Positions 1 through 64,000 of a DNA stretch of 64,000 bases are shown here, piece after piece. The stretch is taken from assembly GCF_007859935.1 (NCBI RefSeq), contig NZ_SJPO01000005.1, positions 124,001-188,000 on the forward strand. The letters are read 5' to 3'. Position numbers and translations under genes: made by a program. The notes under the pieces are model-generated. The model did no database searches. It saw nothing but the letters and a program-made list of their open reading frames with translations, and had not been told where the DNA came from. The stretch comes from Posidoniimonas polymericola (lineage in GTDB: Bacteria > Planctomycetota > Planctomycetia > Pirellulales > Lacipirellulaceae). Within the stretch, counting starts at the first letter, position 1; the number at the start of each line of letters is the position of its first letter.

Positions 1-95
1 CACTCCGGGCACTTTTTCTTAACCGGGTCGTTGATCCCCTGGAACAACTCGAACTCGTGGTCGCACGCGTCGCACTGGTAGTCGTACGTTGGCAT
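1..95 (-). CDS. FmdB-family zinc-ribbon protein (partial)
   Basis: Only the first 31 codons lie in the window; the gene runs off the left edge. The protein starts MPTYDYQCDACDHEFE and continues to a lysine-rich stretch followed by Cys-Pro-Glu, so the first CxxC pair and the start of the second Cys site of an FmdB/CxxC_CxxC_SSSS zinc ribbon are visible. Members are small putative regulatory or metal-binding proteins of uncertain role. It lies 42 nt downstream of grpE on the same strand and may be the last gene of the chaperone block. The family call is fairly secure from the N-terminal pattern; the cellular role is not known. Confidence 0.75.
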   Translation of the reverse strand, partial: MPTYDYQCDACDHEFELFQGINDPVKKKCPE

Positions 96-137
96 GGGCG
101 TGAACTCTAGGCCTCGGAATAGGAACGGAACGGCGAC

Positions 138-683
138 CTACGCGTCGCCAGCCGCGGGGCCAGACGAAACGATCACCTGGCTCGCTCGCACGACGCGGTC
201 GTGCATCTTGTAGCCGGTCTGGACGTCCTGCAGCACCGAGCCGGCCGGCACTTCGTCGGAGGGCTGCTGGAGGATCGCCTCGTGGAAGTCGGGGTTGAAC
301 GGCTCGCCGGCGGCGCTAATCGCCTCGCACTTGTGCTGGGTGATCGCGGTGAGCAGTTGCTGGCGGACCAGCTTGATCCCCTCGAGCAGGCCCCCCGTCG
401 AGCCGCCTGCGGGGCCCTCTTTCTCGGCCGCGTCGATCGCGCGGTCGATGTTGTCGAGCACCGGCAGCAGGTCGCGCGCCAGCGGCAACGCGGCGTACTG
501 ACGCTCTTCCTGCATCTGCCGCGCGCCGCGGGTGATCTGGTTCTGCACCTCGGCCTGCAGCCGCAGGATGCGGTCGTTGGCGGCGGCCAGCTTGTCCTCG
601 ACGGTCGGCTCGATGTCGTCCGCCTGGATGTCTTCCACGGTGACGTCCAGGCCTTCTTCGGTGGGCTCTTGTTGTTCTGCCAT
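138..683 (-). CDS. grpE: GrpE, nucleotide exchange factor for DnaK
   Basis: A 181-residue protein, typical for GrpE. It has an acidic disordered N-terminus (about 1-30), a coiled-coil segment (about 30-60), and the C-terminal beta domain with the hallmark GYKMHDRVVRASQVIVS near residues 157-173. GrpE speeds ADP release from DnaK in the cytoplasm. A good ribosome binding site (AGGAG) sits 8 nt upstream of the ATG. The gene follows dnaJ with a 20-nt gap, so the two are probably co-transcribed; dnaK itself is 46 kb away in this window. The long plus-strand frame over the same bases is a GC-rich shadow. Confidence 0.95.
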   Translation of the reverse strand: MAEQQEPTEEGLDVTVEDIQADDIEPTVEDKLAAANDRILRLQAEVQNQITRGARQMQEERQYAALPLARDLLPVLDNIDRAIDAAEKEGPAGGSTGGLLEGIKLVRQQLLTAITQHKCEAISAAGEPFNPDFHEAILQQPSDEVPAGSVLQDVQTGYKMHDRVVRASQVIVSSGPAAGDA

Positions 684-703
684 CTTGCGGCTCCTTTACT
701 CCC

Positions 704-1855
704 CTACTTAGATTCCTCTGCCTGGGCGGGCTCGTCCTCGTGCTTGAAGTACTCCTTCAGCTGACCGAAGAACGTCTTCCGCTCGGGGGCCACGTTCTTG
801 TGCTCCAACTGCGCGAGCTCCCGGAGCTTCTGCTTTTCTTCCTTCGACAGCTTCTTGGGAACCTCGATCGTAACCTGCACGAGCAGGTCTCCCAAGCCTC
901 GGCGACGCGGGTCGGGCATCCCCTTGCCGGGCATGCGGAATACCTCGCCGGACTGCGTGCCGGGCGGCACCTCGAAGTCGGTCTTGCCCTGCAGCGTGGG
1001 GATCTCCACCTTGCTGCCGAGGGCGGCCTGCGTGTAGCTGATCGGCACCCGGCAAACCAGGTGCTGGCCCTCCCGCTCGAACAGCGGGTGCTGCAGCACC
1101 GACACAAAGCAGTAGCAGTCGCCCCGCGGGCCGCCGGCGGGGCTCGGCTCGCCCTCGCCAGAGATCCGCACCCGCATGCCGTCGTCGACGCCGGCGGGGA
1201 TCTTGACCTTGGTGACCACTTTGCGGAGCTTCTGGCCGGCGCCGCGGCAATCGCCACAGGGCCGTTTGACGGTCGAGCCCTCGCCGTGGCAGGCGGGGCA
1301 GGTGGTCTGCATGCGGATGATGCCGGCCGACTGGATCACCCGCCCGGCGCCGCCGCAGTAGCCGCAGGTCTCGCGCGAGCTGCCGGCCGCCGCCCCCGAG
1401 CCGCTGCAGGTCTCGCAGGTCTCGTGGCGTTGGAACTCGACCTCCTTCTCGCAGCCGTTCGCGGCCTCGTGCAGCGTGAGCGTGACATCGCACCGCACGT
1501 CGCGTCCCGGCCGGGCGCGGCCGGGGCCGCCGCCACCGGCGAACATGTCGCCGAAGATATCGCCGAACGCCGAGAAGATGTCGTTGACGTCGTGGAAGTG
1601 GCCGCCGCCCCCACCGCCGGCACCGTTCACGCCGGCGTGGCCGAACCGGTCGTAGCGGGCCCGCTTCTCGTCGTCAGAGAGCACCTCGAACGCCTCGGCG
1701 CACTCCTTGAACCGTGCGACCGCCTCGTCGTCTCCCGGGTTCTTGTCCGGGTGGTACCTGATGGCGAGCTTGCGGTAGGCGCTAGAGATTGTCCCGCCGT
1801 CGGAGGTCCGTTCGACGCCGAGCACTTCGTAGTAGCAGCGTTGGGTTGCCATCAT
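704..1855 (-). CDS. dnaJ: DnaJ, Hsp40 co-chaperone
   Basis: A 383-residue type I DnaJ. The J domain (about 5-70) holds the HPD tripeptide in YHPDKNPGD, which stimulates the DnaK ATPase. A Gly/Phe-rich linker (about 78-115) follows. The zinc-binding domain has all four CxxCxGxG motifs (CETCSGSG, CGYCGGAG, CPACHGEG, CGDCRGAG), then the C-terminal substrate-binding region. It acts in the cytoplasm, handing unfolded clients to DnaK. The start has two consecutive ATG codons (1855 and 1852) and either could be used. It lies 36 nt after the small hypothetical gene and directly before grpE. Confidence 0.96.
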   Translation of the reverse strand: MMATQRCYYEVLGVERTSDGGTISSAYRKLAIRYHPDKNPGDDEAVARFKECAEAFEVLSDDEKRARYDRFGHAGVNGAGGGGGGHFHDVNDIFSAFGDIFGDMFAGGGGPGRARPGRDVRCDVTLTLHEAANGCEKEVEFQRHETCETCSGSGAAAGSSRETCGYCGGAGRVIQSAGIIRMQTTCPACHGEGSTVKRPCGDCRGAGQKLRKVVTKVKIPAGVDDGMRVRISGEGEPSPAGGPRGDCYCFVSVLQHPLFEREGQHLVCRVPISYTQAALGSKVEIPTLQGKTDFEVPPGTQSGEVFRMPGKGMPDPRRRGLGDLLVQVTIEVPKKLSKEEKQKLRELAQLEHKNVAPERKTFFGQLKEYFKHEDEPAQAEESK

Positions 1856-1891
1856 TTCTCGTTTCGGTTCGTCGCGTTTTGACGCCGTCGC

Positions 1892-2347
1892 CTACTTAGC
1901 GCCAGTCGGAGGCAGAAACCGGACCTCGTAGCTTCCATCTTCAAACAGCCGCAGGTGGCTGACGGCGTTGTATGACCGGTACGCTTTCTGCGGCGAACCC
2001 TCAGGATGGAAATAGATGGATATCGAGTCGACTCTCTTCGCATCGGTCTCAAAACCGACTATCGCGAAGCTCGTCTGCGGGTTGAGCGGAATCGTGACGT
2101 GATCCGTCCCCTTGGGACTGGCGTAGGCGCCACGATTCTCTTTGGGATCCAGATCTTGTGACTTGATATATTCCAGCACGGCCGACACCGTCGATCCAAC
2201 GCGGGCCGACAGGACCGCTTCGGCCGGCGAGCCGCGCCCGACGTGATGCGGCGTCACCGTCGGGGCCTCGCCCCGCGCGGACTGACGCGACGCGACGCTG
2301 ATCGCGACGATTATTAGGACGCCCGTCGTGAAGCCGTTTACGCCCAT
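1892..2347 (-). CDS. Hypothetical exported or membrane-anchored protein in the chaperone block
   Basis: No family recognised. From the ATG at 2347 the protein is 151 residues with a hydrophobic segment at about 7-19 (GVLIIVAISVA) that looks like a signal peptide or anchor. A compact C-terminal part follows, with repeated beta-like stretches and an ending FEDGSYEVRFLPPTGAK. An in-frame ATG at 2392 would add 15 residues, but it lies immediately after the hairpin that appears to terminate the groEL transcript, so I prefer the inner start; neither start has a strong ribosome binding site. It sits between groEL and dnaJ on the same strand. A link to protein folding is only an inference from position. 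Confidence 0.6.
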   Translation of the reverse strand: MGVNGFTTGVLIIVAISVASRQSARGEAPTVTPHHVGRGSPAEAVLSARVGSTVSAVLEYIKSQDLDPKENRGAYASPKGTDHVTIPLNPQTSFAIVGFETDAKRVDSISIYFHPEGSPQKAYRSYNAVSHLRLFEDGSYEVRFLPPTGAK

Positions 2348-2393
2348 CGAGAGGTCTTTCTCATTTGGCCGAGGTCGATCGGACTGCGACATT

Positions 2394-2429
2394 TAAAGAC
2401 CGGGCCACCCCAACTGGAGTGGCCCGGTC
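2394..2429 (-). terminator. Rho-independent terminator after groEL1
   Basis: An 11-bp perfect stem (2398-2408 with 2419-2429, GACCGGGCCAC/GTGGCCCGGTC) and a 10-nt loop lie 28 nt past the groEL1 stop. On the minus strand the stem is followed by TTTAAA, a short T-run. It would separate the chaperonin genes from the downstream hypothetical gene and dnaJ-grpE. Confidence 0.7.
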
Positions 2430-2457
2430 GTCATGGCATAACTGTTGTAGCCGAGCC

Positions 2458-4077
2458 TTAGTGCACGCTGCCGATCACGGCCCGCTTGTCGTCGTCCTTC
2501 GAGTCGAAGTTCGTGACCAGGGCCTCGGTGGTGAGCATCAGGCCGGCGATGCTGGCCGCATTGGACAGGGCCGTCTTGACCACCTTGGCGGGGTCGATGA
2601 TGCCGGCCTTGACCATGTCGACGTACTCGCCCTTGTTGGCGTCGTAGCCGAAGTTCTTGCCCTTCTGGGCGATCTCGTCGGCGACCACGCTGCCGGGCAG
2701 TCCGCCGTTGCTGGCGATCTGCTTGAGCGGGGCGTCGAGCACGCCGAGGATGATGCTGACGCCGATCTTCTCGTCGCCCTTGGCCGCGGCCTTGGCGGCC
2801 TCAACGGCCTCGCGGCAACGCAACAGCGCCACGCCGCCGCCCGGCAGGATGCCCTCTTCGACCGCCGCACGCGTGGCGTGCAGGGCGTCTTCGACGCGGG
2901 CCTTCTTCTGCTTCATGTCGGCCTCGCTCGAGGCGCCAACCGACACAATCGCGACGCCGCCGGTCAGCTTGGCCAGCCGCTCCTGCAGCTTCTCACGGTC
3001 GTAGTCGCTGGTGGTCGACTCGATGCCCTTGCGGATCTGCTCGATCCGCTTCTGGACCTCGGCGGCCTGGCCGGCGCCCTGGACGATCGTGGTGGCGTCC
3101 TTCGTGACGCTGATCTTCTTCGCCCGGCCGAGCTGCTCGAGCGTGACGCTCTCGAGCTTCAGGCCCAGGTCCTCGCTGATCAGCTGGCCGCCGGTCAGCG
3201 TGGCGATGTCGGCGAGCATCGCCTTGCGGCGGTCGCCGAAGCCGGGGGCCTTCACGGCGCAGACGTTCAGGATGCCGCGGAGCTTGTTGACCACCAGGGC
3301 CGCCAGGGCCTCGCCCTCGACGTCCTCGGCGACGATCATCAGCGGCTTGCCCTTCTGGCTCACCTGCTCCAGGACCGGCAGCAGGTCGCGGAGGCTGCTG
3401 ATCTTCTTCTCGAACAGCAGGATGTACGCGTCGTCGAGGGCGCACTCCATGCTGGCGGTCTCGTTGACGAAGTACGGCGACAGGTAGCCCTTGTCGAACT
3501 GCATGCCCTCGACCAGCTCGAGCGTGGTCTCGGTGGTCTTGCCCTCTTCGACGGTGATGACGCCGTCCTTGCCGACCTTCTCCATCGCGTCGGCCAGGAG
3601 GTCGCCGATCACGCGGTCGTTGTTGGCGCTGATGGCGCCGACCTGGGCGATCTCTTCCTTGTCCTTGACCGGCTTGGAGAAGTCGTTGAGGAACTCAACC
3701 GCGGCCGCGACCGCCTTCTCGATGCCACGCCGGACCGCCATCGGGTTGCTGCCCGCGACGATGTTGCGGGTGCCCTCGCGGAGGATGGCGCGTGCCAGCA
3801 CGGTGGCCGTGGTGGTGCCGTCACCGGCGAGCGAGGAGGTCTTGTCGGCGACCTCGTGCACGAGCTTGGCGCCCATGTTCTCAAACGGGTCCTCGAGCTC
3901 GACTTCCTTGCTCACGGTGACGCCGTCCTTGGTGACCGTGGGGCCGCCGAACGACTTATTGATGATGACGTTGCGGCCGGTCGGGCCCATCGTGACGGCG
4001 ACCGCGTCGGCCAGCTTGTCGACGCCCGCGAGCATCTTAGCCCGGGCGGCGTCGTCGAACATGAGTTGTTTAGCCAT
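2458..4077 (-). CDS. groEL: GroEL chaperonin paralogue without a GGM tail
   Basis: A 539-residue Hsp60 chaperonin. It starts [16 protein letters not shown] and contains the ATP-site motif [11 protein letters not shown] (about 86-96) and the conserved equatorial, intermediate and apical sequences. Unlike most GroEL proteins, it ends [12 protein letters not shown] with no Gly-Gly-Met repeat, so the flexible tail that normally lies in the ring cavity is missing. A strong ribosome binding site (AGGAG) is about 7 nt from the ATG. It is the third gene of the groEL-groES-groEL set, 184 nt after groES; that gap holds an inverted REP-like pair. The tail difference suggests division of labour between the two chaperonins, which is inference. 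Confidence 0.95.
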
Positions 4078-4139
4078 TGGGAGGCTCCTGCTTGAGTGTT
4101 TTGGGTGAGCGGAAATCGCGGCGCCTGCCGCGGTTCGCT

Positions 4140-4251
4140 CCCTCCCCCGCGGGGGAGGGTCGGGGTGGGGGTGCAGCTAGTGCTCAGGCTGCTTGGGGCA
4201 AACCCGATTCTCTGGGCGCCCCCACCCTAGCCCTCCCCCAGCGGGGGAGGG
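4140..4251. repeat. Inverted pair of GC-rich REP-like palindromes
   Basis: Two near-identical units of about 32-33 nt lie head to head at 4140-4171 and 4219-4251. Each unit is a palindrome (CCCTCCCC..GGGGAGGG) followed by a GGGTGGGGG-type tail. The reverse complement of the second unit matches the first at about 29 of 33 positions. The pair can fold into a large hairpin in the groES-groEL1 gap. The design resembles the REP/BIME elements known in many bacteria. Confidence 0.75.
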
Positions 4252-4261
4252 GACCAGTGGA

Positions 4262-4564
4262 CTAAACAGCGACCTTCGCCAGGATGTCGCTCTCGCGGAG
4301 GATCTTGTACTCGACGCCGTCGACTTCCACCTCGGAGCCGCCGTACTTGCCGTAGATCACCTCGTCGCCGACCTTGACCGAGAGCTCGCCGCGGGCGCCG
4401 CTGTCCAGCAGCTTGCCGATGCCGACCGCCACGACCTTGCCGCGCTGCGGCTTCTCACGGGCGGCGTCCGGCAGGACGATGCCGCCGGCGGTCATCTCTT
4501 CGGCGTCAACGGGGTGAACAACAACGCGGTCGTCGAGCGGACGCAGGTTAGGGGTCTTCGCCAT
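4262..4564 (-). CDS. groES: GroES co-chaperonin
   Basis: A 100-residue Hsp10. It begins [20 protein letters not shown] and has the mobile loop that docks on GroEL ([12 protein letters not shown], about 22-33) and the conserved [14 protein letters not shown] segment near 66-79. It forms the heptameric lid of the chaperonin cage in the cytoplasm. The ATG has an AAGGAA ribosome binding site 8 nt upstream. It is 87 nt downstream of the GGM-tailed groEL and upstream of the second groEL. The order groEL-groES-groEL is unusual compared with the textbook groES-groEL operon, and either or both chaperonins could partner with this lid. Confidence 0.96.
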
Positions 4565-4651
4565 GAGTTGGTTTCCTTACGTGTATGTGGGGTATTCGTT
4601 GTTGGTTGAGATTCGTCCTCGCGGACGACGCTAAGGGGTAAGCGGGGTGGC

Positions 4652-6325
<1,674 letters not shown>

Positions 6326-6860
6326 TGTTTGACCTCCTGAGGGTGTTTCTGGGCCCCACGCGCGGGGCCGGAGTCTTCTTCTGCCGCTTGGCCCTGAAAA
6401 CCAAGCCGCCTGGGCAAGGCTCTGAAGGCAAGGGCGTAGTGAGCGGTAGCATCGACGCTCTATGTCGCCCCGGCGGCGAATCACAGCTAATCGTCGACCA
6501 ATATTGGCAGGCGCAGCCTGTCCGCTTAAGGGAATGCAATCACCGTGCCAGCGGCCAAGAACCATTTGCAAACATAACTGCCACAACAACTTACAACGAC
6601 CTCCACATCCGACCCCTGCCCCCAGGCAGCATGCGATCTGCCAAACTGGCAGCACCCGTCGCGAGACCCCGCCGCAACGTACGCCTGCCTGCCATTTCCG
6701 CCGGAATCGGCCTCGGGACCGTAAACGTTGTCGCTGTGGCCGCAGATAGGGCGATGTCTGTCCTAAGCGAGATGGCGCAAACCGCCTATACTCTCATCGA
6801 TTGGGCGCCCGCCCCCGTCGGGTGAACGCCCCACCATGAACGCTCCCCCGAGGTGTATTC
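6326..6860. other. Divergent intergenic region between groEL and the EIIA-SLC4 gene
   Basis: This 535-nt gap should hold the promoters of both divergent genes. It contains a perfect inverted repeat CTGCCA-AAC-TGGCAG at 6638-6652, a possible operator. A TATACT hexamer at 6787-6792 lies 69 nt before the plus-strand gene but has no convincing -35 box. Minus-strand stretches loosely like sigma-54 boxes occur near 6567-6583 and 6627-6643. I found no believable gene and no CIRCE element here. Confidence 0.5.
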
Positions 6861-8912
6861 GTGCAGGTACTGCGAGACTGCTTCCACCCCGACAACGTGC
6901 TGCTCGACGTGCCGGCGCACGATCTGCCAACGGTGTTCCGCGTGGCGGTGCAGCACCTGGTCGACACGGGCCGCGTCGACGAAGACCGCGCGGCCGACGT
7001 CCAGACCGCCCTGCTCCGCCGCGAGGCCGAGGCCTCGACCGCCATCGGCCACGCGGTCGCGGTGCCGCACGTCTACCTGCCCGCCATCAAGGAAGCGGCC
7101 GTGCTGTATGTGCGGCTCGAGCACCCGATCAACCTCGGCGCGCCCGACGGCGTGCCGACCCAACACCTGTTCTTCCTGCTCGGCCCGCCGGACGCGACCT
7201 CGGCCCACCTCGACACGCTGGCCAGCGTTGCCCGGCTGATGGCGGACGACGAGTTCCGCTACGAGGTCGGTAAGGCCCGCACCACCGACGACCTGGCGGG
7301 TTCGCTAGAAGGCTACCTGCAGCGGACAACCATTACCGCCGAGGAAGAACCGCCCGGCGCCGTTGGGCTCGAGTGGACCGGCCGCCCCGCCGGAGGGCTG
7401 ATTCAGGACATTGCCCGCAAGGCGCCGTGGTACGCACGCGATTTCATCAACGGGCTCAACCCGAAGTGCATCGGGTCGACCGTATTCCTGTTCTTCGCCT
7501 GCCTGGCGCCCGCCCTGACCTTCGGCGGCCTGCTGGCGGGCGGCACCGGCGACCAGATTGGCACGGTCGAGATGATCGTCGCGACCGCGGCCAGTGGGTT
7601 GATCTACGCCCTCCTGGGCGGGCAGCCGCTGATCATCCTCGGCTTCACCGGACCGGTGCTGGTGGTGACCGTCAAGCTGCACGAGCTCTGCCAGGCGTGG
7701 GACGTCGAATTTCTGCCAACCTACGGGTGGGTGGGGCTGTGGACCGCCGGCTTCCTGCTGCTGATGTCGTTGCTCGACGCCAGCTTCCTGATGCGGTTCT
7801 TCACGCGGTTTACGGACGAAATCTTCTCGGCGTTGATGTCGCTGATCTTCATCCAGTACGCGTTGCAGAAGCTGGCCGCCGAGTTCCAGGGCCTGGAAGC
7901 CAACGAGCACCACGACACGGCCTTGTTGTCGCTGCTGCTGGCGCTAGGCACGTTCTACATCGCGATGAGCCTGTCGGGCCTGCGCCGCAGCGACTACCTG
8001 CTGCCATGGATGCGTGAGTTCCTGGCCGACTTCGGCCCGATGATTGCGCTGGCCAGCATGGCGCTGGTCGCCTTCTGGATGGACGAGGTCTTCCTCGACA
8101 GCCTCAAAGCCCCCGCCGACGGCTTCGGGACCACCAACGGCCGCGACTGGCTGGTCGACCTCACCGCGGCGCCGGGCTGGGTCCGCTGGGCCGCCGCCGG
8201 CCCCGGGCTGCTGGTCGCGGTGCTGATCTTCCTCGTGCAGAACATCACCGCCAGGCTCGTAAACAGCCCCGACCACAAGCTGCGACACGGGCACGGCTAC
8301 CACCTCGACCTGGGCGTGCTGGCGATCGTTACCGCTGTATTCTCGCTATTCGGACTGCCGTGGTTCGCGGCCGCCACGGTGCGGTCGCTCAACCATGTGC
8401 GTAGCCTCGCAACCTTCGAGGAGGTCGCCCGCCGCGGCGGCTCGCCCCACGAGCGGATCATCCATGTCCGCGAGAACCGCGTTACCGGCATCGCCATCCA
8501 CCTGCTGATCGCGTTGTCGCTGCTGCTGCTGCCCTGGCTGCAGTACGTGCCGCTGGCGGTGCTGTACGGCGTGTTCCTGTTCATGGGCGTGGTGTCGATG
8601 GCGGGCAACCAGTTCTTCGAGCGGGTCAGCCTGTGGGTCAAGGACCCGGACCTGTACCCGATGACCCACTACATCCGCCGGGCGCCGATCTGGGTGATCC
8701 ACTCGTTCACCGGCGTGCAGTTCGTCTGCCTGGGCGTGCTGTGGGTGATCAACCTCAACAAGAACCCGGCGATCAGTATCCTGTTCCCGGTGTTTATTGC
8801 CCTCCTGGTGCCGGTCCGCTTCGCCTTGAACCGGGTCTACCGCCGGCCCCACCTCGAGGCGCTCGACGCCGCCGAGGAGCCCGAGGACGAGACCACCCAT
8901 TGGGCCGCGTAG
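6861..8912 (+). CDS. EIIA-like domain fused to SLC4 (band 3) family anion/bicarbonate transporter
   Basis: A 683-residue protein from a GTG start. Residues 1 to about 150 form a PTS EIIA (mannitol/Ntr type) domain with the phosphorylation-site signature STAIGHAVAVPH; His70 matches the active histidine. From about 185 to 660 it is a polytopic protein of the SLC4/HCO3-transporter family: IARKAPWYARDFINGLNPKC, GGQPLIILGFTGP (the conserved substrate-site loop), FAALMSLIFIQYALQ-like segments, and the late region LLPWLQYVPLAVLYGVFLFMG. Eukaryotic SLC4 proteins carry an EIIA-like cytoplasmic domain, so the architecture is comparable, but here the phosphorylatable His is kept. It probably moves bicarbonate, borate or another anion across the inner membrane. 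It is monocistronic and divergent from groEL. Confidence 0.85.
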   Translation: MQVLRDCFHPDNVLLDVPAHDLPTVFRVAVQHLVDTGRVDEDRAADVQTALLRREAEASTAIGHAVAVPHVYLPAIKEAAVLYVRLEHPINLGAPDGVPTQHLFFLLGPPDATSAHLDTLASVARLMADDEFRYEVGKARTTDDLAGSLEGYLQRTTITAEEEPPGAVGLEWTGRPAGGLIQDIARKAPWYARDFINGLNPKCIGSTVFLFFACLAPALTFGGLLAGGTGDQIGTVEMIVATAASGLIYALLGGQPLIILGFTGPVLVVTVKLHELCQAWDVEFLPTYGWVGLWTAGFLLLMSLLDASFLMRFFTRFTDEIFSALMSLIFIQYALQKLAAEFQGLEANEHHDTALLSLLLALGTFYIAMSLSGLRRSDYLLPWMREFLADFGPMIALASMALVAFWMDEVFLDSLKAPADGFGTTNGRDWLVDLTAAPGWVRWAAAGPGLLVAVLIFLVQNITARLVNSPDHKLRHGHGYHLDLGVLAIVTAVFSLFGLPWFAAATVRSLNHVRSLATFEEVARRGGSPHERIIHVRENRVTGIAIHLLIALSLLLLPWLQYVPLAVLYGVFLFMGVVSMAGNQFFERVSLWVKDPDLYPMTHYIRRAPIWVIHSFTGVQFVCLGVLWVINLNKNPAISILFPVFIALLVPVRFALNRVYRRPHLEALDAAEEPEDETTHWAA

Positions 8913-8925
8913 AGTTAAGAACCGA

Positions 8926-8941
8926 CTGCAGGTACCTGCAG
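8926..8941. repeat. Perfect 16-bp palindrome after the transporter gene
   Basis: CTGCAGGTACCTGCAG is a perfect palindrome 13 nt after the stop codon. It has no loop and is not followed by a T-run, so it is more like a protein-binding site than an intrinsic terminator. Confidence 0.6.
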
Positions 8942-8971
8942 CATTCGGCGTTCTGCTTCTACAAAAAAAAA

Positions 8972-9308
8972 GGGCCATCCGGGTTTTCCGTGGGTAACCT
9001 CGGAAGATCGCGGTTTTCTGACCTCAACACGTACAACAACGGGGGGTCGCCCCGACGCCATCCCCCTCGCATCAGCCGCGGCCGAGAGGTGACGGCCGAT
9101 GCGAGGGCGACGACGACGGGGCTCAAGCGCGACCTGGATTCAGGAAAACCCCAGGAAAAACAGCTCGGTGAGCCCCTCCCGTCTTCGCCGTTGCGTCGGT
9201 CCTCACCGCTCGATGGGATCGACGCGACGGCGACGTCGGGTGGGGCGGCCCCCCTCTTGTCGAGCCCGAGCCGAGGGAATTCCACCCACGGAAAACCCGG
9301 ATGGACCC
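8972..9308. repeat. Non-coding element bounded by 21-bp perfect inverted repeats (MITE-like candidate)
   Basis: Bases 8975-8995 and 9284-9304 are exact reverse complements of each other (21 bp, core GGGTTTTCCGTGGGT). GGG outside the left arm matches CCC just outside the right arm, and A-runs flank both sides (8963-8971 and 9309-9315), which could be a target-site duplication or chance. Inside are two further inverted repeats: 9064-9073 with 9098-9107 (perfect, 10 bp) and 9186-9198 with 9220-9232 (13 bp, one mismatch). Open frames on both strands look spurious. The element lies between two convergent genes. Confidence 0.6.
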
Positions 9309-9340
9309 AAAAAAAGCCGCGTGGGCAGCGCCCACGCGGC
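9309..9340 (-). terminator. Rho-independent terminator of the S8 peptidase gene
   Basis: A perfect 11-bp GC-rich stem (9316-9326 with 9330-9340, GCCGCGTGGGC/GCCCACGCGGC) has a 3-nt loop and is followed on the minus strand by seven T (9309-9315). It begins 30 nt past the stop codon. Confidence 0.9.
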
Positions 9341-9369
9341 TTCAAAGGTTTCAAGTTGCACTGCGGATG

Positions 9370-12300
9370 CTAGACCTCTTCGGAGTCGTCGCTCTGCAGG
9401 GCCAGGGCGAGCTCTTCCTCAGTGATATCCTCGGACTCGAAGCTGGTGAACAGCAGCTCTTCGTCGTCGCCCGACTCGTCGTCAAGCTCGGCGAAGAACA
9501 GGTCGAGCTCACTGGCGTCCACCGCGGCGGCAACCGGGTCGGCCACCGTGGCAGAGCGGCTGAGGAACTGCGGCGCCTGCACCGGCCGAGCCGAAGACTG
9601 AGCCACCCACGTGTTCACCCCGGTGTCGACGACAGAGTCGACCACTGTGTCGACTACCGTGTCGACCGTCACAACTGGCGAGGCGGGGTTGGATGTGTCT
9701 CCCGCGGCGACAGGGTCGGAAACCGGCGCGGTCTGTAGCACGCGGTAGACCGGCACCCACCGGGCGTTGACGCCGGCGCCGATCTTCTGCATCTCAACTT
9801 CGACGCCCATGATCGCCAGCTGCTCGGGCGAGAACGGCACCTGGTGGTAGACCTTGCCAACCAACTCGGTCGAGTTCGTGCCAATATCGATCGGGTCGCC
9901 CTTGGGGACGTAGTTCTCACGCCACAGCGAGTAGTCGGCCGAGTCGACGCGGCCGTCGCGGTTGCCGTCGGCGGCCAGGTTTGAGCCCGTGGCGCCATAG
10001 GTCGACCGCCACAGCTGCTTGTCGTCCAGGTCGACAACTCCGTTGCTGTCAAAGTCGCCCTCGAGGACAAACAGCGCCTCGGTCGAGGCCTGGAACACGT
10101 AGTCCTCGACCTCGCCGATCGTGGCGGCGCCCGAGTAGTTCAGGCCGCCCACACCCCAGCGGAACCGGGCCGCCAGCGGGGCGCCCTCGGCCACGTCCGG
10201 AGCAGTAATGGTCGGCAGGCCGATCTCGCCGTCCGAGTCGAGCGTGACGCCCGCCACCCAGGTCCCCGGGTTGAGGTCGATGTCGTCGTAGACATGTTCG
10301 CCCGGGTCGTCCCAGTCGCCGTCGTTGTTGAAGTCGATCCAGGCATTGAGGAAGTAGCCTACGCCGGCGGTCTTGATGGTGAAGCCGAATTCCTCGCCGT
10401 CGCTGATGACGCCGTCGCCGCCGAAGCGGGGCACGACGCCGTCCTCGTCGTTGACGGTGTCGTCGTTGTCGTCGCCGTCGGCGGCGGCGGTCGGCTGACC
10501 ATCAATCTCGCCGTCCACCGCGTCGCCCAGGTGGACGCCGGCGATCACCTGGTGCCAGGCGCCGCCTTCGGCCGCCAGGGTTGGGTAGTTGGCGAGGTCG
10601 CCGAAGTCGCGGCCCGCCAGGCTGACCACGCCAAAGCCGATGCCCGAGCTCACCACGCCGTTCTGAACCACAACAGTCCGCGAGCCCTCGCCGGGGTCGA
10701 GCGTGCCGTTGCCGTTGGCGTCGTTGAACGGGGCGGTCTGTACAAACGGCGAGGTGACGTCCACCGCGATCAAAACCGTGCCGGCCGTTTGAATCGACAG
10801 CTCATACACGCCGCCGCCGTTAGTGGTGGTGCGGCGTTCGCCGTCGTCCAGCGCGCCGTTGCCGTTGGCGTCGACGTAGACCGTCACGCCCGCCACGCCG
10901 AACTCGGTGTTTTCCTTGACGCCGTTCTGGTTGCTGTCGTGGAACACCAGCCCGGTCACCGAGGCGGGGCCGTCCCCAGTGGGATCGCCGTCGCCAACCT
11001 CAAACACAAAGTCGAACGACTCGCCCGTCAGGTTCGTCGGCGACGTGTACTCCAGGTAGGAGCCGCCGTCCGGCGAGACCACGGTGAATCCCGGCTGGTC
11101 CGCGACTCGGAACCGCACGAACTCCGGCGCGGCCAGGCCGCTCATATCGATCGCGTAGTTGCCGTTGGCGTCGGTCATGGCGAACGGCTCGGTGCTGAAC
11201 TGGAACGAGCCGTCGTTGTTCAGGTCGGCCCAGACCAGCACGCCTTCCTTGGCGACATCACCCGCGGCGGGGCTGTAGACCAGATCAGAGTTGGCGTCGG
11301 TGTAGACCTGACCGGCAAACGTGGCCGACGAGCCCGAGCTGAGCAAGAAGTTGATGCCCCGCACGTCGTCCTCGACGCTGCCGCCCTGGTACAAGAGCGG
11401 CGTGCCAAACTCGTCGGTGAGGACGTCGTACATCGTCGTTGGGTCGAACGCGTAGATCGGTGAAGTGAACGCCCCAAAGTCCGCGACCTCAAGGTCGTAC
11501 GTATCCATCTGTGGGGTGAACACGACGTCGGTGCGGATGTTGCTCGCGCTGACGAAGAAGTAGTTGCCGCCGAGGTCCTGCTCGACCGTGACCAGCTGGC
11601 CGAACTGGTCATAGATTTCTAGCAGGGCGTTGACATCGGTCACCCCACCGTCGGCGTCCGTAACTCGGTGCGACCAGTTGCCATTGATCTGGATGGTGAC
11701 CGGCTCATCTTCGGGATCCAACGGGGTCCCCGTAATCTCACCCGTCATGCCATCGAGCGTGTACTCGATCTCCCCGTCGGGGTCCAGCACCGTAAGGCCG
11801 CCGTTGGGATCGGTCGGGTCGGTCGCGAGCAGGATGAATTGGCTAGCGTTTTGCCCAGTCGGGGTCGGATCCCAGTTGAGAATCACAGCAGCGTCACCGT
11901 TGGCGTCAACCAGCTCGGGGGTCGTGCCGGTGTAGGCGGCGACATCCAGGCCGGTCTCGTCGAAGAAGGTGATCTCCTGGCCCGCCGAACCGAGGCCCGA
12001 GACCATCGCCGTCAGCGCATTGCCGCTGGCGTCGAACAGGGCGCTCTCATACGAGAACGTATCGACGATGCTGAGGACGTTCTCTTCAAAACCAGAGAGC
12101 GGGTTCTCGGCGGTGACAAACTCGGGCGAGCGTCCCTGGTGGTCCCAGGCATAGAAATAGTCATCGGTAACGCGCCACTCGCCTTGGTACTTCGGCATGA
12201 AGTACGTTGGCTCGGGATCGGCCAGATCGGGCACCGGCACATTGGCATCGGTGTCGAGGACCGTCCGGCCCTCGCCGTCCACGACCTTGATAACGTAAGC

Positions 12301-15300
12301 AATCACATCGCCGGTGCCCGCGTCTCCTTCGTCGGTCGGCGGCACGACGTCGAAGTAGTAGTTTCCGTCGTCGCCAGTGATAAACGACTTATAGGGGGTG
12401 GATTCGACCGACGAGCCTCCCGAGCCGTCAGCGATCTCGCGGAAGAGCTGCACCGTGACGTTCTCGGCGAACGCCTCCTGTGTGAAGTCGAGCTCCCGCT
12501 CGACCTCGCCGAGCCGGTTGAACTCGATCCCGCCGTTGCCGAGCGATTCCGAGGCGATCCCGACCAGCTGCGGGATGAACTCGCCCGGGTTGAGCGGGTC
12601 CTCGACCTGAATCAGAGCCGTCGTGCCGTTGCCCGAATTGATATAGGGGATGTTCAACCGGCTGAATGTTGCGTTGTCGAGCCGGTCGTCGTTAGTCGGC
12701 GTGATGTTCGTCGGGTTGTAGATATCCTGCTGTACCTGGACCCAGCGGTCGAAGTTGAACAGGCCGTCCTGGATCACCTCGCTGGTGTCCCCGTCGCCAT
12801 CGGCGTCGCGGAGGTCTTCGCGAAACTCATCCACGCCAACAAAGCCCTGGATCCGCTGCGTCGCGGGGTCGAGCGGCGAGCCGTGGAAGATCACCTCGTA
12901 GTCGATAATGCTGTCGGCAAGGCCGAAGCTCTCGAAGTGGACCTGCCAAGATCGCTCGGGGGCGCCGGGGTACGGCTCGCCCGTAGAGGGGTCGATGGCG
13001 ACCGTGTTGTCACTCCGCTCTCCCCAGTGGCGGTTGGTCGAGAAGGTGGCCTCTTGGCTCAAGTCGCCGCCTAATGGGACGCCCACCAAGTTGGAAGCGA
13101 TATTAAACTGGTAGCCGCGGCTGCCGCTGTCGAGGTCGAAGTAGTTGGTCAGCTCAGACTGCGTTCCATCGGGCGAAACCAGCGTGATCCGCATGTCGTC
13201 GACGCTGCCGAACACGCTGCTCAAACGCAGCTCAACCCACTCGACCACCATGTTGCTGTTGAACCCCTGCGACGGGTCGGTCGTCAGTGTCTCGGGAACA
13301 ATGATCGGCAGGAAGTCGGCGCCGAAGCTGAAGGTGTTGCCGTCCGGGAATGCGGGGGTTTCCGAGAAGGCCGGGTCGATGGCCGTGGTCTGCAGCGACG
13401 AATCGAGTCGGCCCGGAACGACGAGGTACCCCGATGCCTGCGAGCCGATCTCCTCAAAACCGATCGGCTGATCTGCTGGCTGCTGCTTGCCGGTCGACCA
13501 GGTGAGCTCGTCATCAAGGTACTCGGTCCACTGCGAAGCAAGCTTGACCGCCAACTCGGCGTCCACCGTGCCGTGACCATAACCGACGGCGGTGCCGTAT
13601 TGGCCGCGTCCGAGGCTGACCGTAAACCCGGCGCCGTTGGCGAACATGCTGGGGTCCATCATGTTGGTCAGGATGACCGGCGACGGGTCGGTCGCCGAAC
13701 CCAGGGTAATGTAGTCGGGATCGATGACCGGGTTGTAGGCAACAGTAAGTGCGCTTCCCACGGACGAATCGATGAAGTCGCGTCCGGTGTCGGTGCGGCT
13801 GTCGTCGAACAACTCGAGGTAGTTGATCGTGCCGTCCTGGAGATAGACGAGGCCATCGGTCGAGTCGGGCGTGTGGAAGAACTCGTTCCGGTTGGTGATC
13901 CAGGTATTGTTGATCGTCACCCCGTAGGTGCCCGAAAACAGCCCGTCGCCCAGGTCCTCGAACTGCGCGTTCTGCCGGGCGGAGCGGACCAGGATGTTCT
14001 GGACGTCGCGGTACGAGAGGTTCGGGTTGGCCTCGAGCATCAACGCGATAACACCGGAAACCATCGGCGCGGCGGCGCTGGTGCCGTTCATTTTCGACGT
14101 GTACGACGGGTCCGCGAAGCGGTCGAAGATTAGGTCGTACGGCTCTTGCAGGCCGACGGTCGGGCCGTTGAAGCCCTCCTTGATGACGTCGGGGTTGAAG
14201 AGGATCGAGTCGGGGTCGAAGACTGGACTGGTAATGTCGAAGTTCGGATTGTAAATGTCGGTGGTCCAGATGCCGCTGCCAACGGTCAACGAACCGCCGA
14301 TCTCCTGCACGTTCGAGCCGGTGGGGCCCGCTACCAGCACCGACGGCGATGCTTCCGGGTACGCCGTATAGGTGCCATCGACATTATTGTACTGGCCGTC
14401 GTGGTCGACGCCCGTCACCGCGATCGTGAAGCGTGAGTTCGAGAGGCCATCGTAGCCCGCGTAGTCCCAGATTCCGACGTCAACGAACAACGGGCTGGTG
14501 AAGCTGGGCGCCGCATCGTTGCCCGATGAGAAGACATGGATGGCGCCAAGCCCACCACGGCCTTCGGTCGCGGAGGTACGCAACGCCGCGAGAACTGGGT
14601 CGAAGGGCCCGAATGTGCCGGGAGCTCCGAACGCGGTTCGAGTACCGGGGCTGTAGCCCCAGCTGTGGTTGTAGATGTCGATCTGGTCGTTGCCGTAATA
14701 GATAGCCCGTACCACATCTTCGGGGGCGTTGGGGTACAGCTCGGTGATCAAGGTGATCGGGACGATGGTTGCGTCGTATGCGATGCCGGCGCCGCCGATG
14801 CCGTTGTTGCCCACCGCGGCGATGATGCCGGCCACCGCGGTGCCGTGGGCGTCTCCGGGGACAAAGAGGTCAGGACCACCCGCCGGCGGCAGGGCCGAAA
14901 ACGGGGGCAGCTCGCCTGCTTCGTAGTCGAACAGGGCGTTGTAGCGGAGCGTGGGCGAGATGTTCGCGGCCAAGTCGGGGTGGTCGAGCTGCACGCCCGA
15001 GTCCACCACCGCAACGGTCACGCCCTTGCCGGTGTACCCCAGGGCCCACGCGCCGGCGACGTTGAGGTCCTGGCCCGGCACACCGTAGATGTCCTGCTCG
15101 ACGCCGTCGCCGACAATCTGGCCGGTGTTGATCAGGTGCCACTGGTAGCCGAGGTAGGGGTCGTTGGGCAGCACGCCCGAGGCGCTCGAGGCGGCGGCTA
15201 CAGCCTCGGCGATTGAGGCCATCTCGCTCTCCGAGACGCCGAGCGCCGCGTACGGATCGACAACCGGATCGCCGGTCATCAGGTGGCGGTCTTCGAGCCG

Positions 15301-15390
15301 CTCAAAATTCCAATTTTTGGCCCGGCCCTTGGTGGGGGCGCTGATGAGCTTCGAAGATGCCTGCAAGCCGATTCGTCGGTTGATCGTCAC
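9370..15390 (-). CDS. Giant secreted subtilisin-like (S8) peptidase with P, SdrD-B, GEVED and dockerin-like domains
   Basis: 2006 residues from a GTG start with AGGGAA upstream. The N-terminus carries FERLEDRHLMTGDP, the LEPR-type motif common at the start of large planctomycete exported proteins. The peptidase domain (about 60-480) has the catalytic triad in AVVDSGVQLDHPD (Asp near 130), HGTAVAG (His near 180) and MNGTSAAAPMVSG (Ser near 436). Next come a proprotein-convertase P-like domain (about 700-835), SdrD-B/Cna-B-like repeats (about 1350-1590, for example DANGNGALDDGERRTT), a GEVED domain (about 1594-1770; WIDFNNDGDWDDPGEHVYDD, GEVEDYVF), and a dockerin-like pair of calcium loops (about 1777-1830; DFDSNGVVDLDD and DGNRDGRVDSAD). 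The acidic tail includes a VVDT repeat. It probably acts at the cell surface on protein substrates. It is monocistronic. Confidence 0.9.
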   Translation of the reverse strand: MTINRRIGLQASSKLISAPTKGRAKNWNFERLEDRHLMTGDPVVDPYAALGVSESEMASIAEAVAAASSASGVLPNDPYLGYQWHLINTGQIVGDGVEQDIYGVPGQDLNVAGAWALGYTGKGVTVAVVDSGVQLDHPDLAANISPTLRYNALFDYEAGELPPFSALPPAGGPDLFVPGDAHGTAVAGIIAAVGNNGIGGAGIAYDATIVPITLITELYPNAPEDVVRAIYYGNDQIDIYNHSWGYSPGTRTAFGAPGTFGPFDPVLAALRTSATEGRGGLGAIHVFSSGNDAAPSFTSPLFVDVGIWDYAGYDGLSNSRFTIAVTGVDHDGQYNNVDGTYTAYPEASPSVLVAGPTGSNVQEIGGSLTVGSGIWTTDIYNPNFDITSPVFDPDSILFNPDVIKEGFNGPTVGLQEPYDLIFDRFADPSYTSKMNGTSAAAPMVSGVIALMLEANPNLSYRDVQNILVRSARQNAQFEDLGDGLFSGTYGVTINNTWITNRNEFFHTPDSTDGLVYLQDGTINYLELFDDSRTDTGRDFIDSSVGSALTVAYNPVIDPDYITLGSATDPSPVILTNMMDPSMFANGAGFTVSLGRGQYGTAVGYGHGTVDAELAVKLASQWTEYLDDELTWSTGKQQPADQPIGFEEIGSQASGYLVVPGRLDSSLQTTAIDPAFSETPAFPDGNTFSFGADFLPIIVPETLTTDPSQGFNSNMVVEWVELRLSSVFGSVDDMRITLVSPDGTQSELTNYFDLDSGSRGYQFNIASNLVGVPLGGDLSQEATFSTNRHWGERSDNTVAIDPSTGEPYPGAPERSWQVHFESFGLADSIIDYEVIFHGSPLDPATQRIQGFVGVDEFREDLRDADGDGDTSEVIQDGLFNFDRWVQVQQDIYNPTNITPTNDDRLDNATFSRLNIPYINSGNGTTALIQVEDPLNPGEFIPQLVGIASESLGNGGIEFNRLGEVERELDFTQEAFAENVTVQLFREIADGSGGSSVESTPYKSFITGDDGNYYFDVVPPTDEGDAGTGDVIAYVIKVVDGEGRTVLDTDANVPVPDLADPEPTYFMPKYQGEWRVTDDYFYAWDHQGRSPEFVTAENPLSGFEENVLSIVDTFSYESALFDASGNALTAMVSGLGSAGQEITFFDETGLDVAAYTGTTPELVDANGDAAVILNWDPTPTGQNASQFILLATDPTDPNGGLTVLDPDGEIEYTLDGMTGEITGTPLDPEDEPVTIQINGNWSHRVTDADGGVTDVNALLEIYDQFGQLVTVEQDLGGNYFFVSASNIRTDVVFTPQMDTYDLEVADFGAFTSPIYAFDPTTMYDVLTDEFGTPLLYQGGSVEDDVRGINFLLSSGSSATFAGQVYTDANSDLVYSPAAGDVAKEGVLVWADLNNDGSFQFSTEPFAMTDANGNYAIDMSGLAAPEFVRFRVADQPGFTVVSPDGGSYLEYTSPTNLTGESFDFVFEVGDGDPTGDGPASVTGLVFHDSNQNGVKENTEFGVAGVTVYVDANGNGALDDGERRTTTNGGGVYELSIQTAGTVLIAVDVTSPFVQTAPFNDANGNGTLDPGEGSRTVVVQNGVVSSGIGFGVVSLAGRDFGDLANYPTLAAEGGAWHQVIAGVHLGDAVDGEIDGQPTAAADGDDNDDTVNDEDGVVPRFGGDGVISDGEEFGFTIKTAGVGYFLNAWIDFNNDGDWDDPGEHVYDDIDLNPGTWVAGVTLDSDGEIGLPTITAPDVAEGAPLAARFRWGVGGLNYSGAATIGEVEDYVFQASTEALFVLEGDFDSNGVVDLDDKQLWRSTYGATGSNLAADGNRDGRVDSADYSLWRENYVPKGDPIDIGTNSTELVGKVYHQVPFSPEQLAIMGVEVEMQKIGAGVNARWVPVYRVLQTAPVSDPVAAGDTSNPASPVVTVDTVVDTVVDSVVDTGVNTWVAQSSARPVQAPQFLSRSATVADPVAAAVDASELDLFFAELDDESGDDEELLFTSFESEDITEEELALALQSDDSEEV

Positions 15391-15942
15391 GTTTGGTTCC
15401 CTGTTCGCGTTGCCTTACGCGTGCTGCAATGCCGCTGCGGCCGAGGTTGGGTTCCTCGGCGTGAGTGGCTTCTCTGGTTCCGGGGTTGCTGCGCTACGCC
15501 ACCCAGTGCTTCTGCCCAAAGAGTCTTATTGGGACGACTTGTCACTCGGAAGAGTTTCAGTCAACTAGGCGGGACGCACTGTTTAGGCCGTTTTGACCGG
15601 CTGTGCGCAACCCCTGCATCCTAATTGCCCTCGAAATAAGCGTCAAACATATTGCGACCCAAGGGTTTAGACCAAACCAGCCCCGCCCGCGGTCGCCCGT
15701 GCATTCAACGCCGCGTGGCGTCGGGCGGGCTGGGGAAAATCTGCCGGATGTTCCGGAACGACTGATTCGACCGGTATTTCTGGTCCGATAGTCTCTTCCG
15801 AGCGCCCGATCCAATCGGACAGGGCGTCCGGACCGTGGCGGGGGCTGAGCTCCAACAGACCAGCCCGCGGATGCGGTTCCTAAGCATGAACTATGCGATC
15901 CTGCCGATCGAACGGCGGGACACGACTCTGGGGGGGAGATCC
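15391..15942. other. Divergent intergenic region between S8 peptidase and BBP7 genes
   Basis: This 552-nt gap must contain both promoters. The clearest structure is an imperfect inverted repeat at about 15677-15697 and 15717-15735, in which CCAGCCCCGCCCG pairs with CGGGCGGGCTGGGG across a GC-rich loop. A plus-strand frame that enters from the peptidase gene has a signal-peptide-like stretch, but it overlaps real coding sequence and is not believed. Nothing else is recognised. Confidence 0.45.
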
Positions 15943-17175
15943 ATGACGATTCGCGTCACTGTTGCGTCCATCGCCGCGGCGATTGTGACCGCCGTGCTGG
16001 CTTGCCAGCCTACCGAAGCCCAGGTCCCCTATGGGGGGCCGCAGGGGTTTTATAACAGCGGGCCATCCCAGATGATGGACGCCCACGGCGACCCGGCCGT
16101 GATCCCGGCCCAGTACTGTCAGGGCGGCTGCCCTCCCGGCTACGGTGGCGGAGGCGGTTACGGCGACCCGGCGGCCAACTACTGCCCGATGACCGAGCAG
16201 TGCGGTCCGCACTACTTCGACTTCAGCGCTGAGTACCTGATGTACCAGCGGTCGGACTACGGCTCGCTAGAGAACCAGTCGCTGATGACCCTCAACGTGC
16301 TGCCGGGCGGCACCGAGGTGCTGAACATCGGCGACATCCCGTCCGACTACCAGTCTGGCTTCCGCCTGACCGGCCGGTACGACATCGGCGCGCTATCGGT
16401 GATCGAGGTCGGCTACACCGGCTTCTTCGACATGGGCGGCGGGGCCTCGTTCACGGACCCGGCTCCAGTCGACGCCACTACCGGCAACCTGTACTCGCTG
16501 TACAGCGACTTCGGGCAGAACCCGGTCGGCGCCGTGGGCGTTAGCGGGGCGACCTTGGCCGAAACCGACCAGGCGGTCAGCGCGTACACCACCATCGAGA
16601 CCGTCCTGCAGAGCGCCGAGCTCAGCTACCGCAGGTACTGGGTTGGCCACAGCCCACGCGTGACCGGCACCTGGCTGTACGGATTCCGCTGGACCCGCCT
16701 GAAGGACGAGTTCAACTTCGCCACCCAGGCCAACGGCACGTACGTGAACTACATCGAGGCCGAGAACGACCTGGCGGGCTTCCAGCTCGGCGCCGACGCC
16801 TGGATGACGGTGATCCAGGGCCTGCGGATCGGCCTGGAGGGGAAGACCGGCATCTACGGCAACCAGGTTGATATCCGCAACCGGGCCAACACCAGCCCGG
16901 CGGCCACGGTTTCCATCGACGAGCGGTTCAGCAACGAGCAGGTCTCGTTCTTGGGCGAGGCCCGACTGATGGCGGTGGCCGACATCACGCCGTGCATCTC
17001 ACTCAAGGCTGGCTACGAGGTGCTGTACATGTCCTCGGTAGCGACCTCGGTGGACAACTTCAACGCGGCGTCGCCTTACGCTGAGGGCCAGGGAATCCCG
17101 CGGCAATCGCTCTTCCAGGCCCAATCCGACGCCATGTTCCACGGCTTCCACGCCGGTTTCGAGTACGTCTGGTAA
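15943..17175 (+). CDS. BBP7-family outer-membrane beta-barrel protein
   Basis: 410 residues from the ATG at 15943, chosen because it has a GGGGGGAG ribosome binding site and begins directly with a signal peptide (MTIRVTVASIAAAIVTAVLA, cleavage after about TEA). After a Gly/Pro/Tyr-rich linker with clustered Cys (CQGGCPPGYGGGGG) comes a barrel region starting YFDFSAEYLMYQRSDYG, with alternating hydrophobic/polar strands and a final aromatic residue (FHAGFEYVW), as expected for outer-membrane barrels. BBP7 is a family enriched in planctomycetes; its function is unknown. It is monocistronic and divergent from the S8 peptidase gene. Confidence 0.85.
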   Translation: MTIRVTVASIAAAIVTAVLACQPTEAQVPYGGPQGFYNSGPSQMMDAHGDPAVIPAQYCQGGCPPGYGGGGGYGDPAANYCPMTEQCGPHYFDFSAEYLMYQRSDYGSLENQSLMTLNVLPGGTEVLNIGDIPSDYQSGFRLTGRYDIGALSVIEVGYTGFFDMGGGASFTDPAPVDATTGNLYSLYSDFGQNPVGAVGVSGATLAETDQAVSAYTTIETVLQSAELSYRRYWVGHSPRVTGTWLYGFRWTRLKDEFNFATQANGTYVNYIEAENDLAGFQLGADAWMTVIQGLRIGLEGKTGIYGNQVDIRNRANTSPAATVSIDERFSNEQVSFLGEARLMAVADITPCISLKAGYEVLYMSSVATSVDNFNAASPYAEGQGIPRQSLFQAQSDAMFHGFHAGFEYVW

Positions 17176-17431
17176 CGGGGAGTTCGGCGGCGGTGGCCGC
17201 CGGATTGTCGGGCGGGGACGCGAACCCGGCTCTGCCGGGCCGTGTCCACCAGGGCGGAAAGGCCGCAATCGGGCGGCCTGAGGGGCGGAATCTGGGCCGT
17301 TTTGACGCCCCGATCCGCCTCGCGTAGCCCGCTTCAAATCTAGGCAGCCCCATCCGGGCGTTTATACTAGAGGCAGACGCGGAACACGGAGTTCTCCCCC
17401 CTTATCACCCCGCCAGGCGACAACTCACCTC

Positions 17432-18781
17432 GTGAAGGATCTCGAACGCCAACAGGGCGTAGCTAGCGAACAGGTTGTGCTGGTTGGCGTGCAGCTCGCA
17501 GGCCAGCCCCACGAAGAAGAGCCCCTCGAAGAATTGACCGGTCTGGCCGAAGCGGCCGGAGCCGACGTGGTGGGCCTGCTCACCCAGAAACGCGAGAAGC
17601 CCGACCCGCACAGCTACTTGGGGCGCGGTAAGCTCGAGCAGCTCACGCACATGGTCTCGGGCACCGAGGCCGATATCGTGATCTTCGACAACGACCTCTC
17701 GCCCGCCCAGACCCGCAACCTGGAGCAGGCGACCGGCGTCAAGGTGCTCGACCGGACCGAGCTGATCCTCGATATCTTCTCCACGCGGGCCCAGACGCTC
17801 GAGTCCCGCCTGGCGGTTGAGCTGGCGCAGCTCGAGTACTCGCTGCCGCGGCTCAAGCGGATGTGGACCCACTTGTCGCGTATGAAGATGGGCGTCGGCA
17901 TGCGTGGCCCGGGCGAGAAGCAGCTCGAAACCGACCGCCGATTGGTCGAGAAGCGGATCTCGGACCTGCGCGGCGACCTCGACAAGATCCACCAACGCCG
18001 CGAACGCGAGGTCTCTGCCCGCAACGACCGGATGACGGTTTCGCTGGTGGGCTACACCAACGCCGGCAAGAGCACGCTGCTCAACGCGCTGACCGACTCG
18101 ACGGTCATGGCCAAGGACCAGCTGTTCGCCACACTCGACACCCGCACCCGCCGCTGGCGGCTGCCGGGCTGGGGCCCGGTGCTGCTGAGCGACACAGTCG
18201 GGTTCATCAAGAACCTGCCCCACAAGCTGATCGCCAGCTTCAAGGCGACCCTCGAAGAGGCCCGCCAGGCGAACCTGCTGCTGCACGTCGCGGACGCGAG
18301 CAACCCGGCCGTGCTCGACCAGATCCACGCCGTGTACGACGTGCTGCTCGAGCTTGGCATCGAGCAGAAGAACACCATCCTCGTGCTCAACAAGGCCGAC
18401 CTGGTCGAGGACGCTCACCAGCTGCACGTGCTAGAGGAACGCTACCCGGGCGCCGTGAAGATCAGCGCCCACACCGGCGAGGGTCTCGACCGGCTGGCCG
18501 CCGCCGTCAGCGAGACCCTCAGCGAGAACTTCCTGGACGTCGAGGTCGAGTTTGACGTCGCCGATGGCGGCACCCTGGCCTACCTGTCGCGTAACGCCGA
18601 GGTGTTCAGCCGGGCGTACTCCAACGAGCGGACCACGGTCCACTGCCGGATCCCGCGGGCCCTGCTGCGGCCGCTGGAACGCGAGGGGGTAATTGTCCGG
18701 GAACACGAGGGCGAGACCCCCGACGCCGAGATCCGCTCGCTCCCTTCGCAGCTTGACGACTCGATCGACGACGTCGCATGA
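17432..18781 (+). CDS. hflX: HflX, ribosome-associated GTPase
   Basis: 449 residues from a GTG start. The N-terminal HflX domain contains the family motif DPHSYLGRGKLEQL (about 58-71) and the glycine-rich MGVGMRGPGEKQLETDRR linker (about 153-170). The G domain has G1 GYTNAGKST (about 207-215), G3 DTVGF, and G4 NKAD. HflX binds and splits or rescues stalled ribosomes, often under heat stress. A TATACT hexamer at 17363-17368 could be a -10 box, but no good -35 is visible. The stop overlaps the next gene by 4 nt (ATGA), so an operon with the SDR gene is likely. Confidence 0.95.
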   Translation: MKDLERQQGVASEQVVLVGVQLAGQPHEEEPLEELTGLAEAAGADVVGLLTQKREKPDPHSYLGRGKLEQLTHMVSGTEADIVIFDNDLSPAQTRNLEQATGVKVLDRTELILDIFSTRAQTLESRLAVELAQLEYSLPRLKRMWTHLSRMKMGVGMRGPGEKQLETDRRLVEKRISDLRGDLDKIHQRREREVSARNDRMTVSLVGYTNAGKSTLLNALTDSTVMAKDQLFATLDTRTRRWRLPGWGPVLLSDTVGFIKNLPHKLIASFKATLEEARQANLLLHVADASNPAVLDQIHAVYDVLLELGIEQKNTILVLNKADLVEDAHQLHVLEERYPGAVKISAHTGEGLDRLAAAVSETLSENFLDVEVEFDVADGGTLAYLSRNAEVFSRAYSNERTTVHCRIPRALLRPLEREGVIVREHEGETPDAEIRSLPSQLDDSIDDVA

Positions 18782-19572
18782 CACGCCGACGGCTAGACGG
18801 CGTCCAGGCGATTGTCACCGGCGCGTCGGGCGGCATCGGGCGGGCGATCGCGTTAGCCCTGGCGGAACGCCGCGCGGGCCTAATCCTTACCGCTCGCCGG
18901 CCCAACGAGCTTCAGGTAGTCGCCGCCGAGGCCGAGCGGCGCGGAGCCCCACCGCCGACCGTTGTTGTCGGCGACCTGACCGATGCCGGCCTGCGGCAGC
19001 GGCTGGCCGATGCGGTCGAGCTGACCGATAAACCGCTCGACCTGCTGGTCAACAACGCCGGCGTCAGCGCCCACGGGTTGTTCGCCGACGCGTCGCCGGA
19101 GCGGCTGGCGACTATTGTCGACGTCAACTTTACCTCGACCGCCGAGCTGACCCGGCTGGCGATCCCGCTGCTCACGGGCGCCGACGACCCGGCGATCCTG
19201 AATGTCGGCTCGATCCTCGGCCACCGTGGCATCCCCCACAACAGCGAGTACTGCGCCAGCAAGGCGGCCCTGCGGGCGTGGAGCGAGGCCCTGCGGGCGG
19301 AGCTTGCCGGCGTGGGGATTGACGTCGTGCTGCTGACGCCGGGCACCACGAACACCGATTTCTTCAGCCACCTGATCGACCGCCAGCAGGACGAGCTCCC
19401 CTGGGGCACGCCGCAGGGCATGCCCCCCGAGGCGGTCGCGCGGGCCGCAATCCGCGGGCTGGAGCGGCGACGGCGGGAGATCATCCCCGGCTGGCGGGCC
19501 AAGGTGTTCGTGCTCGCTGCCCGGCTGGCGCCGGGGCTGATGGACCGGGCGATGCGCCGCTATGGTGGTTAG
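18778..19572 (+). CDS. Short-chain dehydrogenase/reductase (SDR)
   Basis: 264 residues, translationally coupled to hflX through an ATGA overlap. Classical SDR features are present: the cofactor-binding motif TGASGGIG (14-21), NNAG (92-95), catalytic Ser in NVGSILG (near 145), and YCASK (Tyr158, Lys162). It would reduce or oxidise a small alcohol or carbonyl substrate with NAD(P)(H) in the cytoplasm; the substrate cannot be told from sequence. The C-terminal region with basic residues and a hydrophobic stretch (KVFVLAARLAPGLMDRAMRRYGG) resembles SDR proteins that associate with membranes. Confidence 0.9.
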   Translation: MTRRRLDGVQAIVTGASGGIGRAIALALAERRAGLILTARRPNELQVVAAEAERRGAPPPTVVVGDLTDAGLRQRLADAVELTDKPLDLLVNNAGVSAHGLFADASPERLATIVDVNFTSTAELTRLAIPLLTGADDPAILNVGSILGHRGIPHNSEYCASKAALRAWSEALRAELAGVGIDVVLLTPGTTNTDFFSHLIDRQQDELPWGTPQGMPPEAVARAAIRGLERRRREIIPGWRAKVFVLAARLAPGLMDRAMRRYGG

Positions 19573-19605
19573 CTTTGCCACCCGCCACTCCCCGCGCCGC
19601 GACTC

Positions 19606-20316
19606 ATGCCCACGCTCGATGTCCTCTACGATGACGGCCCCTGCCTGGTGGTCAACAAGCCGTCCGGCCTGTTGACCCAGGCGCCACGCGGCATCGACAG
19701 CCTCGAGATCTGGGTCCGCAACTTCTGGAAGTCCCGCGAGGAGAAGGCCGGCGACGACAACATCTACGTCGGCATCATCCACCGGCTCGACCGGCCGGTG
19801 TCCGGCGCGACGCTGTTCGCCCGGCACGTGCGGGCGGCCCAGCGGCTGTCGGCCCAGTTCCAGCAGCGGACAGTCAGCAAGACCTACTGGGCCGTGGTCG
19901 AAGGCTGCCCCTCCGACGACGAGGGGACCTGGACCGACTGCCTGCACAAGCGGCACGGCATGGCCCAGGCGATTGTCGTCCCCGAGGACGACCCCCGCGG
20001 CAAGCACGCCGTGCTGCACTACCGGGTGCTGCAGCGGTGGGACCAGCAGACGCTGCTCGAGATCACGCTCGAGACCGGCCGCACCCACCAGATCCGCGTG
20101 CAGGCGTCCTCGCGGGGGCTGCCGGTGCTGGGCGACGAGCAGTACGGCGCGACAAGGCTGTTCGGACCGGAAACCGACGAGCCCCGTGATCGGGCCATCG
20201 CGTTGCACGCCCGCGAACTGGGATTCCGACACGCCATGCGTGACGAGCAGGTGCAGATCACCGCGCCGTTGCCGTCTGCCTGGGAGGCGTTGGAACTCGC
20301 CCCGACACTGCTGTAG
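19606..20316 (+). CDS. RluA-family RNA pseudouridine synthase
   Basis: 236 residues. The catalytic motif HRLDRPVSGATLFAR (59-73, Asp62 being the nucleophile) and the later GRTHQIRVQASSRGLPVLGD block are diagnostic of the RluA/RluC/RluD family. There is no S4 domain, so it is of the short type. It would isomerise uridines in rRNA or tRNA; the target site cannot be assigned. It is 33 nt after the SDR gene, so the hflX-SDR-pseudouridine synthase set is a probable operon combining ribosome rescue and RNA modification. It converges on the next gene with a 29-nt gap. Confidence 0.93.
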   Translation: MPTLDVLYDDGPCLVVNKPSGLLTQAPRGIDSLEIWVRNFWKSREEKAGDDNIYVGIIHRLDRPVSGATLFARHVRAAQRLSAQFQQRTVSKTYWAVVEGCPSDDEGTWTDCLHKRHGMAQAIVVPEDDPRGKHAVLHYRVLQRWDQQTLLEITLETGRTHQIRVQASSRGLPVLGDEQYGATRLFGPETDEPRDRAIALHARELGFRHAMRDEQVQITAPLPSAWEALELAPTLL

Positions 20317-20345
20317 CGTCGGAGCCGAAGGGGCGGATCGCCCGC

Positions 20346-21875
20346 CTACATGTCGTCCAGCACTTCGCTGTACGCGCGGCCGCTGCGACGCAGCGCGGCG
20401 CGGTATTTGTTGCGGGCGTCGATGTAGTTCATGCCGAGGTAGAAGTTCCAGGCGATCGAGCCGATCGCCGCCAGGGCGACTGTGCCGTACCACCACGGCT
20501 CCGAGCGGCTTTTCTGGTCCGTCACGTCGGTTGCCACGGTTGTCGTGGGCTGCTGTTGGGGCGTGGGATACGGGGCTCCCATGTTGCCCGCTCCCATATT
20601 GCCCGTTCCCCAGTCGGCCGGGTTGTCCCCGGGTGCGGCTGGCGGGTAGGAGGCATTCTGCTGCTGGTAGTTGCCGGCCCCGCCGTACTGTGCGGTCTGC
20701 GGCGGCGTCGTGTTGGCCGCCGGAGTGGTCGGCCAGCTGGGCCAGGGGGAGTCACCGGCCTGGCCTTGGTTGGTCGGCTGCCCGCTACTGGCGTTCTGGC
20801 TATTGGCGTTCTGGCTGCTGGGGTTCTGGGGCGAGCCGATTGGTGCGAACCGCTCGTCGTACGAGTCGTCGCGCTGCGAGCTGAAGTCGGTGTACGCCTG
20901 ACCATTGCCGCCGCCCTGCGTCGACGCGTACTGCGACAAGTCCTGCGTGCCGCCCCGGTTCGGCTGCTGCTGATTGCTCGGCGGATAGGGAGACTGGTTC
21001 GTGGGCGCCTGATTCTGCCAGTTGGAGTTCTGCGGCGGATTGGCGCCGAGCGGCGGCGGTGCGGCGCCGCTGTTCCAGTTCTGCTGACCGGTGGCCTGCT
21101 GATTTGGGTTGACCGACTGGCCCTGCGTCGGAGAAATGCCGCTGACCGAACCGTACGGTTGATTGCTGGGCGTGTTTGACTGCGCGGCTGCGGGCGGGTA
21201 GGTCGGCTGACCGTTCTGACTATTTGTGGGCTGGTTGTACGAGTAGGGGGTGTAGCCGCTCCCGGGCTGAGGCGCGGCGCCGACAGCGGCCGTCTGATTC
21301 ACGCCGGGGTTGATCAGGCTCTTGAGCCCGTCGTTGGCGTTGGCGATGGTCCCCTCGACCATCTGGCCGCCGTTGCGGAAGGCGCGGCCGGTCTCGTCGA
21401 CTAGCTTCTCGCCAACCTTGGTGAGCTCGCTGCCGATGCTCTTCCGCTGCTGGTCGACCGTGGTGCTCCAGTCGTTGAAGCCGGCCTCCAGTGAGTTCGG
21501 CGCCGGGTACTGCTGTGCCGAGTAGTTCTGCGGCGGGTAGGTCTGCTGCCGCACCGTGTGCCGGATCGGGGCAAACTCTTCGTCATCGAGCGCCGGGTCG
21601 TTGGACGAGTCGTCCAGCACGGGCGGCTTCAGCACGCCGTGCCGCTGCGGCTGGGCGGCGCCCTCGCCCAGCTTCACCACGACGCTGCTGACGTGCTTGA
21701 CGTTGTCGGGCACGTCGCTGCGGAAGGTGCGAGTGTCGCCGTCCAGCGCCGACTGCATCAGCTCGGGCTCGACGGTTACCACGTACTCGTGGCCGCCGTG
21801 CGGGTCGCCCTGCGGACGCCACTCGTAGGTGATCCCGGTTGCGGCGAGCGCGGCAAACAAGATGACGCTAGACAT
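20346..21875 (-). CDS. Gln/Asn/Pro-rich hypothetical protein with C-terminal membrane anchor
   Basis: A 509-residue protein of no recognised family. It opens with a short hydrophobic signal-like stretch (MSSVILFAALAATG) and a folded-looking N-terminal part (about 15-110). The long centre (about 185-450) is low-complexity, rich in Gln, Asn, Pro, Ser, Gly and Tyr. A transmembrane helix follows at about 462-481 (YGTVALAAIGSIAWNFYLG), with a basic cytoplasmic-like tail of about 28 residues. This looks like a surface or envelope protein with a flexible extended region. The nucleotide repeats in the centre code for the repeated SQN/SNQ patterns, so its length may vary between strains. It is monocistronic. 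Confidence 0.7.
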   Translation of the reverse strand: MSSVILFAALAATGITYEWRPQGDPHGGHEYVVTVEPELMQSALDGDTRTFRSDVPDNVKHVSSVVVKLGEGAAQPQRHGVLKPPVLDDSSNDPALDDEEFAPIRHTVRQQTYPPQNYSAQQYPAPNSLEAGFNDWSTTVDQQRKSIGSELTKVGEKLVDETGRAFRNGGQMVEGTIANANDGLKSLINPGVNQTAAVGAAPQPGSGYTPYSYNQPTNSQNGQPTYPPAAAQSNTPSNQPYGSVSGISPTQGQSVNPNQQATGQQNWNSGAAPPPLGANPPQNSNWQNQAPTNQSPYPPSNQQQPNRGGTQDLSQYASTQGGGNGQAYTDFSSQRDDSYDERFAPIGSPQNPSSQNANSQNASSGQPTNQGQAGDSPWPSWPTTPAANTTPPQTAQYGGAGNYQQQNASYPPAAPGDNPADWGTGNMGAGNMGAPYPTPQQQPTTTVATDVTDQKSRSEPWWYGTVALAAIGSIAWNFYLGMNYIDARNKYRAALRRSGRAYSEVLDDM

Positions 21876-22073
21876 GCGATTCTTTCCGTTGAAGCAGCCA
21901 AGTTTGGGAACGATCCCGGGCGCGAATCCTTCGGCCTACGCGACAACTTATCACAGCAGGCCGCCACCGCTAACACCGATTGCGCGGCTAGGGGCCCTTC
22001 GGCGACCGGGCAACACACGCCCGGGGCGACTCTAGCGAAGCCAGGCAGATTAGAGAGAGCCCCGCGGGCGGTG

Positions 22074-23387
22074 CTAGCGTCGCTTCTTGGGCTTGGCTGC
22101 CGACTTGGCGGCGGGCTTCGCCGGCTGCGGCTCCGGCCGAGCCGAGGTGATCGACAGGCCGCCCTCCTCCTCGAGGCTCTCCAGCTCCTTGCGGAGCATC
22201 GTCAGCAGCGCCTGCAGGAACGCCACCAGCATCGGGCCGACCAGGATGCCGATCGGCCCCAACGCGGTGACCCCGCCCAGCACGCTGAGCAGCGCCAACA
22301 GCGGGTGCAGTTTCGACTGGCCGTGCAGCACGATCGGCTTGATGACGTTGTCAACCGTCGAGACGATCGCCGCGCCGTAGATCGCCAGGCCAATCGCGGC
22401 GCCGGTGTGCCCCTGAACGAATAGCACGATCGCCACAAAACCCCACACGGCCATCGCGCCGACAAACGGCACCATCGCCAGCACCATCGTGAGCACGGTG
22501 AGCAGGAAGATCGGCCCCTCGTCCATCGCAAAGTAGTAACCGATGCCGGCCAGCAGACCCTGCACAACCGCCGACAGGACGGTCGCCACAACCACCGCCC
22601 GGCTCACTTGAGCGAACTGCTCGAGCAGCTCCTCCTCGTAGGCGTCGTCGAGCGGCGAGAGGTGCATCATGGTTTTCACCATGTGCGGCCCGTCGACGAA
22701 AAAGTAGAACACCGACACCGTCATCACCAACAGGCCAAGAGCGATTGAGCCGACCGCCTTCAGGCCAACCAGCAGCGAATGGGGGCCTTCCTCGCCGGCG
22801 ATCGACAAAGCCTGTCGCTTCAGGCGGTTGAATTCATCGGTTGTCAGCGGCTTGCCAACAACCTGCTTGTAGGCGTCGGCGATCTTGGTGAGGCGTGCGC
22901 GCTCTACCACGCCGACTGCCTCATCGGCGTTGTACTCCTCCGACTCGGGGTCCGGCTGTGGCTGGCAGAGCTTGTCAAAATCGGCGTTCCAGAGCTGACC
23001 GAACACTCCTAGCCGCGACGCTGGATCGATCCGTGGATCGGCGCCTGGCTCCCCCGACGAGACCGCCGTAAGCGGCGCGATCTCGGCGTACGCCTGCAAC
23101 CCAAACAGAACGCAGGGAACCAACACCGCCAGCAGGATCACCGCGGTCGTGCAAAAGGCCGGCAACGCCTTCTTGCCGGGCAGCTTGTGCACAAACCACT
23201 TGAACAGCGGCTCGAACACCACCACCAGCACGGCCGCCAGGAACAGCGGCACCACAAACAACGCCATCACCTGGAAAAACAACACCGCGGTCAGCACCAG
23301 CACGCCTACCAACGCGATCAGCGAGACAACGCGGGGGATCGCTCGCGGGGCGGCGGTCTCTTTGGCAGGCTTAGATGGGTTTGTCAT
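22074..23387 (-). CDS. AI-2E family (PerM/YhhT-like) transporter
   Basis: 437 residues with the pattern of the AI-2E/UPF0118 family: paired N-terminal helices (VVSLIALVGVLVLTAVLFFQ and LFVVPLFLAAVLVVVFEPL), a soluble middle (about 120-200), and later helices with the family signature LLALLSVLGGVTALGPIGILVGP (about 370-395). The C-terminal 30 residues are Lys/Ala/Pro-rich and probably cytoplasmic. Members have been linked to autoinducer-2 export or Na+/H+ exchange, so the substrate is uncertain. The downstream region on the minus strand has no clear terminator. The neighbour upstream is the divergent flippase-like gene. Confidence 0.88.
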   Translation of the reverse strand: MTNPSKPAKETAAPRAIPRVVSLIALVGVLVLTAVLFFQVMALFVVPLFLAAVLVVVFEPLFKWFVHKLPGKKALPAFCTTAVILLAVLVPCVLFGLQAYAEIAPLTAVSSGEPGADPRIDPASRLGVFGQLWNADFDKLCQPQPDPESEEYNADEAVGVVERARLTKIADAYKQVVGKPLTTDEFNRLKRQALSIAGEEGPHSLLVGLKAVGSIALGLLVMTVSVFYFFVDGPHMVKTMMHLSPLDDAYEEELLEQFAQVSRAVVVATVLSAVVQGLLAGIGYYFAMDEGPIFLLTVLTMVLAMVPFVGAMAVWGFVAIVLFVQGHTGAAIGLAIYGAAIVSTVDNVIKPIVLHGQSKLHPLLALLSVLGGVTALGPIGILVGPMLVAFLQALLTMLRKELESLEEEGGLSITSARPEPQPAKPAAKSAAKPKKRR

Positions 23388-23522
23388 ACGCGGGGCGTTC
23401 CTGGTCGGCGTTCTCGTCAGCCCGAGAGGCGGGTAAGCTTATGGGATACTTTGCCACGCGTCGCGTGGATTGCAAAGTGCAGGCCGACCAAGCCCCCCTC
23501 GAACGACCTCCCCAGGAACCCA

Positions 23523-24509
23523 ATGGCCGCCGGCCCTTCGCCCCACCCCGTGGACAACCGTCCCGCTGCCCCGCACCAGCCGCCGATCCGCTGGGTCAAG
23601 CGCGGGATCGAGGCGACCGTGCTGGCGGTAGTGCTCCTGGCCTTCGGGCAAACCCTGAGCGACGCCGCCCGCGGCCTCTCTGCTTCGCCGCTGCGGCCGA
23701 GCCTCCCGGTGGCGGTCCTGTCGGCGCTGGTCTACGCCGCGTCGATGCTGCCGATCAGCCTGTACTGGCGGCGGGTGCTCGCCGCCTGGGGCCAGCCGGC
23801 GGCGCCCGGACCGGTGCTCCGCGCGTACTACATGGGCAACCTCGGCAAGTATGTTCCCGGCAAGGCGATGGTGGTCGTGCTGCGGACCCGAGCGGTGCGG
23901 GCGCTCGGCGGGCAAACAGCCCCGATCGCCGCGAGCGTGTTCGTCGAGACCCTTACCCTGATGGCGGTAGGGGGCGTGCTGGCGGGGCTGTTGCTGCTTG
24001 TCCCCGGCCTCGCCATGGAGCAGCCCTGGTGGACCAAGCTCCTGGCGTTTGGGCTCGCCGTCGGCTCGGCGGGGCCGATCTGCCCGCCGGTCATGAACCG
24101 GTTGATCGCGTTCATCCAGCGGCGCCGCAACCCGGACCAGGCCGAACCGCCGCGGCTCACCTGGCGGCTGTTCAGCGTCGGCTGGCTCGCCGCGGCGGCC
24201 AGCTGGGTTGGCATGGCGCTGAGCCTGTGGTTGGCGGTGCGGTCCGTTGTCGACACGTTCCCTCCCTCGGGGGTTAACCTGCTCGCCTGCCTGCTCGCGG
24301 TGACGCTGCCGGTCGTGGCGGGTTTCCTCTCGCTGATCCCCGGCGGGCTGTTGGTGCGCGACGGACTGATGGTCGCCCTGCTTGCCCCAGCCGCAGGACC
24401 CGAACCGGCGCTCGCCGCAACCGTGCTGGTCCGCCTGGCCTGGATTGGCTCCGAAGCCCTGGTTTGTGGTATCCTAGCAGCAGCGGGAGTCGCACGTCGC
24501 AGCCAGTAG
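23523..24509 (+). CDS. Flippase-like / lysylphosphatidylglycerol synthase TM-region protein
   Basis: 328 residues from the ATG at 23523, chosen for its AGGAAC ribosome binding site; the longer open frame starts inside the divergent gene. It is polytopic, with about eight hydrophobic segments and the LPG_synthase_TM/UPF0104 features YYMGNLGKYVPGKAMVVVLRTRAV (about 103-126) and the late GFLSLIPGGLLVRDGLM. Such proteins (AglD, MprF N-terminal domain, YbhN) are implicated in flipping lipid-linked molecules or lipids. It is followed after 85 nt by a GT2 glycosyltransferase and a third membrane protein, which suggests handling of a polyprenyl-linked sugar. That pathway role is inference. Confidence 0.82.
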   Translation: MAAGPSPHPVDNRPAAPHQPPIRWVKRGIEATVLAVVLLAFGQTLSDAARGLSASPLRPSLPVAVLSALVYAASMLPISLYWRRVLAAWGQPAAPGPVLRAYYMGNLGKYVPGKAMVVVLRTRAVRALGGQTAPIAASVFVETLTLMAVGGVLAGLLLLVPGLAMEQPWWTKLLAFGLAVGSAGPICPPVMNRLIAFIQRRRNPDQAEPPRLTWRLFSVGWLAAAASWVGMALSLWLAVRSVVDTFPPSGVNLLACLLAVTLPVVAGFLSLIPGGLLVRDGLMVALLAPAAGPEPALAATVLVRLAWIGSEALVCGILAAAGVARRSQ

Positions 24510-24594
24510 AGCCGCGTCCCAGTCCCCGCGTGCCCGCCGTGGTGGCCGTTCATGCCTGCCGCAAACTCCCCATCCCAACCGACCAGGTGGTTGT

Positions 24595-25617
24595 ATGACT
24601 AGCGTCAGCATTGTTGTGCCGGTCTACAACGAAGCGGAGAGCCTCCGCGAGCTGCTCCGTCAGATCAGCGAGGTCGCCGCCGCACGCGATTACGTGGTCC
24701 AGGTAGTGTTCGCCGACGACGGCTCGACCGACGGCTCGTGGGAGGTCATCGATGAACTGGCGGAGCAGGACAGCCGCGTCCTGGGCGTGAGGCTGCGGCG
24801 GAACTTCGGCAAAGCGGCCGCGCTGAGCGCCGGCTTCGAGGCCGCCGTGCACCCGTTTGTCGTCACGATGGACGGCGACTTGCAGGACGACCCGGCCGAG
24901 ATCCCGCGGCTGCTCAAGCAGATTGACCGCGACCAGGGCGGCGCGTACGACGTCGTGAGCGGCTGGAAACAGGTCCGCCACGACCCGCTGCACAAGACCG
25001 CGCCCTCCAAAGTGTTCAACTGGCTGGTCAGCAAGTCGACCGGCGTCAAGCTCAACGACCACAACTGCGGCCTCAAGGCGTACCGCCGCGAGGTGCTCAA
25101 CGAGGTCTGCCTGTACGGCGAGCTGCACCGGTTTGTCCCCGTGCTGGCCGCCGCCCGCGGCTTCAAGGTGACCGAGAGTGTCGTAAACCACCGCGAGCGG
25201 AAGCACGGCGCGTCGAAGTACGGCGCGTCGCGGCTGGTGAAGGGTCTGCTCGACATCCTCACCGTGCACTTCATCACCGGCTACGCGCAGCGGCCGCAGC
25301 ACATGCTGGGTGGGTTCGGGCTCGGCTCGTTCCTGCTGGGCCTGCTCGGCCTCGTCTACCTGGCCTGCCGCTGGGTGCTGAGCCGCGTGATCGCCGGCTG
25401 GGAGCCGATTGCGCTGCACGAGAGCCCGGCGATGTACTACAGCCTCGGCTTCTTGATGATCGGCACCCAGTTCCTAGCGATCGGCCTGCTGGGTGAGATG
25501 ATCACCGCCCGGCTGAGCCGCAGCGAGGACCACTACTCGATCGCCGAGTTCACCGACCCCAAGAAGAGCGAACCCCAGAAGTCCGACGCCAACGCCCCCA
25601 CACCCGGCAACGCGTGA
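24595..25617 (+). CDS. GT2 glycosyltransferase, DPM1/GtrB-like, membrane bound
   Basis: 340 residues. The N-terminal GT-A domain begins VSIVVPVYNEAESLRELL and has FADDGSTDGS (about 38-47), the DXD-type MDGDLQDDP (about 90-98), and the NCGLKAYRREV acceptor-site block. Two C-terminal transmembrane helices (about 240-265 and 280-305) match dolichyl/undecaprenyl-phosphate sugar transferases such as GtrB and ArnC. It would transfer a hexose from a nucleotide sugar to polyprenyl phosphate at the inner membrane. Its stop overlaps the next start by 4 nt, so coupled translation is expected. Confidence 0.9.
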   Translation: MTSVSIVVPVYNEAESLRELLRQISEVAAARDYVVQVVFADDGSTDGSWEVIDELAEQDSRVLGVRLRRNFGKAAALSAGFEAAVHPFVVTMDGDLQDDPAEIPRLLKQIDRDQGGAYDVVSGWKQVRHDPLHKTAPSKVFNWLVSKSTGVKLNDHNCGLKAYRREVLNEVCLYGELHRFVPVLAAARGFKVTESVVNHRERKHGASKYGASRLVKGLLDILTVHFITGYAQRPQHMLGGFGLGSFLLGLLGLVYLACRWVLSRVIAGWEPIALHESPAMYYSLGFLMIGTQFLAIGLLGEMITARLSRSEDHYSIAEFTDPKKSEPQKSDANAPTPGNA

Positions 25618-27140
25618 TGCAAGAGACCCCAGGCGGCTCCCCAAACTCCCCCCTCCTCGCCGACGCGCGGCTGCGTTGGTCGCTCTACACGCTGCTGATC
25701 GCGGTTGCGATCGGACAGTGGTCCGGCCGCATCCTGGCGGTCAACTCGGTCGACAACGCGCGGCTCGAGTCGTACCGCATCAGCCAGCGGCTGAACGACT
25801 TCCGACAGGACCTCGCCGACCGCGGCCTCTCCGCAGCCGAGATCGAAGAGACCTCCGCCCGCAAACGGGTCGAGCTCGAAGAGAAGCTCGCGCTGCAGCG
25901 GCCGTTCCTCAGCAGCAACGACCGCAGCCGCTGGGTGGCGATGCGGGCGTTGGTCGAGGGGGGCACATTCGCTATCGACGACTACGTCAGTCAGCCGGGC
26001 TGGGACACCATCGACAAGGTGCGGCATAAGGACCAGAGCGGCGAGCTGCACTACTACAGCAGCAAGCCGCCGCTGCTGTACATCATGCTGGCCGGCGAGT
26101 ACTGGCTGATCAACAAGGCGACCGGCTGGACCCTGGGCGACGAGCCGTACGCTGTGGGGCGGCTGATGCTGCTGACCTTTAGCGTGGCGCCGTTCGCGCT
26201 GATGCTGACGCTGGTCGCGGCGCTGGCCGAGCGATTCTGCGAGTCGCTCTGGGCGCGGCTATACGTCGTGGCGTGCGCGTCGTTCGGCACGATGCTCACG
26301 GCCTTCGCGGTGGTGCTCAACAACCACCTGTTCGCGGCCGTATCGGCCGCGCTGGCCGCCTACGCCTGGGTGCGGGTCCGCGAGTCGTCGGCGCCGCAGC
26401 TCCGCTGGTTCATCCTGGCCGGCCTGGCCGCGGCGTTCACGGCGGCCAACGAGCTGCCGGCGCTGGCGATGCTGGTCGGCATCGGGCTGTCGCTGCTGGT
26501 ACGCTGGCCGCGTGCGACGCTGGTCGCCTACGCGCCGGCGGCGCTGCTGGTCATGGTCGCCTTCTTCGCCACCACCTACTACGCCCACGGCTCTCTCAAA
26601 CCGCCCTACATGCACCGCGACGAGGAGAATGTCGAAGACAACTGGTACCGCTACCCCAACAGCCACTGGAACGATCCCCAGGGGATGGACGCCGGCGAGC
26701 AGTGCAAGGGCGTCTACACGCTGCACGCCCTGGTCGGGCACCACGGGCTGTTCTCGATGACGCCGATCTGGCTGCTGGCGGCGGCGGGCGCCGGGGCGTG
26801 GCTGATCACTGGCAGCGGCCTGCGGCGGGAGCTGGCGTTTGGCGTCACCGGCCTGACGGTTGTCGTGCTGGTGTTCTACCTCGGCCTGCGCCCACAAGTA
26901 GACCGCAACTACGGCGGGATGACCAACGGCCTGCGGTGGATGTTCTGGTTCTCGCCGCTGTGGCTGGCGGTGATGAGCCCCGCGGCAGACTGGGCGTCGC
27001 GGACGGCGGTCCGGCGGGCTGGGGCGATGGTGCTGCTGGCCTTCTCCGCCCTCTCGGCGGCGTACCCGACCTGGAACCCGTGGACGCAGCCGTGGATCTA
27101 CAACTGGATGCAGTGGTGCGGGTTCGAGCTGCTGGGCTAG
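25614..27140 (+). CDS. Polytopic membrane protein, probable GT-C-type glycosyltransferase
   Basis: 508 residues overlapping the GT2 gene by ATGA. One N-terminal helix (about 22-45) is followed by a charged, coiled-coil-like loop (about 48-110) and an extracytoplasmic segment AIDDYVSQPGWDTIDKVRHKD. At least eight further helices follow, with a second large loop (YMHRDEENVEDNWYRYP). An N-terminal helix, an acidic first loop and many later helices are typical of GT-C enzymes (ArnT, PMT), which use the polyprenyl-phosphate sugar that the preceding enzyme would make. I do not see a textbook ArnT motif, so the enzymatic call is an inference from topology and operon position. Confidence 0.7.
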   Translation: MMQETPGGSPNSPLLADARLRWSLYTLLIAVAIGQWSGRILAVNSVDNARLESYRISQRLNDFRQDLADRGLSAAEIEETSARKRVELEEKLALQRPFLSSNDRSRWVAMRALVEGGTFAIDDYVSQPGWDTIDKVRHKDQSGELHYYSSKPPLLYIMLAGEYWLINKATGWTLGDEPYAVGRLMLLTFSVAPFALMLTLVAALAERFCESLWARLYVVACASFGTMLTAFAVVLNNHLFAAVSAALAAYAWVRVRESSAPQLRWFILAGLAAAFTAANELPALAMLVGIGLSLLVRWPRATLVAYAPAALLVMVAFFATTYYAHGSLKPPYMHRDEENVEDNWYRYPNSHWNDPQGMDAGEQCKGVYTLHALVGHHGLFSMTPIWLLAAAGAGAWLITGSGLRRELAFGVTGLTVVVLVFYLGLRPQVDRNYGGMTNGLRWMFWFSPLWLAVMSPAADWASRTAVRRAGAMVLLAFSALSAAYPTWNPWTQPWIYNWMQWCGFELLG

Positions 27141-27162
27141 GCGGGTCTCCGCCCGACAACGA

Positions 27163-27327
27163 TTAGTTCGACGCGCCCGCGCCGGCCGACTGGACCAGCA
27201 GCAGGGAGTCGATCTCGTCGTCGCTCAGCGGAGCGAAACCTGCCGGCGAATCGCTCTCGGGCTTGGGGTTCCCAAGCATCTCGAGCATCCGCCGCTCTAG
27301 TTCGTCTGTGGACTGAGTGTCGCTCAT
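27163..27327 (-). CDS. Possible small acidic protein (54 residues)
   Basis: A short frame from ATG 27327 to TAA 27163 encodes a 54-residue acidic protein (MSDTQSTDELERRMLEMLG at the start, then PLSDDEIDSLLLVQSAG). Its composition is protein-like (amphipathic Glu/Leu helix, Asp/Glu-rich turn) and the frame is free of the Arg/Pro/Ala excess seen in shadow frames of this genome. There is no clear ribosome binding site. It lies between the membrane protein (plus strand) and the SMC ATPase (minus strand). No family recognised. Confidence 0.45.
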   Translation of the reverse strand: MSDTQSTDELERRMLEMLGNPKPESDSPAGFAPLSDDEIDSLLLVQSAGAGASN

Positions 27328-27548
27328 ATCGCGGCTTGCATCGCTTGCGGTAGAAGAATTCCCCCCCTGGACGGACGCGTCCCCAACAGCGTTGAGGGCG
27401 GTCCGATTACGAAAGCATACGGCCCCCCGGGGATAGGGGCCGCGTGCATGGGGTCAAATGCGTGTTTTATGCGCGCGGGCCCCCATGACAGGCGGCACGA
27501 CCGGCACGACTGGCCGTCGAGGCAATTGCCAGCCTAGGCGGGCCGTTG

Positions 27549-30500
27549 CTACCGCCGCACCACGGCGTAGACGTCGAGCTCGTCGGCGGTCTCGCCGATT
27601 TCGACCGCCTCCGCGGCGGCGTCCTCTGGGTCGTCCCAGCGGTACTCGATCTCCTCGAGGTCGACCCGCGGCGTTGAGAGGGGAGCCTCGCGCTCGATAA
27701 CCGACTCGACCACAACCTCACTGCGTGGGGCGAGCTCCTCGTAGACCGCGTCGAGTTCCTCGAACTCTTCGACCCGCTCGACCGGCGTCAGGTCGAGGTA
27801 GTGGGCCTCGATCGGCTCGGGCTCGGGCGACTCGACGACCTCCTCGACCACTTCTTCAAGGATCTTCTCGACGATCTCCTCAGCGACCACTTCATCGACA
27901 ACCGGCTCCTCGGCCTCGGGCACCTCTTCTACGACCAACTCGTCGTAGCGGCTCGGCAACCGACGGACATCGGCGTTCAGGCTCTTGAAGATCTCCCACA
28001 CGTGCTCGTGGCAGGTGAACACGAACAGCTGGTGCCCCGCCTTGGCGAAGTCGATCATCACCTTGGCGGCGGTGCGGGAGCGTCCCGCGTCGAAGTTCAC
28101 CAGGATGTCGTCTAGCACCATCGGCAGCTGGATGCCCTGTCGGGCGTACATCGCCACCAGCGCCAGCCGGACGCTGAGGAACAGCTGCTCGCGGGTGCCG
28201 CGGCTGAGGGCCTCGACGCCGATCGACTGCCCGTCGGCGTTGTCGACCAGCAGGATATCGTTGGCCAGCGGCGTCCACACGCGGGTGTAGCGGCCACTGG
28301 TCAGCTGGTTCATGTAACGCGAGGCCTCGACCAGGGTCTCCGGCTGGCGGTTGGCCTCGTAATCGCTGCGGATCAGCTCGAGCATCTGGCCAATGACCGC
28401 CCGCTCGCGCCACCGCTCGCCGGCCTGGGCGAGCTGGGCCTCGACCTCGCCGAGCTCCATCCGCCTGTCGGCAATCGTGACGTCCTCGCCGAGCAGCTTC
28501 TGCTGCTCCGCCAGTGCGCCCTCTTGGGTCTGCAGGTCGCGGAGCTCGGCCTCGATCGTCTCGTGCTGTTCGGTGAGGGACTGCCACTCGCTCTCGAGCT
28601 GGCCGATCTTCTCGGGCGCCAGCATCGGGGCAAAGTCGTCCTCGACGCCCAATCGGCCGATTGCGGCGGAGATCTCGCCGGTGACACGCTGGCGGCGGTC
28701 GCGCAGCTCGGCCGCTTCGGCCAGCTTGTCGGCCAGCCGGCGGTAGGCGTCCTCGTCCTCGCAGCGAGCGGTGCGGAACAGCGAATCACGGCGCCCCTCG
28801 AGGCTCTCGATCTCCGCGACGCGGCGTTGCTGCTTCTCCCTGAGCGACTTGCCCCGCTCCATCAGCTTCTTGCGGTGGTCGATGCGAGACTGCTGCAGGC
28901 GGCGTTCGCTCAGCAGGGCCTCGAGCTGCTCGAGCGGCGTCGCGTCCTCCACCACTAGGTCGGCCTCTTCGGCCAGCGAGGTGATCCGCTGCGTGACCCG
29001 CTCGTACTCACGGGCCCGGCGGTCAACCTCATCCTGGCGGTTCTCGGCCTTGAGCTGCCACTCGGCGAGCTGCTCGTACTGGTGCGCCATCGCGACCAGG
29101 TCCTTCGGCGAGATTGAGTCGGGCAGGCCGAGGCTCGCCAGTGCGGCCGACCAGCGGGCCAGCGCGTCTGCCAGCCGGTGCTTGGCGGCGTCGTGCTCGG
29201 CCTCGGCGGCGGCGACCTCCTCGTTGGCCTGGCGGCGCTGGGTCTCGATCGGCAGGGTCCGTTCGAGCTCGGCCAGGTGCCGCTCGGCGTGCTGCAGCTG
29301 CAGGCTGGCAGAGCCGTCGGCGATCTTCAGCTCGGCGCCAACCGCCTTGAGGTCCTGCTCGGCCTCCTTGATCTGTTTGGCCGCGACCTCCATCTGCCGC
29401 TCACAGCCGTCGAGCTCCTCGGCGGCGTTGTCTTCGCGGTAGTATTTGTAGAGCCACACGCTCACCGCCAGCACGAAGCCCAGGAAGGCAAAGAAGCCGC
29501 CGCCCAGCTCCTTGAACGCGGTGTCCGCGTGGGTGAGCCACCACCAGCTTATGATCACGCCGACCATGAACAGGCCGCCCATGAAGAAGAAGCCCTCCAG
29601 CGGGATCACCTGGCGGTCTTCCAGCTCGAAGCTCTGCTCCTCGAGTTCGCGGGCGTGGCGTTCGGCCAGCTCGAGCTTGTTCTCGGCCTGCTGGCGGCGG
29701 CGGAGCCGGGCGACCAGCTCGCCCGCCTCGTTGATGTCGGACGGCAGGCCCATCTTGCCGCCGGCCGCGACGGCGGTCTCGATCTTGGCCTGGTAGTTGC
29801 GCTCGCTGCTGCGGCGGCGGTCGAGGCTCTCGCGGGCCTCGGCCAGGTTCTTCTCGGCCTCGGCGATCGCGCGGCCCTGCGGCTCCAGCTCGTCGACCGT
29901 CTCGCGGGTTAGCACCGGCGCCTCTTCCGGGTCGTGCGACCACAGGGCGGCCAGGCGTGCGTTCTCGCTGTGGATGCGGGCGGTGAGCTGATTGAGCTCG
30001 GCGTCGCCGTGGTCGGCCTCGCGTTCGAGGGCCTCGATCCACTCGCCCTGTTCGCTCAGCGCGTCCAGCCGGCAGCAGCTCCGCATCAGCACCTCGTTGA
30101 CACCCAGCTCGTCGGCCTCTTGGCGGATCTGGCGACGCTGGCCACGGAGGATGTCGCGCTGGCGGGCGTGTTCCTCGATCTCGCCGTTGAGCGCGTCGAG
30201 CTCTTCGATCGCGTTGTCACCCAGCACGTGCAGGTCGGCGTAGCCGAGCAGACGCTCGTCGATGCGGGCCCGCTCGGACCATTGCGGCTTGAGGTTGATG
30301 GCGATCTCAACGCGGCGGGCGGCGCGTTCGGCCTCCTTCAGGCGGCTCCGCGCGTCGCCGACCCGGGCGCCGATCTCGTCGATCTCCACGGCGATCTTCG
30401 ACCACCGCCGGCCCTGGGCGGAGAGGTCGCTGATCGACTTCATCAGCTCGTCGCGGCGGCCGATCAGGTCGCCTATCACGGAGGTCGCCTCGGGCGACTC

Positions 30501-31031
30501 GAGCAATTGTTTGCGAGAAGACCGCAGCCCCTGGATCACGTCGTACAGCGAAACCCGGTCCAGCCCCGAGGTAAGCCGGTAGATCGCCTTGGCGACCTCG
30601 TCGCCGCTGAGGGCGCCGATGGTCTGGATCTCGTCTAGTCCAACGGAGAAAACGTTGGTGTAGGTCGGCTCGTCGACGCCGTCGAGCGCCTCGCGGAGCA
30701 GGCGGTCGCCCTCGGTCTCGCCGTCGGGCCTGAACACGGTGACGCGGCCGCGGTCGTCCTTGTCGCGTTCGGCGTAGCGGGTCGCCTCGAAGACGCCGGC
30801 GTCGCTGGTGAAGCCCATCCGGCCGCCCGGCTTGCCGCCCTCGCGGGGCGGCAGGTACCGCTCGCGGCGTTCTGCCGAGACGCCGTACAGCATGGTCCGC
30901 ATGAACTGCATCAGCGTGGTCTTGCCGGCCTCGTTGGGGCCGTAGAACACGGTGATCTCCGGCGACAGCTTCTTGAGCCGCAGGTCGTGCCAGACGCCGA
31001 AGCCGTCTACGTGCAGGTCGGTGATTCGCAT
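27549..31031 (-). CDS. YhaN-like SMC/Rad50-type ATPase with central membrane hairpin
   Basis: 1160 residues. The N-terminal ABC half has the Rad50/YhaN opening MRITDLHVDGFGVWHDL and Walker A GPNEAGKT (31-38). Long coiled coils (about 170-470 and 540-900) surround two adjacent hydrophobic segments at about 477-532 (FFFMGGLFMVGVIISWWWL and FFAFLGFVLAVSVWLY), predicted to anchor the hinge region in the membrane. The C-terminal half has the ABC signature LSRGTREQLFLSVRLAL, Walker B/D-loop PMVLDDILVNFD, and FTCHEH switch (about 940-1010). A 140-residue acidic Val/Glu-rich tail (VVDEVVAEEIVEKILEEVV and similar) follows. It lies 54 nt after its nuclease-like partner, as in YhaO-YhaN and SbcD-SbcC pairs, pointing to DNA repair or membrane-linked DNA handling. 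Confidence 0.85.
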   Translation of the reverse strand: MRITDLHVDGFGVWHDLRLKKLSPEITVFYGPNEAGKTTLMQFMRTMLYGVSAERRERYLPPREGGKPGGRMGFTSDAGVFEATRYAERDKDDRGRVTVFRPDGETEGDRLLREALDGVDEPTYTNVFSVGLDEIQTIGALSGDEVAKAIYRLTSGLDRVSLYDVIQGLRSSRKQLLESPEATSVIGDLIGRRDELMKSISDLSAQGRRWSKIAVEIDEIGARVGDARSRLKEAERAARRVEIAINLKPQWSERARIDERLLGYADLHVLGDNAIEELDALNGEIEEHARQRDILRGQRRQIRQEADELGVNEVLMRSCCRLDALSEQGEWIEALEREADHGDAELNQLTARIHSENARLAALWSHDPEEAPVLTRETVDELEPQGRAIAEAEKNLAEARESLDRRRSSERNYQAKIETAVAAGGKMGLPSDINEAGELVARLRRRQQAENKLELAERHARELEEQSFELEDRQVIPLEGFFFMGGLFMVGVIISWWWLTHADTAFKELGGGFFAFLGFVLAVSVWLYKYYREDNAAEELDGCERQMEVAAKQIKEAEQDLKAVGAELKIADGSASLQLQHAERHLAELERTLPIETQRRQANEEVAAAEAEHDAAKHRLADALARWSAALASLGLPDSISPKDLVAMAHQYEQLAEWQLKAENRQDEVDRRAREYERVTQRITSLAEEADLVVEDATPLEQLEALLSERRLQQSRIDHRKKLMERGKSLREKQQRRVAEIESLEGRRDSLFRTARCEDEDAYRRLADKLAEAAELRDRRQRVTGEISAAIGRLGVEDDFAPMLAPEKIGQLESEWQSLTEQHETIEAELRDLQTQEGALAEQQKLLGEDVTIADRRMELGEVEAQLAQAGERWRERAVIGQMLELIRSDYEANRQPETLVEASRYMNQLTSGRYTRVWTPLANDILLVDNADGQSIGVEALSRGTREQLFLSVRLALVAMYARQGIQLPMVLDDILVNFDAGRSRTAAKVMIDFAKAGHQLFVFTCHEHVWEIFKSLNADVRRLPSRYDELVVEEVPEAEEPVVDEVVAEEIVEKILEEVVEEVVESPEPEPIEAHYLDLTPVERVEEFEELDAVYEELAPRSEVVVESVIEREAPLSTPRVDLEEIEYRWDDPEDAAAEAVEIGETADELDVYAVVRR

Positions 31032-31085
31032 GGAAGGGTCGGGGGTCAGGGTGAGGGAGGGCGGCCGGGCCGCGCCCCTGGCTTC

Positions 31086-32300
31086 CTATTCGGTTAACAA
31101 CGCCACGCCAAGCTTCTCCGCGCGGTCAAGCAATTCCTGCTTGTCCTGCGGGCGGATGGTCGCCAGCTTGGCGAGCGTCGCGTCGGGGAGTGGTTTGGGC
31201 AGCATGTCCCGCATGTCGAGCACGAAGGCCTCGCTGTTGCGGAGCAGATTAAACTGCCGCAGCAGGTCGCCGAGGATGGTCTCTTGGTCCATCCACTCGT
31301 GCGGGGCGACAAACCGGTCCTGGCAGATAACTTCGTAGCTCCAGCAGGCGGGCTGCTGGCGGCCATCGAACTTCTGCAGGTCGTCGAGCAGCTCTTGGCA
31401 GAGCCCGTCCGCCCGCAGCTTGGCGAGCAGTGGCCCGGCGCCCCGGAGCTTCCACGACACAAGATGATCAATGTCCTGGGTCGACTTGCGGAGCTTCTCC
31501 AGCCGCTCGCGCATCCGGCCGCGGAGCTGTTCGGACGAGGTGCCGTCGGTGAACTCGATAGTCTCGTTGGCCCACCGAACCACGTCGGTCGAGACGAACT
31601 TAGTCTTCGCCTTGCGGGTCTCGTCGACCTGCACGACCGCACAGCCGGCGGGGCCGGCCTCTTCCGGCGAGCGGCCCTGCGGGGTGCCCGGAAAGTGGGC
31701 CACGCCCGGCTCGTGGTCGACCGTCGCGCGGCGGTGGCGGCCGCCGAGCGCCATGTAGTGGACGCGGTCGCCCTCCTTGCCGGGGGCGTCGCTCGTGCCG
31801 TGGGCGACGCCGACCGTGAACAACCCGTGCGCGTCGCGGTGGAAGCCGCTGGCGTTGACCACGCCGTCCTCGTCGCAGCTCATCCCCTGCACCTTGGCGA
31901 TGACCTTGCCGTCGCGGACGAGGTCGTGCTGGCCGACCTTGCCGACCGGGAACATGTGCACGTTCTCCGGCAGCGGCGTGCTGGGGGGCCACAGCTCCGG
32001 GCGGTCGACGCGGCCGCCGGCCCAGAAAACCGGGATGCCGCGGGCCTCGAGCCGGCGGAATTGTTCTAGCAGGAACACCACCGACCGCGGTCCGGCCAGC
32101 GGGATGTCGACCACGTCGCCCGCGAGCAGCAGCGCGTCGGCGTTTTCGGTGAGCGCGGTCTCGAAGACCTGCTCCGCCGCGTGGTACGGCGCGTCGCGCA
32201 GCAGCTCGCGGAGGTGTTCGGGGATGCTCGTCAGCCCAGAAAGCGGCTGCTCGAGGTGCAGGTCGCTCGCGTGAACGAACCGCATTGGCTTGTGCGACAT
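31086..32300 (-). CDS. Mre11/SbcD/YhaO-like metallophosphoesterase with altered metal motifs
   Basis: 404 residues. The N-terminus has FVHASDLHLEQP (Asp13, His15) and LLLAGDVVD (Gly61-Asp62), the first two metallophosphoesterase motifs. The third, normally GNHD/E, reads AGGRVD (about 94-99), without the Asn-His pair. The region equivalent to the last motif (GHxH) reads ALGGRHRR. HGT is retained in VGVAHGTSD. The C-terminal part (about 250-400) is the capping/partner-binding region. The family cuts DNA ends together with an SMC ATPase, and this gene precedes that ATPase. The changes suggest altered or lost nuclease activity; an assembly error is unlikely because the frame stays open. Confidence 0.82.
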   Translation of the reverse strand: MSHKPMRFVHASDLHLEQPLSGLTSIPEHLRELLRDAPYHAAEQVFETALTENADALLLAGDVVDIPLAGPRSVVFLLEQFRRLEARGIPVFWAGGRVDRPELWPPSTPLPENVHMFPVGKVGQHDLVRDGKVIAKVQGMSCDEDGVVNASGFHRDAHGLFTVGVAHGTSDAPGKEGDRVHYMALGGRHRRATVDHEPGVAHFPGTPQGRSPEEAGPAGCAVVQVDETRKAKTKFVSTDVVRWANETIEFTDGTSSEQLRGRMRERLEKLRKSTQDIDHLVSWKLRGAGPLLAKLRADGLCQELLDDLQKFDGRQQPACWSYEVICQDRFVAPHEWMDQETILGDLLRQFNLLRNSEAFVLDMRDMLPKPLPDATLAKLATIRPQDKQELLDRAEKLGVALLTE

Positions 32301-32473
32301 CGACGCCTCCCTGCGTGCGTTTGTGGCCGGTTCGGCTGTTCGCTATCCCTGCGAGCGCGCATGCCTGACCAATGAATCCCCCGCAGTTTACCCCTTGGCT
32401 CCCGATCCACCAACTTCAAAAGACCGGTTCGCACGAAGGTTCGCCGAGAGAATCTCAGGCGGCTGCCCGAGTG

Positions 32474-33274
32474 CTAGCACCCTGCGGCCGAACAAACAGG
32501 CCACAGCCGGCCGCGCGAGTGCACAATCTGCTCGACCCGGACACCGTAGAGCCGAGACAACAGCTCCTCCGTGACCACCTCCGCGGTCGGCCCGGCCGCG
32601 GCGATCTGCCCCTGGTCCATCACCAGCGTCTGCTCCACGCCCGGCATGATCTCCTCGACGTGGTGGGTCACCATCAAGAGCGAAGGGGAACGCTCGTCCC
32701 GCAGCTGCGACTCGAGCCACGCCAGGAACCGTTCGCGGGCGCCGGGGTCCATTCCGGCGCACGGCTCGTCGAGCACCAGCAGCCACGGGTCGGTCATCCG
32801 GGCGCGGGCGACCAGCACCTTCTGCCGCTCGCCCTGTGACAGCACCCGCCACGGGGAGTCGACGATGGCGCCGCAGCCGATGTCGCGGAGCACCTGCTCG
32901 GCCTGCTCGTAGTGGGACGAGGTTGGGTCGACCTGTCCGATCAGCCGCAGGCCGATCTGGCCGATAGCGCCCGACGCCGCGATCTGCAGCGCCGACTGGT
33001 CAGGGGGGACGCGCGCGAGCATCTCGACGCCGACCCAGCCCATCCGGCTGCGGAGCGCGGTCAGGTCCGCCAGCTCCTGGCCGCCGCGGAGCACCTTGCC
33101 CGAGGTCGGCCACTCGTAGCCGCAGGCGACCCGCAGCAGGGTGGTCTTGCCACAGCCGTTGGGGCCCAGCACGGCCCAGTGCTCGCCCGGCATCAGCCGC
33201 CAGTCGACGCCGGTGAGGATGGGCGTCTGGCCCTGTTGGTAGCCGACGCCGCGGAGTTCAATCAGAGGGTTCAT
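32474..33274 (-). CDS. ABC transporter ATP-binding protein (orphan)
   Basis: 266 residues with a complete ATPase core: Walker A LGPNGCGKTTLL (about 37-48), signature LSQGERQKV (a Q replaces the second G of LSGGQ), Walker B WLLVLDEPC, D-loop GMDPGAR, and switch THHVEEI. Architecture and length match importer-type or ModF/YlmA-like single ATPases. No permease or binding protein is adjacent: the flanking genes are the nuclease-like protein (same strand, 173 nt downstream) and a PAS protein (divergent). The substrate cannot be assigned. Like ModF/YlmA it might act without a permease, which is speculation. Confidence 0.88.
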   Translation of the reverse strand: MNPLIELRGVGYQQGQTPILTGVDWRLMPGEHWAVLGPNGCGKTTLLRVACGYEWPTSGKVLRGGQELADLTALRSRMGWVGVEMLARVPPDQSALQIAASGAIGQIGLRLIGQVDPTSSHYEQAEQVLRDIGCGAIVDSPWRVLSQGERQKVLVARARMTDPWLLVLDEPCAGMDPGARERFLAWLESQLRDERSPSLLMVTHHVEEIMPGVEQTLVMDQGQIAAAGPTAEVVTEELLSRLYGVRVEQIVHSRGRLWPVCSAAGC

Positions 33275-33716
33275 GCGCTGTCTTCAGTCGGGCCGCGGTG
33301 GTGCGAGCGAACAGCCGCATCCGGCGGCGCCTAGTGTGTTCTTCCAGAATCCTCGGCGTTCGCCGGCTCTTGGAACGGAACTTGGCTGTCCCCCTGTATT
33401 GTGGGTTTCTTCCGGGGGCGACAACCCAGCCTAAATTCCATTGGGGCGCCACGGCATTGGTTCGCCCTGGGCGCCACGCAATGGCCACAGCGGAATCAGC
33501 GGCACAGATTCTGGCCCTCTCGGTCAGGTTTCAGAGTATGCGAACCCGACACACCGGAGGACAGGGGGCGCCCGATAGAAGCCCTGCCGCCGCTAGAAAC
33601 CCACCCTACCCAAGAACTCCCAAGCGTAGTTTCCCGCCGCAGGGCTCCTCGAATCGTGCTGAGAGTTAAGTTCGAGAGTCAACCACTTTGCTCAGCAGTC
33701 GACCAGGCGAACACGA
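33275..33716. other. Divergent intergenic region between the ABC ATPase and PAS protein genes
   Basis: 442 nt with no believable gene. A near-direct repeat containing GGGCGCCACG occurs twice around 33443-33480 in similar local context (followed by GCATTGG or CAATGG). Promoters for both flanking genes are expected here but no clear -35/-10 pair is seen. Confidence 0.4.
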
Positions 33717-35126
33717 ATGAGTTCAAAGAACATCGTCCCGATCAATGAAGAGCGCGCCTTCGAGGTGCAGGAGCTCTTCTTCTCGGTTACCGACCTCAAG
33801 GGCGTCATCCGGTTCGGCAACGAGGTCTTCACCCGAATCTCCGGGTACGACGAGCCGGACCTGATCGGCAAGCCCCATAACGTCATCCGGCACCCGGATA
33901 TGCCGCGAGCGGTGTTCAAGCTGCTGTGGGACTACCTCGAGTCCGACCGCCCCATCGCCGCGTACGTCAAGAACATGGCCAAGGACGGGCGGTACTACTG
34001 GGTGCTGGCGACCGTCATGCCGATCCCGGGGGGCTACCTCTCGATCCGGCTCAAGCCGACCAGCCCGCTGTTCGCCGCGGTTAAGGGGGTCTACGCCGAA
34101 GCGCTGTCGCTCGAGCGGACCGTCGAGAAGGAGACCGGCAACCGCAAGACCGCCATGGAGGCCGCTACCGGGCTGATCCTCGAGAAGCTCGCCGCCCATG
34201 GTTTTGCCGACTACGACGCCTTCATGAGCGAGGCCTTGTCGCAGGAGCTGGTCTGCCGCGAGGCCCAACTCCGCGAGGTGGGCTACACGGCCCCAACCAG
34301 ATTCGGCGCCGCCAAGAACGCCTACGGGGCGCTCGAAGAGCAGTGCTGCATGCTGGCGTCGAAGCTGACGGCCGTCTTCTCCTCGACCGGCACCTTCAAG
34401 CAACTGAGCGAGGAGCTCTCCAAGAAGTACCAGGCAATCCAAGAGCTCGGCCCGTCGCTGCAGTTCCTGGCCCTCAACGCCCGCATGGCCGCGTCACGTC
34501 TCGGCGACCAGGGCGTGGTCCAGGCCGCCGTGGCGGACGCGCTGGGCGCCAAGAGCAAGCAGGCGGAGGGTTTCATCCACTCGCTGATCGAGCGGATGAC
34601 CCCGCTGCAGCACGCCACGAACAAGCAGGTGTTCGACATCGCGGTCGCCCGGTTCGAGGCCGACATGGCCCACGCCTTCGCCGCCGAACTCAAGGACGCC
34701 CCGCCCGACTCCCACTGCCTGCGTGTGCGTGAGAGCCTGACCGCGGTGACCGACGAGCTCGCGAAGCGGTGCGGCGCGGTGATGGAGTCGATGCAGCTGC
34801 TCGACTACGAGACTCACAAGGCCCAGATCGACGTCCAGGAGCTGATCACCCGGATCGTCGAGATGAAGGCGATCCAGCTGAACGGCAAGATCGAGGCCGC
34901 CGCCAGCGACGCCAAGAGTGACTTCTCGGTGATCTTCGAAGAGGCGTCCCGCTACATCGAGGGGGGACGCACCGACTGCGGGGTCCTGCTCGACGTGCTG
35001 GAGGTCAGCAGCGACGAGATCAACTCGTTCCGTCAGCTCGAGCCCGAGCTGCAGTCCGACCTCCGCACCATGTGCGACACGACCGAGCGGGCCGTCAGTG
35101 GCGGGCTAGAAGCCGTGCCCGCGTAG
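33717..35126 (+). CDS. PAS-domain sensory protein, Aer-like N-terminus with atypical C-terminal helical region
   Basis: 469 residues. The N-terminal PAS domain (about 14-125) has the aerotaxis-type signature GKPHNVIRHPDMPRAVFKLLWD followed by KNMAKDGRYYWVLATVMP. In aerotaxis receptors this domain binds FAD. There is no transmembrane helix. The rest is long helices (about 135-465) with an IQELGPSLQFLALNARMAA stretch and a later ELITRIVEMKAIQLNGKIEAAA stretch; both resemble the coiled-coil core of chemoreceptors, but the canonical CheA/CheW-contacting hairpin tip is not evident. It probably signals redox or energy state through partners not encoded nearby. Confidence 0.8.
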   Translation: MSSKNIVPINEERAFEVQELFFSVTDLKGVIRFGNEVFTRISGYDEPDLIGKPHNVIRHPDMPRAVFKLLWDYLESDRPIAAYVKNMAKDGRYYWVLATVMPIPGGYLSIRLKPTSPLFAAVKGVYAEALSLERTVEKETGNRKTAMEAATGLILEKLAAHGFADYDAFMSEALSQELVCREAQLREVGYTAPTRFGAAKNAYGALEEQCCMLASKLTAVFSSTGTFKQLSEELSKKYQAIQELGPSLQFLALNARMAASRLGDQGVVQAAVADALGAKSKQAEGFIHSLIERMTPLQHATNKQVFDIAVARFEADMAHAFAAELKDAPPDSHCLRVRESLTAVTDELAKRCGAVMESMQLLDYETHKAQIDVQELITRIVEMKAIQLNGKIEAAASDAKSDFSVIFEEASRYIEGGRTDCGVLLDVLEVSSDEINSFRQLEPELQSDLRTMCDTTERAVSGGLEAVPA

Positions 35127-35141
35127 CACAAGAACAGGCCC

Positions 35142-35170
35142 CACCGACCCGCCGCAGCGGCGGGCCGGTG
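35142..35170. terminator. Strong hairpin between convergent genes
   Basis: Two 14-nt arms (35142-35155 and 35157-35170, CACCGACCCGCCGC with GCGGCGGGCCGGTG) pair with one mismatch and almost no loop. It lies between the stops of the PAS protein and the SGNH/PEP-CTERM gene, where a shared terminator would be expected, but no T-run follows on either strand. Confidence 0.45.
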
Positions 35171-35186
35171 AGCCTAATGGCAAACG

Positions 35187-36089
35187 CTACAAACGCCGGC
35201 GGCGGGCAGCCCCAACGAGGCATCCAAGCAGACCGAGGACCACCGCGCCCGGCTCGGGGACCGAGCGGAGGTTGGCGTCGAGCGCCGTGGTGATCAGCAG
35301 GCCATCAGCGGCGGTCAGATTGAGCGAGGTCAACACGCCGCTCAGGTCGATGTCGCTGGTGGTGTCGTCCTCGTAGATGGTCGCGTACAACGCCAGCGCA
35401 TTGAGCAGCGTGCCCCGGTTGCTCGCGTGGTAGTTGACGTCGCCGTAAAAGTTGGCCGGCCAGTTGAGGTCTTCCCACGTGTCGCCAGCGGGCGCAAAGC
35501 GCGCGCTGCCGTCGCCCTCAACAGCGTTGATGTTGTCGGTCGACATTTGATAACCGTCCCGCAATTCTTGCTGCATCTGCGCGGGGCCGCCCGGGAACGC
35601 CGGGGCGCCCCCAGTGTAGTAGCTGTGCCCGTAGCCCCGGGCCCAGGTCTCGTACATCACGGCCTGGGCGCCGGGGCTGTGGTCCTTGACCTTCTGGTAC
35701 AGCGCAAGAGACGAACTCAGGTGCAGCGGCAAGTCACCGATATGGGTCGGCTGGGTCGAGAAGTCCTGCAGCACGACATAGTCCCAATCCTGCCCCGCGG
35801 CGATCCCGGAAGTGATGATCGTCGTGTTGGAGTTCAGGTGGTACTGCAGGCTTTGGCCGTTGACCGACGCGTTGCGGTTGTAGGGGGCAACATGGCCCGC
35901 GGCGACCGCGACGTCCGACAGCACCAGCGGCACCGAGCGCGAGCTGCCGCAGCAGGTCGCGTTGGTGAAACTGTTTCCGTAGTAAAGAATGTTGAGCGGG
36001 TCCGCTGCCGCGGCCAGACCGGCCGACAGCAGCGCACCCAGCCCGAGCGACAGGGCGACGCCCCACCGCGAGGCAAACCGAGTAGCCAT
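35187..36089 (-). CDS. SGNH-hydrolase-like PEP-CTERM protein
   Basis: 300 residues from the ATG at 36089, chosen because it has AGGAAC upstream and begins with the signal peptide (MATRFASRWGVALSLGLGAL, then ALA-type cleavage); an ATG 24 nt further out is possible. The mature part resembles SGNH/GDSL-like hydrolases: LNILYYGNSFT at the start (nucleophile Ser block), VVLQDFST, and DVNYHASNRGTLLNALALY near the end, holding the expected Asp/His pair. The C-terminus is a PEP-CTERM sorting signal (VPEPGAVVLGLLGCLVGAARRRR), so export and exosortase processing are expected. The ester substrate is unknown. A second PEP-CTERM gene lies 51 nt upstream on the same strand. Confidence 0.83.
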   Translation of the reverse strand: MATRFASRWGVALSLGLGALLSAGLAAAADPLNILYYGNSFTNATCCGSSRSVPLVLSDVAVAAGHVAPYNRNASVNGQSLQYHLNSNTTIITSGIAAGQDWDYVVLQDFSTQPTHIGDLPLHLSSSLALYQKVKDHSPGAQAVMYETWARGYGHSYYTGGAPAFPGGPAQMQQELRDGYQMSTDNINAVEGDGSARFAPAGDTWEDLNWPANFYGDVNYHASNRGTLLNALALYATIYEDDTTSDIDLSGVLTSLNLTAADGLLITTALDANLRSVPEPGAVVLGLLGCLVGAARRRRL

Positions 36090-36140
36090 TGGGGTGTTCC
36101 TGGTTGAAGTCATCTACCTAGCAAGCACAAGGAAACACCG

Positions 36141-36839
36141 CTACCGACGGCGACGCAGCGACAAGAGCCCACCAGCGGAAAGCAGGGCCAGCGAGCCCGG
36201 CTCGGGCACCGTCGCGACGTCGACCTTGATGGCGCCGAGGTAGTAGAAGCCGGACCCGTTGTCGTTGGCCGGGCCCGGCTCAACGAGGATGGTGATCTCG
36301 CCGGCAGCGTCGGGGACGATCCCGCCCACGATCGCAACCTCGGACTCGTTGTTCGAGGTGTTGAGAAGCCCCACTCCGTTGCTAGCGCCGGAGACGCTGT
36401 ACATGGTCTCGCGGTTGTCGCCGACGTTCATCCGTGAACCGAAGAAGGTCAGGTCGTACGCCGTCGCGCCCGAGCTATCCAGACCGGTCAGGAGAACCGT
36501 GCCCTGCGGGGTCAGCGGGTTCGTACCGAACGCGCCGGTGTGTCCGAACAGGTTGTCGCGGGTGGTCTGCACATCGAACTCGGCCGCGGCGCCGGTAGCG
36601 GCCTGCGTGCCGTTCTGGTTGGAACCATTAAAGAAGCCCGACGCAGAGATGCCGATGCCGGTCCCGACGCCGGCCGAGTCGACGGAGTTCGGCAAGCTGA
36701 GGACCGTCGGGGTGATGTTGTTGACGTTGCCCGCGGTAAGCTGCGCCGAGTCACCGAAGTCGATATACACCGGCGCGGCGATCGCAGCAGACGACGCGAT
36801 GATGAGGGACGAAAGAACAGCAAACAGTTGCACCTTCAT
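36141..36839 (-). CDS. PEP-CTERM sorted exported protein
   Basis: 232 residues. A signal peptide (MKVQLFAVLSSLIIASSAAIA) is followed by a Ser/Thr/Gly/Asn-rich, beta-type domain (PVYIDFGDSAQLTAGNVNN, later AYDLTFFGSRMNVGDNRETMY) with no enzyme motifs. The C-terminus is a clear PEP-CTERM signal: VPEPGSLALLSAGGLLSLRRRR. It has a good ribosome binding site (GGGAG) and is the first gene of a probable pair with the SGNH protein. Function unknown; it resembles lectin-like or structural surface proteins in composition only. Confidence 0.82.
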   Translation of the reverse strand: MKVQLFAVLSSLIIASSAAIAAPVYIDFGDSAQLTAGNVNNITPTVLSLPNSVDSAGVGTGIGISASGFFNGSNQNGTQAATGAAAEFDVQTTRDNLFGHTGAFGTNPLTPQGTVLLTGLDSSGATAYDLTFFGSRMNVGDNRETMYSVSGASNGVGLLNTSNNESEVAIVGGIVPDAAGEITILVEPGPANDNGSGFYYLGAIKVDVATVPEPGSLALLSAGGLLSLRRRR

Positions 36840-37270
36840 GAGACTCTACTCCCTTGCTTTCGGACGAAAATGCCCCCGCACCGCGCAGCACCGGCTGCGC
36901 GACTTCGCAGGAACACACACGAGAATGAACGAGAAGAAAACGAATCAGCGCGGCTCAGCGATGGCGCGCCCAAAGCCAACAATCCTCGAAACGAGTAGAT
37001 AAGCCGGCCCGTGTCCGGGCGGTTGATGCGTCACCCCAGGGCGGCGCAACGGTCGCAGTATGGCAATGAGACCACCCGCATGCAAGCGCTTTCAGGATTG
37101 CGCCGAACGAGTGCGCAAAAACGTGACTCTTGCCGCCCTCGAGAGGCGTCCTGGCCCTGGCTGTCGGGCTTTTCGCGGCAACTCCGCAGCGTTGCGGTCA
37201 TACACGCTGCTGCAATCGCTCGTCATTTAGAGCGGCTTCGGAACTTCACAACCGCAGCCGGTCGCGCGGC
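36840..37270. other. Intergenic region upstream of the PEP-CTERM pair
   Basis: 431 nt between the start of the PEP-CTERM gene and the end of the DUF1552 gene, both on the minus strand. It should contain the PEP-CTERM promoter. I see no terminator hairpin with T-run, no RNA gene and no believable small gene. Confidence 0.4.
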
Positions 37271-38590
37271 TCAAGCCCTCAGGCCAGCCAGCGGCCCGGT
37301 GCTGTCGCCGAACGCTGGAACCGGGGCGTTGGCCGCCTGCAACATCGACACAAACAGGTTGGCGGCGGGGGTCTCGCCCTGCAGCTTGAGGTGCCGCCCG
37401 GTGGCGATCGCGCCGCCGGCCTGGCCGGCCACTACGCACGGCAGCCGGTCGTGGTTGTGGCGGCGGCCGTCGCCGATGCCCGACCCGTACACAATCGCGC
37501 AGCGGTCGAGCAGGCGGCCCTCCCCTTCGCGGATCGAGGCCAGCCGCTCGACGAATTGCCGGAATTCGTCCAGCAGGTAGGCGTCGATCTGCTGCATCTG
37601 CTTGGCGGCCTCCTCACCCCGGTCATGGGTGATCTGGTGGTGGCCCGAGCGGACGCCGATCGCCTCGTACGCGCGGTTGGTGCCGGCGTTGGCCAGCATG
37701 TAGGTGGCGACCCGCGTGGCGTCGGTCTGGAACGCCAGGGCGATCACCTCGTACATCAGCCGCATCCGCTCTCCCAGGCCCTCCGGGTCTTCCTTCGGTA
37801 CGCCGTTCTCGGGGACCTCCAGCGGCGGCATCTCGACAGTCTTCTCGATCCGCTTCTCGACCTCGCGGACGCTCTGGAAGTACTCGTCGATCTTGCGGCG
37901 GTCCGTCTGGCCGAGTTGGCCGCGGAGCCGCTGCGCGTCGCCCGAAACAAAATCGAGCACGCTCTGACGCCGTTCCAGCCGCTCAGCGACTTCCGGCGCG
38001 TCGGCGCCACCGCCGAACAACCGCTCGAACGCCCGACGGGGGCTGATCTCCTTGCCGCTCGGCTGGGTCGGCGACCGCCACGACACGTTCGACACGTACG
38101 CGCAGCTGTAGCCGGAGTCGCAGCGGCCGTTCTTCTGGTTCGGCTCCAGCCCCAGCTCGAGGGACGGCATCCGCGTGTCGCGGCCGATGTGCCGCGCGGC
38201 GACCTGGTCAACCGACTCGCCCAGGTAGATGTCGGCGCCGCCGGTCTTCTTGGCCTGCGCAGCGGTCAAGTAGGTCGCCGCGCAGCGGGCGTGGTCGCCG
38301 GGGCCGTCGCCGTTGGCCCGGGCGTAGTGGTGCGCCAGATTCGAAATCATCAGCACGTCGTCGCGGACCGGCTCGAGCGCGGCAGTGGTCTTATTGAATT
38401 TGAACTCACGGCCCTCGCCCTCGGGCGTCCAGAACTCGCCCGCCACGCCGTTGGGGGCGAACACCCAGGCCATGCAGACCGGCAGGCCGCCGGTTGGCGC
38501 CGCGGTGGACGACGCCATCGCCTCGAGCCAGGGTAGGCCCAGCGTGGCGCCGACGCCGTGGAGGAAGGTCCTGCGGGAGAGGGGCGTCAT
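37271..38590 (-). CDS. DUF1552 protein with Tat signal
   Basis: 439 residues. The N-terminus carries a twin-arginine motif (SRRTFLHGVGATLGLPWLEAMA), so it is probably exported folded. The rest matches the DUF1552 family that is expanded in planctomycetes, with AWVFAPNGVAGEFWTPEG, LAHHYARANGDGPGDHARCAATYLT and SLELGLEPNQKNGRCDSGYSCAYVSNVSW (the family's Cys pair). Its ATG overlaps the stop of the DUF1592 gene by 4 nt, so the two are co-translated. The family is always found with DUF1592-type cytochromes in my experience of these genomes, but the reaction is unknown; an oxidoreductase or polysaccharide role has been guessed. Confidence 0.88.
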   Translation of the reverse strand: MTPLSRRTFLHGVGATLGLPWLEAMASSTAAPTGGLPVCMAWVFAPNGVAGEFWTPEGEGREFKFNKTTAALEPVRDDVLMISNLAHHYARANGDGPGDHARCAATYLTAAQAKKTGGADIYLGESVDQVAARHIGRDTRMPSLELGLEPNQKNGRCDSGYSCAYVSNVSWRSPTQPSGKEISPRRAFERLFGGGADAPEVAERLERRQSVLDFVSGDAQRLRGQLGQTDRRKIDEYFQSVREVEKRIEKTVEMPPLEVPENGVPKEDPEGLGERMRLMYEVIALAFQTDATRVATYMLANAGTNRAYEAIGVRSGHHQITHDRGEEAAKQMQQIDAYLLDEFRQFVERLASIREGEGRLLDRCAIVYGSGIGDGRRHNHDRLPCVVAGQAGGAIATGRHLKLQGETPAANLFVSMLQAANAPVPAFGDSTGPLAGLRA

Positions 38591-40956
38591 GACGGCTCCT
38601 TGCGGTTGACGGGGGCGGCGGGCGATTCGATCCGCCGCTGCCGGAACGGGCGGCTCAGCACCACCTCGCGGACCAGTTGCGAGAACTGGTAGTTGTCTGC
38701 TTTGATCGACTCCACAATACCCTCAACCGCGATGCGGTCGTAGTACTCCAGCCCGCGGCCGAGCGCGAAGGTCAGCATCTTTCGCGTGACGCACTCGGCG
38801 AAGGCCTCGTCGCGGGACTCGAGGATGCTGATCAGCTCCAGGGCGTTGCTGAACGATTCGCCGGTCGGCAGGTCGCCGGCGGCGTCGATCGGCTGGCCCT
38901 TGTCCTTGTCACGCCACTGCCCGATGGCGTTGTAGTTCTCTAGGCCGAAGCCGACGGCGTCCATCACCCGGTGACACGACGCGCAGGTGGCGTCGGTGCG
39001 GTGCAGCTCGAGCTGGTCGCGGAGCGGCAGGTCGGGGCTGTTGGCCTGGGTCTCGGCGAGATCGGGCACGTCGGCGGGCGGAGCTGGGGGCTCGTCGCCC
39101 AGCAGGTTTTCTAGCACCCACGCGCCCCGCCGCGGCGGTGAGGTCCGGTTGGGGTAGCTCGTTAGCGTCAGCACGCTGGCGTGCGTCAGCAGCCCACGAC
39201 GCGGCTGGCCCGTCAGCGGCACCCGCTGAAACGAGTCGCCGCGGACCCCTTCGATGCCGTACAGCTTGGCGAGCGAGCGATTCACAAACGTGTAGTTGGC
39301 GGTGATCAGCTTCAGCACGCTCTGGTCTTCCCGGACGATCGACTCGGCGAGCATGAGGGTCTCGGTCTGCATGTCCTCCTTCAGCTTGCTGTCGACGCTG
39401 CGGAACACCTTCCGGTCGATCGGCAGCGACTCGAGCTTGCGCAGCCCCAGCCACTGGCCAAAGAACGACTCGATGAACCGCGACGACCTCGGGTCGTCCA
39501 GCATGCGGTTGATCTGCGAGACCAGGTCGGCCTCGCTGTCGAGCTTCGCGGCCCCGGCGGCGTCGAGCAGCTCGTCGTCCGGCGTGCTCCGCCAGAGGAA
39601 GTACGACAGCCGCGAGGCGAGCGATGCGCTGTCCACCTGGGCGGTTTCCTGCTCTCCCTCCTGGCCGGCCGGTTGGGGCGGCGCGAGGTCGACGCGGAAC
39701 AAAAAGTTCGGGCTCACCAGGGCGGCCTGCACCATCGTGGCGACCGCCTGCTCGAAGGTGGCGCCGCCTTCGATCCGCTCGACCGCGTAGCCGGCGTACG
39801 ACTGCACCTCGTCCTCGCTGACGGCCCTGCGCCAGCAGCGGGGCAGCACGGACCTGACGATGCGTTCGACCGCGCCGCGCGGCGAGTCCCCCTCGGCGGG
39901 TCGATCGAACAACAACGCGCGGGCTGCGGGCGGCCAGGCGTCGGGCGACGGGTCGCGTTCCCGGTGCAGCTCCATCCCGTTAAGTTTCAGAGGCTCGAGG
40001 TCCGCGGCCGATTGCGTCGACGACTCGCGCAATTTGGGCACAGCGTATTCAACCAGTATCGGGTGGCGGCCGGCTTGGAGAGTGATCTGGTCACCGACCA
40101 GCTGTCGTTCACCGTCAGCATCCTCGGAGATGGTGTACACGCCGAGCTCCTGACCACCGCAGCTCAGCCGCACCGCCGCCGAGCTTTTCCCCTCCGGCAG
40201 GTCGCGTTTCAGCAGCACACACTTGATTCGGTAGACGCCCGGCGAGGTTGCAACGATCGTGGTGGACACCGTGGCGCCCGGGGTGATCAGCAGCCCCCTC
40301 TTTTCCTCCTTGGGTTGCCCGTCGACCTGCAGGTGCTCCCAGGGGATCCAGTCGTGGAACCCGCGACTGCTGCTAATGAACAACCTGGCGGTGAGCTCTT
40401 CGGCCGCGGCCAGGTACTTTTCGAGGTGCAGCGGCGAGACGGTGAGCACGTCGCCGTTGTTGTCGAAACCGTAGCCGGCGTCGTCGTCCGGGAAGGAGTT
40501 CGCCAGTCCGAGGTCGAGGCCGAACAAGTCGCGGATCGTGTTGTCGTACTCGTCCTTGTTGAGGCGCCGGGCCGTGACGCGCCCCGGGTCGACCGGCTTG
40601 GTCGGGTCGACGTACGTCAGCAGCGACTCGAGCTGCCCAACAAACGCGGCGCGGTCTTCGTCGGAGACCTCCTCGCACCCATTGGGCGGCATCGCTCCGG
40701 CGCGGACCTGCTTCAGCACGCGGCCCCAGGTGTGACGGTCGCCCAGCACCTGGCCGACGCCGACAACGTGGTCGAGCATGACGCCCGACTCGGCGTAGCC
40801 TTCGCTGTGGCAGTCGATGCAGTTCTGCTGCACAAAGGGGAGCACCAGTTCCGAGTCGGGCAGCGGCTCGGCGTTCGCGCGGGCAGCGGCGATCGCGAGC
40901 GTCGCGGAAAGGGCCGTGACCAACATCCGCCAAGGTTGTGAATTGCTCGGAGTCAC
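38587..40956 (-). CDS. DUF1592-type planctomycete cytochrome protein
   Basis: 789 residues with a signal peptide (about 1-29). A first haem c site is CIDCH (46-50), in FVQQNCIDCHSEGYAESGVMLD. The body matches the DUF1587-DUF1595-DUF1592-DUF1588-DUF1585 series: VTARRLNKDEYDNTIRDLFG (about 128-147), a carbohydrate-binding-like part (about 190-330), LASRLSYFLWRSTPDDELLDAA, RRGLLTHASVLTLTSYPNRTSPPRRG, and a second haem-like site CASCHRVMDAVGFGLENYN near 657. It is probably periplasmic and electron-transferring. It is first in a two-gene operon with the DUF1552 protein. The natural substrate is unknown. Confidence 0.9.
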   Translation of the reverse strand: MTPSNSQPWRMLVTALSATLAIAAARANAEPLPDSELVLPFVQQNCIDCHSEGYAESGVMLDHVVGVGQVLGDRHTWGRVLKQVRAGAMPPNGCEEVSDEDRAAFVGQLESLLTYVDPTKPVDPGRVTARRLNKDEYDNTIRDLFGLDLGLANSFPDDDAGYGFDNNGDVLTVSPLHLEKYLAAAEELTARLFISSSRGFHDWIPWEHLQVDGQPKEEKRGLLITPGATVSTTIVATSPGVYRIKCVLLKRDLPEGKSSAAVRLSCGGQELGVYTISEDADGERQLVGDQITLQAGRHPILVEYAVPKLRESSTQSAADLEPLKLNGMELHRERDPSPDAWPPAARALLFDRPAEGDSPRGAVERIVRSVLPRCWRRAVSEDEVQSYAGYAVERIEGGATFEQAVATMVQAALVSPNFLFRVDLAPPQPAGQEGEQETAQVDSASLASRLSYFLWRSTPDDELLDAAGAAKLDSEADLVSQINRMLDDPRSSRFIESFFGQWLGLRKLESLPIDRKVFRSVDSKLKEDMQTETLMLAESIVREDQSVLKLITANYTFVNRSLAKLYGIEGVRGDSFQRVPLTGQPRRGLLTHASVLTLTSYPNRTSPPRRGAWVLENLLGDEPPAPPADVPDLAETQANSPDLPLRDQLELHRTDATCASCHRVMDAVGFGLENYNAIGQWRDKDKGQPIDAAGDLPTGESFSNALELISILESRDEAFAECVTRKMLTFALGRGLEYYDRIAVEGIVESIKADNYQFSQLVREVVLSRPFRQRRIESPAAPVNRKEPS

Positions 40957-41236
40957 CGGAGGGCCTTCAGCGGAGCAGGCAATGGTAAGAGACGCTCTCA
41001 GCCTCGCGGGAGGTGAGCAGGGCGCGGGTGTGTCGGAGTAGTAGCGCCGGGTGGGGTAGGTCTACGATAGCCGATCGCGCCAGCGGATAGCAAATCCAAA
41101 CCCGCTGATTTCGCCGGGGCCAGGCGATTGCCGCCGTGTCGCATTCGAACACCGACGCCCGGCAAGGGTGTCGGTTGCCCGGCCGCTTTGCGCAAAGAAA
41201 CACCCGCCTCGCCAGACGCCGCATCAACTGGGCGGT

Positions 41237-42235
41237 CTAGAGCTTGTGGGACGACTGGAACTCGCGGATATCTGCAATATTGCCCAGTACAATCAGCGTG
41301 TCACCGGTCTCGAGTGGGTCGTCCGGGTTGGGGTTAAAGACCATCAAACCGTCGGCTTTTCGGATGCCGACCACCAGCAGGTTGTGCCGCTGCCGCGCAG
41401 CGACCTCCCTGACCGACTGGCCGGCGAGCGGGCTGCCAGCGACGATCGTTATCTCCTCGAGCCCGGCGTCGATCCGCTCGTGGTTGGTAAAGTGCTCCAT
41501 CATCTCGGCCGCGTACGGGCGGGTGACCATCGCCGCCATGCGTCGCGCGCCGATCACCGCGGGCAGCACAACTTCGTTGGCTCCCGCCTGGCGGAGCTTT
41601 TTCTCGGTCGACGGCAGCTCGCCCCGCGCGATAATCCGCAGGTCGTCCGAGAGGTTCCGCGCGGTGAGCGTGAGGAACACGTTGTCGGCGTCGCCGTGCA
41701 GCGCGACGATCAGCGTCTTGGCCCGCTGGACGCCCGCGTCGCGGAGCGTCTCCTCGTCGGTGGCGTCGCCGGCGATCACCAGGTAGCCGGCGTCGGCGGC
41801 GTCGCGGGCGGCTTCCGGCTCCTTCTCGACCACCACGAAGTCCGCGCGGCGGCGGAGGAACTCCTCCGCAAGAGTCTGCCCTATCCGGCCGAAGCCGCAG
41901 ATGATGTTGTGGCCCGACAGCTGCTGGATCTCACGTGTCATCCGCATGACTCCCAATGCTTGGTTGATCTGCCCCGCGATCATCGACTGGATGAACACGC
42001 CCAAGGTGTAAGCGACCGTGACGCTACTGGTCATGATGATCGCGATGGTCAGCAGCTGCACCTCTGGCGACACCGTGGAGCGTTCGCCGTAGCCGACCGT
42101 CGAGGCGGTAATCACGAAAAAGTAGAACGACTCCAACCAGCCGGCGTTGGTCACCAACTTGTAGCTCACTACCGACGTCACCAGCAGCACCGCGAGCGCT
42201 GTGAGACCACGACGGATGCGGAGCAGGACGGACAA
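41237..42235 (-). CDS. Potassium channel with RCK (TrkA-N/TrkA-C) domains
   Basis: 332 residues. Two membrane helices (about 11-28 and 60-82) enclose a pore loop with the K+ selectivity filter TVGYGE (about 46-51). An RCK domain follows with the Rossmann motif HNIICGFGRIGQTLAEEF (about 108-125), then a TrkA-C domain (about 240-330). This is the MthK/Kch architecture: a tetrameric inner-membrane channel gated by nucleotide or Ca2+. It ends the minus-strand housekeeping run, 98 nt after argJ. Confidence 0.93.
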   Translation of the reverse strand: MSVLLRIRRGLTALAVLLVTSVVSYKLVTNAGWLESFYFFVITASTVGYGERSTVSPEVQLLTIAIIMTSSVTVAYTLGVFIQSMIAGQINQALGVMRMTREIQQLSGHNIICGFGRIGQTLAEEFLRRRADFVVVEKEPEAARDAADAGYLVIAGDATDEETLRDAGVQRAKTLIVALHGDADNVFLTLTARNLSDDLRIIARGELPSTEKKLRQAGANEVVLPAVIGARRMAAMVTRPYAAEMMEHFTNHERIDAGLEEITIVAGSPLAGQSVREVAARQRHNLLVVGIRKADGLMVFNPNPDDPLETGDTLIVLGNIADIREFQSSHKL

Positions 42236-42333
42236 GTCAGCGAAGGCCGGGGCTGGGGCGCGTAGTGGAGCCTGCCGCGGACCAGGCCCGGGCAGGCGGA
42301 ACCGATTTGCTGAGCGACGACCTCAGCGACGCC

Positions 42334-43527
42334 TTAAGTGTGGTAGTCGGCGTTGAGTCGCACGTACTCCGCCGTCAGGTCGGTCGTCCAGAAGCGGGCC
42401 GACTCGGCGCCCTCTGACAGGATCAGCACCAGGCCGGTGTCGCGGTTGTCGCGGATCGATGCGCTGACCTCCTCGGCGTCGAACTTGACCGGCACGCCGT
42501 GCTCGTACACAAGCAGGCCGTTGATCAGCAGGGTCACGCTCTCGGGCTCGAACGGGATGCCCGCGTAGCCGGCCGCCGAGACGATGCGGCCCCAGTTGGG
42601 GTCGGCGCCGGCGATGGCGGTCTTGACCAGCGGGCTGTCGGCGATGGTCTTGGCGATCTGCACGGCGTCCTTGCGACTTTTGCAGCCGTGCACCTCGACC
42701 GTCACCAGGTGGGTGGCGCCCTCGCCGTCGGCGGGGATCGATTGGGCCAGGTCTTCGCACACCTCGAGGATCGTCGCCCGCAGGATCGACAGCGACTTGC
42801 CCTCAACAACCGGGCCGCCGGCGGCGCCGTTGGCCAATAACAGCACGGTGTCGTTGGTGCTGGTGTGACCGTCGACGCTGATGCAGTTGAACGACTCGTC
42901 GACCGCCTCGGAGAGCGCGGGGTGCGCGTCCTCGGGCCGGATCGCGGCGTCGGTCATGATCACACCGAGCATGGTCGCCATGCTCGGGCCGATCATCGCC
43001 GCGCCCTTGGCCAGGCCGACCACGCTGACCGGCACGCCGTCGAGCTCGAACGAGCGGCCGCGGATCTTGGGAACCGTGTCAGTCGTCATCATGCCCCGGG
43101 CGGCGAGCGTCAGCGAGTCGGCGCCTGAGCCGAGTTGCTTCGAAACGTCGGTGATGCCCTGCTTGATCTTCGCGAGCGGCAGGTGCTCTCCGATAATGCC
43201 GGTGGAGAGGACCAGGGCCTGCTCGCCGGGGAAGCCGCACGCCTCGCCGAACCAGTCGGCCATCTGTTTGGCGTCGGCCATGCCGCGTTCGCCGGTGCAC
43301 GCGTTGGCGTTGCCGGAGTTGATCACCACGCCGCGGAACGCGTCGCCGGGGGTGCGTTGCCGGTCGAGCTGCACCGGCGCCGCGCAGACCAGGTTGCGGG
43401 TGTACACGCCGACGCCAACCGCCGGCCGGTCCGAGACGATCAACGCCAGGTCTTCGGCCTGGGCGTTCCGCTTGATGCCGCAATGCAGCCCAGAGCCCTG
43501 GAAGCCCTTGGGGAACTGATAATCCAT
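42334..43527 (-). CDS. argJ: ArgJ, glutamate N-acetyltransferase / amino-acid acetyltransferase
   Basis: 397 residues. ArgJ transfers acetyl from N-acetylornithine to glutamate in arginine biosynthesis and is made as a precursor that cleaves itself. The cleavage region KGAAMIGPSMATMLG is present, with Thr185 as the expected nucleophile, and STGIIGEHLP (about 108-117) forms the oxyanion site. INSGNANACTGERG and the C-terminal ENSADYHT-like end (LNADYHT) fit the family. It is 23 nt after argC, so the pair forms a compact arginine operon. Whether it also makes N-acetylglutamate from acetyl-CoA cannot be told. Confidence 0.95.
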   Translation of the reverse strand: MDYQFPKGFQGSGLHCGIKRNAQAEDLALIVSDRPAVGVGVYTRNLVCAAPVQLDRQRTPGDAFRGVVINSGNANACTGERGMADAKQMADWFGEACGFPGEQALVLSTGIIGEHLPLAKIKQGITDVSKQLGSGADSLTLAARGMMTTDTVPKIRGRSFELDGVPVSVVGLAKGAAMIGPSMATMLGVIMTDAAIRPEDAHPALSEAVDESFNCISVDGHTSTNDTVLLLANGAAGGPVVEGKSLSILRATILEVCEDLAQSIPADGEGATHLVTVEVHGCKSRKDAVQIAKTIADSPLVKTAIAGADPNWGRIVSAAGYAGIPFEPESVTLLINGLLVYEHGVPVKFDAEEVSASIRDNRDTGLVLILSEGAESARFWTTDLTAEYVRLNADYHT

Positions 43528-43550
43528 ATCGGGGGCGCCTGTTCGCGGGG

Positions 43551-44561
43551 CTACGTGAGACCTAGCGTCTCGTCTTGCCCGCTCATGAGATTGAAGTTCT
43601 GCACGGCTGCCCCCGCCGCGCCCTTAATCAGGTTGTCGATCACGCTCACCACCACGGCCCTGCCACGCGCGACGCGGGCAGTAATGTGGCAGTTGTTGGT
43701 GCCGGCCACGTGCTTGGTGGCCGGCAGCCCGTCTATAACTTGCACGAACGGCTCGTCGCGGTAGAAGTCGCGGAGCGCATCCATCAGCTTGTTTTGATCG
43801 ACGCCATCGGCGAGCGTGGCGTAGCTGGTGCTGAGGATGCCGCGGTCCATCGGGACCAGGTGCGGCGTGAACAGCACCTCGACGCCCTGGCCCGCGGCGT
43901 CGGTCAGCACCTGATCGATCTCCGGCATGTGCCGGTGGGTCCCGACGCCGTAGGCGGCGAAGCTCTCGTTGCACTCCGGGAAGTGGAACGCCGGCTTCGG
44001 GTCGCGCCCGGCGCCGCTGACGCCCGACTTGCTATCGACGATGATACCCTCGGCCGAGACGAGCCCCGCCTTGAGCAGCGGCGCGAGCGCCAGGATGGCG
44101 GACGTTGGGTAGCAGCCTGGATTGGCGACCAGCTCCGACTCGCGGATCCGCGAGCGGTACAGCTCGGGCAGGCCGTAGGCGACCTTGCCAATCCGGTCTG
44201 GGTCGGGGTGGGTGACCTTGTACCACTGCTCGTACACCTCGCGGCTGGTCAGCCGGTAGTCGGCGCTGAGGTCGACCACCTTCAGCCCGGCGTCGAGCAG
44301 CTGGGCGATCAACGCGGCGCTGGCCGCGTGCGGCAGGCACGCGAAGGCGTAGTCGGCCCGCTCGCCGATTTCGGCCAGCGAGAGCGCCTCGAGCCGTAGG
44401 TCGAACGCGCCCCGCAGCGAGGGGTGCACGTCGGCCACGTAAGGCGCGTCGGTCTGGCGGGTCACCAGCGCGGTGACCTCCATGCCGGGGTGCCGCGCAA
44501 AGAGCCGCAGCAGCTCGAGGCCCGTGTACCCTGATGCGCCGATGATCGCGACTCTCGCCAT
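43551..44561 (-). CDS. argC: ArgC, N-acetyl-gamma-glutamyl-phosphate reductase
   Basis: 336 residues. The NADP-binding GASGYTGLELLRL (8-20) is at the N-terminus and the catalytic cysteine is in ANPGCYPTS (Cys150). SGVSGAGRDP and HRHMPEI follow as in type 1 ArgC enzymes. It reduces N-acetyl-glutamyl-phosphate to the semialdehyde, the step before the aminotransferase in arginine synthesis, in the cytoplasm. argJ follows directly; argB and argD are not in the window. Confidence 0.96.
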   Translation of the reverse strand: MARVAIIGASGYTGLELLRLFARHPGMEVTALVTRQTDAPYVADVHPSLRGAFDLRLEALSLAEIGERADYAFACLPHAASAALIAQLLDAGLKVVDLSADYRLTSREVYEQWYKVTHPDPDRIGKVAYGLPELYRSRIRESELVANPGCYPTSAILALAPLLKAGLVSAEGIIVDSKSGVSGAGRDPKPAFHFPECNESFAAYGVGTHRHMPEIDQVLTDAAGQGVEVLFTPHLVPMDRGILSTSYATLADGVDQNKLMDALRDFYRDEPFVQVIDGLPATKHVAGTNNCHITARVARGRAVVVSVIDNLIKGAAGAAVQNFNLMSGQDETLGLT

Positions 44562-44693
44562 GCTGGCGTGTGCCTCTCTGACAGCGGATATCCGAAACAG
44601 TCCTCGATTATAACAAGCCGACCGGTCCGCCGCAGCCCGGCTGCAACCCGAATCGCCACGCCCGAGCCGCGTGAACCCGGAAGGCCCGTCGAC

Positions 44694-45344
44694 CTAACGT
44701 GGCCCCTCGATCAGCCGAGCCTGGATCACGCTGAGGATCCCCCGGGCGACCTCCTCCTTAGGCCCCACAAAGTGGCCCAGCACGTCGCCCGTGGGGGTCA
44801 GCACCTCGACGTCGTTGGTCTCGGAGTTCATGGCGGCCGCGCCGTTCGACACCATCAGGTCGCAGTGCTTGCGTTCGAGCTTGGCGAGGGCCCGCAGGCG
44901 GTGGTCTTCGGTCTCGAGGGCGAAGCCTACCACCCACCGCTGGCCCCGCTCCGGGTGGACCTTGTCGGCCGCCAGCGTAGCGACCACGTCGTCCGTTTCG
45001 ACAAGCCGCAGCTCGAGAGGTTCGCCGGTCTTGGCGATTTTGTGCTCGGCCACCAGGCGGGGCCGGTAGTCGCAAGGCGCCGCGGCGCCGATCAGACCGT
45101 CGGCCGCTTCGAACTCGTGCTGCGCGGCCTCGAGCATCTCCTCGGTCGAAACCACCGGCACGACCCGCGCCGCCGCCGGGTAGTCGACCTCAACCGGACC
45201 GCTCACCACCACAACCTCGTGGCCCAGCTCCAGCGCCGCCTGGGCGAGGGCCGCGCCCATCCGGCCGCTGCTGGCGTTCGTCAGGTACCGGACCGGGTCG
45301 AGGTACTGCCTGGTCGGGCCGGAGGTGATCAGGATGCGGGCCAT
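44694..45344 (-). CDS. coaB: CoaB-like phosphopantothenate-cysteine ligase (stand-alone)
   Basis: 216 residues. It starts MARILITSGPTRQYLDPVRY and has TNASSGRMGAALAQAA, the CoaB nucleotide and phosphopantothenate-binding segments; AAAPCDYRP and FALETED follow. In most bacteria this ligase is fused to the decarboxylase as CoaBC (Dfp). Here the two halves are separate genes 41 nt apart in the order coaC-coaB. The enzyme joins 4'-phosphopantothenate to cysteine in CoA synthesis. The start has no ATG competitor nearby. Confidence 0.92.
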   Translation of the reverse strand: MARILITSGPTRQYLDPVRYLTNASSGRMGAALAQAALELGHEVVVVSGPVEVDYPAAARVVPVVSTEEMLEAAQHEFEAADGLIGAAAPCDYRPRLVAEHKIAKTGEPLELRLVETDDVVATLAADKVHPERGQRWVVGFALETEDHRLRALAKLERKHCDLMVSNGAAAMNSETNDVEVLTPTGDVLGHFVGPKEEVARGILSVIQARLIEGPR

Positions 45345-45385
45345 GGCGAGCGCGGCGTGAGTTGCGAGGAGCGAGGACCCGGCTG

Positions 45386-45964
45386 CTAGCGCCGCCCGCG
45401 CTCCGCGTTCCGCTCCGGTAGGTCGTTGAGGGCCGCCTGGATGGCGGCGACGATCTCTGCGGGCTCGGACATGCGTCCGGCGCCCTGGTCGCGGCAGCTC
45501 AGCCAGCCGCTACCGGGGCCGATGACGCCCGCGCCGTCGCCGCGGAGGGTCTCGACGTTGCGCTGCACGGCCGGCTTGGCCCACATCTCGGTGTTCATGG
45601 CGGGCGCGAGCAGCAGCGGTCCCGTCAGCGAGAGGGTGAGCGTTGAGAGCAGGTCGTCGGCGACGCCGTGGGCCGCCTTGGCGAGGTAGTCCGCCGTGGC
45701 CGGCGCCACACACATCAGGTCCGCGCGGCGGGCCAGCTCGATGTGCGGGCCGAGCGGCATGTCGTCGGCGCCGAACGATTCGCAGTAGACCTTGCGGCCG
45801 GTCAGCGCGCAAAAAGTCGCCGGGCCGATGAACTCGCGAGCGGAGCGGGTCATCACCACCGTGACGCCCAGGCCGTCCTGCACCAGACGGCTGACGACCG
45901 CCGCGGTCTTGTACGCGGCAACGCCGCCGGTCACGCCGATCAGGATCTCATGAGCCATCGCCAT
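45386..45964 (-). CDS. coaC: CoaC-like phosphopantothenoylcysteine decarboxylase (stand-alone)
   Basis: 192 residues of the flavin-dependent HFCD family. ILIGVTGGVAAYKTAAVV at the start binds FMN. PLGPHIELARRADLMCVAPATADYLAKAA holds the catalytic His, PAMNTEMW is the substrate-clamp motif, and GSGWLSCRDQGAGRM carries the family's proton-donor Cys block. It decarboxylates phosphopantothenoylcysteine to phosphopantetheine in CoA synthesis. It starts 19 nt after rpoZ and precedes the ligase gene. Confidence 0.94.
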   Translation of the reverse strand: MAMAHEILIGVTGGVAAYKTAAVVSRLVQDGLGVTVVMTRSAREFIGPATFCALTGRKVYCESFGADDMPLGPHIELARRADLMCVAPATADYLAKAAHGVADDLLSTLTLSLTGPLLLAPAMNTEMWAKPAVQRNVETLRGDGAGVIGPGSGWLSCRDQGAGRMSEPAEIVAAIQAALNDLPERNAERGRR

Positions 45965-45983
45965 ACCGCCAACACCTGGCAGC

Positions 45984-46250
45984 CTACAGACTGTCCAGGT
46001 CGAACTCGGGCGCCTCGTCGGGGCCCGGGTCGTGGTCGACGACGGTCTTCACGCGGTTGGAGGAGTCGAGGAAGATCTTGTCCTGCAGGATCTCCTGCAC
46101 GACGATCTCCATTTTCTCGGTCGTGTCCATGTCAACCAACGGACGCGCGCCGCTGTTGAGCGCGACCAAGCGTTTCTGGATCAGGGTCGACAGCTTGAAA
46201 CGCCCGCCGACCTTGTTGACGATCTCTTCTTCTTTTAGCGCTTCGATCAT
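45984..46250 (-). CDS. rpoZ: RNA polymerase omega subunit
   Basis: 88 residues. The omega signature is present: [20 protein letters not shown] followed by [20 protein letters not shown], then an [15 protein letters not shown] helix and an acidic tail. Omega helps assemble and stabilise the beta-prime subunit. Its place between gmk and coaC repeats the yicC-gmk-rpoZ-coaBC arrangement known from many bacterial phyla, which supports the call. Confidence 0.9.
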
Positions 46251-46359
46251 TCGATATCCCTTGGTCTGTCGGTCGCGGCTTGCCGGCCGCTACGACTTAG
46301 TTCTTACACCGCCGCCGCTTTGTTCATACACCGCCGCCGGACGTGTGTCGTGGATTGGG

Positions 46360-46959
46360 TCAGCCGTCGGTTCGGTCGGACGGCTTGAGCCCCTGCTCTT
46401 GCAGCACCGAGCAGATCTCCGCGACCGCCCCCTCAATTGTGTCGTTCACGATGCGGAACCGGTACTCTCCGGCTCGCTGCATCTCCTCACGCGCCACCGC
46501 CAGCCGCCGCTCGATCGCCTCCTCGGCGTCGGTCTTGCGAGCCCGCAGCCGACGCTCGAGCTCGTGCATCGAAGACGGCTCGATGAAGATGGTCAACGCC
46601 TGAGGGTACTGCTCCAATACCCGGCGGGTCCCGTCGACGTCGATCTCCAGCATAACCCAGACGCCCCGATGCAGCCTAGGGAGTACTTCCTCGGCGAGCG
46701 TGCCGTACCAGTGCCCGCGGCCGAACACCTCGACCGACTCCAGGAACTCGCCGGCGTCGAGCCGGCGGCGGAACTCGCTTGATCTCAGGAAGTGGTAGTT
46801 TCTGCCGTCGACCTCGCCCGGCCGGGGGGGTCGGGTCGTGGCCGAGATGCTCGGCGCCAGCCTGCCGCGGAAGTGCGACAGCACCAGCGGCACGATGGTC
46901 GACTTGCCGACCCCCGAGGGGCCGGAGATGATCACGAGTTTTCCGGGCTGCTCTGACAT
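46360..46959 (-). CDS. gmk: Guanylate kinase
   Basis: 199 residues. The P-loop is SGPSGVGKST (about 13-22), and the GMP-binding block is SISATTRPPRPGEVDGRNYHF (about 37-57). It phosphorylates GMP or dGMP to the diphosphate in the cytoplasm, and feeds both GTP synthesis and (p)ppGpp turnover. It is located between yicC and rpoZ as in the conserved cluster. Confidence 0.96.
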   Translation of the reverse strand: MSEQPGKLVIISGPSGVGKSTIVPLVLSHFRGRLAPSISATTRPPRPGEVDGRNYHFLRSSEFRRRLDAGEFLESVEVFGRGHWYGTLAEEVLPRLHRGVWVMLEIDVDGTRRVLEQYPQALTIFIEPSSMHELERRLRARKTDAEEAIERRLAVAREEMQRAGEYRFRIVNDTIEGAVAEICSVLQEQGLKPSDRTDG

Positions 46960-47011
46960 AGCAATCTGCCTGTGCGGTAGGGCAGCCGGCCAGCAGGCCT
47001 GCGGCCGACCG

Positions 47012-47929
47012 CTACTCGACGTTTTGAACCTGCTCGCGGATCCGCTCCAGGGCGGTCTTGATCTCGACCACGCGTTTGGAGATCTCGGTGTCGTTCGCCT
47101 TGGAGCCGATGGTGTTGGTCTCGCGGCCCATCTCCTGGGCGATGAACTCCAACTTCTTGCCGCTGATCGCCGGGTCTGCCAGGGCGGCGTTGAACTGCTC
47201 GATGTGGTGCCGCAGCCGCACCACCTCCTCGGAGATGTCGCTGCGGTCGGCGAACAACGCGACCTCGCGGAGCAGGTCGCTCGGCTCGACCGTCACGTTG
47301 AGGTCGGACATCGCCTTGTTGACCCGCTCGGTCAGCCGGTCGCGGTAGCTGCTGGTGACCGACGGCGACCGCTCCTCGATGCCGGCGAGCTGCGCGGCGA
47401 TCACGCCGCAGTTGGCCGACAGGTCGTCGGCCAGGGCCTGGCCCTCGCGGAGCCGCATCTGGCAGACCTCGTCGATTGCCGCCAGGACGATCGGCTCGAT
47501 CTGTGGCCAGGCGGCGCGGGCGTCGACGCCGGCGGAGCCCTGCTCGGACACCACGCCGGGGAGCGTCAGCAGCGCGTCGAGCGGCACCGCCGCGCCGGCG
47601 ACGCCGATCACCTCGAGCTGCTTGTGGTAGCCCTGCAGCACCTCGGCGTTGATCCGGAAGTCGTCGGCCTGGTTCAGACGAGACACCCGCAGGTTCATCT
47701 GCACGGTGCCGCGGCGGAAACGCGAGCGGATGGCGGCGTCGATCTCCGGCTCCAGCGCGCTGTAGCCCTCGCTTGCGCGGAGGCTCAGCTTGTAGTGCCG
47801 GCTGTTGATGGTCCGCACCTCGACCGCGACGGCGAGCCGATCGGTCTGGCCGTGGGCCTCGCCAAAGCCGGTCATGCTGGCGAGTGCACGGCTCGAGTCG
47901 TCGGCGCCGGGTCGGTCGTTCTTAGACAC
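47012..47929 (-). CDS. YicC/YloC family endoribonuclease-like protein
   Basis: 305 residues from the GTG at 47929, which has GGAG 8 nt upstream; the open frame extends further upstream through Pro/Arg-rich non-coding sequence. The N-terminal family block ALASMTGFGEAHGQ and the C-terminal DUF1732 block GKKLEFIAQEMGRETNTIGSKA are both complete. Family members are reported to be RNases involved in small-RNA turnover and stationary-phase survival. It is immediately upstream of gmk, its usual partner. Confidence 0.92.
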   Translation of the reverse strand: MSKNDRPGADDSSRALASMTGFGEAHGQTDRLAVAVEVRTINSRHYKLSLRASEGYSALEPEIDAAIRSRFRRGTVQMNLRVSRLNQADDFRINAEVLQGYHKQLEVIGVAGAAVPLDALLTLPGVVSEQGSAGVDARAAWPQIEPIVLAAIDEVCQMRLREGQALADDLSANCGVIAAQLAGIEERSPSVTSSYRDRLTERVNKAMSDLNVTVEPSDLLREVALFADRSDISEEVVRLRHHIEQFNAALADPAISGKKLEFIAQEMGRETNTIGSKANDTEISKRVVEIKTALERIREQVQNVE

Positions 47930-47954
47930 AGAGGATCTCCCGAGGGCCGGTGGG

Positions 47955-48371
47955 CTACTCGCCCTCGGCGGGCGTGTCGGCGTCGGCAGCCGGCTCAGCG
48001 GCGGGCGCTGCGCTGTCGGCGGCGTCGCCGGCAGCGGTCTCGTCGCCGGCGGGGGAGTCATCGCCCGCGGCCCCCATGCCGTTGCCCGTGAAGTCGATCG
48101 TCGAGGTTGCGGTGGCGGGGTCGGCGTTGCCGAGCGCGTCGCCGCGGTGCGACGCCCAGTACGAGGCCGCCACGCAGGTCACGATCCAGATGGACGCGGC
48201 CCAGACCGTGATCTTGGTGAAGGTGTCGCCGGCCTTGGCGCCGAAGGCGCTCGAGCCGCCGGCGCCGCCAAAGGCGCCCGCCAGCCCACCGCCCCGGCCA
48301 CGCTGGATCAGCACCAGCAGGATCAGGAAGACCGCCATCAGGAGGAGCACGATCAGGAACAGGTTTTCCAT
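47955..48371 (-). CDS. secG: SecG protein-export membrane subunit
   Basis: 138 residues. Two transmembrane helices (about 3-21 and 58-76) flank the family's glycine-rich cytoplasmic loop ([26 protein letters not shown]). SecG stimulates SecYEG translocation. The C-terminal 55 residues are an Ala/Asp/Glu-rich extension (for example [16 protein letters not shown]) not found in short SecG proteins. It is between tpiA and yicC, a common neighbourhood for secG. Confidence 0.93.
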
Positions 48372-48421
48372 AACTACTTTGTCCGCGTTTGTGTTGAACC
48401 TAATGGCGGGTTGTCCAAGCC

Positions 48422-49177
48422 TTAGCCGGCCGCCTTTGCGATCCCGATGAAGTCCTCTGCCTTGAGAGCCGCGCCGCCGATCAAGCCGCCGTCGACGTTC
48501 GGCTGCGAGAGCAGCTCGGCCGCGTTGCCGGGCTTCATCGAGCCGCCGTACAGGATCCGCACCTGGCCGGCAATCTCGGCATTGTAGCGATCGGTGAGCA
48601 ACTGGCGAAGATCGGCATGCACCTCCTCCGCCTGCTCCGGCGTGGCGACCTTGCCGGTGCCGATTGCCCAGACCGGCTCGTACGCGATCACGACGCTGGG
48701 GACCTGCTCGGGCGTGACGCCCTCGAAGGCGGCCTCGAACTGGCGGCGATTGACCGCGGCGGTCTCGCCGGCCTCACGCTCCTCGAGCTTCTCGCCGACG
48801 CAGACGATCGGAGCGATGCCGGCCTCGAGCGCCTTGAGGGTCTTCTTGTTGACCTCCTGGTCGGTCTCGCCGAGGACGTGCCGTCGCTCGCTGTGGCCGA
48901 GGATCACGTACTCGGCGCCGACGTCGTTGAGCATCGCCGCGCTCAGCTCGCCGGTGAAAGCGCCGTTGTCCTCGAAGTACATGTTCTGGGCGCCCAGCGC
49001 CACTGCCTTGCCGGCCAACGCCTGGGCGACCGGCGCCAGGTAGACGCTCGGCGGGCAAACCAGCAGGTCGACGTCCTTCAGGTCGGTCGCCTGCTCGGCG
49101 ATCGCCGTGGCCAGGGCCACGCCGGTCGAGCGGTCGGTGTTCATCTTCCAGTTACCGGCGATTAGGTAGCGTCGCAT
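48422..49177 (-). CDS. tpiA: Triose-phosphate isomerase
   Basis: 251 residues with all catalytic blocks: AGNWKMN (Lys11), ILGHSERRH (His near 95), [12 protein letters not shown] (catalytic Glu near 166) and [11 protein letters not shown] (phosphate loop). It interconverts dihydroxyacetone phosphate and glyceraldehyde 3-phosphate. It is 50 nt upstream of secG. Confidence 0.97.
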
Positions 49178-49258
49178 GGCAGTGGGGTGGTTGAGTTGAA
49201 GTGGTTGCCTGTGAATTGACTTGGTTGCCCTCGATCAGAGGGCCGCGGCCGCGCTCGG

Positions 49259-50284
49259 CTAGATCGTCTTGCCGATCGCCAGGGCGACCTTCTTGAGCTG
49301 CTCCATGAGCTCGGCGTACTGATTAGGCAGCAGCGCCTGCGGGCCGTCGGACATCGCCTCCTCGGGGCAGTTGTGAACCTCGATGTGGATGCCGTCGGCG
49401 CCGGCGGCCAGCCCGGCCAGGGCGCAGGCCGGGATCAGCTCGGGCCGGCCGGTGGCGTGGCTCGGGTCGACGATGATCGGCAGGTGGCTCATCTGGTGCA
49501 CCTGCGGAACCGCCGCGACGTCGAGCATGTTGCGGCAGGCGTTGTCGAAGCCCTTCACGCCCCGCTCGCACAGCACGACGTCGGTCGTTCCGTTGGCGAT
49601 GACGTACTCGGCGCTCATTAGCAGGTCCTTGACCGTGGCGGCCATGCCCCGCTTCATCAGCACCGGCTTGTGCGTCTTGCCGACCTCGGTCAGCAGCACA
49701 AAGTTCTGCATGTTCCGGGCGCCAAGCTGGATCATGTCGGTGTACTCGGCGATCAGCTCGACGTGCCGCGGGTCGATCGCTTCGGTGACGACCGGCAGGC
49801 CGTGCTTGTCGCCGATCTCGCGGAGGATCTTCAGGCCCTCTTCGCCCAGGCCCTGGAACGCGTACGGGCTGGTCCGCGGCTTGTAGGCGCCGCCGCGAAG
49901 GATGTTGGCCCCCGCCTTCTTGATCTCACCGGCGATCTCGTCGAGCCGCTCGGCCGACTCGATCGCGCACGGGCCGGCGATCATGCCGAGGTGCCCGCCG
50001 CCGACCTTCGTCACCGCCTTGCCCGACCCGACCTCGACAATCGTCGGCTGCGGGTGCGCCTCGCGGCTGGCCAGCTTGTAGGCCGGCATCACCGGCACCA
50101 CCTTGGCCACGCCGGGGATCGCCTCGGGGCCGATCGCCTGGAGCTTGTCCTCGTCGCCGATCACCCCGATCACGGTGCGGTAGGTGCCGCGGCTCAGGTG
50201 GGTGGCCAGGCCTAGGCCCTCTACCCGCTCGACAACGTGGTCAATCTGAGCGTCGGTGGCCGATTCTTTCAGGATGATAAGCAT
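49259..50284 (-). CDS. aroF: DAHP synthase (AroF/AroG class I-beta) with N-terminal ferredoxin-like regulatory domain
   Basis: 341 residues. Residues 1-70 ([20 protein letters not shown]...) form the ferredoxin-like domain seen in Thermotoga-type DAHP synthases, which confers feedback control. The catalytic barrel has [32 protein letters not shown], and [17 protein letters not shown]. It condenses PEP and erythrose-4-phosphate as the first shikimate-pathway step. It lies 183 nt downstream of pheA, so aromatic synthesis genes are grouped. Confidence 0.96.
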
Positions 50285-50467
50285 GTTAGCGGAGCTGGTT
50301 TGTCGGATTGGGGTTGGTTGGCCCGGGGTCGGATCAGGCCGAGAATCGATCAGGATTGACTAACAAGACTCAGGGCCCAGTTCTCGGGGCCCCGCGGGCG
50401 GGGGCCTGCTGTAAGCGGAGCCAGAACCGGCCTGTGGCCGCCACTCCCCAAATCCGAGCCCCCTACT

Positions 50468-51553
50468 TTAATCGATGGGCTCGGCCTGTGGATAGGAGCC
50501 GAGCACCTCTAATTGGGTCGCCTTCTTCGCGAGCGACTCGAGCGCCCGGCGGACCCGTACCTCGGCCTGGTGGCCTAGGAACTCAACGAAGAACAGATAG
50601 CGGCCGCGGCTGCCGGGGATAGGGAACGACTCGATCCACGTCAGATTGAGCTTCTGACGCTTGAAGATCGCCATCACATCGGCCAGTGCGCCGGGCTCGT
50701 GCGGCACCTCAAGCCACAGGGAAGTCTTGTCGCGGCCGGTCTTGGGCGGCGTTTCACCCCCAATTACGGCGAACCGCGTCACGTTATCCAGCTGGTCCTC
50801 GATGTTCTCGGCGAGCATCTTCAAACCGAGCGGTCCGGCGGCCGATGCACTGGCGATCGCCCCGACCGCGGGGTCCTCTTTCGCCATTTTGGCCGCCTCG
50901 GCCGTGCTGGCGACCGGACGCGGCTCGGCGCCTGGCAGGTGCTGGGCCAGCCAGTTGCGGCACTGCGAGAGCGCCTGGGGCTTGCTGCAGACCGTGGTCA
51001 GCTTGGCCCGCGGGCCGCTGCCCAGCAGGCAGTGGTGGATCCGCAGCGGCAGCTCGCCGCACACAGTGACCCGAGTCTTGGCAAAGCAGTCGAGCGTGTC
51101 GGTGACGCGGCCGTCGGTCGAGTTTTCTAGCGGCACGACGCCAAAGTCGCTCGAGCCGCGGTCGACCTCCTCGAACACCGCCGCGATCGAGCCGACCGGC
51201 GCCAGGTCCGCCGCAGCTCCAAACCGGCGGATTGCCGCCTGGTGGCTGAATGTGTGCTCCGGCCCGAGGTAGGCGATCCGCACGCCACGAGGACCGACAC
51301 GGCAGCCCGCCATGACCTCGCGGAAGACGTCCCGCACGTAGTCGGCGGGCAGCTTGGTAGCCCGCTCGGCGAGGGCCTCGATCGCGGCGTCCTCGGCCGC
51401 GAGCCGCTCCGATGGAGAGAGCTCGCCCGCCCCCGCCTGGTCGGCAGCCAGCTGCCGACGCTCGGCCAACAGCTTCAGCAGCTCGCGGTCGAGTTGGGCC
51501 ATTTGTCGCCTAGGCCCCGGGGGGCGACTCGGGGATGTCTTCTTCTTTGCCAT
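50468..51553 (-). CDS. pheA: Bifunctional chorismate mutase / prephenate dehydratase
   Basis: 361 residues from the ATG at 51553 (MAKKKTS), preferred over longer in-frame starts that lie in GC-rich non-coding sequence. A short chorismate-mutase helix bundle (about 20-100) is followed by the dehydratase (IAYLGPEHTFSHQAAIRRFG near 100-120, and VTRFAVIGGE with the catalytic Thr-Arg-Phe). A C-terminal ACT domain follows, with LTWIESFPIPGSRGRYLFFVEF (ESRP-like phenylalanine-binding motif, here ESFP). It makes phenylpyruvate from chorismate and is probably inhibited by phenylalanine. Confidence 0.95.
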   Translation of the reverse strand: MAKKKTSPSRPPGPRRQMAQLDRELLKLLAERRQLAADQAGAGELSPSERLAAEDAAIEALAERATKLPADYVRDVFREVMAGCRVGPRGVRIAYLGPEHTFSHQAAIRRFGAAADLAPVGSIAAVFEEVDRGSSDFGVVPLENSTDGRVTDTLDCFAKTRVTVCGELPLRIHHCLLGSGPRAKLTTVCSKPQALSQCRNWLAQHLPGAEPRPVASTAEAAKMAKEDPAVGAIASASAAGPLGLKMLAENIEDQLDNVTRFAVIGGETPPKTGRDKTSLWLEVPHEPGALADVMAIFKRQKLNLTWIESFPIPGSRGRYLFFVEFLGHQAEVRVRRALESLAKKATQLEVLGSYPQAEPID

Positions 51554-51739
51554 GAGCGGGAGTTCGGCGCTGCGGGCCGGGTCCCAAAGCGTGAAATGGT
51601 TTTTGGTTAGGAACCGGGCCTGCCAAAATGACATCCCCCGGGGAGGCGTGCTGGCAGGCCAGGCCGGCCGTGACTGCGACATTGGCAGCTACGCCCCGGC
51701 CGGAGCCCGGTCGCAAAGTCCTCTCGTAGGGCGTCCGAT

Positions 51740-51776
51740 TTGACACAAGTATTTTTCGGCAGGGGAGTTATGTCAA
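51740..51776. promoter_or_regulatory. Possible operator or promoter upstream of dnaK
   Basis: TTGACA at 51740-51745 resembles a -35 box and pairs as an inverted repeat with TGTCAA at 51771-51776. No -10 hexamer follows at the usual spacing, so the promoter call is weak. This region is the only obvious candidate control site in the 368 nt between pheA and dnaK. No CIRCE is present. Confidence 0.25.
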
Positions 51777-51921
51777 CTGCAACCAGTTCCACCACGCCAC
51801 GGCATGGCCTTTGCTACTTTTCGTGGGCAGGCTGCTCGTGCGGCCCCACCTAAGCAATAAGCGGCCCAGCGGGCCGGCGTGTAGAAGAAGGCCAACTGGG
51901 TTTTAAGTAGGAGCATTTCTC

Positions 51922-53832
<1,911 letters not shown>

Positions 53833-53865
53833 GGGCTACGCCCGAGAGTTCGATTGCTACCCACA

Positions 53866-53896
53866 GGGAGCGGCCAGCGATGGCCGCTCCCTTTTC
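53866..53896 (+). terminator. Rho-independent terminator of dnaK
   Basis: A perfect 11-bp stem (53866-53876 with 53881-53891, GGGAGCGGCCA/TGGCCGCTCCC) with a 4-nt loop, followed by TTTTC on the plus strand. It starts 34 nt past the dnaK stop. Confidence 0.9.
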
Positions 53897-53945
53897 TTGT
53901 GCGCTGCCTCGTTCTTGCGAGCAGGTCCGGAGGGCCGACGGTGTC

Positions 53946-54096
53946 TAGCCAGGGGCGCGAGCCCCTGGATCATGGCGGCGGGTAGCGCAAGGCCCCAGCG
54001 GGGCGGCAGCGACCAGGGCTCACTCTAACCGCTTTCACCCCTTCGGAGCTTATTCTCATCATTGCCTCTTTCACTAGGGGCCATCGCCCCTGGCTA
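53946..54096. repeat. Inverted pair of TAGCCAGGGGC palindromic repeats
   Basis: Two 23-nt units lie at 53946-53968 (TAGCCAGGGGCGCGAGCCCC...) and 54074-54096, in opposite orientation. The reverse complement of the second agrees with the first at 19 of 23 positions. Each unit is itself a palindrome (GGGGC/GCCCC with a 4-nt loop). The pair sits in the 391-nt gap between dnaK and the PEP-CTERM gene and resembles a second REP-like family. The remaining bases of the gap hold only the two terminators described separately. Confidence 0.6.
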
Positions 54097-54155
54097 CGCG
54101 ATGGCGTCCCTCCGGAACCGCCCTGGGTAGGCCGGGAAACGACAGAAAACCAAAT

Positions 54156-54198
54156 GCAAAACCAGCCGCCTGCGCTCGTCGAGCACAGGCGGCTGGTT
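54156..54198 (-). terminator. Rho-independent terminator of the PEP-CTERM gene
   Basis: A 13-bp stem (54160-54172 with 54186-54198, AACCAGCCGCCTG/CAGGCGGCTGGTT) whose loop holds a smaller stem. On the minus strand it is followed by TTTT. It begins 26 nt past the stop codon. Confidence 0.85.
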
Positions 54199-54223
54199 GT
54201 CTGGATGCAAGATTGTCACGTGC

Positions 54224-54904
54224 CTACCGACGCCGCGCGAGGCAGAGGCCCCCAAGCGACGCGACGAGCAGCGCTGCGCTGGCGGGCTCGGGGACGGGAA
54301 CGTAGTCGAACAGCGCGGCCGACGCCCGCATCGAGACAAAAGTGTTCGACCCGGAAGACTGGGACAGCGTGTACCGCTCGTTGGCGTCGAGATAGCCGGA
54401 CCCGACAAGCACCCACTCGTCGCCCGTGGTGTTCTGGTCGAGTGTGGTTGAGAACACGACGCCGCCGCCGGAGTTGGTGAGCTCGAAGGTGGTGTCGCCG
54501 CCGCTGACGTTCTCGGTGTACGGCCAGGTAGCGTAGACGTTGTAGTCGCCTGAGGCGCCGGCGAGTGCGCCCGTAGCGACGTCGCCGTCGTCGTTGAGCG
54601 CCGTGCCGGCGGCGAGCGCCAGGTTGTCGCCGTCGGAGCCGGGCGTGTAGAAGTACCGGTAGGTGTCGAGCTCGGCTGTGCCGTTGCCGCCGAAGATGCT
54701 GTCGCCGCCGGTCAGGCCGACTGCGGCGCCCGCGGCGCTCTGGCTGGCAGTGGTGGTGTCGCCGCCGAACGCGAAGCTTGGGTTGTAAGTGAGGACGCCG
54801 TCGTCGAGGCCATCGGTGTCGATTTCGACGAGGTAGGCGGCTTGAGCGCCGCCAGAGAAGAGGAGCGCCGCCAAGAGGGCGGGCACAATGTGGGGTCGTC
54901 TCAT
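54224..54904 (-). CDS. PEP-CTERM sorted exported protein
   Basis: 226 residues from the ATG at 54904, which has GGAG about 9 nt upstream and begins the signal peptide (MRRPHIVPALLAALLFSGGAQA). The mature part (YLVEIDTDGLDDGVLTYNPS...) is beta-rich, low in Lys, with no enzyme motif; it has SSGSNTFVSMRASAALFDYV shortly before the sorting signal VPEPASAALLVASLGGLCLARRR. This is expected to be cut by an exosortase and placed on the cell surface. It is monocistronic, with its own terminator. Confidence 0.82.
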   Translation of the reverse strand: MRRPHIVPALLAALLFSGGAQAAYLVEIDTDGLDDGVLTYNPSFAFGGDTTTASQSAAGAAVGLTGGDSIFGGNGTAELDTYRYFYTPGSDGDNLALAAGTALNDDGDVATGALAGASGDYNVYATWPYTENVSGGDTTFELTNSGGGVVFSTTLDQNTTGDEWVLVGSGYLDANERYTLSQSSGSNTFVSMRASAALFDYVPVPEPASAALLVASLGGLCLARRR

Positions 54905-55121
54905 TAGTACTACTCCGATCAGAAGATGCATCCGTGGGACCGGACCGAGTCCGCTCCTCCCACCCCTGAGGATAACCGAAACAGCAGCAATCTTCCAACT
55001 TCACACTTTCGCATTCGCGCACAGAGCTATCAGGTCGAGAGCTGCCATTGCGTCCATCTACCCGCGAGATCAGTCACGGGGCTGGCTTGCTGTGAATGGT
55101 CGAAGTAGCATCGCCGCGATC

Positions 55122-55667
55122 ATGCACGACGACGACACCCTCACTGCCTATCATGAAGCGGGCCACGCCGTGGTGGCGTACGCGCTTGGGGCGGCTGTCG
55201 AGCAGGTGCGGCTCGGCGGTTTCGATGACCCAGACGACTTGCCGCATCGGTTTGGCGATGTGCGGGTCAACTGGGGCCGCGTCGACCCCCGTATTGCTGG
55301 CACCCGTGGTGCTGGGACCCGTGGTGCTGGGAAGGGGGCCGATTGGCAGCTGCAACGCGAACTGCTGACGGTCCTCGCCGGGCCCGTGGCCGAGATGATC
55401 TACCGCGGCGAGCCGGCCCACCCTGCCCTGCACGGTCCGAGCCAGGGCGACTGGGCCCAGGCGTGGGAGCTCTGCCGGGTAGCGGTTCCCCACCCCGAGC
55501 TCCGCACCCGGCTGCTCGAGACGCTCACCACATCGCTACGGCAGGCGATAGAGCGCGAGGCGTGGTGGGCCGCGGTCGCCGCGGTTGCCGATGAGTTGCT
55601 CGCCCACGAGACGCTCGACCAGGAGCAGACCGAAGAGATCCTCGGCTTCTGGATTGGGCGGATGTAG
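55122..55667 (+). CDS. Orphan M41 (FtsH-type) peptidase domain protein
   Basis: 181 residues from the ATG at 55122. The zinc site HEAGH (11-15) at the N-terminus is followed by VLAGPVAEMIYRG (FtsH-like LAGRAAEE block) and PSQGDWAQAWEL, where the Asp would be the third zinc ligand as in FtsH. There is no AAA ATPase domain and no transmembrane helix, so it is a peptidase domain alone. A tandem duplication codes for GTRGAGTRGAG near residues 62-72, probably a surface loop. It may need a partner ATPase or act on already unfolded peptides; both are inference. Confidence 0.78.
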   Translation: MHDDDTLTAYHEAGHAVVAYALGAAVEQVRLGGFDDPDDLPHRFGDVRVNWGRVDPRIAGTRGAGTRGAGKGADWQLQRELLTVLAGPVAEMIYRGEPAHPALHGPSQGDWAQAWELCRVAVPHPELRTRLLETLTTSLRQAIEREAWWAAVAAVADELLAHETLDQEQTEEILGFWIGRM

Positions 55668-55790
55668 GCCGGCGACAAGCGCGTCTTTGGGGAACGTCTT
55701 TCGCCGCAGATTTCTAATGAAAGTAGCCTATTGATCGGTTCCAATAGACGACCGGGCACGGCCCTTAGCAACGATCGCGCAGCCGAGGAA

Positions 55791-55964
55791 TTTTGTCCTC
55801 TGCTTGTCCCTAATGCGCGCTTAGAATGGACAAAACTCGCCGCGCCCCACAGAGACCGATTCATGGAAGCCATTACCCAAAAGCGATTTACGAGAACGCT
55901 CACGGATAGCCCCCCCGACTTTTGTCCCTATCAATGCGTTTTGGCAAATAGCGGACAAAAGTCG
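55791..55964. repeat. Two TTTTGTCC...GGACAAAA inverted-repeat units
   Basis: Unit one: TTTTGTCC at 55791-55798 with GGACAAAA at 55828-55835. Unit two: CGACTTTTGTCC at 55916-55927 with GGACAAAAGTCG at 55953-55964, a perfect 12-bp inverted repeat. Both units share TTGTCCCTA, then AATGCG, then GGACAAAA and TCGC in the same order, so they look like diverged copies of one sequence. They lie at the start of the methyltransferase gene. Confidence 0.6.
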
Positions 55965-56720
55965 CTTCACTGGGCGTGGCTGCGGTCGCTGCTGGTGCTG
56001 ACCGCCGTTTGCACCGCGTGCCAGCGCAGCGAGGCGCAGCCCGCGGCGGCAGTGCAACAACCTGCGGTCAGCAGCCCTGCCGCCGGGAGCGTCCGCCCCG
56101 GCATCAACGACCGCTACCTCGACCCCGACCTCGACCCCGACGAGTGGGTCGAGCGGTTTGAGGTCGAGAGCCGCGAGGTGTTCCGCGCCCGGCACGCGGT
56201 CGCCGCGGCATGCGGCCTGCGGCCGGGCGACAAGATCGGCGACATCGGCGCCGGCACCGGGCTGTTCACGATGCTCTTCGCCAAGCAGGTCGGACCGACC
56301 GGCAAGGTGTACGCGGCCGACATCGCCGAGAAGTTTGTCGAGCGGATCGGACGCATCGCCGAGGACCAAGGGCTCACGCAGATCGACGCCCTGGTGGTTG
56401 GCGACCACGACAGGCGGATGCCGTTCGCGGAAGTTGATTGCCTGTTTGTGTGCGACGTCTACCACCACTTCGAGTACCCGCAGGTGACCGACGCCGCGCT
56501 GCTCCGCGCAGTGAAGCCGGGCGGTCGGCTGATCCTGGTCGACTTCGATCGGGTTGAGGGGGAGTCGAGCGACTTTGTGATGGGGCACGTGCGGGCCGGC
56601 AAGGAGGTCTTCCGACGCGAACTCGAGGAGGCCGGCTTTGTGTTTGTCGGCGAGAAGTCAATCGACGGGCTCTCGGAAAACTACTGCCTAGAGTTCCGCC
56701 GTCCCGAAGACGGCCGATAG
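55863..56720 (+). CDS. Class I SAM methyltransferase with N-terminal lipoprotein-like segment
   Basis: 285 residues from the ATG at 55863. The catalytic part (about 95-280) has motif I IGDIGAGTGLFTMLFAK, acidic motif VYAADIAEKF, and VDCLFVCDVYHHF, as in UbiE-like methyltransferases. Before it is a hydrophobic stretch WLRSLLVLTAVCTACQRSEA with a lipobox-like LTAVC/TAC end and a Pro/Ala/Ser linker, which suggests export and lipid anchoring. A TTG at 55941 would start a much more typical signal peptide and may be the true start; an ATG further upstream is also possible. Translation of a SAM enzyme into the periplasm would be odd since SAM is cytoplasmic. It ends 1 nt before the next gene. Confidence 0.75.
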   Translation: MEAITQKRFTRTLTDSPPDFCPYQCVLANSGQKSLHWAWLRSLLVLTAVCTACQRSEAQPAAAVQQPAVSSPAAGSVRPGINDRYLDPDLDPDEWVERFEVESREVFRARHAVAAACGLRPGDKIGDIGAGTGLFTMLFAKQVGPTGKVYAADIAEKFVERIGRIAEDQGLTQIDALVVGDHDRRMPFAEVDCLFVCDVYHHFEYPQVTDAALLRAVKPGGRLILVDFDRVEGESSDFVMGHVRAGKEVFRRELEEAGFVFVGEKSIDGLSENYCLEFRRPEDGR

Positions 56721-56721
56721 C

Positions 56722-58200
56722 ATGAAACTTTCAGGTCGTTCCGATTCGACGCCCCGGTTCCTTGCCCGGCTTGGTCTGTTGGTTGCCGCGTTTTCGGCCC
56801 CCGCCGCGGCGGACGGAGCCACCGCAGCGACCTCCGACGGTCCGGTGCTGGTCCGCGACTGGGGCTACCAGCTGCAGGGCGGGCCGGGCGAAGAAGGCCT
56901 GCAGCCGGCAGGCCTGGCCGCCGCGCCGCACGACCTGATCGTGATGGATTTTTCGGCCTACGGCGATGAGGGATCGAAGTTCACCGCGCAGCAGATCGCG
57001 GACGTTAAGCACAGCGTCGGCGGCGATGGGTCGCGCAGGGCGGCGGTTGCGTACGTTTCGATCGGCGAGGCCAGCGAGTTCCGCAGCTACTGGGACGCCG
57101 GCTGGACCGCGTCCGGCGCCGCCGACAGCCCGCTGACCGCCGCCGCGCCGAACTGGCTGGGACCGACCAACCCCGATTGGCCCGAGTCGCGGAAGGTCCG
57201 GTACTGGGACCCGGCCTGGCAGACGGCAATCTTCAACGAGGGCGGAACGGGCTGGCTCGATCAGGTAGTCTCGCAGGGCTTCGACGGCGCCTACCTCGAC
57301 ATCGTCGACGCGTACTACTTCTGGGGCAACGAGGCGCAGCCCGCCGACGCCCGCCCTGGCGATCCGCTCAATGGGCAAGCCGCCGCGCGGCGGATGGCAG
57401 AGTTTGTTGTGGCCATGACGGCCCACGCCCGCCAGACCAACCCGCAGTTCTTTGTCATCCCGCAGAACGGCGAGTTCATCCTCAGCGACCTCGCCAATGG
57501 CCCCTCCCCGCAACCCGCGGACGGCCAGTTGCGGGCCGACTACCTGGACGCGATGTTCGCCATCGGTATCGAAGACATCTACTACCGCGGCGACGCGGAC
57601 GTCAACAACCCACTTAACGTTGACGCCGACAAGGTGCAGGTGCTGAAGGACGACTTCCTGGCCGCCGGCAAGGCGGTGTTGGTGGTCGACTACCTCAGCA
57701 CGCCGGGGTCGGTTGCCTCGTTCGAGTCGCTCGCCCGGTCGGACCAGTTTGTGCCGTACGCGGCGCCGACGCGAGATCTCGACCGGCTCGGGCCGCCGGC
57801 GCCCTCGTTGGCGGCCGACTTCAACCAGGACGGGGTGATCGACGCCCAGGACCTGGCGGTGTGGGCCGCTTCGTACGCGGCCACGGCCGGTCTCGACGCC
57901 GACGCGAATCACGACGGCCGCATCGACGCGGCCGACTACACCGCGTGGCGCGACGCGGCGGCCGCTTTGAATCCGGCCCTGACTTCGACCCCGGAGCCGA
58001 GCGGGACTGCAATTCTGGTCGTGTTACTCGCACTGTGGCCGCGCCAAAAACTCAGGAGAATCGCCCTAACCCTTTGCCAGAAAAGCACTTGCCGGCGCCG
58101 GCCAACCGCCGGTTGGGACTCCAGCCGCGCCGCACGTAACGGGCGGCGGCGGTTGCCGTATGAGGGTGCAGTCGTAGTATCGGGCGGTAGTGATTCGTAG
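56722..58200 (+). CDS. Exported GH114/TM1410-like glycoside hydrolase with dockerin-like repeat
   Basis: 492 residues. A signal peptide (about 1-32, RLGLLVAAFSAPAAA) precedes a TM1410/GH114-type barrel (about 40-340): WGYQLQGGPG, LIVMDFSAYGDEGSKFT, AYVSIGEASEFRSYW, and FDGAYLDIVDAYYFWG, where the acidic residues would be catalytic. The family hydrolyses alpha-galactosaminide-type polysaccharides. A dockerin-like pair of calcium loops follows (DFNQDGVIDAQDLAVW and DANHDGRIDAADYTAW, about 374-415). The C-terminus has TPEPSGTAILVVLLALWPRQ, a degenerate PEP-CTERM signal, but 49 extra residues follow. It starts 1 nt after the methyltransferase stop. Confidence 0.82.
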   Translation: MKLSGRSDSTPRFLARLGLLVAAFSAPAAADGATAATSDGPVLVRDWGYQLQGGPGEEGLQPAGLAAAPHDLIVMDFSAYGDEGSKFTAQQIADVKHSVGGDGSRRAAVAYVSIGEASEFRSYWDAGWTASGAADSPLTAAAPNWLGPTNPDWPESRKVRYWDPAWQTAIFNEGGTGWLDQVVSQGFDGAYLDIVDAYYFWGNEAQPADARPGDPLNGQAAARRMAEFVVAMTAHARQTNPQFFVIPQNGEFILSDLANGPSPQPADGQLRADYLDAMFAIGIEDIYYRGDADVNNPLNVDADKVQVLKDDFLAAGKAVLVVDYLSTPGSVASFESLARSDQFVPYAAPTRDLDRLGPPAPSLAADFNQDGVIDAQDLAVWAASYAATAGLDADANHDGRIDAADYTAWRDAAAALNPALTSTPEPSGTAILVVLLALWPRQKLRRIALTLCQKSTCRRRPTAGWDSSRAARNGRRRLPYEGAVVVSGGSDS

Positions 58201-58209
58201 CCAATTGCC

Positions 58210-58215
58210 TATAAT
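58210..58215 (+). promoter_or_regulatory. Possible -10 box upstream of the FAAL gene
   Basis: A perfect TATAAT hexamer lies 164 nt before the ATG of the acyl-AMP ligase gene, in the 178-nt gap after the GH114-like gene. No good -35 match is found 17 nt upstream, so confidence is low. Confidence 0.3.
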
Positions 58216-58378
58216 ACCGGGCTTAGCTAGCAGCACTCCCATGCCGCGCCACCAACGCCTACCGACCTCACCTACCTGTCAGCGGTGCGTGCTTTGAGCA
58301 GATGGTTGGCAAGCCGAGGCCCCCACGCCACGCGACGCCGAGCCAGGTGACGGAACGCCGAACAGCAGAGAACCAACT

Positions 58379-60553
58379 ATGCAACCTAGCGTCACGAGGC
58401 AACCTAGCGTCACGAGCCGCGCTACCCAGCTCGCCACTTCCCCGGGCGGGTCGATGACCTCGGCGGCCGAGTCCGCCCCGAGCCTGGTGCACGCGCTCTC
58501 TGCCATGAGCGAGGCGGTCCCCACCAACATCGCCTACACCTTCCTTGCTGACGGCGAGCAGGACGAGCAGCACATCACCTTTCGCGAGCTCGACTGGCGG
58601 GCGCGTTCCATTGCAGCGCGGCTGCAGCAGTTGGGCGAGTTTGGCGATCGGGCGGCGTTGGTGTACGAGCCGGGGCTGGAGTACATCGCGGCGCTCCTGG
58701 GCTGCTTCTACGCCGGGTTCGTCGCGGTGCCGATCTACCCGCCCGACCCGATGCGGATGCAGCGGACCCTCAGCCGCCTGCACGCCATCATGGACGACGC
58801 GCAGGCCAAGTTCGTGCTGACCGGCCGCAGCGAGTCCCAGCGGTTTGGCGCCGCGACCGCCGGCGCCGGCCAGATGGTCGTTACCGACGACATCCCCACC
58901 GAGGACGGCGCCGACTACCGCTCGCCCGAGTCGCTCGGCCACACGATCGACGGCGACACGCTCGCCTTCCTGCAGTACACCTCCGGCTCGACCGGTCGGC
59001 CCAAGGGCGTGATGCTGACGCACGCCAACCTGATGTTCAACTTCGAGCACATCAAGAAGTTCGACGAACCCGACGCGGTCGCCGTGTCGTGGCTCCCGAT
59101 GTACCACGATATGGGCCTGATCGGCCTGGTGCTGCAGGTGCTGCAGAGCGGCCGGCGGACGGTGCTGATGTCGCCGCTGTCGTTTGTGAAGCACCCGGCG
59201 CGGTGGCTCATGGCAATCTCCAAGTACCGGGCGTACGCCACCAGTGGGCCGAGCTTTGCCTACGACCTGTGCGTGCAGAAGATCAGCGACGAGGAGCTCG
59301 CCGAGCTCGACCTCAGCTGCTGGACCCTCGCCTGCAACGGCGCCGAGCCGGTGCGGCCCGACACGCTCGAGCGGTTCGCCAAGCGGTTTGCCCCGGCCGG
59401 CTTCCGGGCCGAGACCTTCTACCCCTGCTACGGCCTGGCCGAGGCGACCCTGATCGTCAGCGGCGGCGACAAGCACGCCGCCCCAATCGTGCGGACCTTC
59501 GACGCCGAGCTGCTGACCAAAAACCGCGTGCGGCGGGTCGACGCCTCATCAGAGAGCGCCCGTGAGATTGTCGGCTGCGGCGTCAGCGTCGACGACCAGG
59601 AGATCGCGATTGTCGACCCGCAGACCTTGACCCGCTGCGAGGGCGATCAGGTAGGCGAGATCTGGGTCCGCGGCCCTGGCGTGGCCAAGGGCTACTGGGG
59701 CAACGAAGAAGCCACCGAGCAGACGTTCAACGCCCGCATCGCCGGCGCCCCAGCCAATGGTGACGAGGGCCCGTTCCTGCGGACCGGCGACCTCGGCTTC
59801 CTCGACGACGGCGAGCTGTTCGTCACCGGACGTCTGAAGGACCTGATCATTATCCGCGGCCGCAACCACTACCCCCAGGACCTCGAGCGGACGGTCGAGG
59901 GCTGCTGCGCGTCGCTGCGACGGGACCACGGCGTGGCGTTCGGCGTCGAGGTCGACGGCGAGGAGCGGCTGGTCATTGTGCAGGGCGTGCAGCGTCCCCA
60001 GAAGCTCGACCTGGAACAGGTGATGGCCGACATCCGCGCGGCCCTGATTCACGAGCACGAGGCCGCGCCGTACGCGGTGCTGCTGGTTAAAGGCGGCGAG
60101 ATCCCCAAGACCAGCAGCGGCAAGCTGCAGCGGCGGGCCTGCAAGGAGCTGTACCTGGCCGGCGAGCTGGCGGTCGCCGCCCAATGGCGCGCCGACGACC
60201 AGCCCAGCGAGGCCGCCGAAGCCGAACCAGAGGCGGCCGCACCTCAATCGGCGGCGGCGCCCAATGGCGTTGGTCGTCGCGTGTTCGACGACGTCGAGTC
60301 GATCATCCGCGAACTCAAGAACGGCTCGACGCCCGCCAAGATCAGCGAGCAGTCGTTGTTCTTCGCCGACTTGTCGATCGAGTCGATCGACCTGGTGATG
60401 CTCAACGAGATGGTCGAGCGGCGGTACGAGCAGCAGTTCCCGTTCTTCGACTTCATGGCCGACCTCGGCCGGCAGAACCAACGGGACGTGTCGATGGGGC
60501 AGTTCGTCGAGTTCATCACGGTCAATCTGCCGAGCGACGCGGCGAACAACTAG
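58379..60553 (+). CDS. Fatty-acyl-AMP ligase with C-terminal acyl carrier domain (FAAL-ACP)
   Basis: 724 residues. The adenylation domain (about 40-610) has the P-loop LQYTSGSTGRPKGVMLTHAN, the FAAL-type AVSWLPMYHDMGLIGLVLQ, YGLAEATLIVSGGD, and the late FLRTGDLGFLDDGELFVTGRLKDLIIIRGRNHYP-type block (PQD follows, as in FAALs rather than acyl-CoA ligases). The C-terminal domain (about 640-715) is an acyl carrier protein with the phosphopantetheine site ADLSIESIDLV, Ser669. It would activate a fatty acid as the adenylate and load it on its own carrier. The first 13 residues come from a tandem 18-bp duplication. It is followed by a hydrolase and an MMPL transporter on the same strand. Confidence 0.92.
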   Translation: MQPSVTRQPSVTSRATQLATSPGGSMTSAAESAPSLVHALSAMSEAVPTNIAYTFLADGEQDEQHITFRELDWRARSIAARLQQLGEFGDRAALVYEPGLEYIAALLGCFYAGFVAVPIYPPDPMRMQRTLSRLHAIMDDAQAKFVLTGRSESQRFGAATAGAGQMVVTDDIPTEDGADYRSPESLGHTIDGDTLAFLQYTSGSTGRPKGVMLTHANLMFNFEHIKKFDEPDAVAVSWLPMYHDMGLIGLVLQVLQSGRRTVLMSPLSFVKHPARWLMAISKYRAYATSGPSFAYDLCVQKISDEELAELDLSCWTLACNGAEPVRPDTLERFAKRFAPAGFRAETFYPCYGLAEATLIVSGGDKHAAPIVRTFDAELLTKNRVRRVDASSESAREIVGCGVSVDDQEIAIVDPQTLTRCEGDQVGEIWVRGPGVAKGYWGNEEATEQTFNARIAGAPANGDEGPFLRTGDLGFLDDGELFVTGRLKDLIIIRGRNHYPQDLERTVEGCCASLRRDHGVAFGVEVDGEERLVIVQGVQRPQKLDLEQVMADIRAALIHEHEAAPYAVLLVKGGEIPKTSSGKLQRRACKELYLAGELAVAAQWRADDQPSEAAEAEPEAAAPQSAAAPNGVGRRVFDDVESIIRELKNGSTPAKISEQSLFFADLSIESIDLVMLNEMVERRYEQQFPFFDFMADLGRQNQRDVSMGQFVEFITVNLPSDAANN

Positions 60554-60626
60554 CGAGCCCAACAGAACCACGCGCGGCGGAACCGCGACGCTTCCTCACC
60601 GTCAGCTTTCCTCCTAAACCGACCGT

Positions 60627-61535
60627 ATGCCGCACACGCAAGCTACCGACGCGAGGCTGTTCTATCAGCAGGTCGGCCCCGCCGGCGCGCCGGACGTGGT
60701 GCTGATCCACGGCGTCACCGGCAACATGGCGGTGTGGATGCTGAGCGGGTTGCTGCAGAAGCTGTCGACCCAGTTCCGGGTCACCGCGTACGACATGCGG
60801 GGCCACGGCCACAGCGACACGCCCGACGCCGGCTACACCACCCGGCACATGAGCGACGACTTCGCCGCCCTGCACGAGGAGCTGGGCCTCGGCCCGGCGT
60901 ACGTGCTGGGGCACAGCTTCGGAGGAGCGGTGGCGTTGCACGCGGCCGAGCGGTTCGCCGACCGCGTGCGGGGGCTGGTGCTGTCGGACCCGTTCGTCCC
61001 GGCCCTGCACTACCTGCAGAAGGACCCCCGCAAGTGGAAGGGCTACCTCAAGTACAAGATCAACGCGGCGACCGCCGGCATGTTCATCGGCGGCGACCTG
61101 TGGAACCTCAGCGCGATGCTCGAGCAGGCCGCGAACCTCTCGCCCCGACGCCGGGCGATGTTTGTCAAACGCGCCGGTCAGGGCGCGCTCGACCGGCTGA
61201 CGCGGCTGCACCCCACAACCTGCGGCGTTGACGTGGCCGACCCGGCGGGTCTTGAAGAGCCGGACCTCAGCGGCATCGAATGCCCGGCGGTCTGCCTGTT
61301 CGGCGAGCACTCGCCGTTCATGCCGATGGGCGAGCGGCTGGCCGAGCTGCTGCCGGCCGCCACGACCGACACGGTCCCCAAGGCGCAGCACTTCGGCTTT
61401 GAAGAGAACCCCGCCGAGTTCGTCGACCGGGTCGAGAAGGCTTTGTGCGGCATGGCGGGCCTGGAACCCACGGCGCCGTCGAAGCCGTTGGCCGCGGCCC
61501 GGTCAAACGTGATGACCAACTCGCAACAGGTTTAG
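60627..61535 (+). CDS. Alpha/beta hydrolase
   Basis: 302 residues with a classical hydrolase fold: VVLIHGVTGNMAVWM (oxyanion region), YDMRGHGHSDTPDAGY, nucleophile elbow VLGHSFGGAVAL (Ser97), and AQHFGFEENPAEFVDRV with the catalytic His; the acid is probably in GEHSPF. It could be a thioesterase or acyltransferase that releases or transfers the acyl group from the preceding carrier domain. It begins 73 nt after the FAAL-ACP stop. The plain sequence alone would also fit an esterase of another function. Confidence 0.88.
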   Translation: MPHTQATDARLFYQQVGPAGAPDVVLIHGVTGNMAVWMLSGLLQKLSTQFRVTAYDMRGHGHSDTPDAGYTTRHMSDDFAALHEELGLGPAYVLGHSFGGAVALHAAERFADRVRGLVLSDPFVPALHYLQKDPRKWKGYLKYKINAATAGMFIGGDLWNLSAMLEQAANLSPRRRAMFVKRAGQGALDRLTRLHPTTCGVDVADPAGLEEPDLSGIECPAVCLFGEHSPFMPMGERLAELLPAATTDTVPKAQHFGFEENPAEFVDRVEKALCGMAGLEPTAPSKPLAAARSNVMTNSQQV

Positions 61536-61574
61536 GCCGCGGGCGGAGCGGCTCGAAAGCAAAGGACGCGACTC

Positions 61575-63899
61575 GTGGGCAGCGGAACGGCGAACCAGCA
61601 ACGGCTTCTCCTGGCGGTAGTCGCCACCGCGGTCGCCACGCCGTTCCTGATTATCGGCGCCATCCGCACGATGGACGGCATCCACACTTCGGCGCTGCAC
61701 TGGCTCGACGAGGCCGAGCCGGCCCGTATCGAGTACGAGATTTTTACGCAGCAGTTCGAAGGGGGCAACTTTGTCCTGATCTCGTGGCCCGGCTGCACAC
61801 TCGACGACCCGCGGCTCGCCAAGCTAGAGTCGACCCTCGACCACTACTCCAAGGCGACGGCGCCCAAGCCCCCGCTTGTCGAGCGGGCGTTCTCCGGCAG
61901 CAGCGTGCTCGAGGACCTGCTGCGGCCCGACCTGCAGCTCACACGCCCGCAGGCGATCGCACGGCTCCAGGGCTCCCTGATCGGACCCGACGGCGAGAGC
62001 ACCTGCGTGGTGGCGGTGCTGTCGGAACGGGGCGGCCAGCAGCGGGCCGAGGGCTTCGCGTACCTTGTCGCGACCTCCGAGAAAGTCACCGGCGTCGCCA
62101 GAGAAGAGCTGCGGATCGCGGGGCCGTCGGTGGACGCCTACGCGGTGGACATCGAGAGCGATCGGAGCGTTGACTACTACGCCGCCCCCTCGGCGTTCAT
62201 CTCGTTTCTCGTCTGCTGGTGGTGCCTGCGGTCGCTAAGGTTCTCGGTCGCCATCCTGGCGGTGGCTGGCTTCGGCGAACTCCTGATGCTCGGCTCGCTG
62301 CACTACTTTGGCGTCACGATGGACGCCGTGCTGATTGTGCTTCCGCCGCTGGTGTTCGTGCTGACGGTCTCGTCGGGCATCCACCTTGTGAACTACTACT
62401 ACGATCAGGTCCGCGCCGGCGCAGGCCCGGACGCGCCGCGGCTGGCGGTCCGCCACGGCTGGGCGCCGTGCGGCATGGCCGCGCTCACCACGGCGCTCGG
62501 GCTCGGCTCGCTGCTGGTCAGCCGCATCGTGCCGGTGGCGACTTTCGGGCAGTTCGCCGCCGGGGGCGTGGTGGTCGCCGTGCTGCTGCTGTTCTTCTCG
62601 CTCCCCGGGGTGATGTCACGCTGGCCGGCGGCGCCCGAGGACGTCGCGTCGGGCTCGGCGACCAGCACGCTGGTGGTCTACCTGGTCCGCATGGCTCAGG
62701 TCGTGTGCCGGCACGCGACGCTGATCACCGCGGGCGGCATGGTGTGCCTGATTGTCGGCGGCGTCGGCCTGGCCCAGCTGCGGACCTCGATCGGCGTGGG
62801 CAACCTCTTCCCGCAGAGCCACCGGGTGGTGCAGGACTTCCGCTGGATGGAGGAGCACGTCGCGCACCTGGTGCCGCTGGAGGTCGTCATCCGCTTCCCG
62901 TCGGACGACGGGCTGCGGATGATCGACCGCCTGACGCTGCTGAACGAGATCGAGGCCTCGGTCCGCGGGGTCGCGTCGGTAGGCGGCGTGATGTCGGCCC
63001 TGACGTTCTGCCCGGAGGTTCCGACCACGCGCGGCAGCAATTCGGTGGTGCGGCGGGCTCAGTTCAACGCCCGGCTCGAGGCGAACCGCGGGCAGCTGGT
63101 TGAGAGCCACTACCTGCACGAGTCTGACGACGGCGGTCAGGACTGGCGGATCAGCGCGCGGGTATCCGGGATCCAGGACCTCGACTACCAATTGGTGCTC
63201 AACGAGCTCCGCGAGCGGGTCGACCCACTGCTGGACGAGTACGCCACGCGGCACGACTTCCGGCCCAGCGCCAGCTACACCGGCACGATGCCGTTGGTGT
63301 ACGGCGCCCAGCACGCGCTCTTGCAGGACATGTTCTACAGCATGCTGCTCGCCTTCGTGCTGGTGTGGTTGGTGATGAGCCTCATGCTGACCGACGGCTC
63401 GGCGCGTGGCGCGGCGCGGGTCGCCTCGCTGCCGAAGGGGCTGTGGCTCGGGGCGCTGGCGATGCTGCCCAACCTGTTCCCAATTGTCGTGGTGTTTGGC
63501 GTGATGGGCTGGCTCGACTGGCCCGCCGACATCGGCTCGACCATGACCGCCTGCGTCGCACTCGGCATCGCCGTGGACGACACGCTGCACTTCCTCGCCT
63601 GGTACCGCCGCGAGACCGCCAAGGGCGACTCGCCTCAGCTCGCCATCCGGCACTCGTTCCAGCACTGCGGTCGGGCCATGATCCAAACCACCGTGATCTG
63701 CGGGTTCGGTATGCTGGTTTTCGGCCTGAGCGGCTTCCTGCCGACCCGGCGGTTCTCGCTGCTGATGTTCACGCTCCTGAACTCTGCTCTGCTGGCGGAC
63801 TTAGTGTTCCTGCCGGCGATCCTCGCCAGTCCACTCGGCAGCGTGTTCGCCATCCGGACCAAACCGGGGAGCGACTCCCCCGAGGCGGCCGTGCTCTGA
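61575..63899 (+). CDS. MMPL/RND-family lipid exporter
   Basis: 774 residues from a GTG start 39 nt after the hydrolase gene. It has the RND/MMPL layout: a first helix (about 9-28), a large extracytoplasmic loop (about 30-205), a bundle of about five helices (SFLVCWWCLRSLRFSVAILA, AVLIVLPPLVFVLTVSSGIHLVNYY), a second helix and loop, and a second bundle (for example MLLAFVLVWLVMSLMLT, LGALAMLPNLFPIVVVFGVMG). The core helix ALGIAVDDTLHFLAWY contains the paired Asp residues of the proton relay. In mycobacteria MmpL proteins export lipids made by FAAL/PKS enzymes, and the context here is similar. Confidence 0.9.
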   Translation: MGSGTANQQRLLLAVVATAVATPFLIIGAIRTMDGIHTSALHWLDEAEPARIEYEIFTQQFEGGNFVLISWPGCTLDDPRLAKLESTLDHYSKATAPKPPLVERAFSGSSVLEDLLRPDLQLTRPQAIARLQGSLIGPDGESTCVVAVLSERGGQQRAEGFAYLVATSEKVTGVAREELRIAGPSVDAYAVDIESDRSVDYYAAPSAFISFLVCWWCLRSLRFSVAILAVAGFGELLMLGSLHYFGVTMDAVLIVLPPLVFVLTVSSGIHLVNYYYDQVRAGAGPDAPRLAVRHGWAPCGMAALTTALGLGSLLVSRIVPVATFGQFAAGGVVVAVLLLFFSLPGVMSRWPAAPEDVASGSATSTLVVYLVRMAQVVCRHATLITAGGMVCLIVGGVGLAQLRTSIGVGNLFPQSHRVVQDFRWMEEHVAHLVPLEVVIRFPSDDGLRMIDRLTLLNEIEASVRGVASVGGVMSALTFCPEVPTTRGSNSVVRRAQFNARLEANRGQLVESHYLHESDDGGQDWRISARVSGIQDLDYQLVLNELRERVDPLLDEYATRHDFRPSASYTGTMPLVYGAQHALLQDMFYSMLLAFVLVWLVMSLMLTDGSARGAARVASLPKGLWLGALAMLPNLFPIVVVFGVMGWLDWPADIGSTMTACVALGIAVDDTLHFLAWYRRETAKGDSPQLAIRHSFQHCGRAMIQTTVICGFGMLVFGLSGFLPTRRFSLLMFTLLNSALLADLVFLPAILASPLGSVFAIRTKPGSDSPEAAVL

Positions 63900-64000
63900 G
63901 AAAACACGGGCGCAAGTGCTTGAAGTTGGCATCCCGCCCGCCAAGAATACTGAGAGCCGCCCACCAACCGTTACCACTGCTCGCCCCTCAACCGCGCCTG

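Follow-up and report, generated by a model that had tools for sequence, protein, structure and literature searches.

A FAAL-ACP, hydrolase, RND exporter and desaturase gene cassette with a probably chimeric core in Posidoniimonas polymericola

Three adjacent genes at the end of the 64,000-nucleotide stretch of DNA analysed here (the window, positions 124001-188000 of contig C5 in the 6.26 Mb genome) raise the question of what a FAAL-ACP protein, an alpha/beta-hydrolase (HYD) and an MMPL-domain protein of the RND type may do together, where the group ends, and from which systems it was assembled. A sequence-only reading had described them as adjacent same-strand genes forming a lipid-type module that might extend past base 64000, and had compared them with the surface-lipid loci of mycobacteria. 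Reading frames and domain matches bear out the three genes, and a fourth gene of the same strand, coding for a membrane desaturase, starts 6 bases beyond the window end, so that the cluster does continue. The features are as follows.

56722-58200, plus strand: GH114/TM1410-like secreted glycosidase (Pfam GH114, 7.9e-17), a boundary marker outside the cassette
58379-60553, plus strand: FAAL-ACP didomain protein, 724 aa (699 aa from the ATG at 58454), from Pfam, NCBIfam and PDB matches and the FAAL tree
60275-60550, plus strand: ACP domain with the predicted phosphopantetheine Ser codon at 60383-60385, from the ACP tree and by alignment to stand-alone PKS-cluster ACPs
60627-61535, plus strand: HYD, 302 aa, a predicted off-loading thioesterase/acyltransferase, from Pfam, conserved residues and AF2 fold
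61575-63899, plus strand: RND/HAE3-like MMPL-domain exporter, 774 aa, from Pfam, TIGR00921 and hydropathy
63900-64000, plus strand: leader towards the desaturase gene, from adjacency, also present in the congener
64006-65019 (G000:C5:188006-189019, or L009:12007-13020), plus strand: membrane fatty-acid desaturase, 337 aa, from Pfam and histidine boxes

The genes are closely spaced, with gaps of 73 nt between FAAL-ACP and HYD and 39 nt between HYD and RND, both devoid of terminator-like sites, and 106 nt between the RND stop and the desaturase start; the start of FAAL-ACP may be 58454 instead of 58379. Downstream of the desaturase, a convergent rhamnogalacturonan-lyase-like (polysaccharide lyase) gene ends the cassette. 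The expectation that lipid, PKS or glycosyltransferase genes would follow was thus answered in part, by the desaturase, but the cassette and its neighbours gave no recognisable PKS, glycosyltransferase or sulfotransferase. No PKS-sized gene was found between about 52000 and 92000 (window coordinates), and neither a rubredoxin gene nor further desaturases among the adjacent called genes. On the upstream side, the glycosidase gene, whose product carries a dockerin-like repeat, was considered as a member of the cassette and rejected, since in the congener (G041) no such gene separates the methyltransferase gene from that of FAAL. The upstream methyltransferase gene is kept in the congener, but it lies within a common flank with Hsp70 and M41-like genes and was not retained as a member.

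The same four genes are found in the same order in G041, with 79-89% identity and dN/dS of about 0.14-0.21, which indicates purifying selection on the cassette genes. The upstream flank (Hsp70, M41-like and methyltransferase genes) is common to both species and the downstream side is different; together with the missing glycosidase gene, this defines FAAL-ACP, HYD, RND and desaturase as the conserved unit. The four-gene set was found in none of the other sampled family members (43 genomes), and the arrangement is known from these two congeneric genomes. HYD itself is restricted within the family to both species of the genus, among the genomes sampled, and it is present in 6 of 196 genomes of the order and in 71 of 397 of the class. 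Conservation of the gene order in relatives, as the sequence-only reading had anticipated, therefore holds for the congener and not for the Pirellulales in general. A general FAAL-HYD-MMPL cluster of this order was also considered and rejected, as relatives of the RND protein, of the desaturase and of other FAAL-ACP didomains occur in different contexts.

In the first protein, Pfam recognised an AMP-binding domain (4e-70) and a DIP2-like AMP C-terminal domain, and in NCBIfam the FAAL model PRK05850 scored 466 bits versus 173 bits for the acyl-CoA ligase model PRK06187. The nearest solved structure of the FAAL domain in the PDB is 7R7E (5.6e-165), the FAAL of a Picosynechococcus PKS (PMC11837247), followed by LpFAAL and FadD32, and all 15 PDB matches at E<=1e-60 are either FAALs or chains named FadD or acyl-CoA synthase, with the 7R7E FAAL group on top. 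Profile and structure matches thus place the protein among FAALs rather than acyl-CoA ligases. The ACP domain was missed by Pfam; stand-alone ACPs from related clusters can be aligned with the last ~90 aa of the protein, and the motif FFADLSIESIDLVML (FFxDLxxxSID) includes a Ser that is invariant across related ACPs. Two PPTases encoded in the same genome, one AcpS-type and one Sfp-type, could activate this ACP.

Other FAAL-ACP didomains of the class are located in NRPS loci, or beside genes whose products begin like FPHAGGG-type thioesterases, in both cases without HYD. Didomain genes near genes with type II thioesterase-like (FPHAGGG-like) N-termini were seen in L170, L171 and L176-L178, with a possible Sfp-type PPTase gene in L170 as well; these loci represent another small FAAL system. 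The genome studied here also encodes, on contig C3 (L012:7474-10809), a FAAL-ACP-aminotransferase protein of 1111 aa, class I/II and alpha-oxoamine-synthase-like. Its relatives (L136-L164), FAAL matches whose open frames span about 1122-1262 aa in most matched Pirellulales genomes, suggest a near-universal fusion in this order, the aminotransferase domain having been verified directly in the C3 protein alone and, for one relative, through similarity over the full length.

HYD matches Abhydrolase_1 (2.6e-31) and has the nucleophile elbow GHSxGG of the alpha/beta-hydrolase fold. In an alignment of 26 sequences S97, D121 and H255 are invariant and E227 is at least 90% conserved; the codons are at 60915 for S97 and 61389 for H255, with D121 (60987) or E227 (61305) as the candidate acid. 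The AF2 model (pLDDT 88.5) adopts the same fold, with 2XUA as the best structure match (6e-18), and its PDB matches are generic esterases, compatible with both hydrolysis and transfer. Among the loci fetched via HYD, 37 of the 39 of its close clade have an ACP, as a gene or as a domain, 18-331 nt upstream of it, and in most of them this ACP ends a PfaA-like (PUFA-synthase-like) PKS pair, for which the NCBIfam PfaA model gives 1171 bits, over its cut-off. HYD is mostly followed by genes for MacB/LolCE/FtsX-like ABC permeases and ATPases, sometimes with SDR and methyltransferase genes in between, and in two loci (L039 and L129) ACP-HYD-ABC occurs with no PKS. With an ACP directly upstream that mostly ends a PfaA-like PKS, HYD is best read as an enzyme that would act on the terminal ACP of its clusters, with an exporter as a common companion.

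A further locus, from an uncultured Pirellulaceae MAG (L042), encodes FAAL, ACP and HYD as a single 1029-aa ORF. This fusion shows that the three constitute a unit, and the idea of a lipid-type module was well founded. From adjacency and this fusion only, we infer that HYD would act as a thioesterase/acyltransferase on acyl-ACP. No desaturase or RND exporter gene was recognised near the fusion gene, nor lipid genes in the 14 kb around it, on what is a MAG contig placed on long branches, and the best desaturase match in that genome has 24% identity.

The tree of HYD groups the window protein with those of G041 and L042 in a single clade (94/98) that lies within the PKS-linked HYDs, with the L121-L125 group as its neighbour, and the ACP tree places the window ACP with the L124/L125 PKS-cluster ACPs (98/99), with which it has FMADLGRxxQRD in common; this tree was built on 84 columns and does not resolve the placement of L042. 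On the other hand, the FAALs of the window, G041 and L042 form a clade (98/97) inside a 100/99 group of mainly NRPS-locus FAALs. The three trees agree in pointing to an NRPS-type loader joined to a PKS-type ACP-HYD tail. The core of the cassette is probably a chimera of single origin, made of an NRPS-type acyl loader and a PKS-type ACP and off-loader. The joining apparently took place once, with an ACP-HYD tail that probably derives from PUFA-like clusters; in this genus an RND protein apparently took over from the ABC exporter of the tail. The L121-L125 clusters carry PUFA-like PKSs; SDR and two methyltransferase-like genes separate HYD from the ABC exporter there, as read in L125 and L122. 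The MacB-like ABC permease/ATPase type of the PKS-HYD clusters was also seen in FAAL-NRPS loci (L179, L174 and L181), so that this exporter travels with several lipid synthases.

The RND protein belongs to the MMPL-domain superfamily (PF03176, 2.3e-8, 33.8 bits, gathering cut-off 20.5) and consists of two halves with hydrophobic segments by hydropathy. It fits best the HAE3 model TIGR00921 (1.5e-26, under its cut-off), and no sequence relative was found in the PDB. Relatives are present in most of the 43 family genomes, with best identities of 35-40%. The desaturase matches FA_desaturase (PF00487, 1.1e-32), and its histidine boxes HETAH, HIRHH and HGPHH have histidines that are invariant in 12 relatives. 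The best NCBIfam model gives 31 bits and none was assigned, and a search for JamB-like references in 72,556 plasmids rendered no match at E<=1e-5. As its AF2 model is weak (pLDDT 70.8) and matched only two chains of a chloroplast motor complex, it was not used to assign a specificity. The closest relatives of the desaturase come from planctomycetes and lie away from FAAL loci; eleven other family genomes have proteins of ~50% identity, and neither FAAL nor HYD was found beside the family relatives of the desaturase or of the RND protein in the loci read. Since both families are common elsewhere without FAAL, their link to the core rests on the two congeneric genomes. Family-wide relatives of the desaturase were seen near an SDR and a FemAB-like acetyltransferase gene (L017-L022 and L027, the latter gene identified by Pfam in L020), which suggests a second, unrelated desaturase context.

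What the cassette does can be approached from these parts. We consider it an even call that the four genes constitute a self-contained cassette for the loading, modification and export of a fatty acid, built around the chimeric core. FAAL, judging from its family, would adenylate a free fatty acid and load it onto the phosphopantetheinylated ACP; the desaturase would add at least one unsaturation, perhaps while the chain is bound to the ACP, with acyl-lipid or the released product as alternative substrates; HYD would recognise the ACP of the PKS-tail type and off-load the chain, either by transfer to an acceptor or by hydrolysis; and the RND protein, from its family and position, would export the lipid. 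Chain building by NRPS or PKS would be skipped, with a ready-made fatty acid entering the off-loading end directly. Transfer is slightly favoured, because FAAL-ACP and a hydrolase alone would run a futile cycle if HYD merely hydrolysed the loaded acyl group, although the argument falls if a modifying enzyme acts in trans. This reading must accommodate an L042 locus with neither desaturase nor RND exporter gene nearby, the abundance of both families outside FAAL contexts, and the resemblance of HYD to generic esterases by profile and fold. More tentatively, FAAL-ACP-HYD could be an acyl ligase/transferase that passes a carrier-activated fatty acid to an acceptor without NRPS or PKS and that, with a genus-level desaturase and RND pump, makes a new class of exported lipid. 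The cassette matters as a probable natural chimera of an NRPS loading end and a PUFA-like polyketide off-loading end, and as a clonable system of four genes for probing the widespread ACP-HYD-exporter tail of planctomycete lipid clusters. With HYD so widely spread through the sampled class, knowing its activity should shed light on a large number of orphan clusters.

It can also be the case, although we find it rather unlikely, that the product is of the alkyne or polyyne type, with the desaturase working in several rounds on a chain still bound to the ACP, in the manner of JamB with JamC-bound acyl, HYD freeing an acetylenic or polyunsaturated acid as a thioesterase, and the RND protein exporting it. 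The enzyme set is that of an alkyne cassette (FAAL, desaturase and ACP) plus a thioesterase, the histidine boxes of the desaturase are intact, and published screens by these three domains reported two Planctomycetes genomes (PMC8406139). The single desaturase, where polyyne clusters have three, and the missing rubredoxin argue against it, as do the lack of plasmid matches and the low NCBIfam score of the desaturase, the position of its nearest relatives outside FAAL loci, and the grouping of HYD with PKS tails. Less probable still is acyl salvage or membrane remodelling, in which a soluble FAAL-ACP and HYD would move scavenged fatty acids for the envelope, with RND and desaturase serving general homeostasis and no specialised export. 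The stand-alone fusion of L042, in surroundings where no lipid genes were recognised, and the wide occurrence of both membrane families would agree with this; a four-gene order kept in the congener in spite of changes in both flanks, and the exporters that follow ACP-HYD tails in most loci elsewhere, would not.

The analogy with mycobacterial surface-lipid loci (FAAL, chain builder and MmpL) is weak. A FAAL gene does adjoin that of an MMPL-domain exporter, and other FAAL systems in the same genome could be taken to suggest that elongating enzymes are encoded elsewhere. However, no PKS gene was seen in the cassette, the RND protein gave 62 bits with the MmpL/actII model TIGR00833, far under its cut-off of 875, and the trees of ACP and HYD lead to PUFA-like clusters and that of FAAL to planctomycete NRPS clusters, so that we regard a locus of this type as very improbable. 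That the cassette is what remains of a larger, decayed NRPS or PKS lipid cluster and no longer makes a product might explain the grouping of FAAL with clusters of NRPS type and of ACP-HYD with those of PKS type, but is hardly credible and already disfavoured in view of four intact ORFs with conserved catalytic residues, purifying selection, and the same chimera present in fused form in the genome of L042.

No described equivalent of the cassette was found in PHROGs or in literature searches, and its parts are best compared with four kinds of known systems. Mycobacterial FadD (FAAL)-Pks-MmpL loci likewise combine the FAAL class with an MMPL-domain RND exporter in one locus, but the cassette is devoid of a PKS and its exporter is not an MmpL by the curated model. 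FAAL-ACP didomains, an arrangement already known (PMC11837247), occur in lipopeptide NRPS/PKS systems such as HapA and in the L011 cluster of the same genome, and the cassette FAAL falls in the planctomycete NRPS FAAL clade, whereas its ACP is of a different type and HYD takes the place of the following NRPS or PKS. The L011 cluster (L011:161-12366, about 390-402 kb on C5) is of lipopeptide type, with a FAAL-ACP-C-A-PCP NRPS, a FAD monooxygenase-like protein and a second NRPS-like protein. PUFA-synthase-like (Pfa) clusters of Planctomycetota, of which types I and J were described without a characterised product (PMC3098273), have ACP and HYD homologous to those of the cassette, in the same order and with an exporter next to them. 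The cassette, in contrast, has FAAL in place of the PKS, RND in place of the MacB/LolCE-like ABC exporter, and an additional desaturase; it encodes no PfaA-like KS-AT-ACP-KR megasynthase and has just the ACP-HYD tail in common with PUFA synthases. Finally, in JamABC and in the polyyne clusters (cay, pgn, cepacin and collimonin), as predicted for the cassette, FAAL loads an ACP, and as in the cassette it is accompanied by a PF00487 membrane desaturase, the polyyne clusters adding a thioesterase to this set (PMC8406139, PMC11837247). The cassette does hold FAAL, FA_desaturase and ACP in one locus, the domain combination used to screen for alkyne cassettes (PMC8406139), but not the full set of three desaturases, thioesterase and rubredoxin that accompanies FAAL and ACP in polyyne clusters. 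It differs from both in that its ACP is fused to FAAL and of the PKS-tail type, its single desaturase is of a planctomycete lineage, its HYD groups with PKS tails and its exporter is an RND protein, with no rubredoxin or extra desaturases seen. By analogy, JamABC and the polyyne clusters offer the nearest functional logic to the cassette, while its closest evolutionary connection, as read from the trees, is to the PUFA-synthase-like and lipopeptide clusters of planctomycetes.
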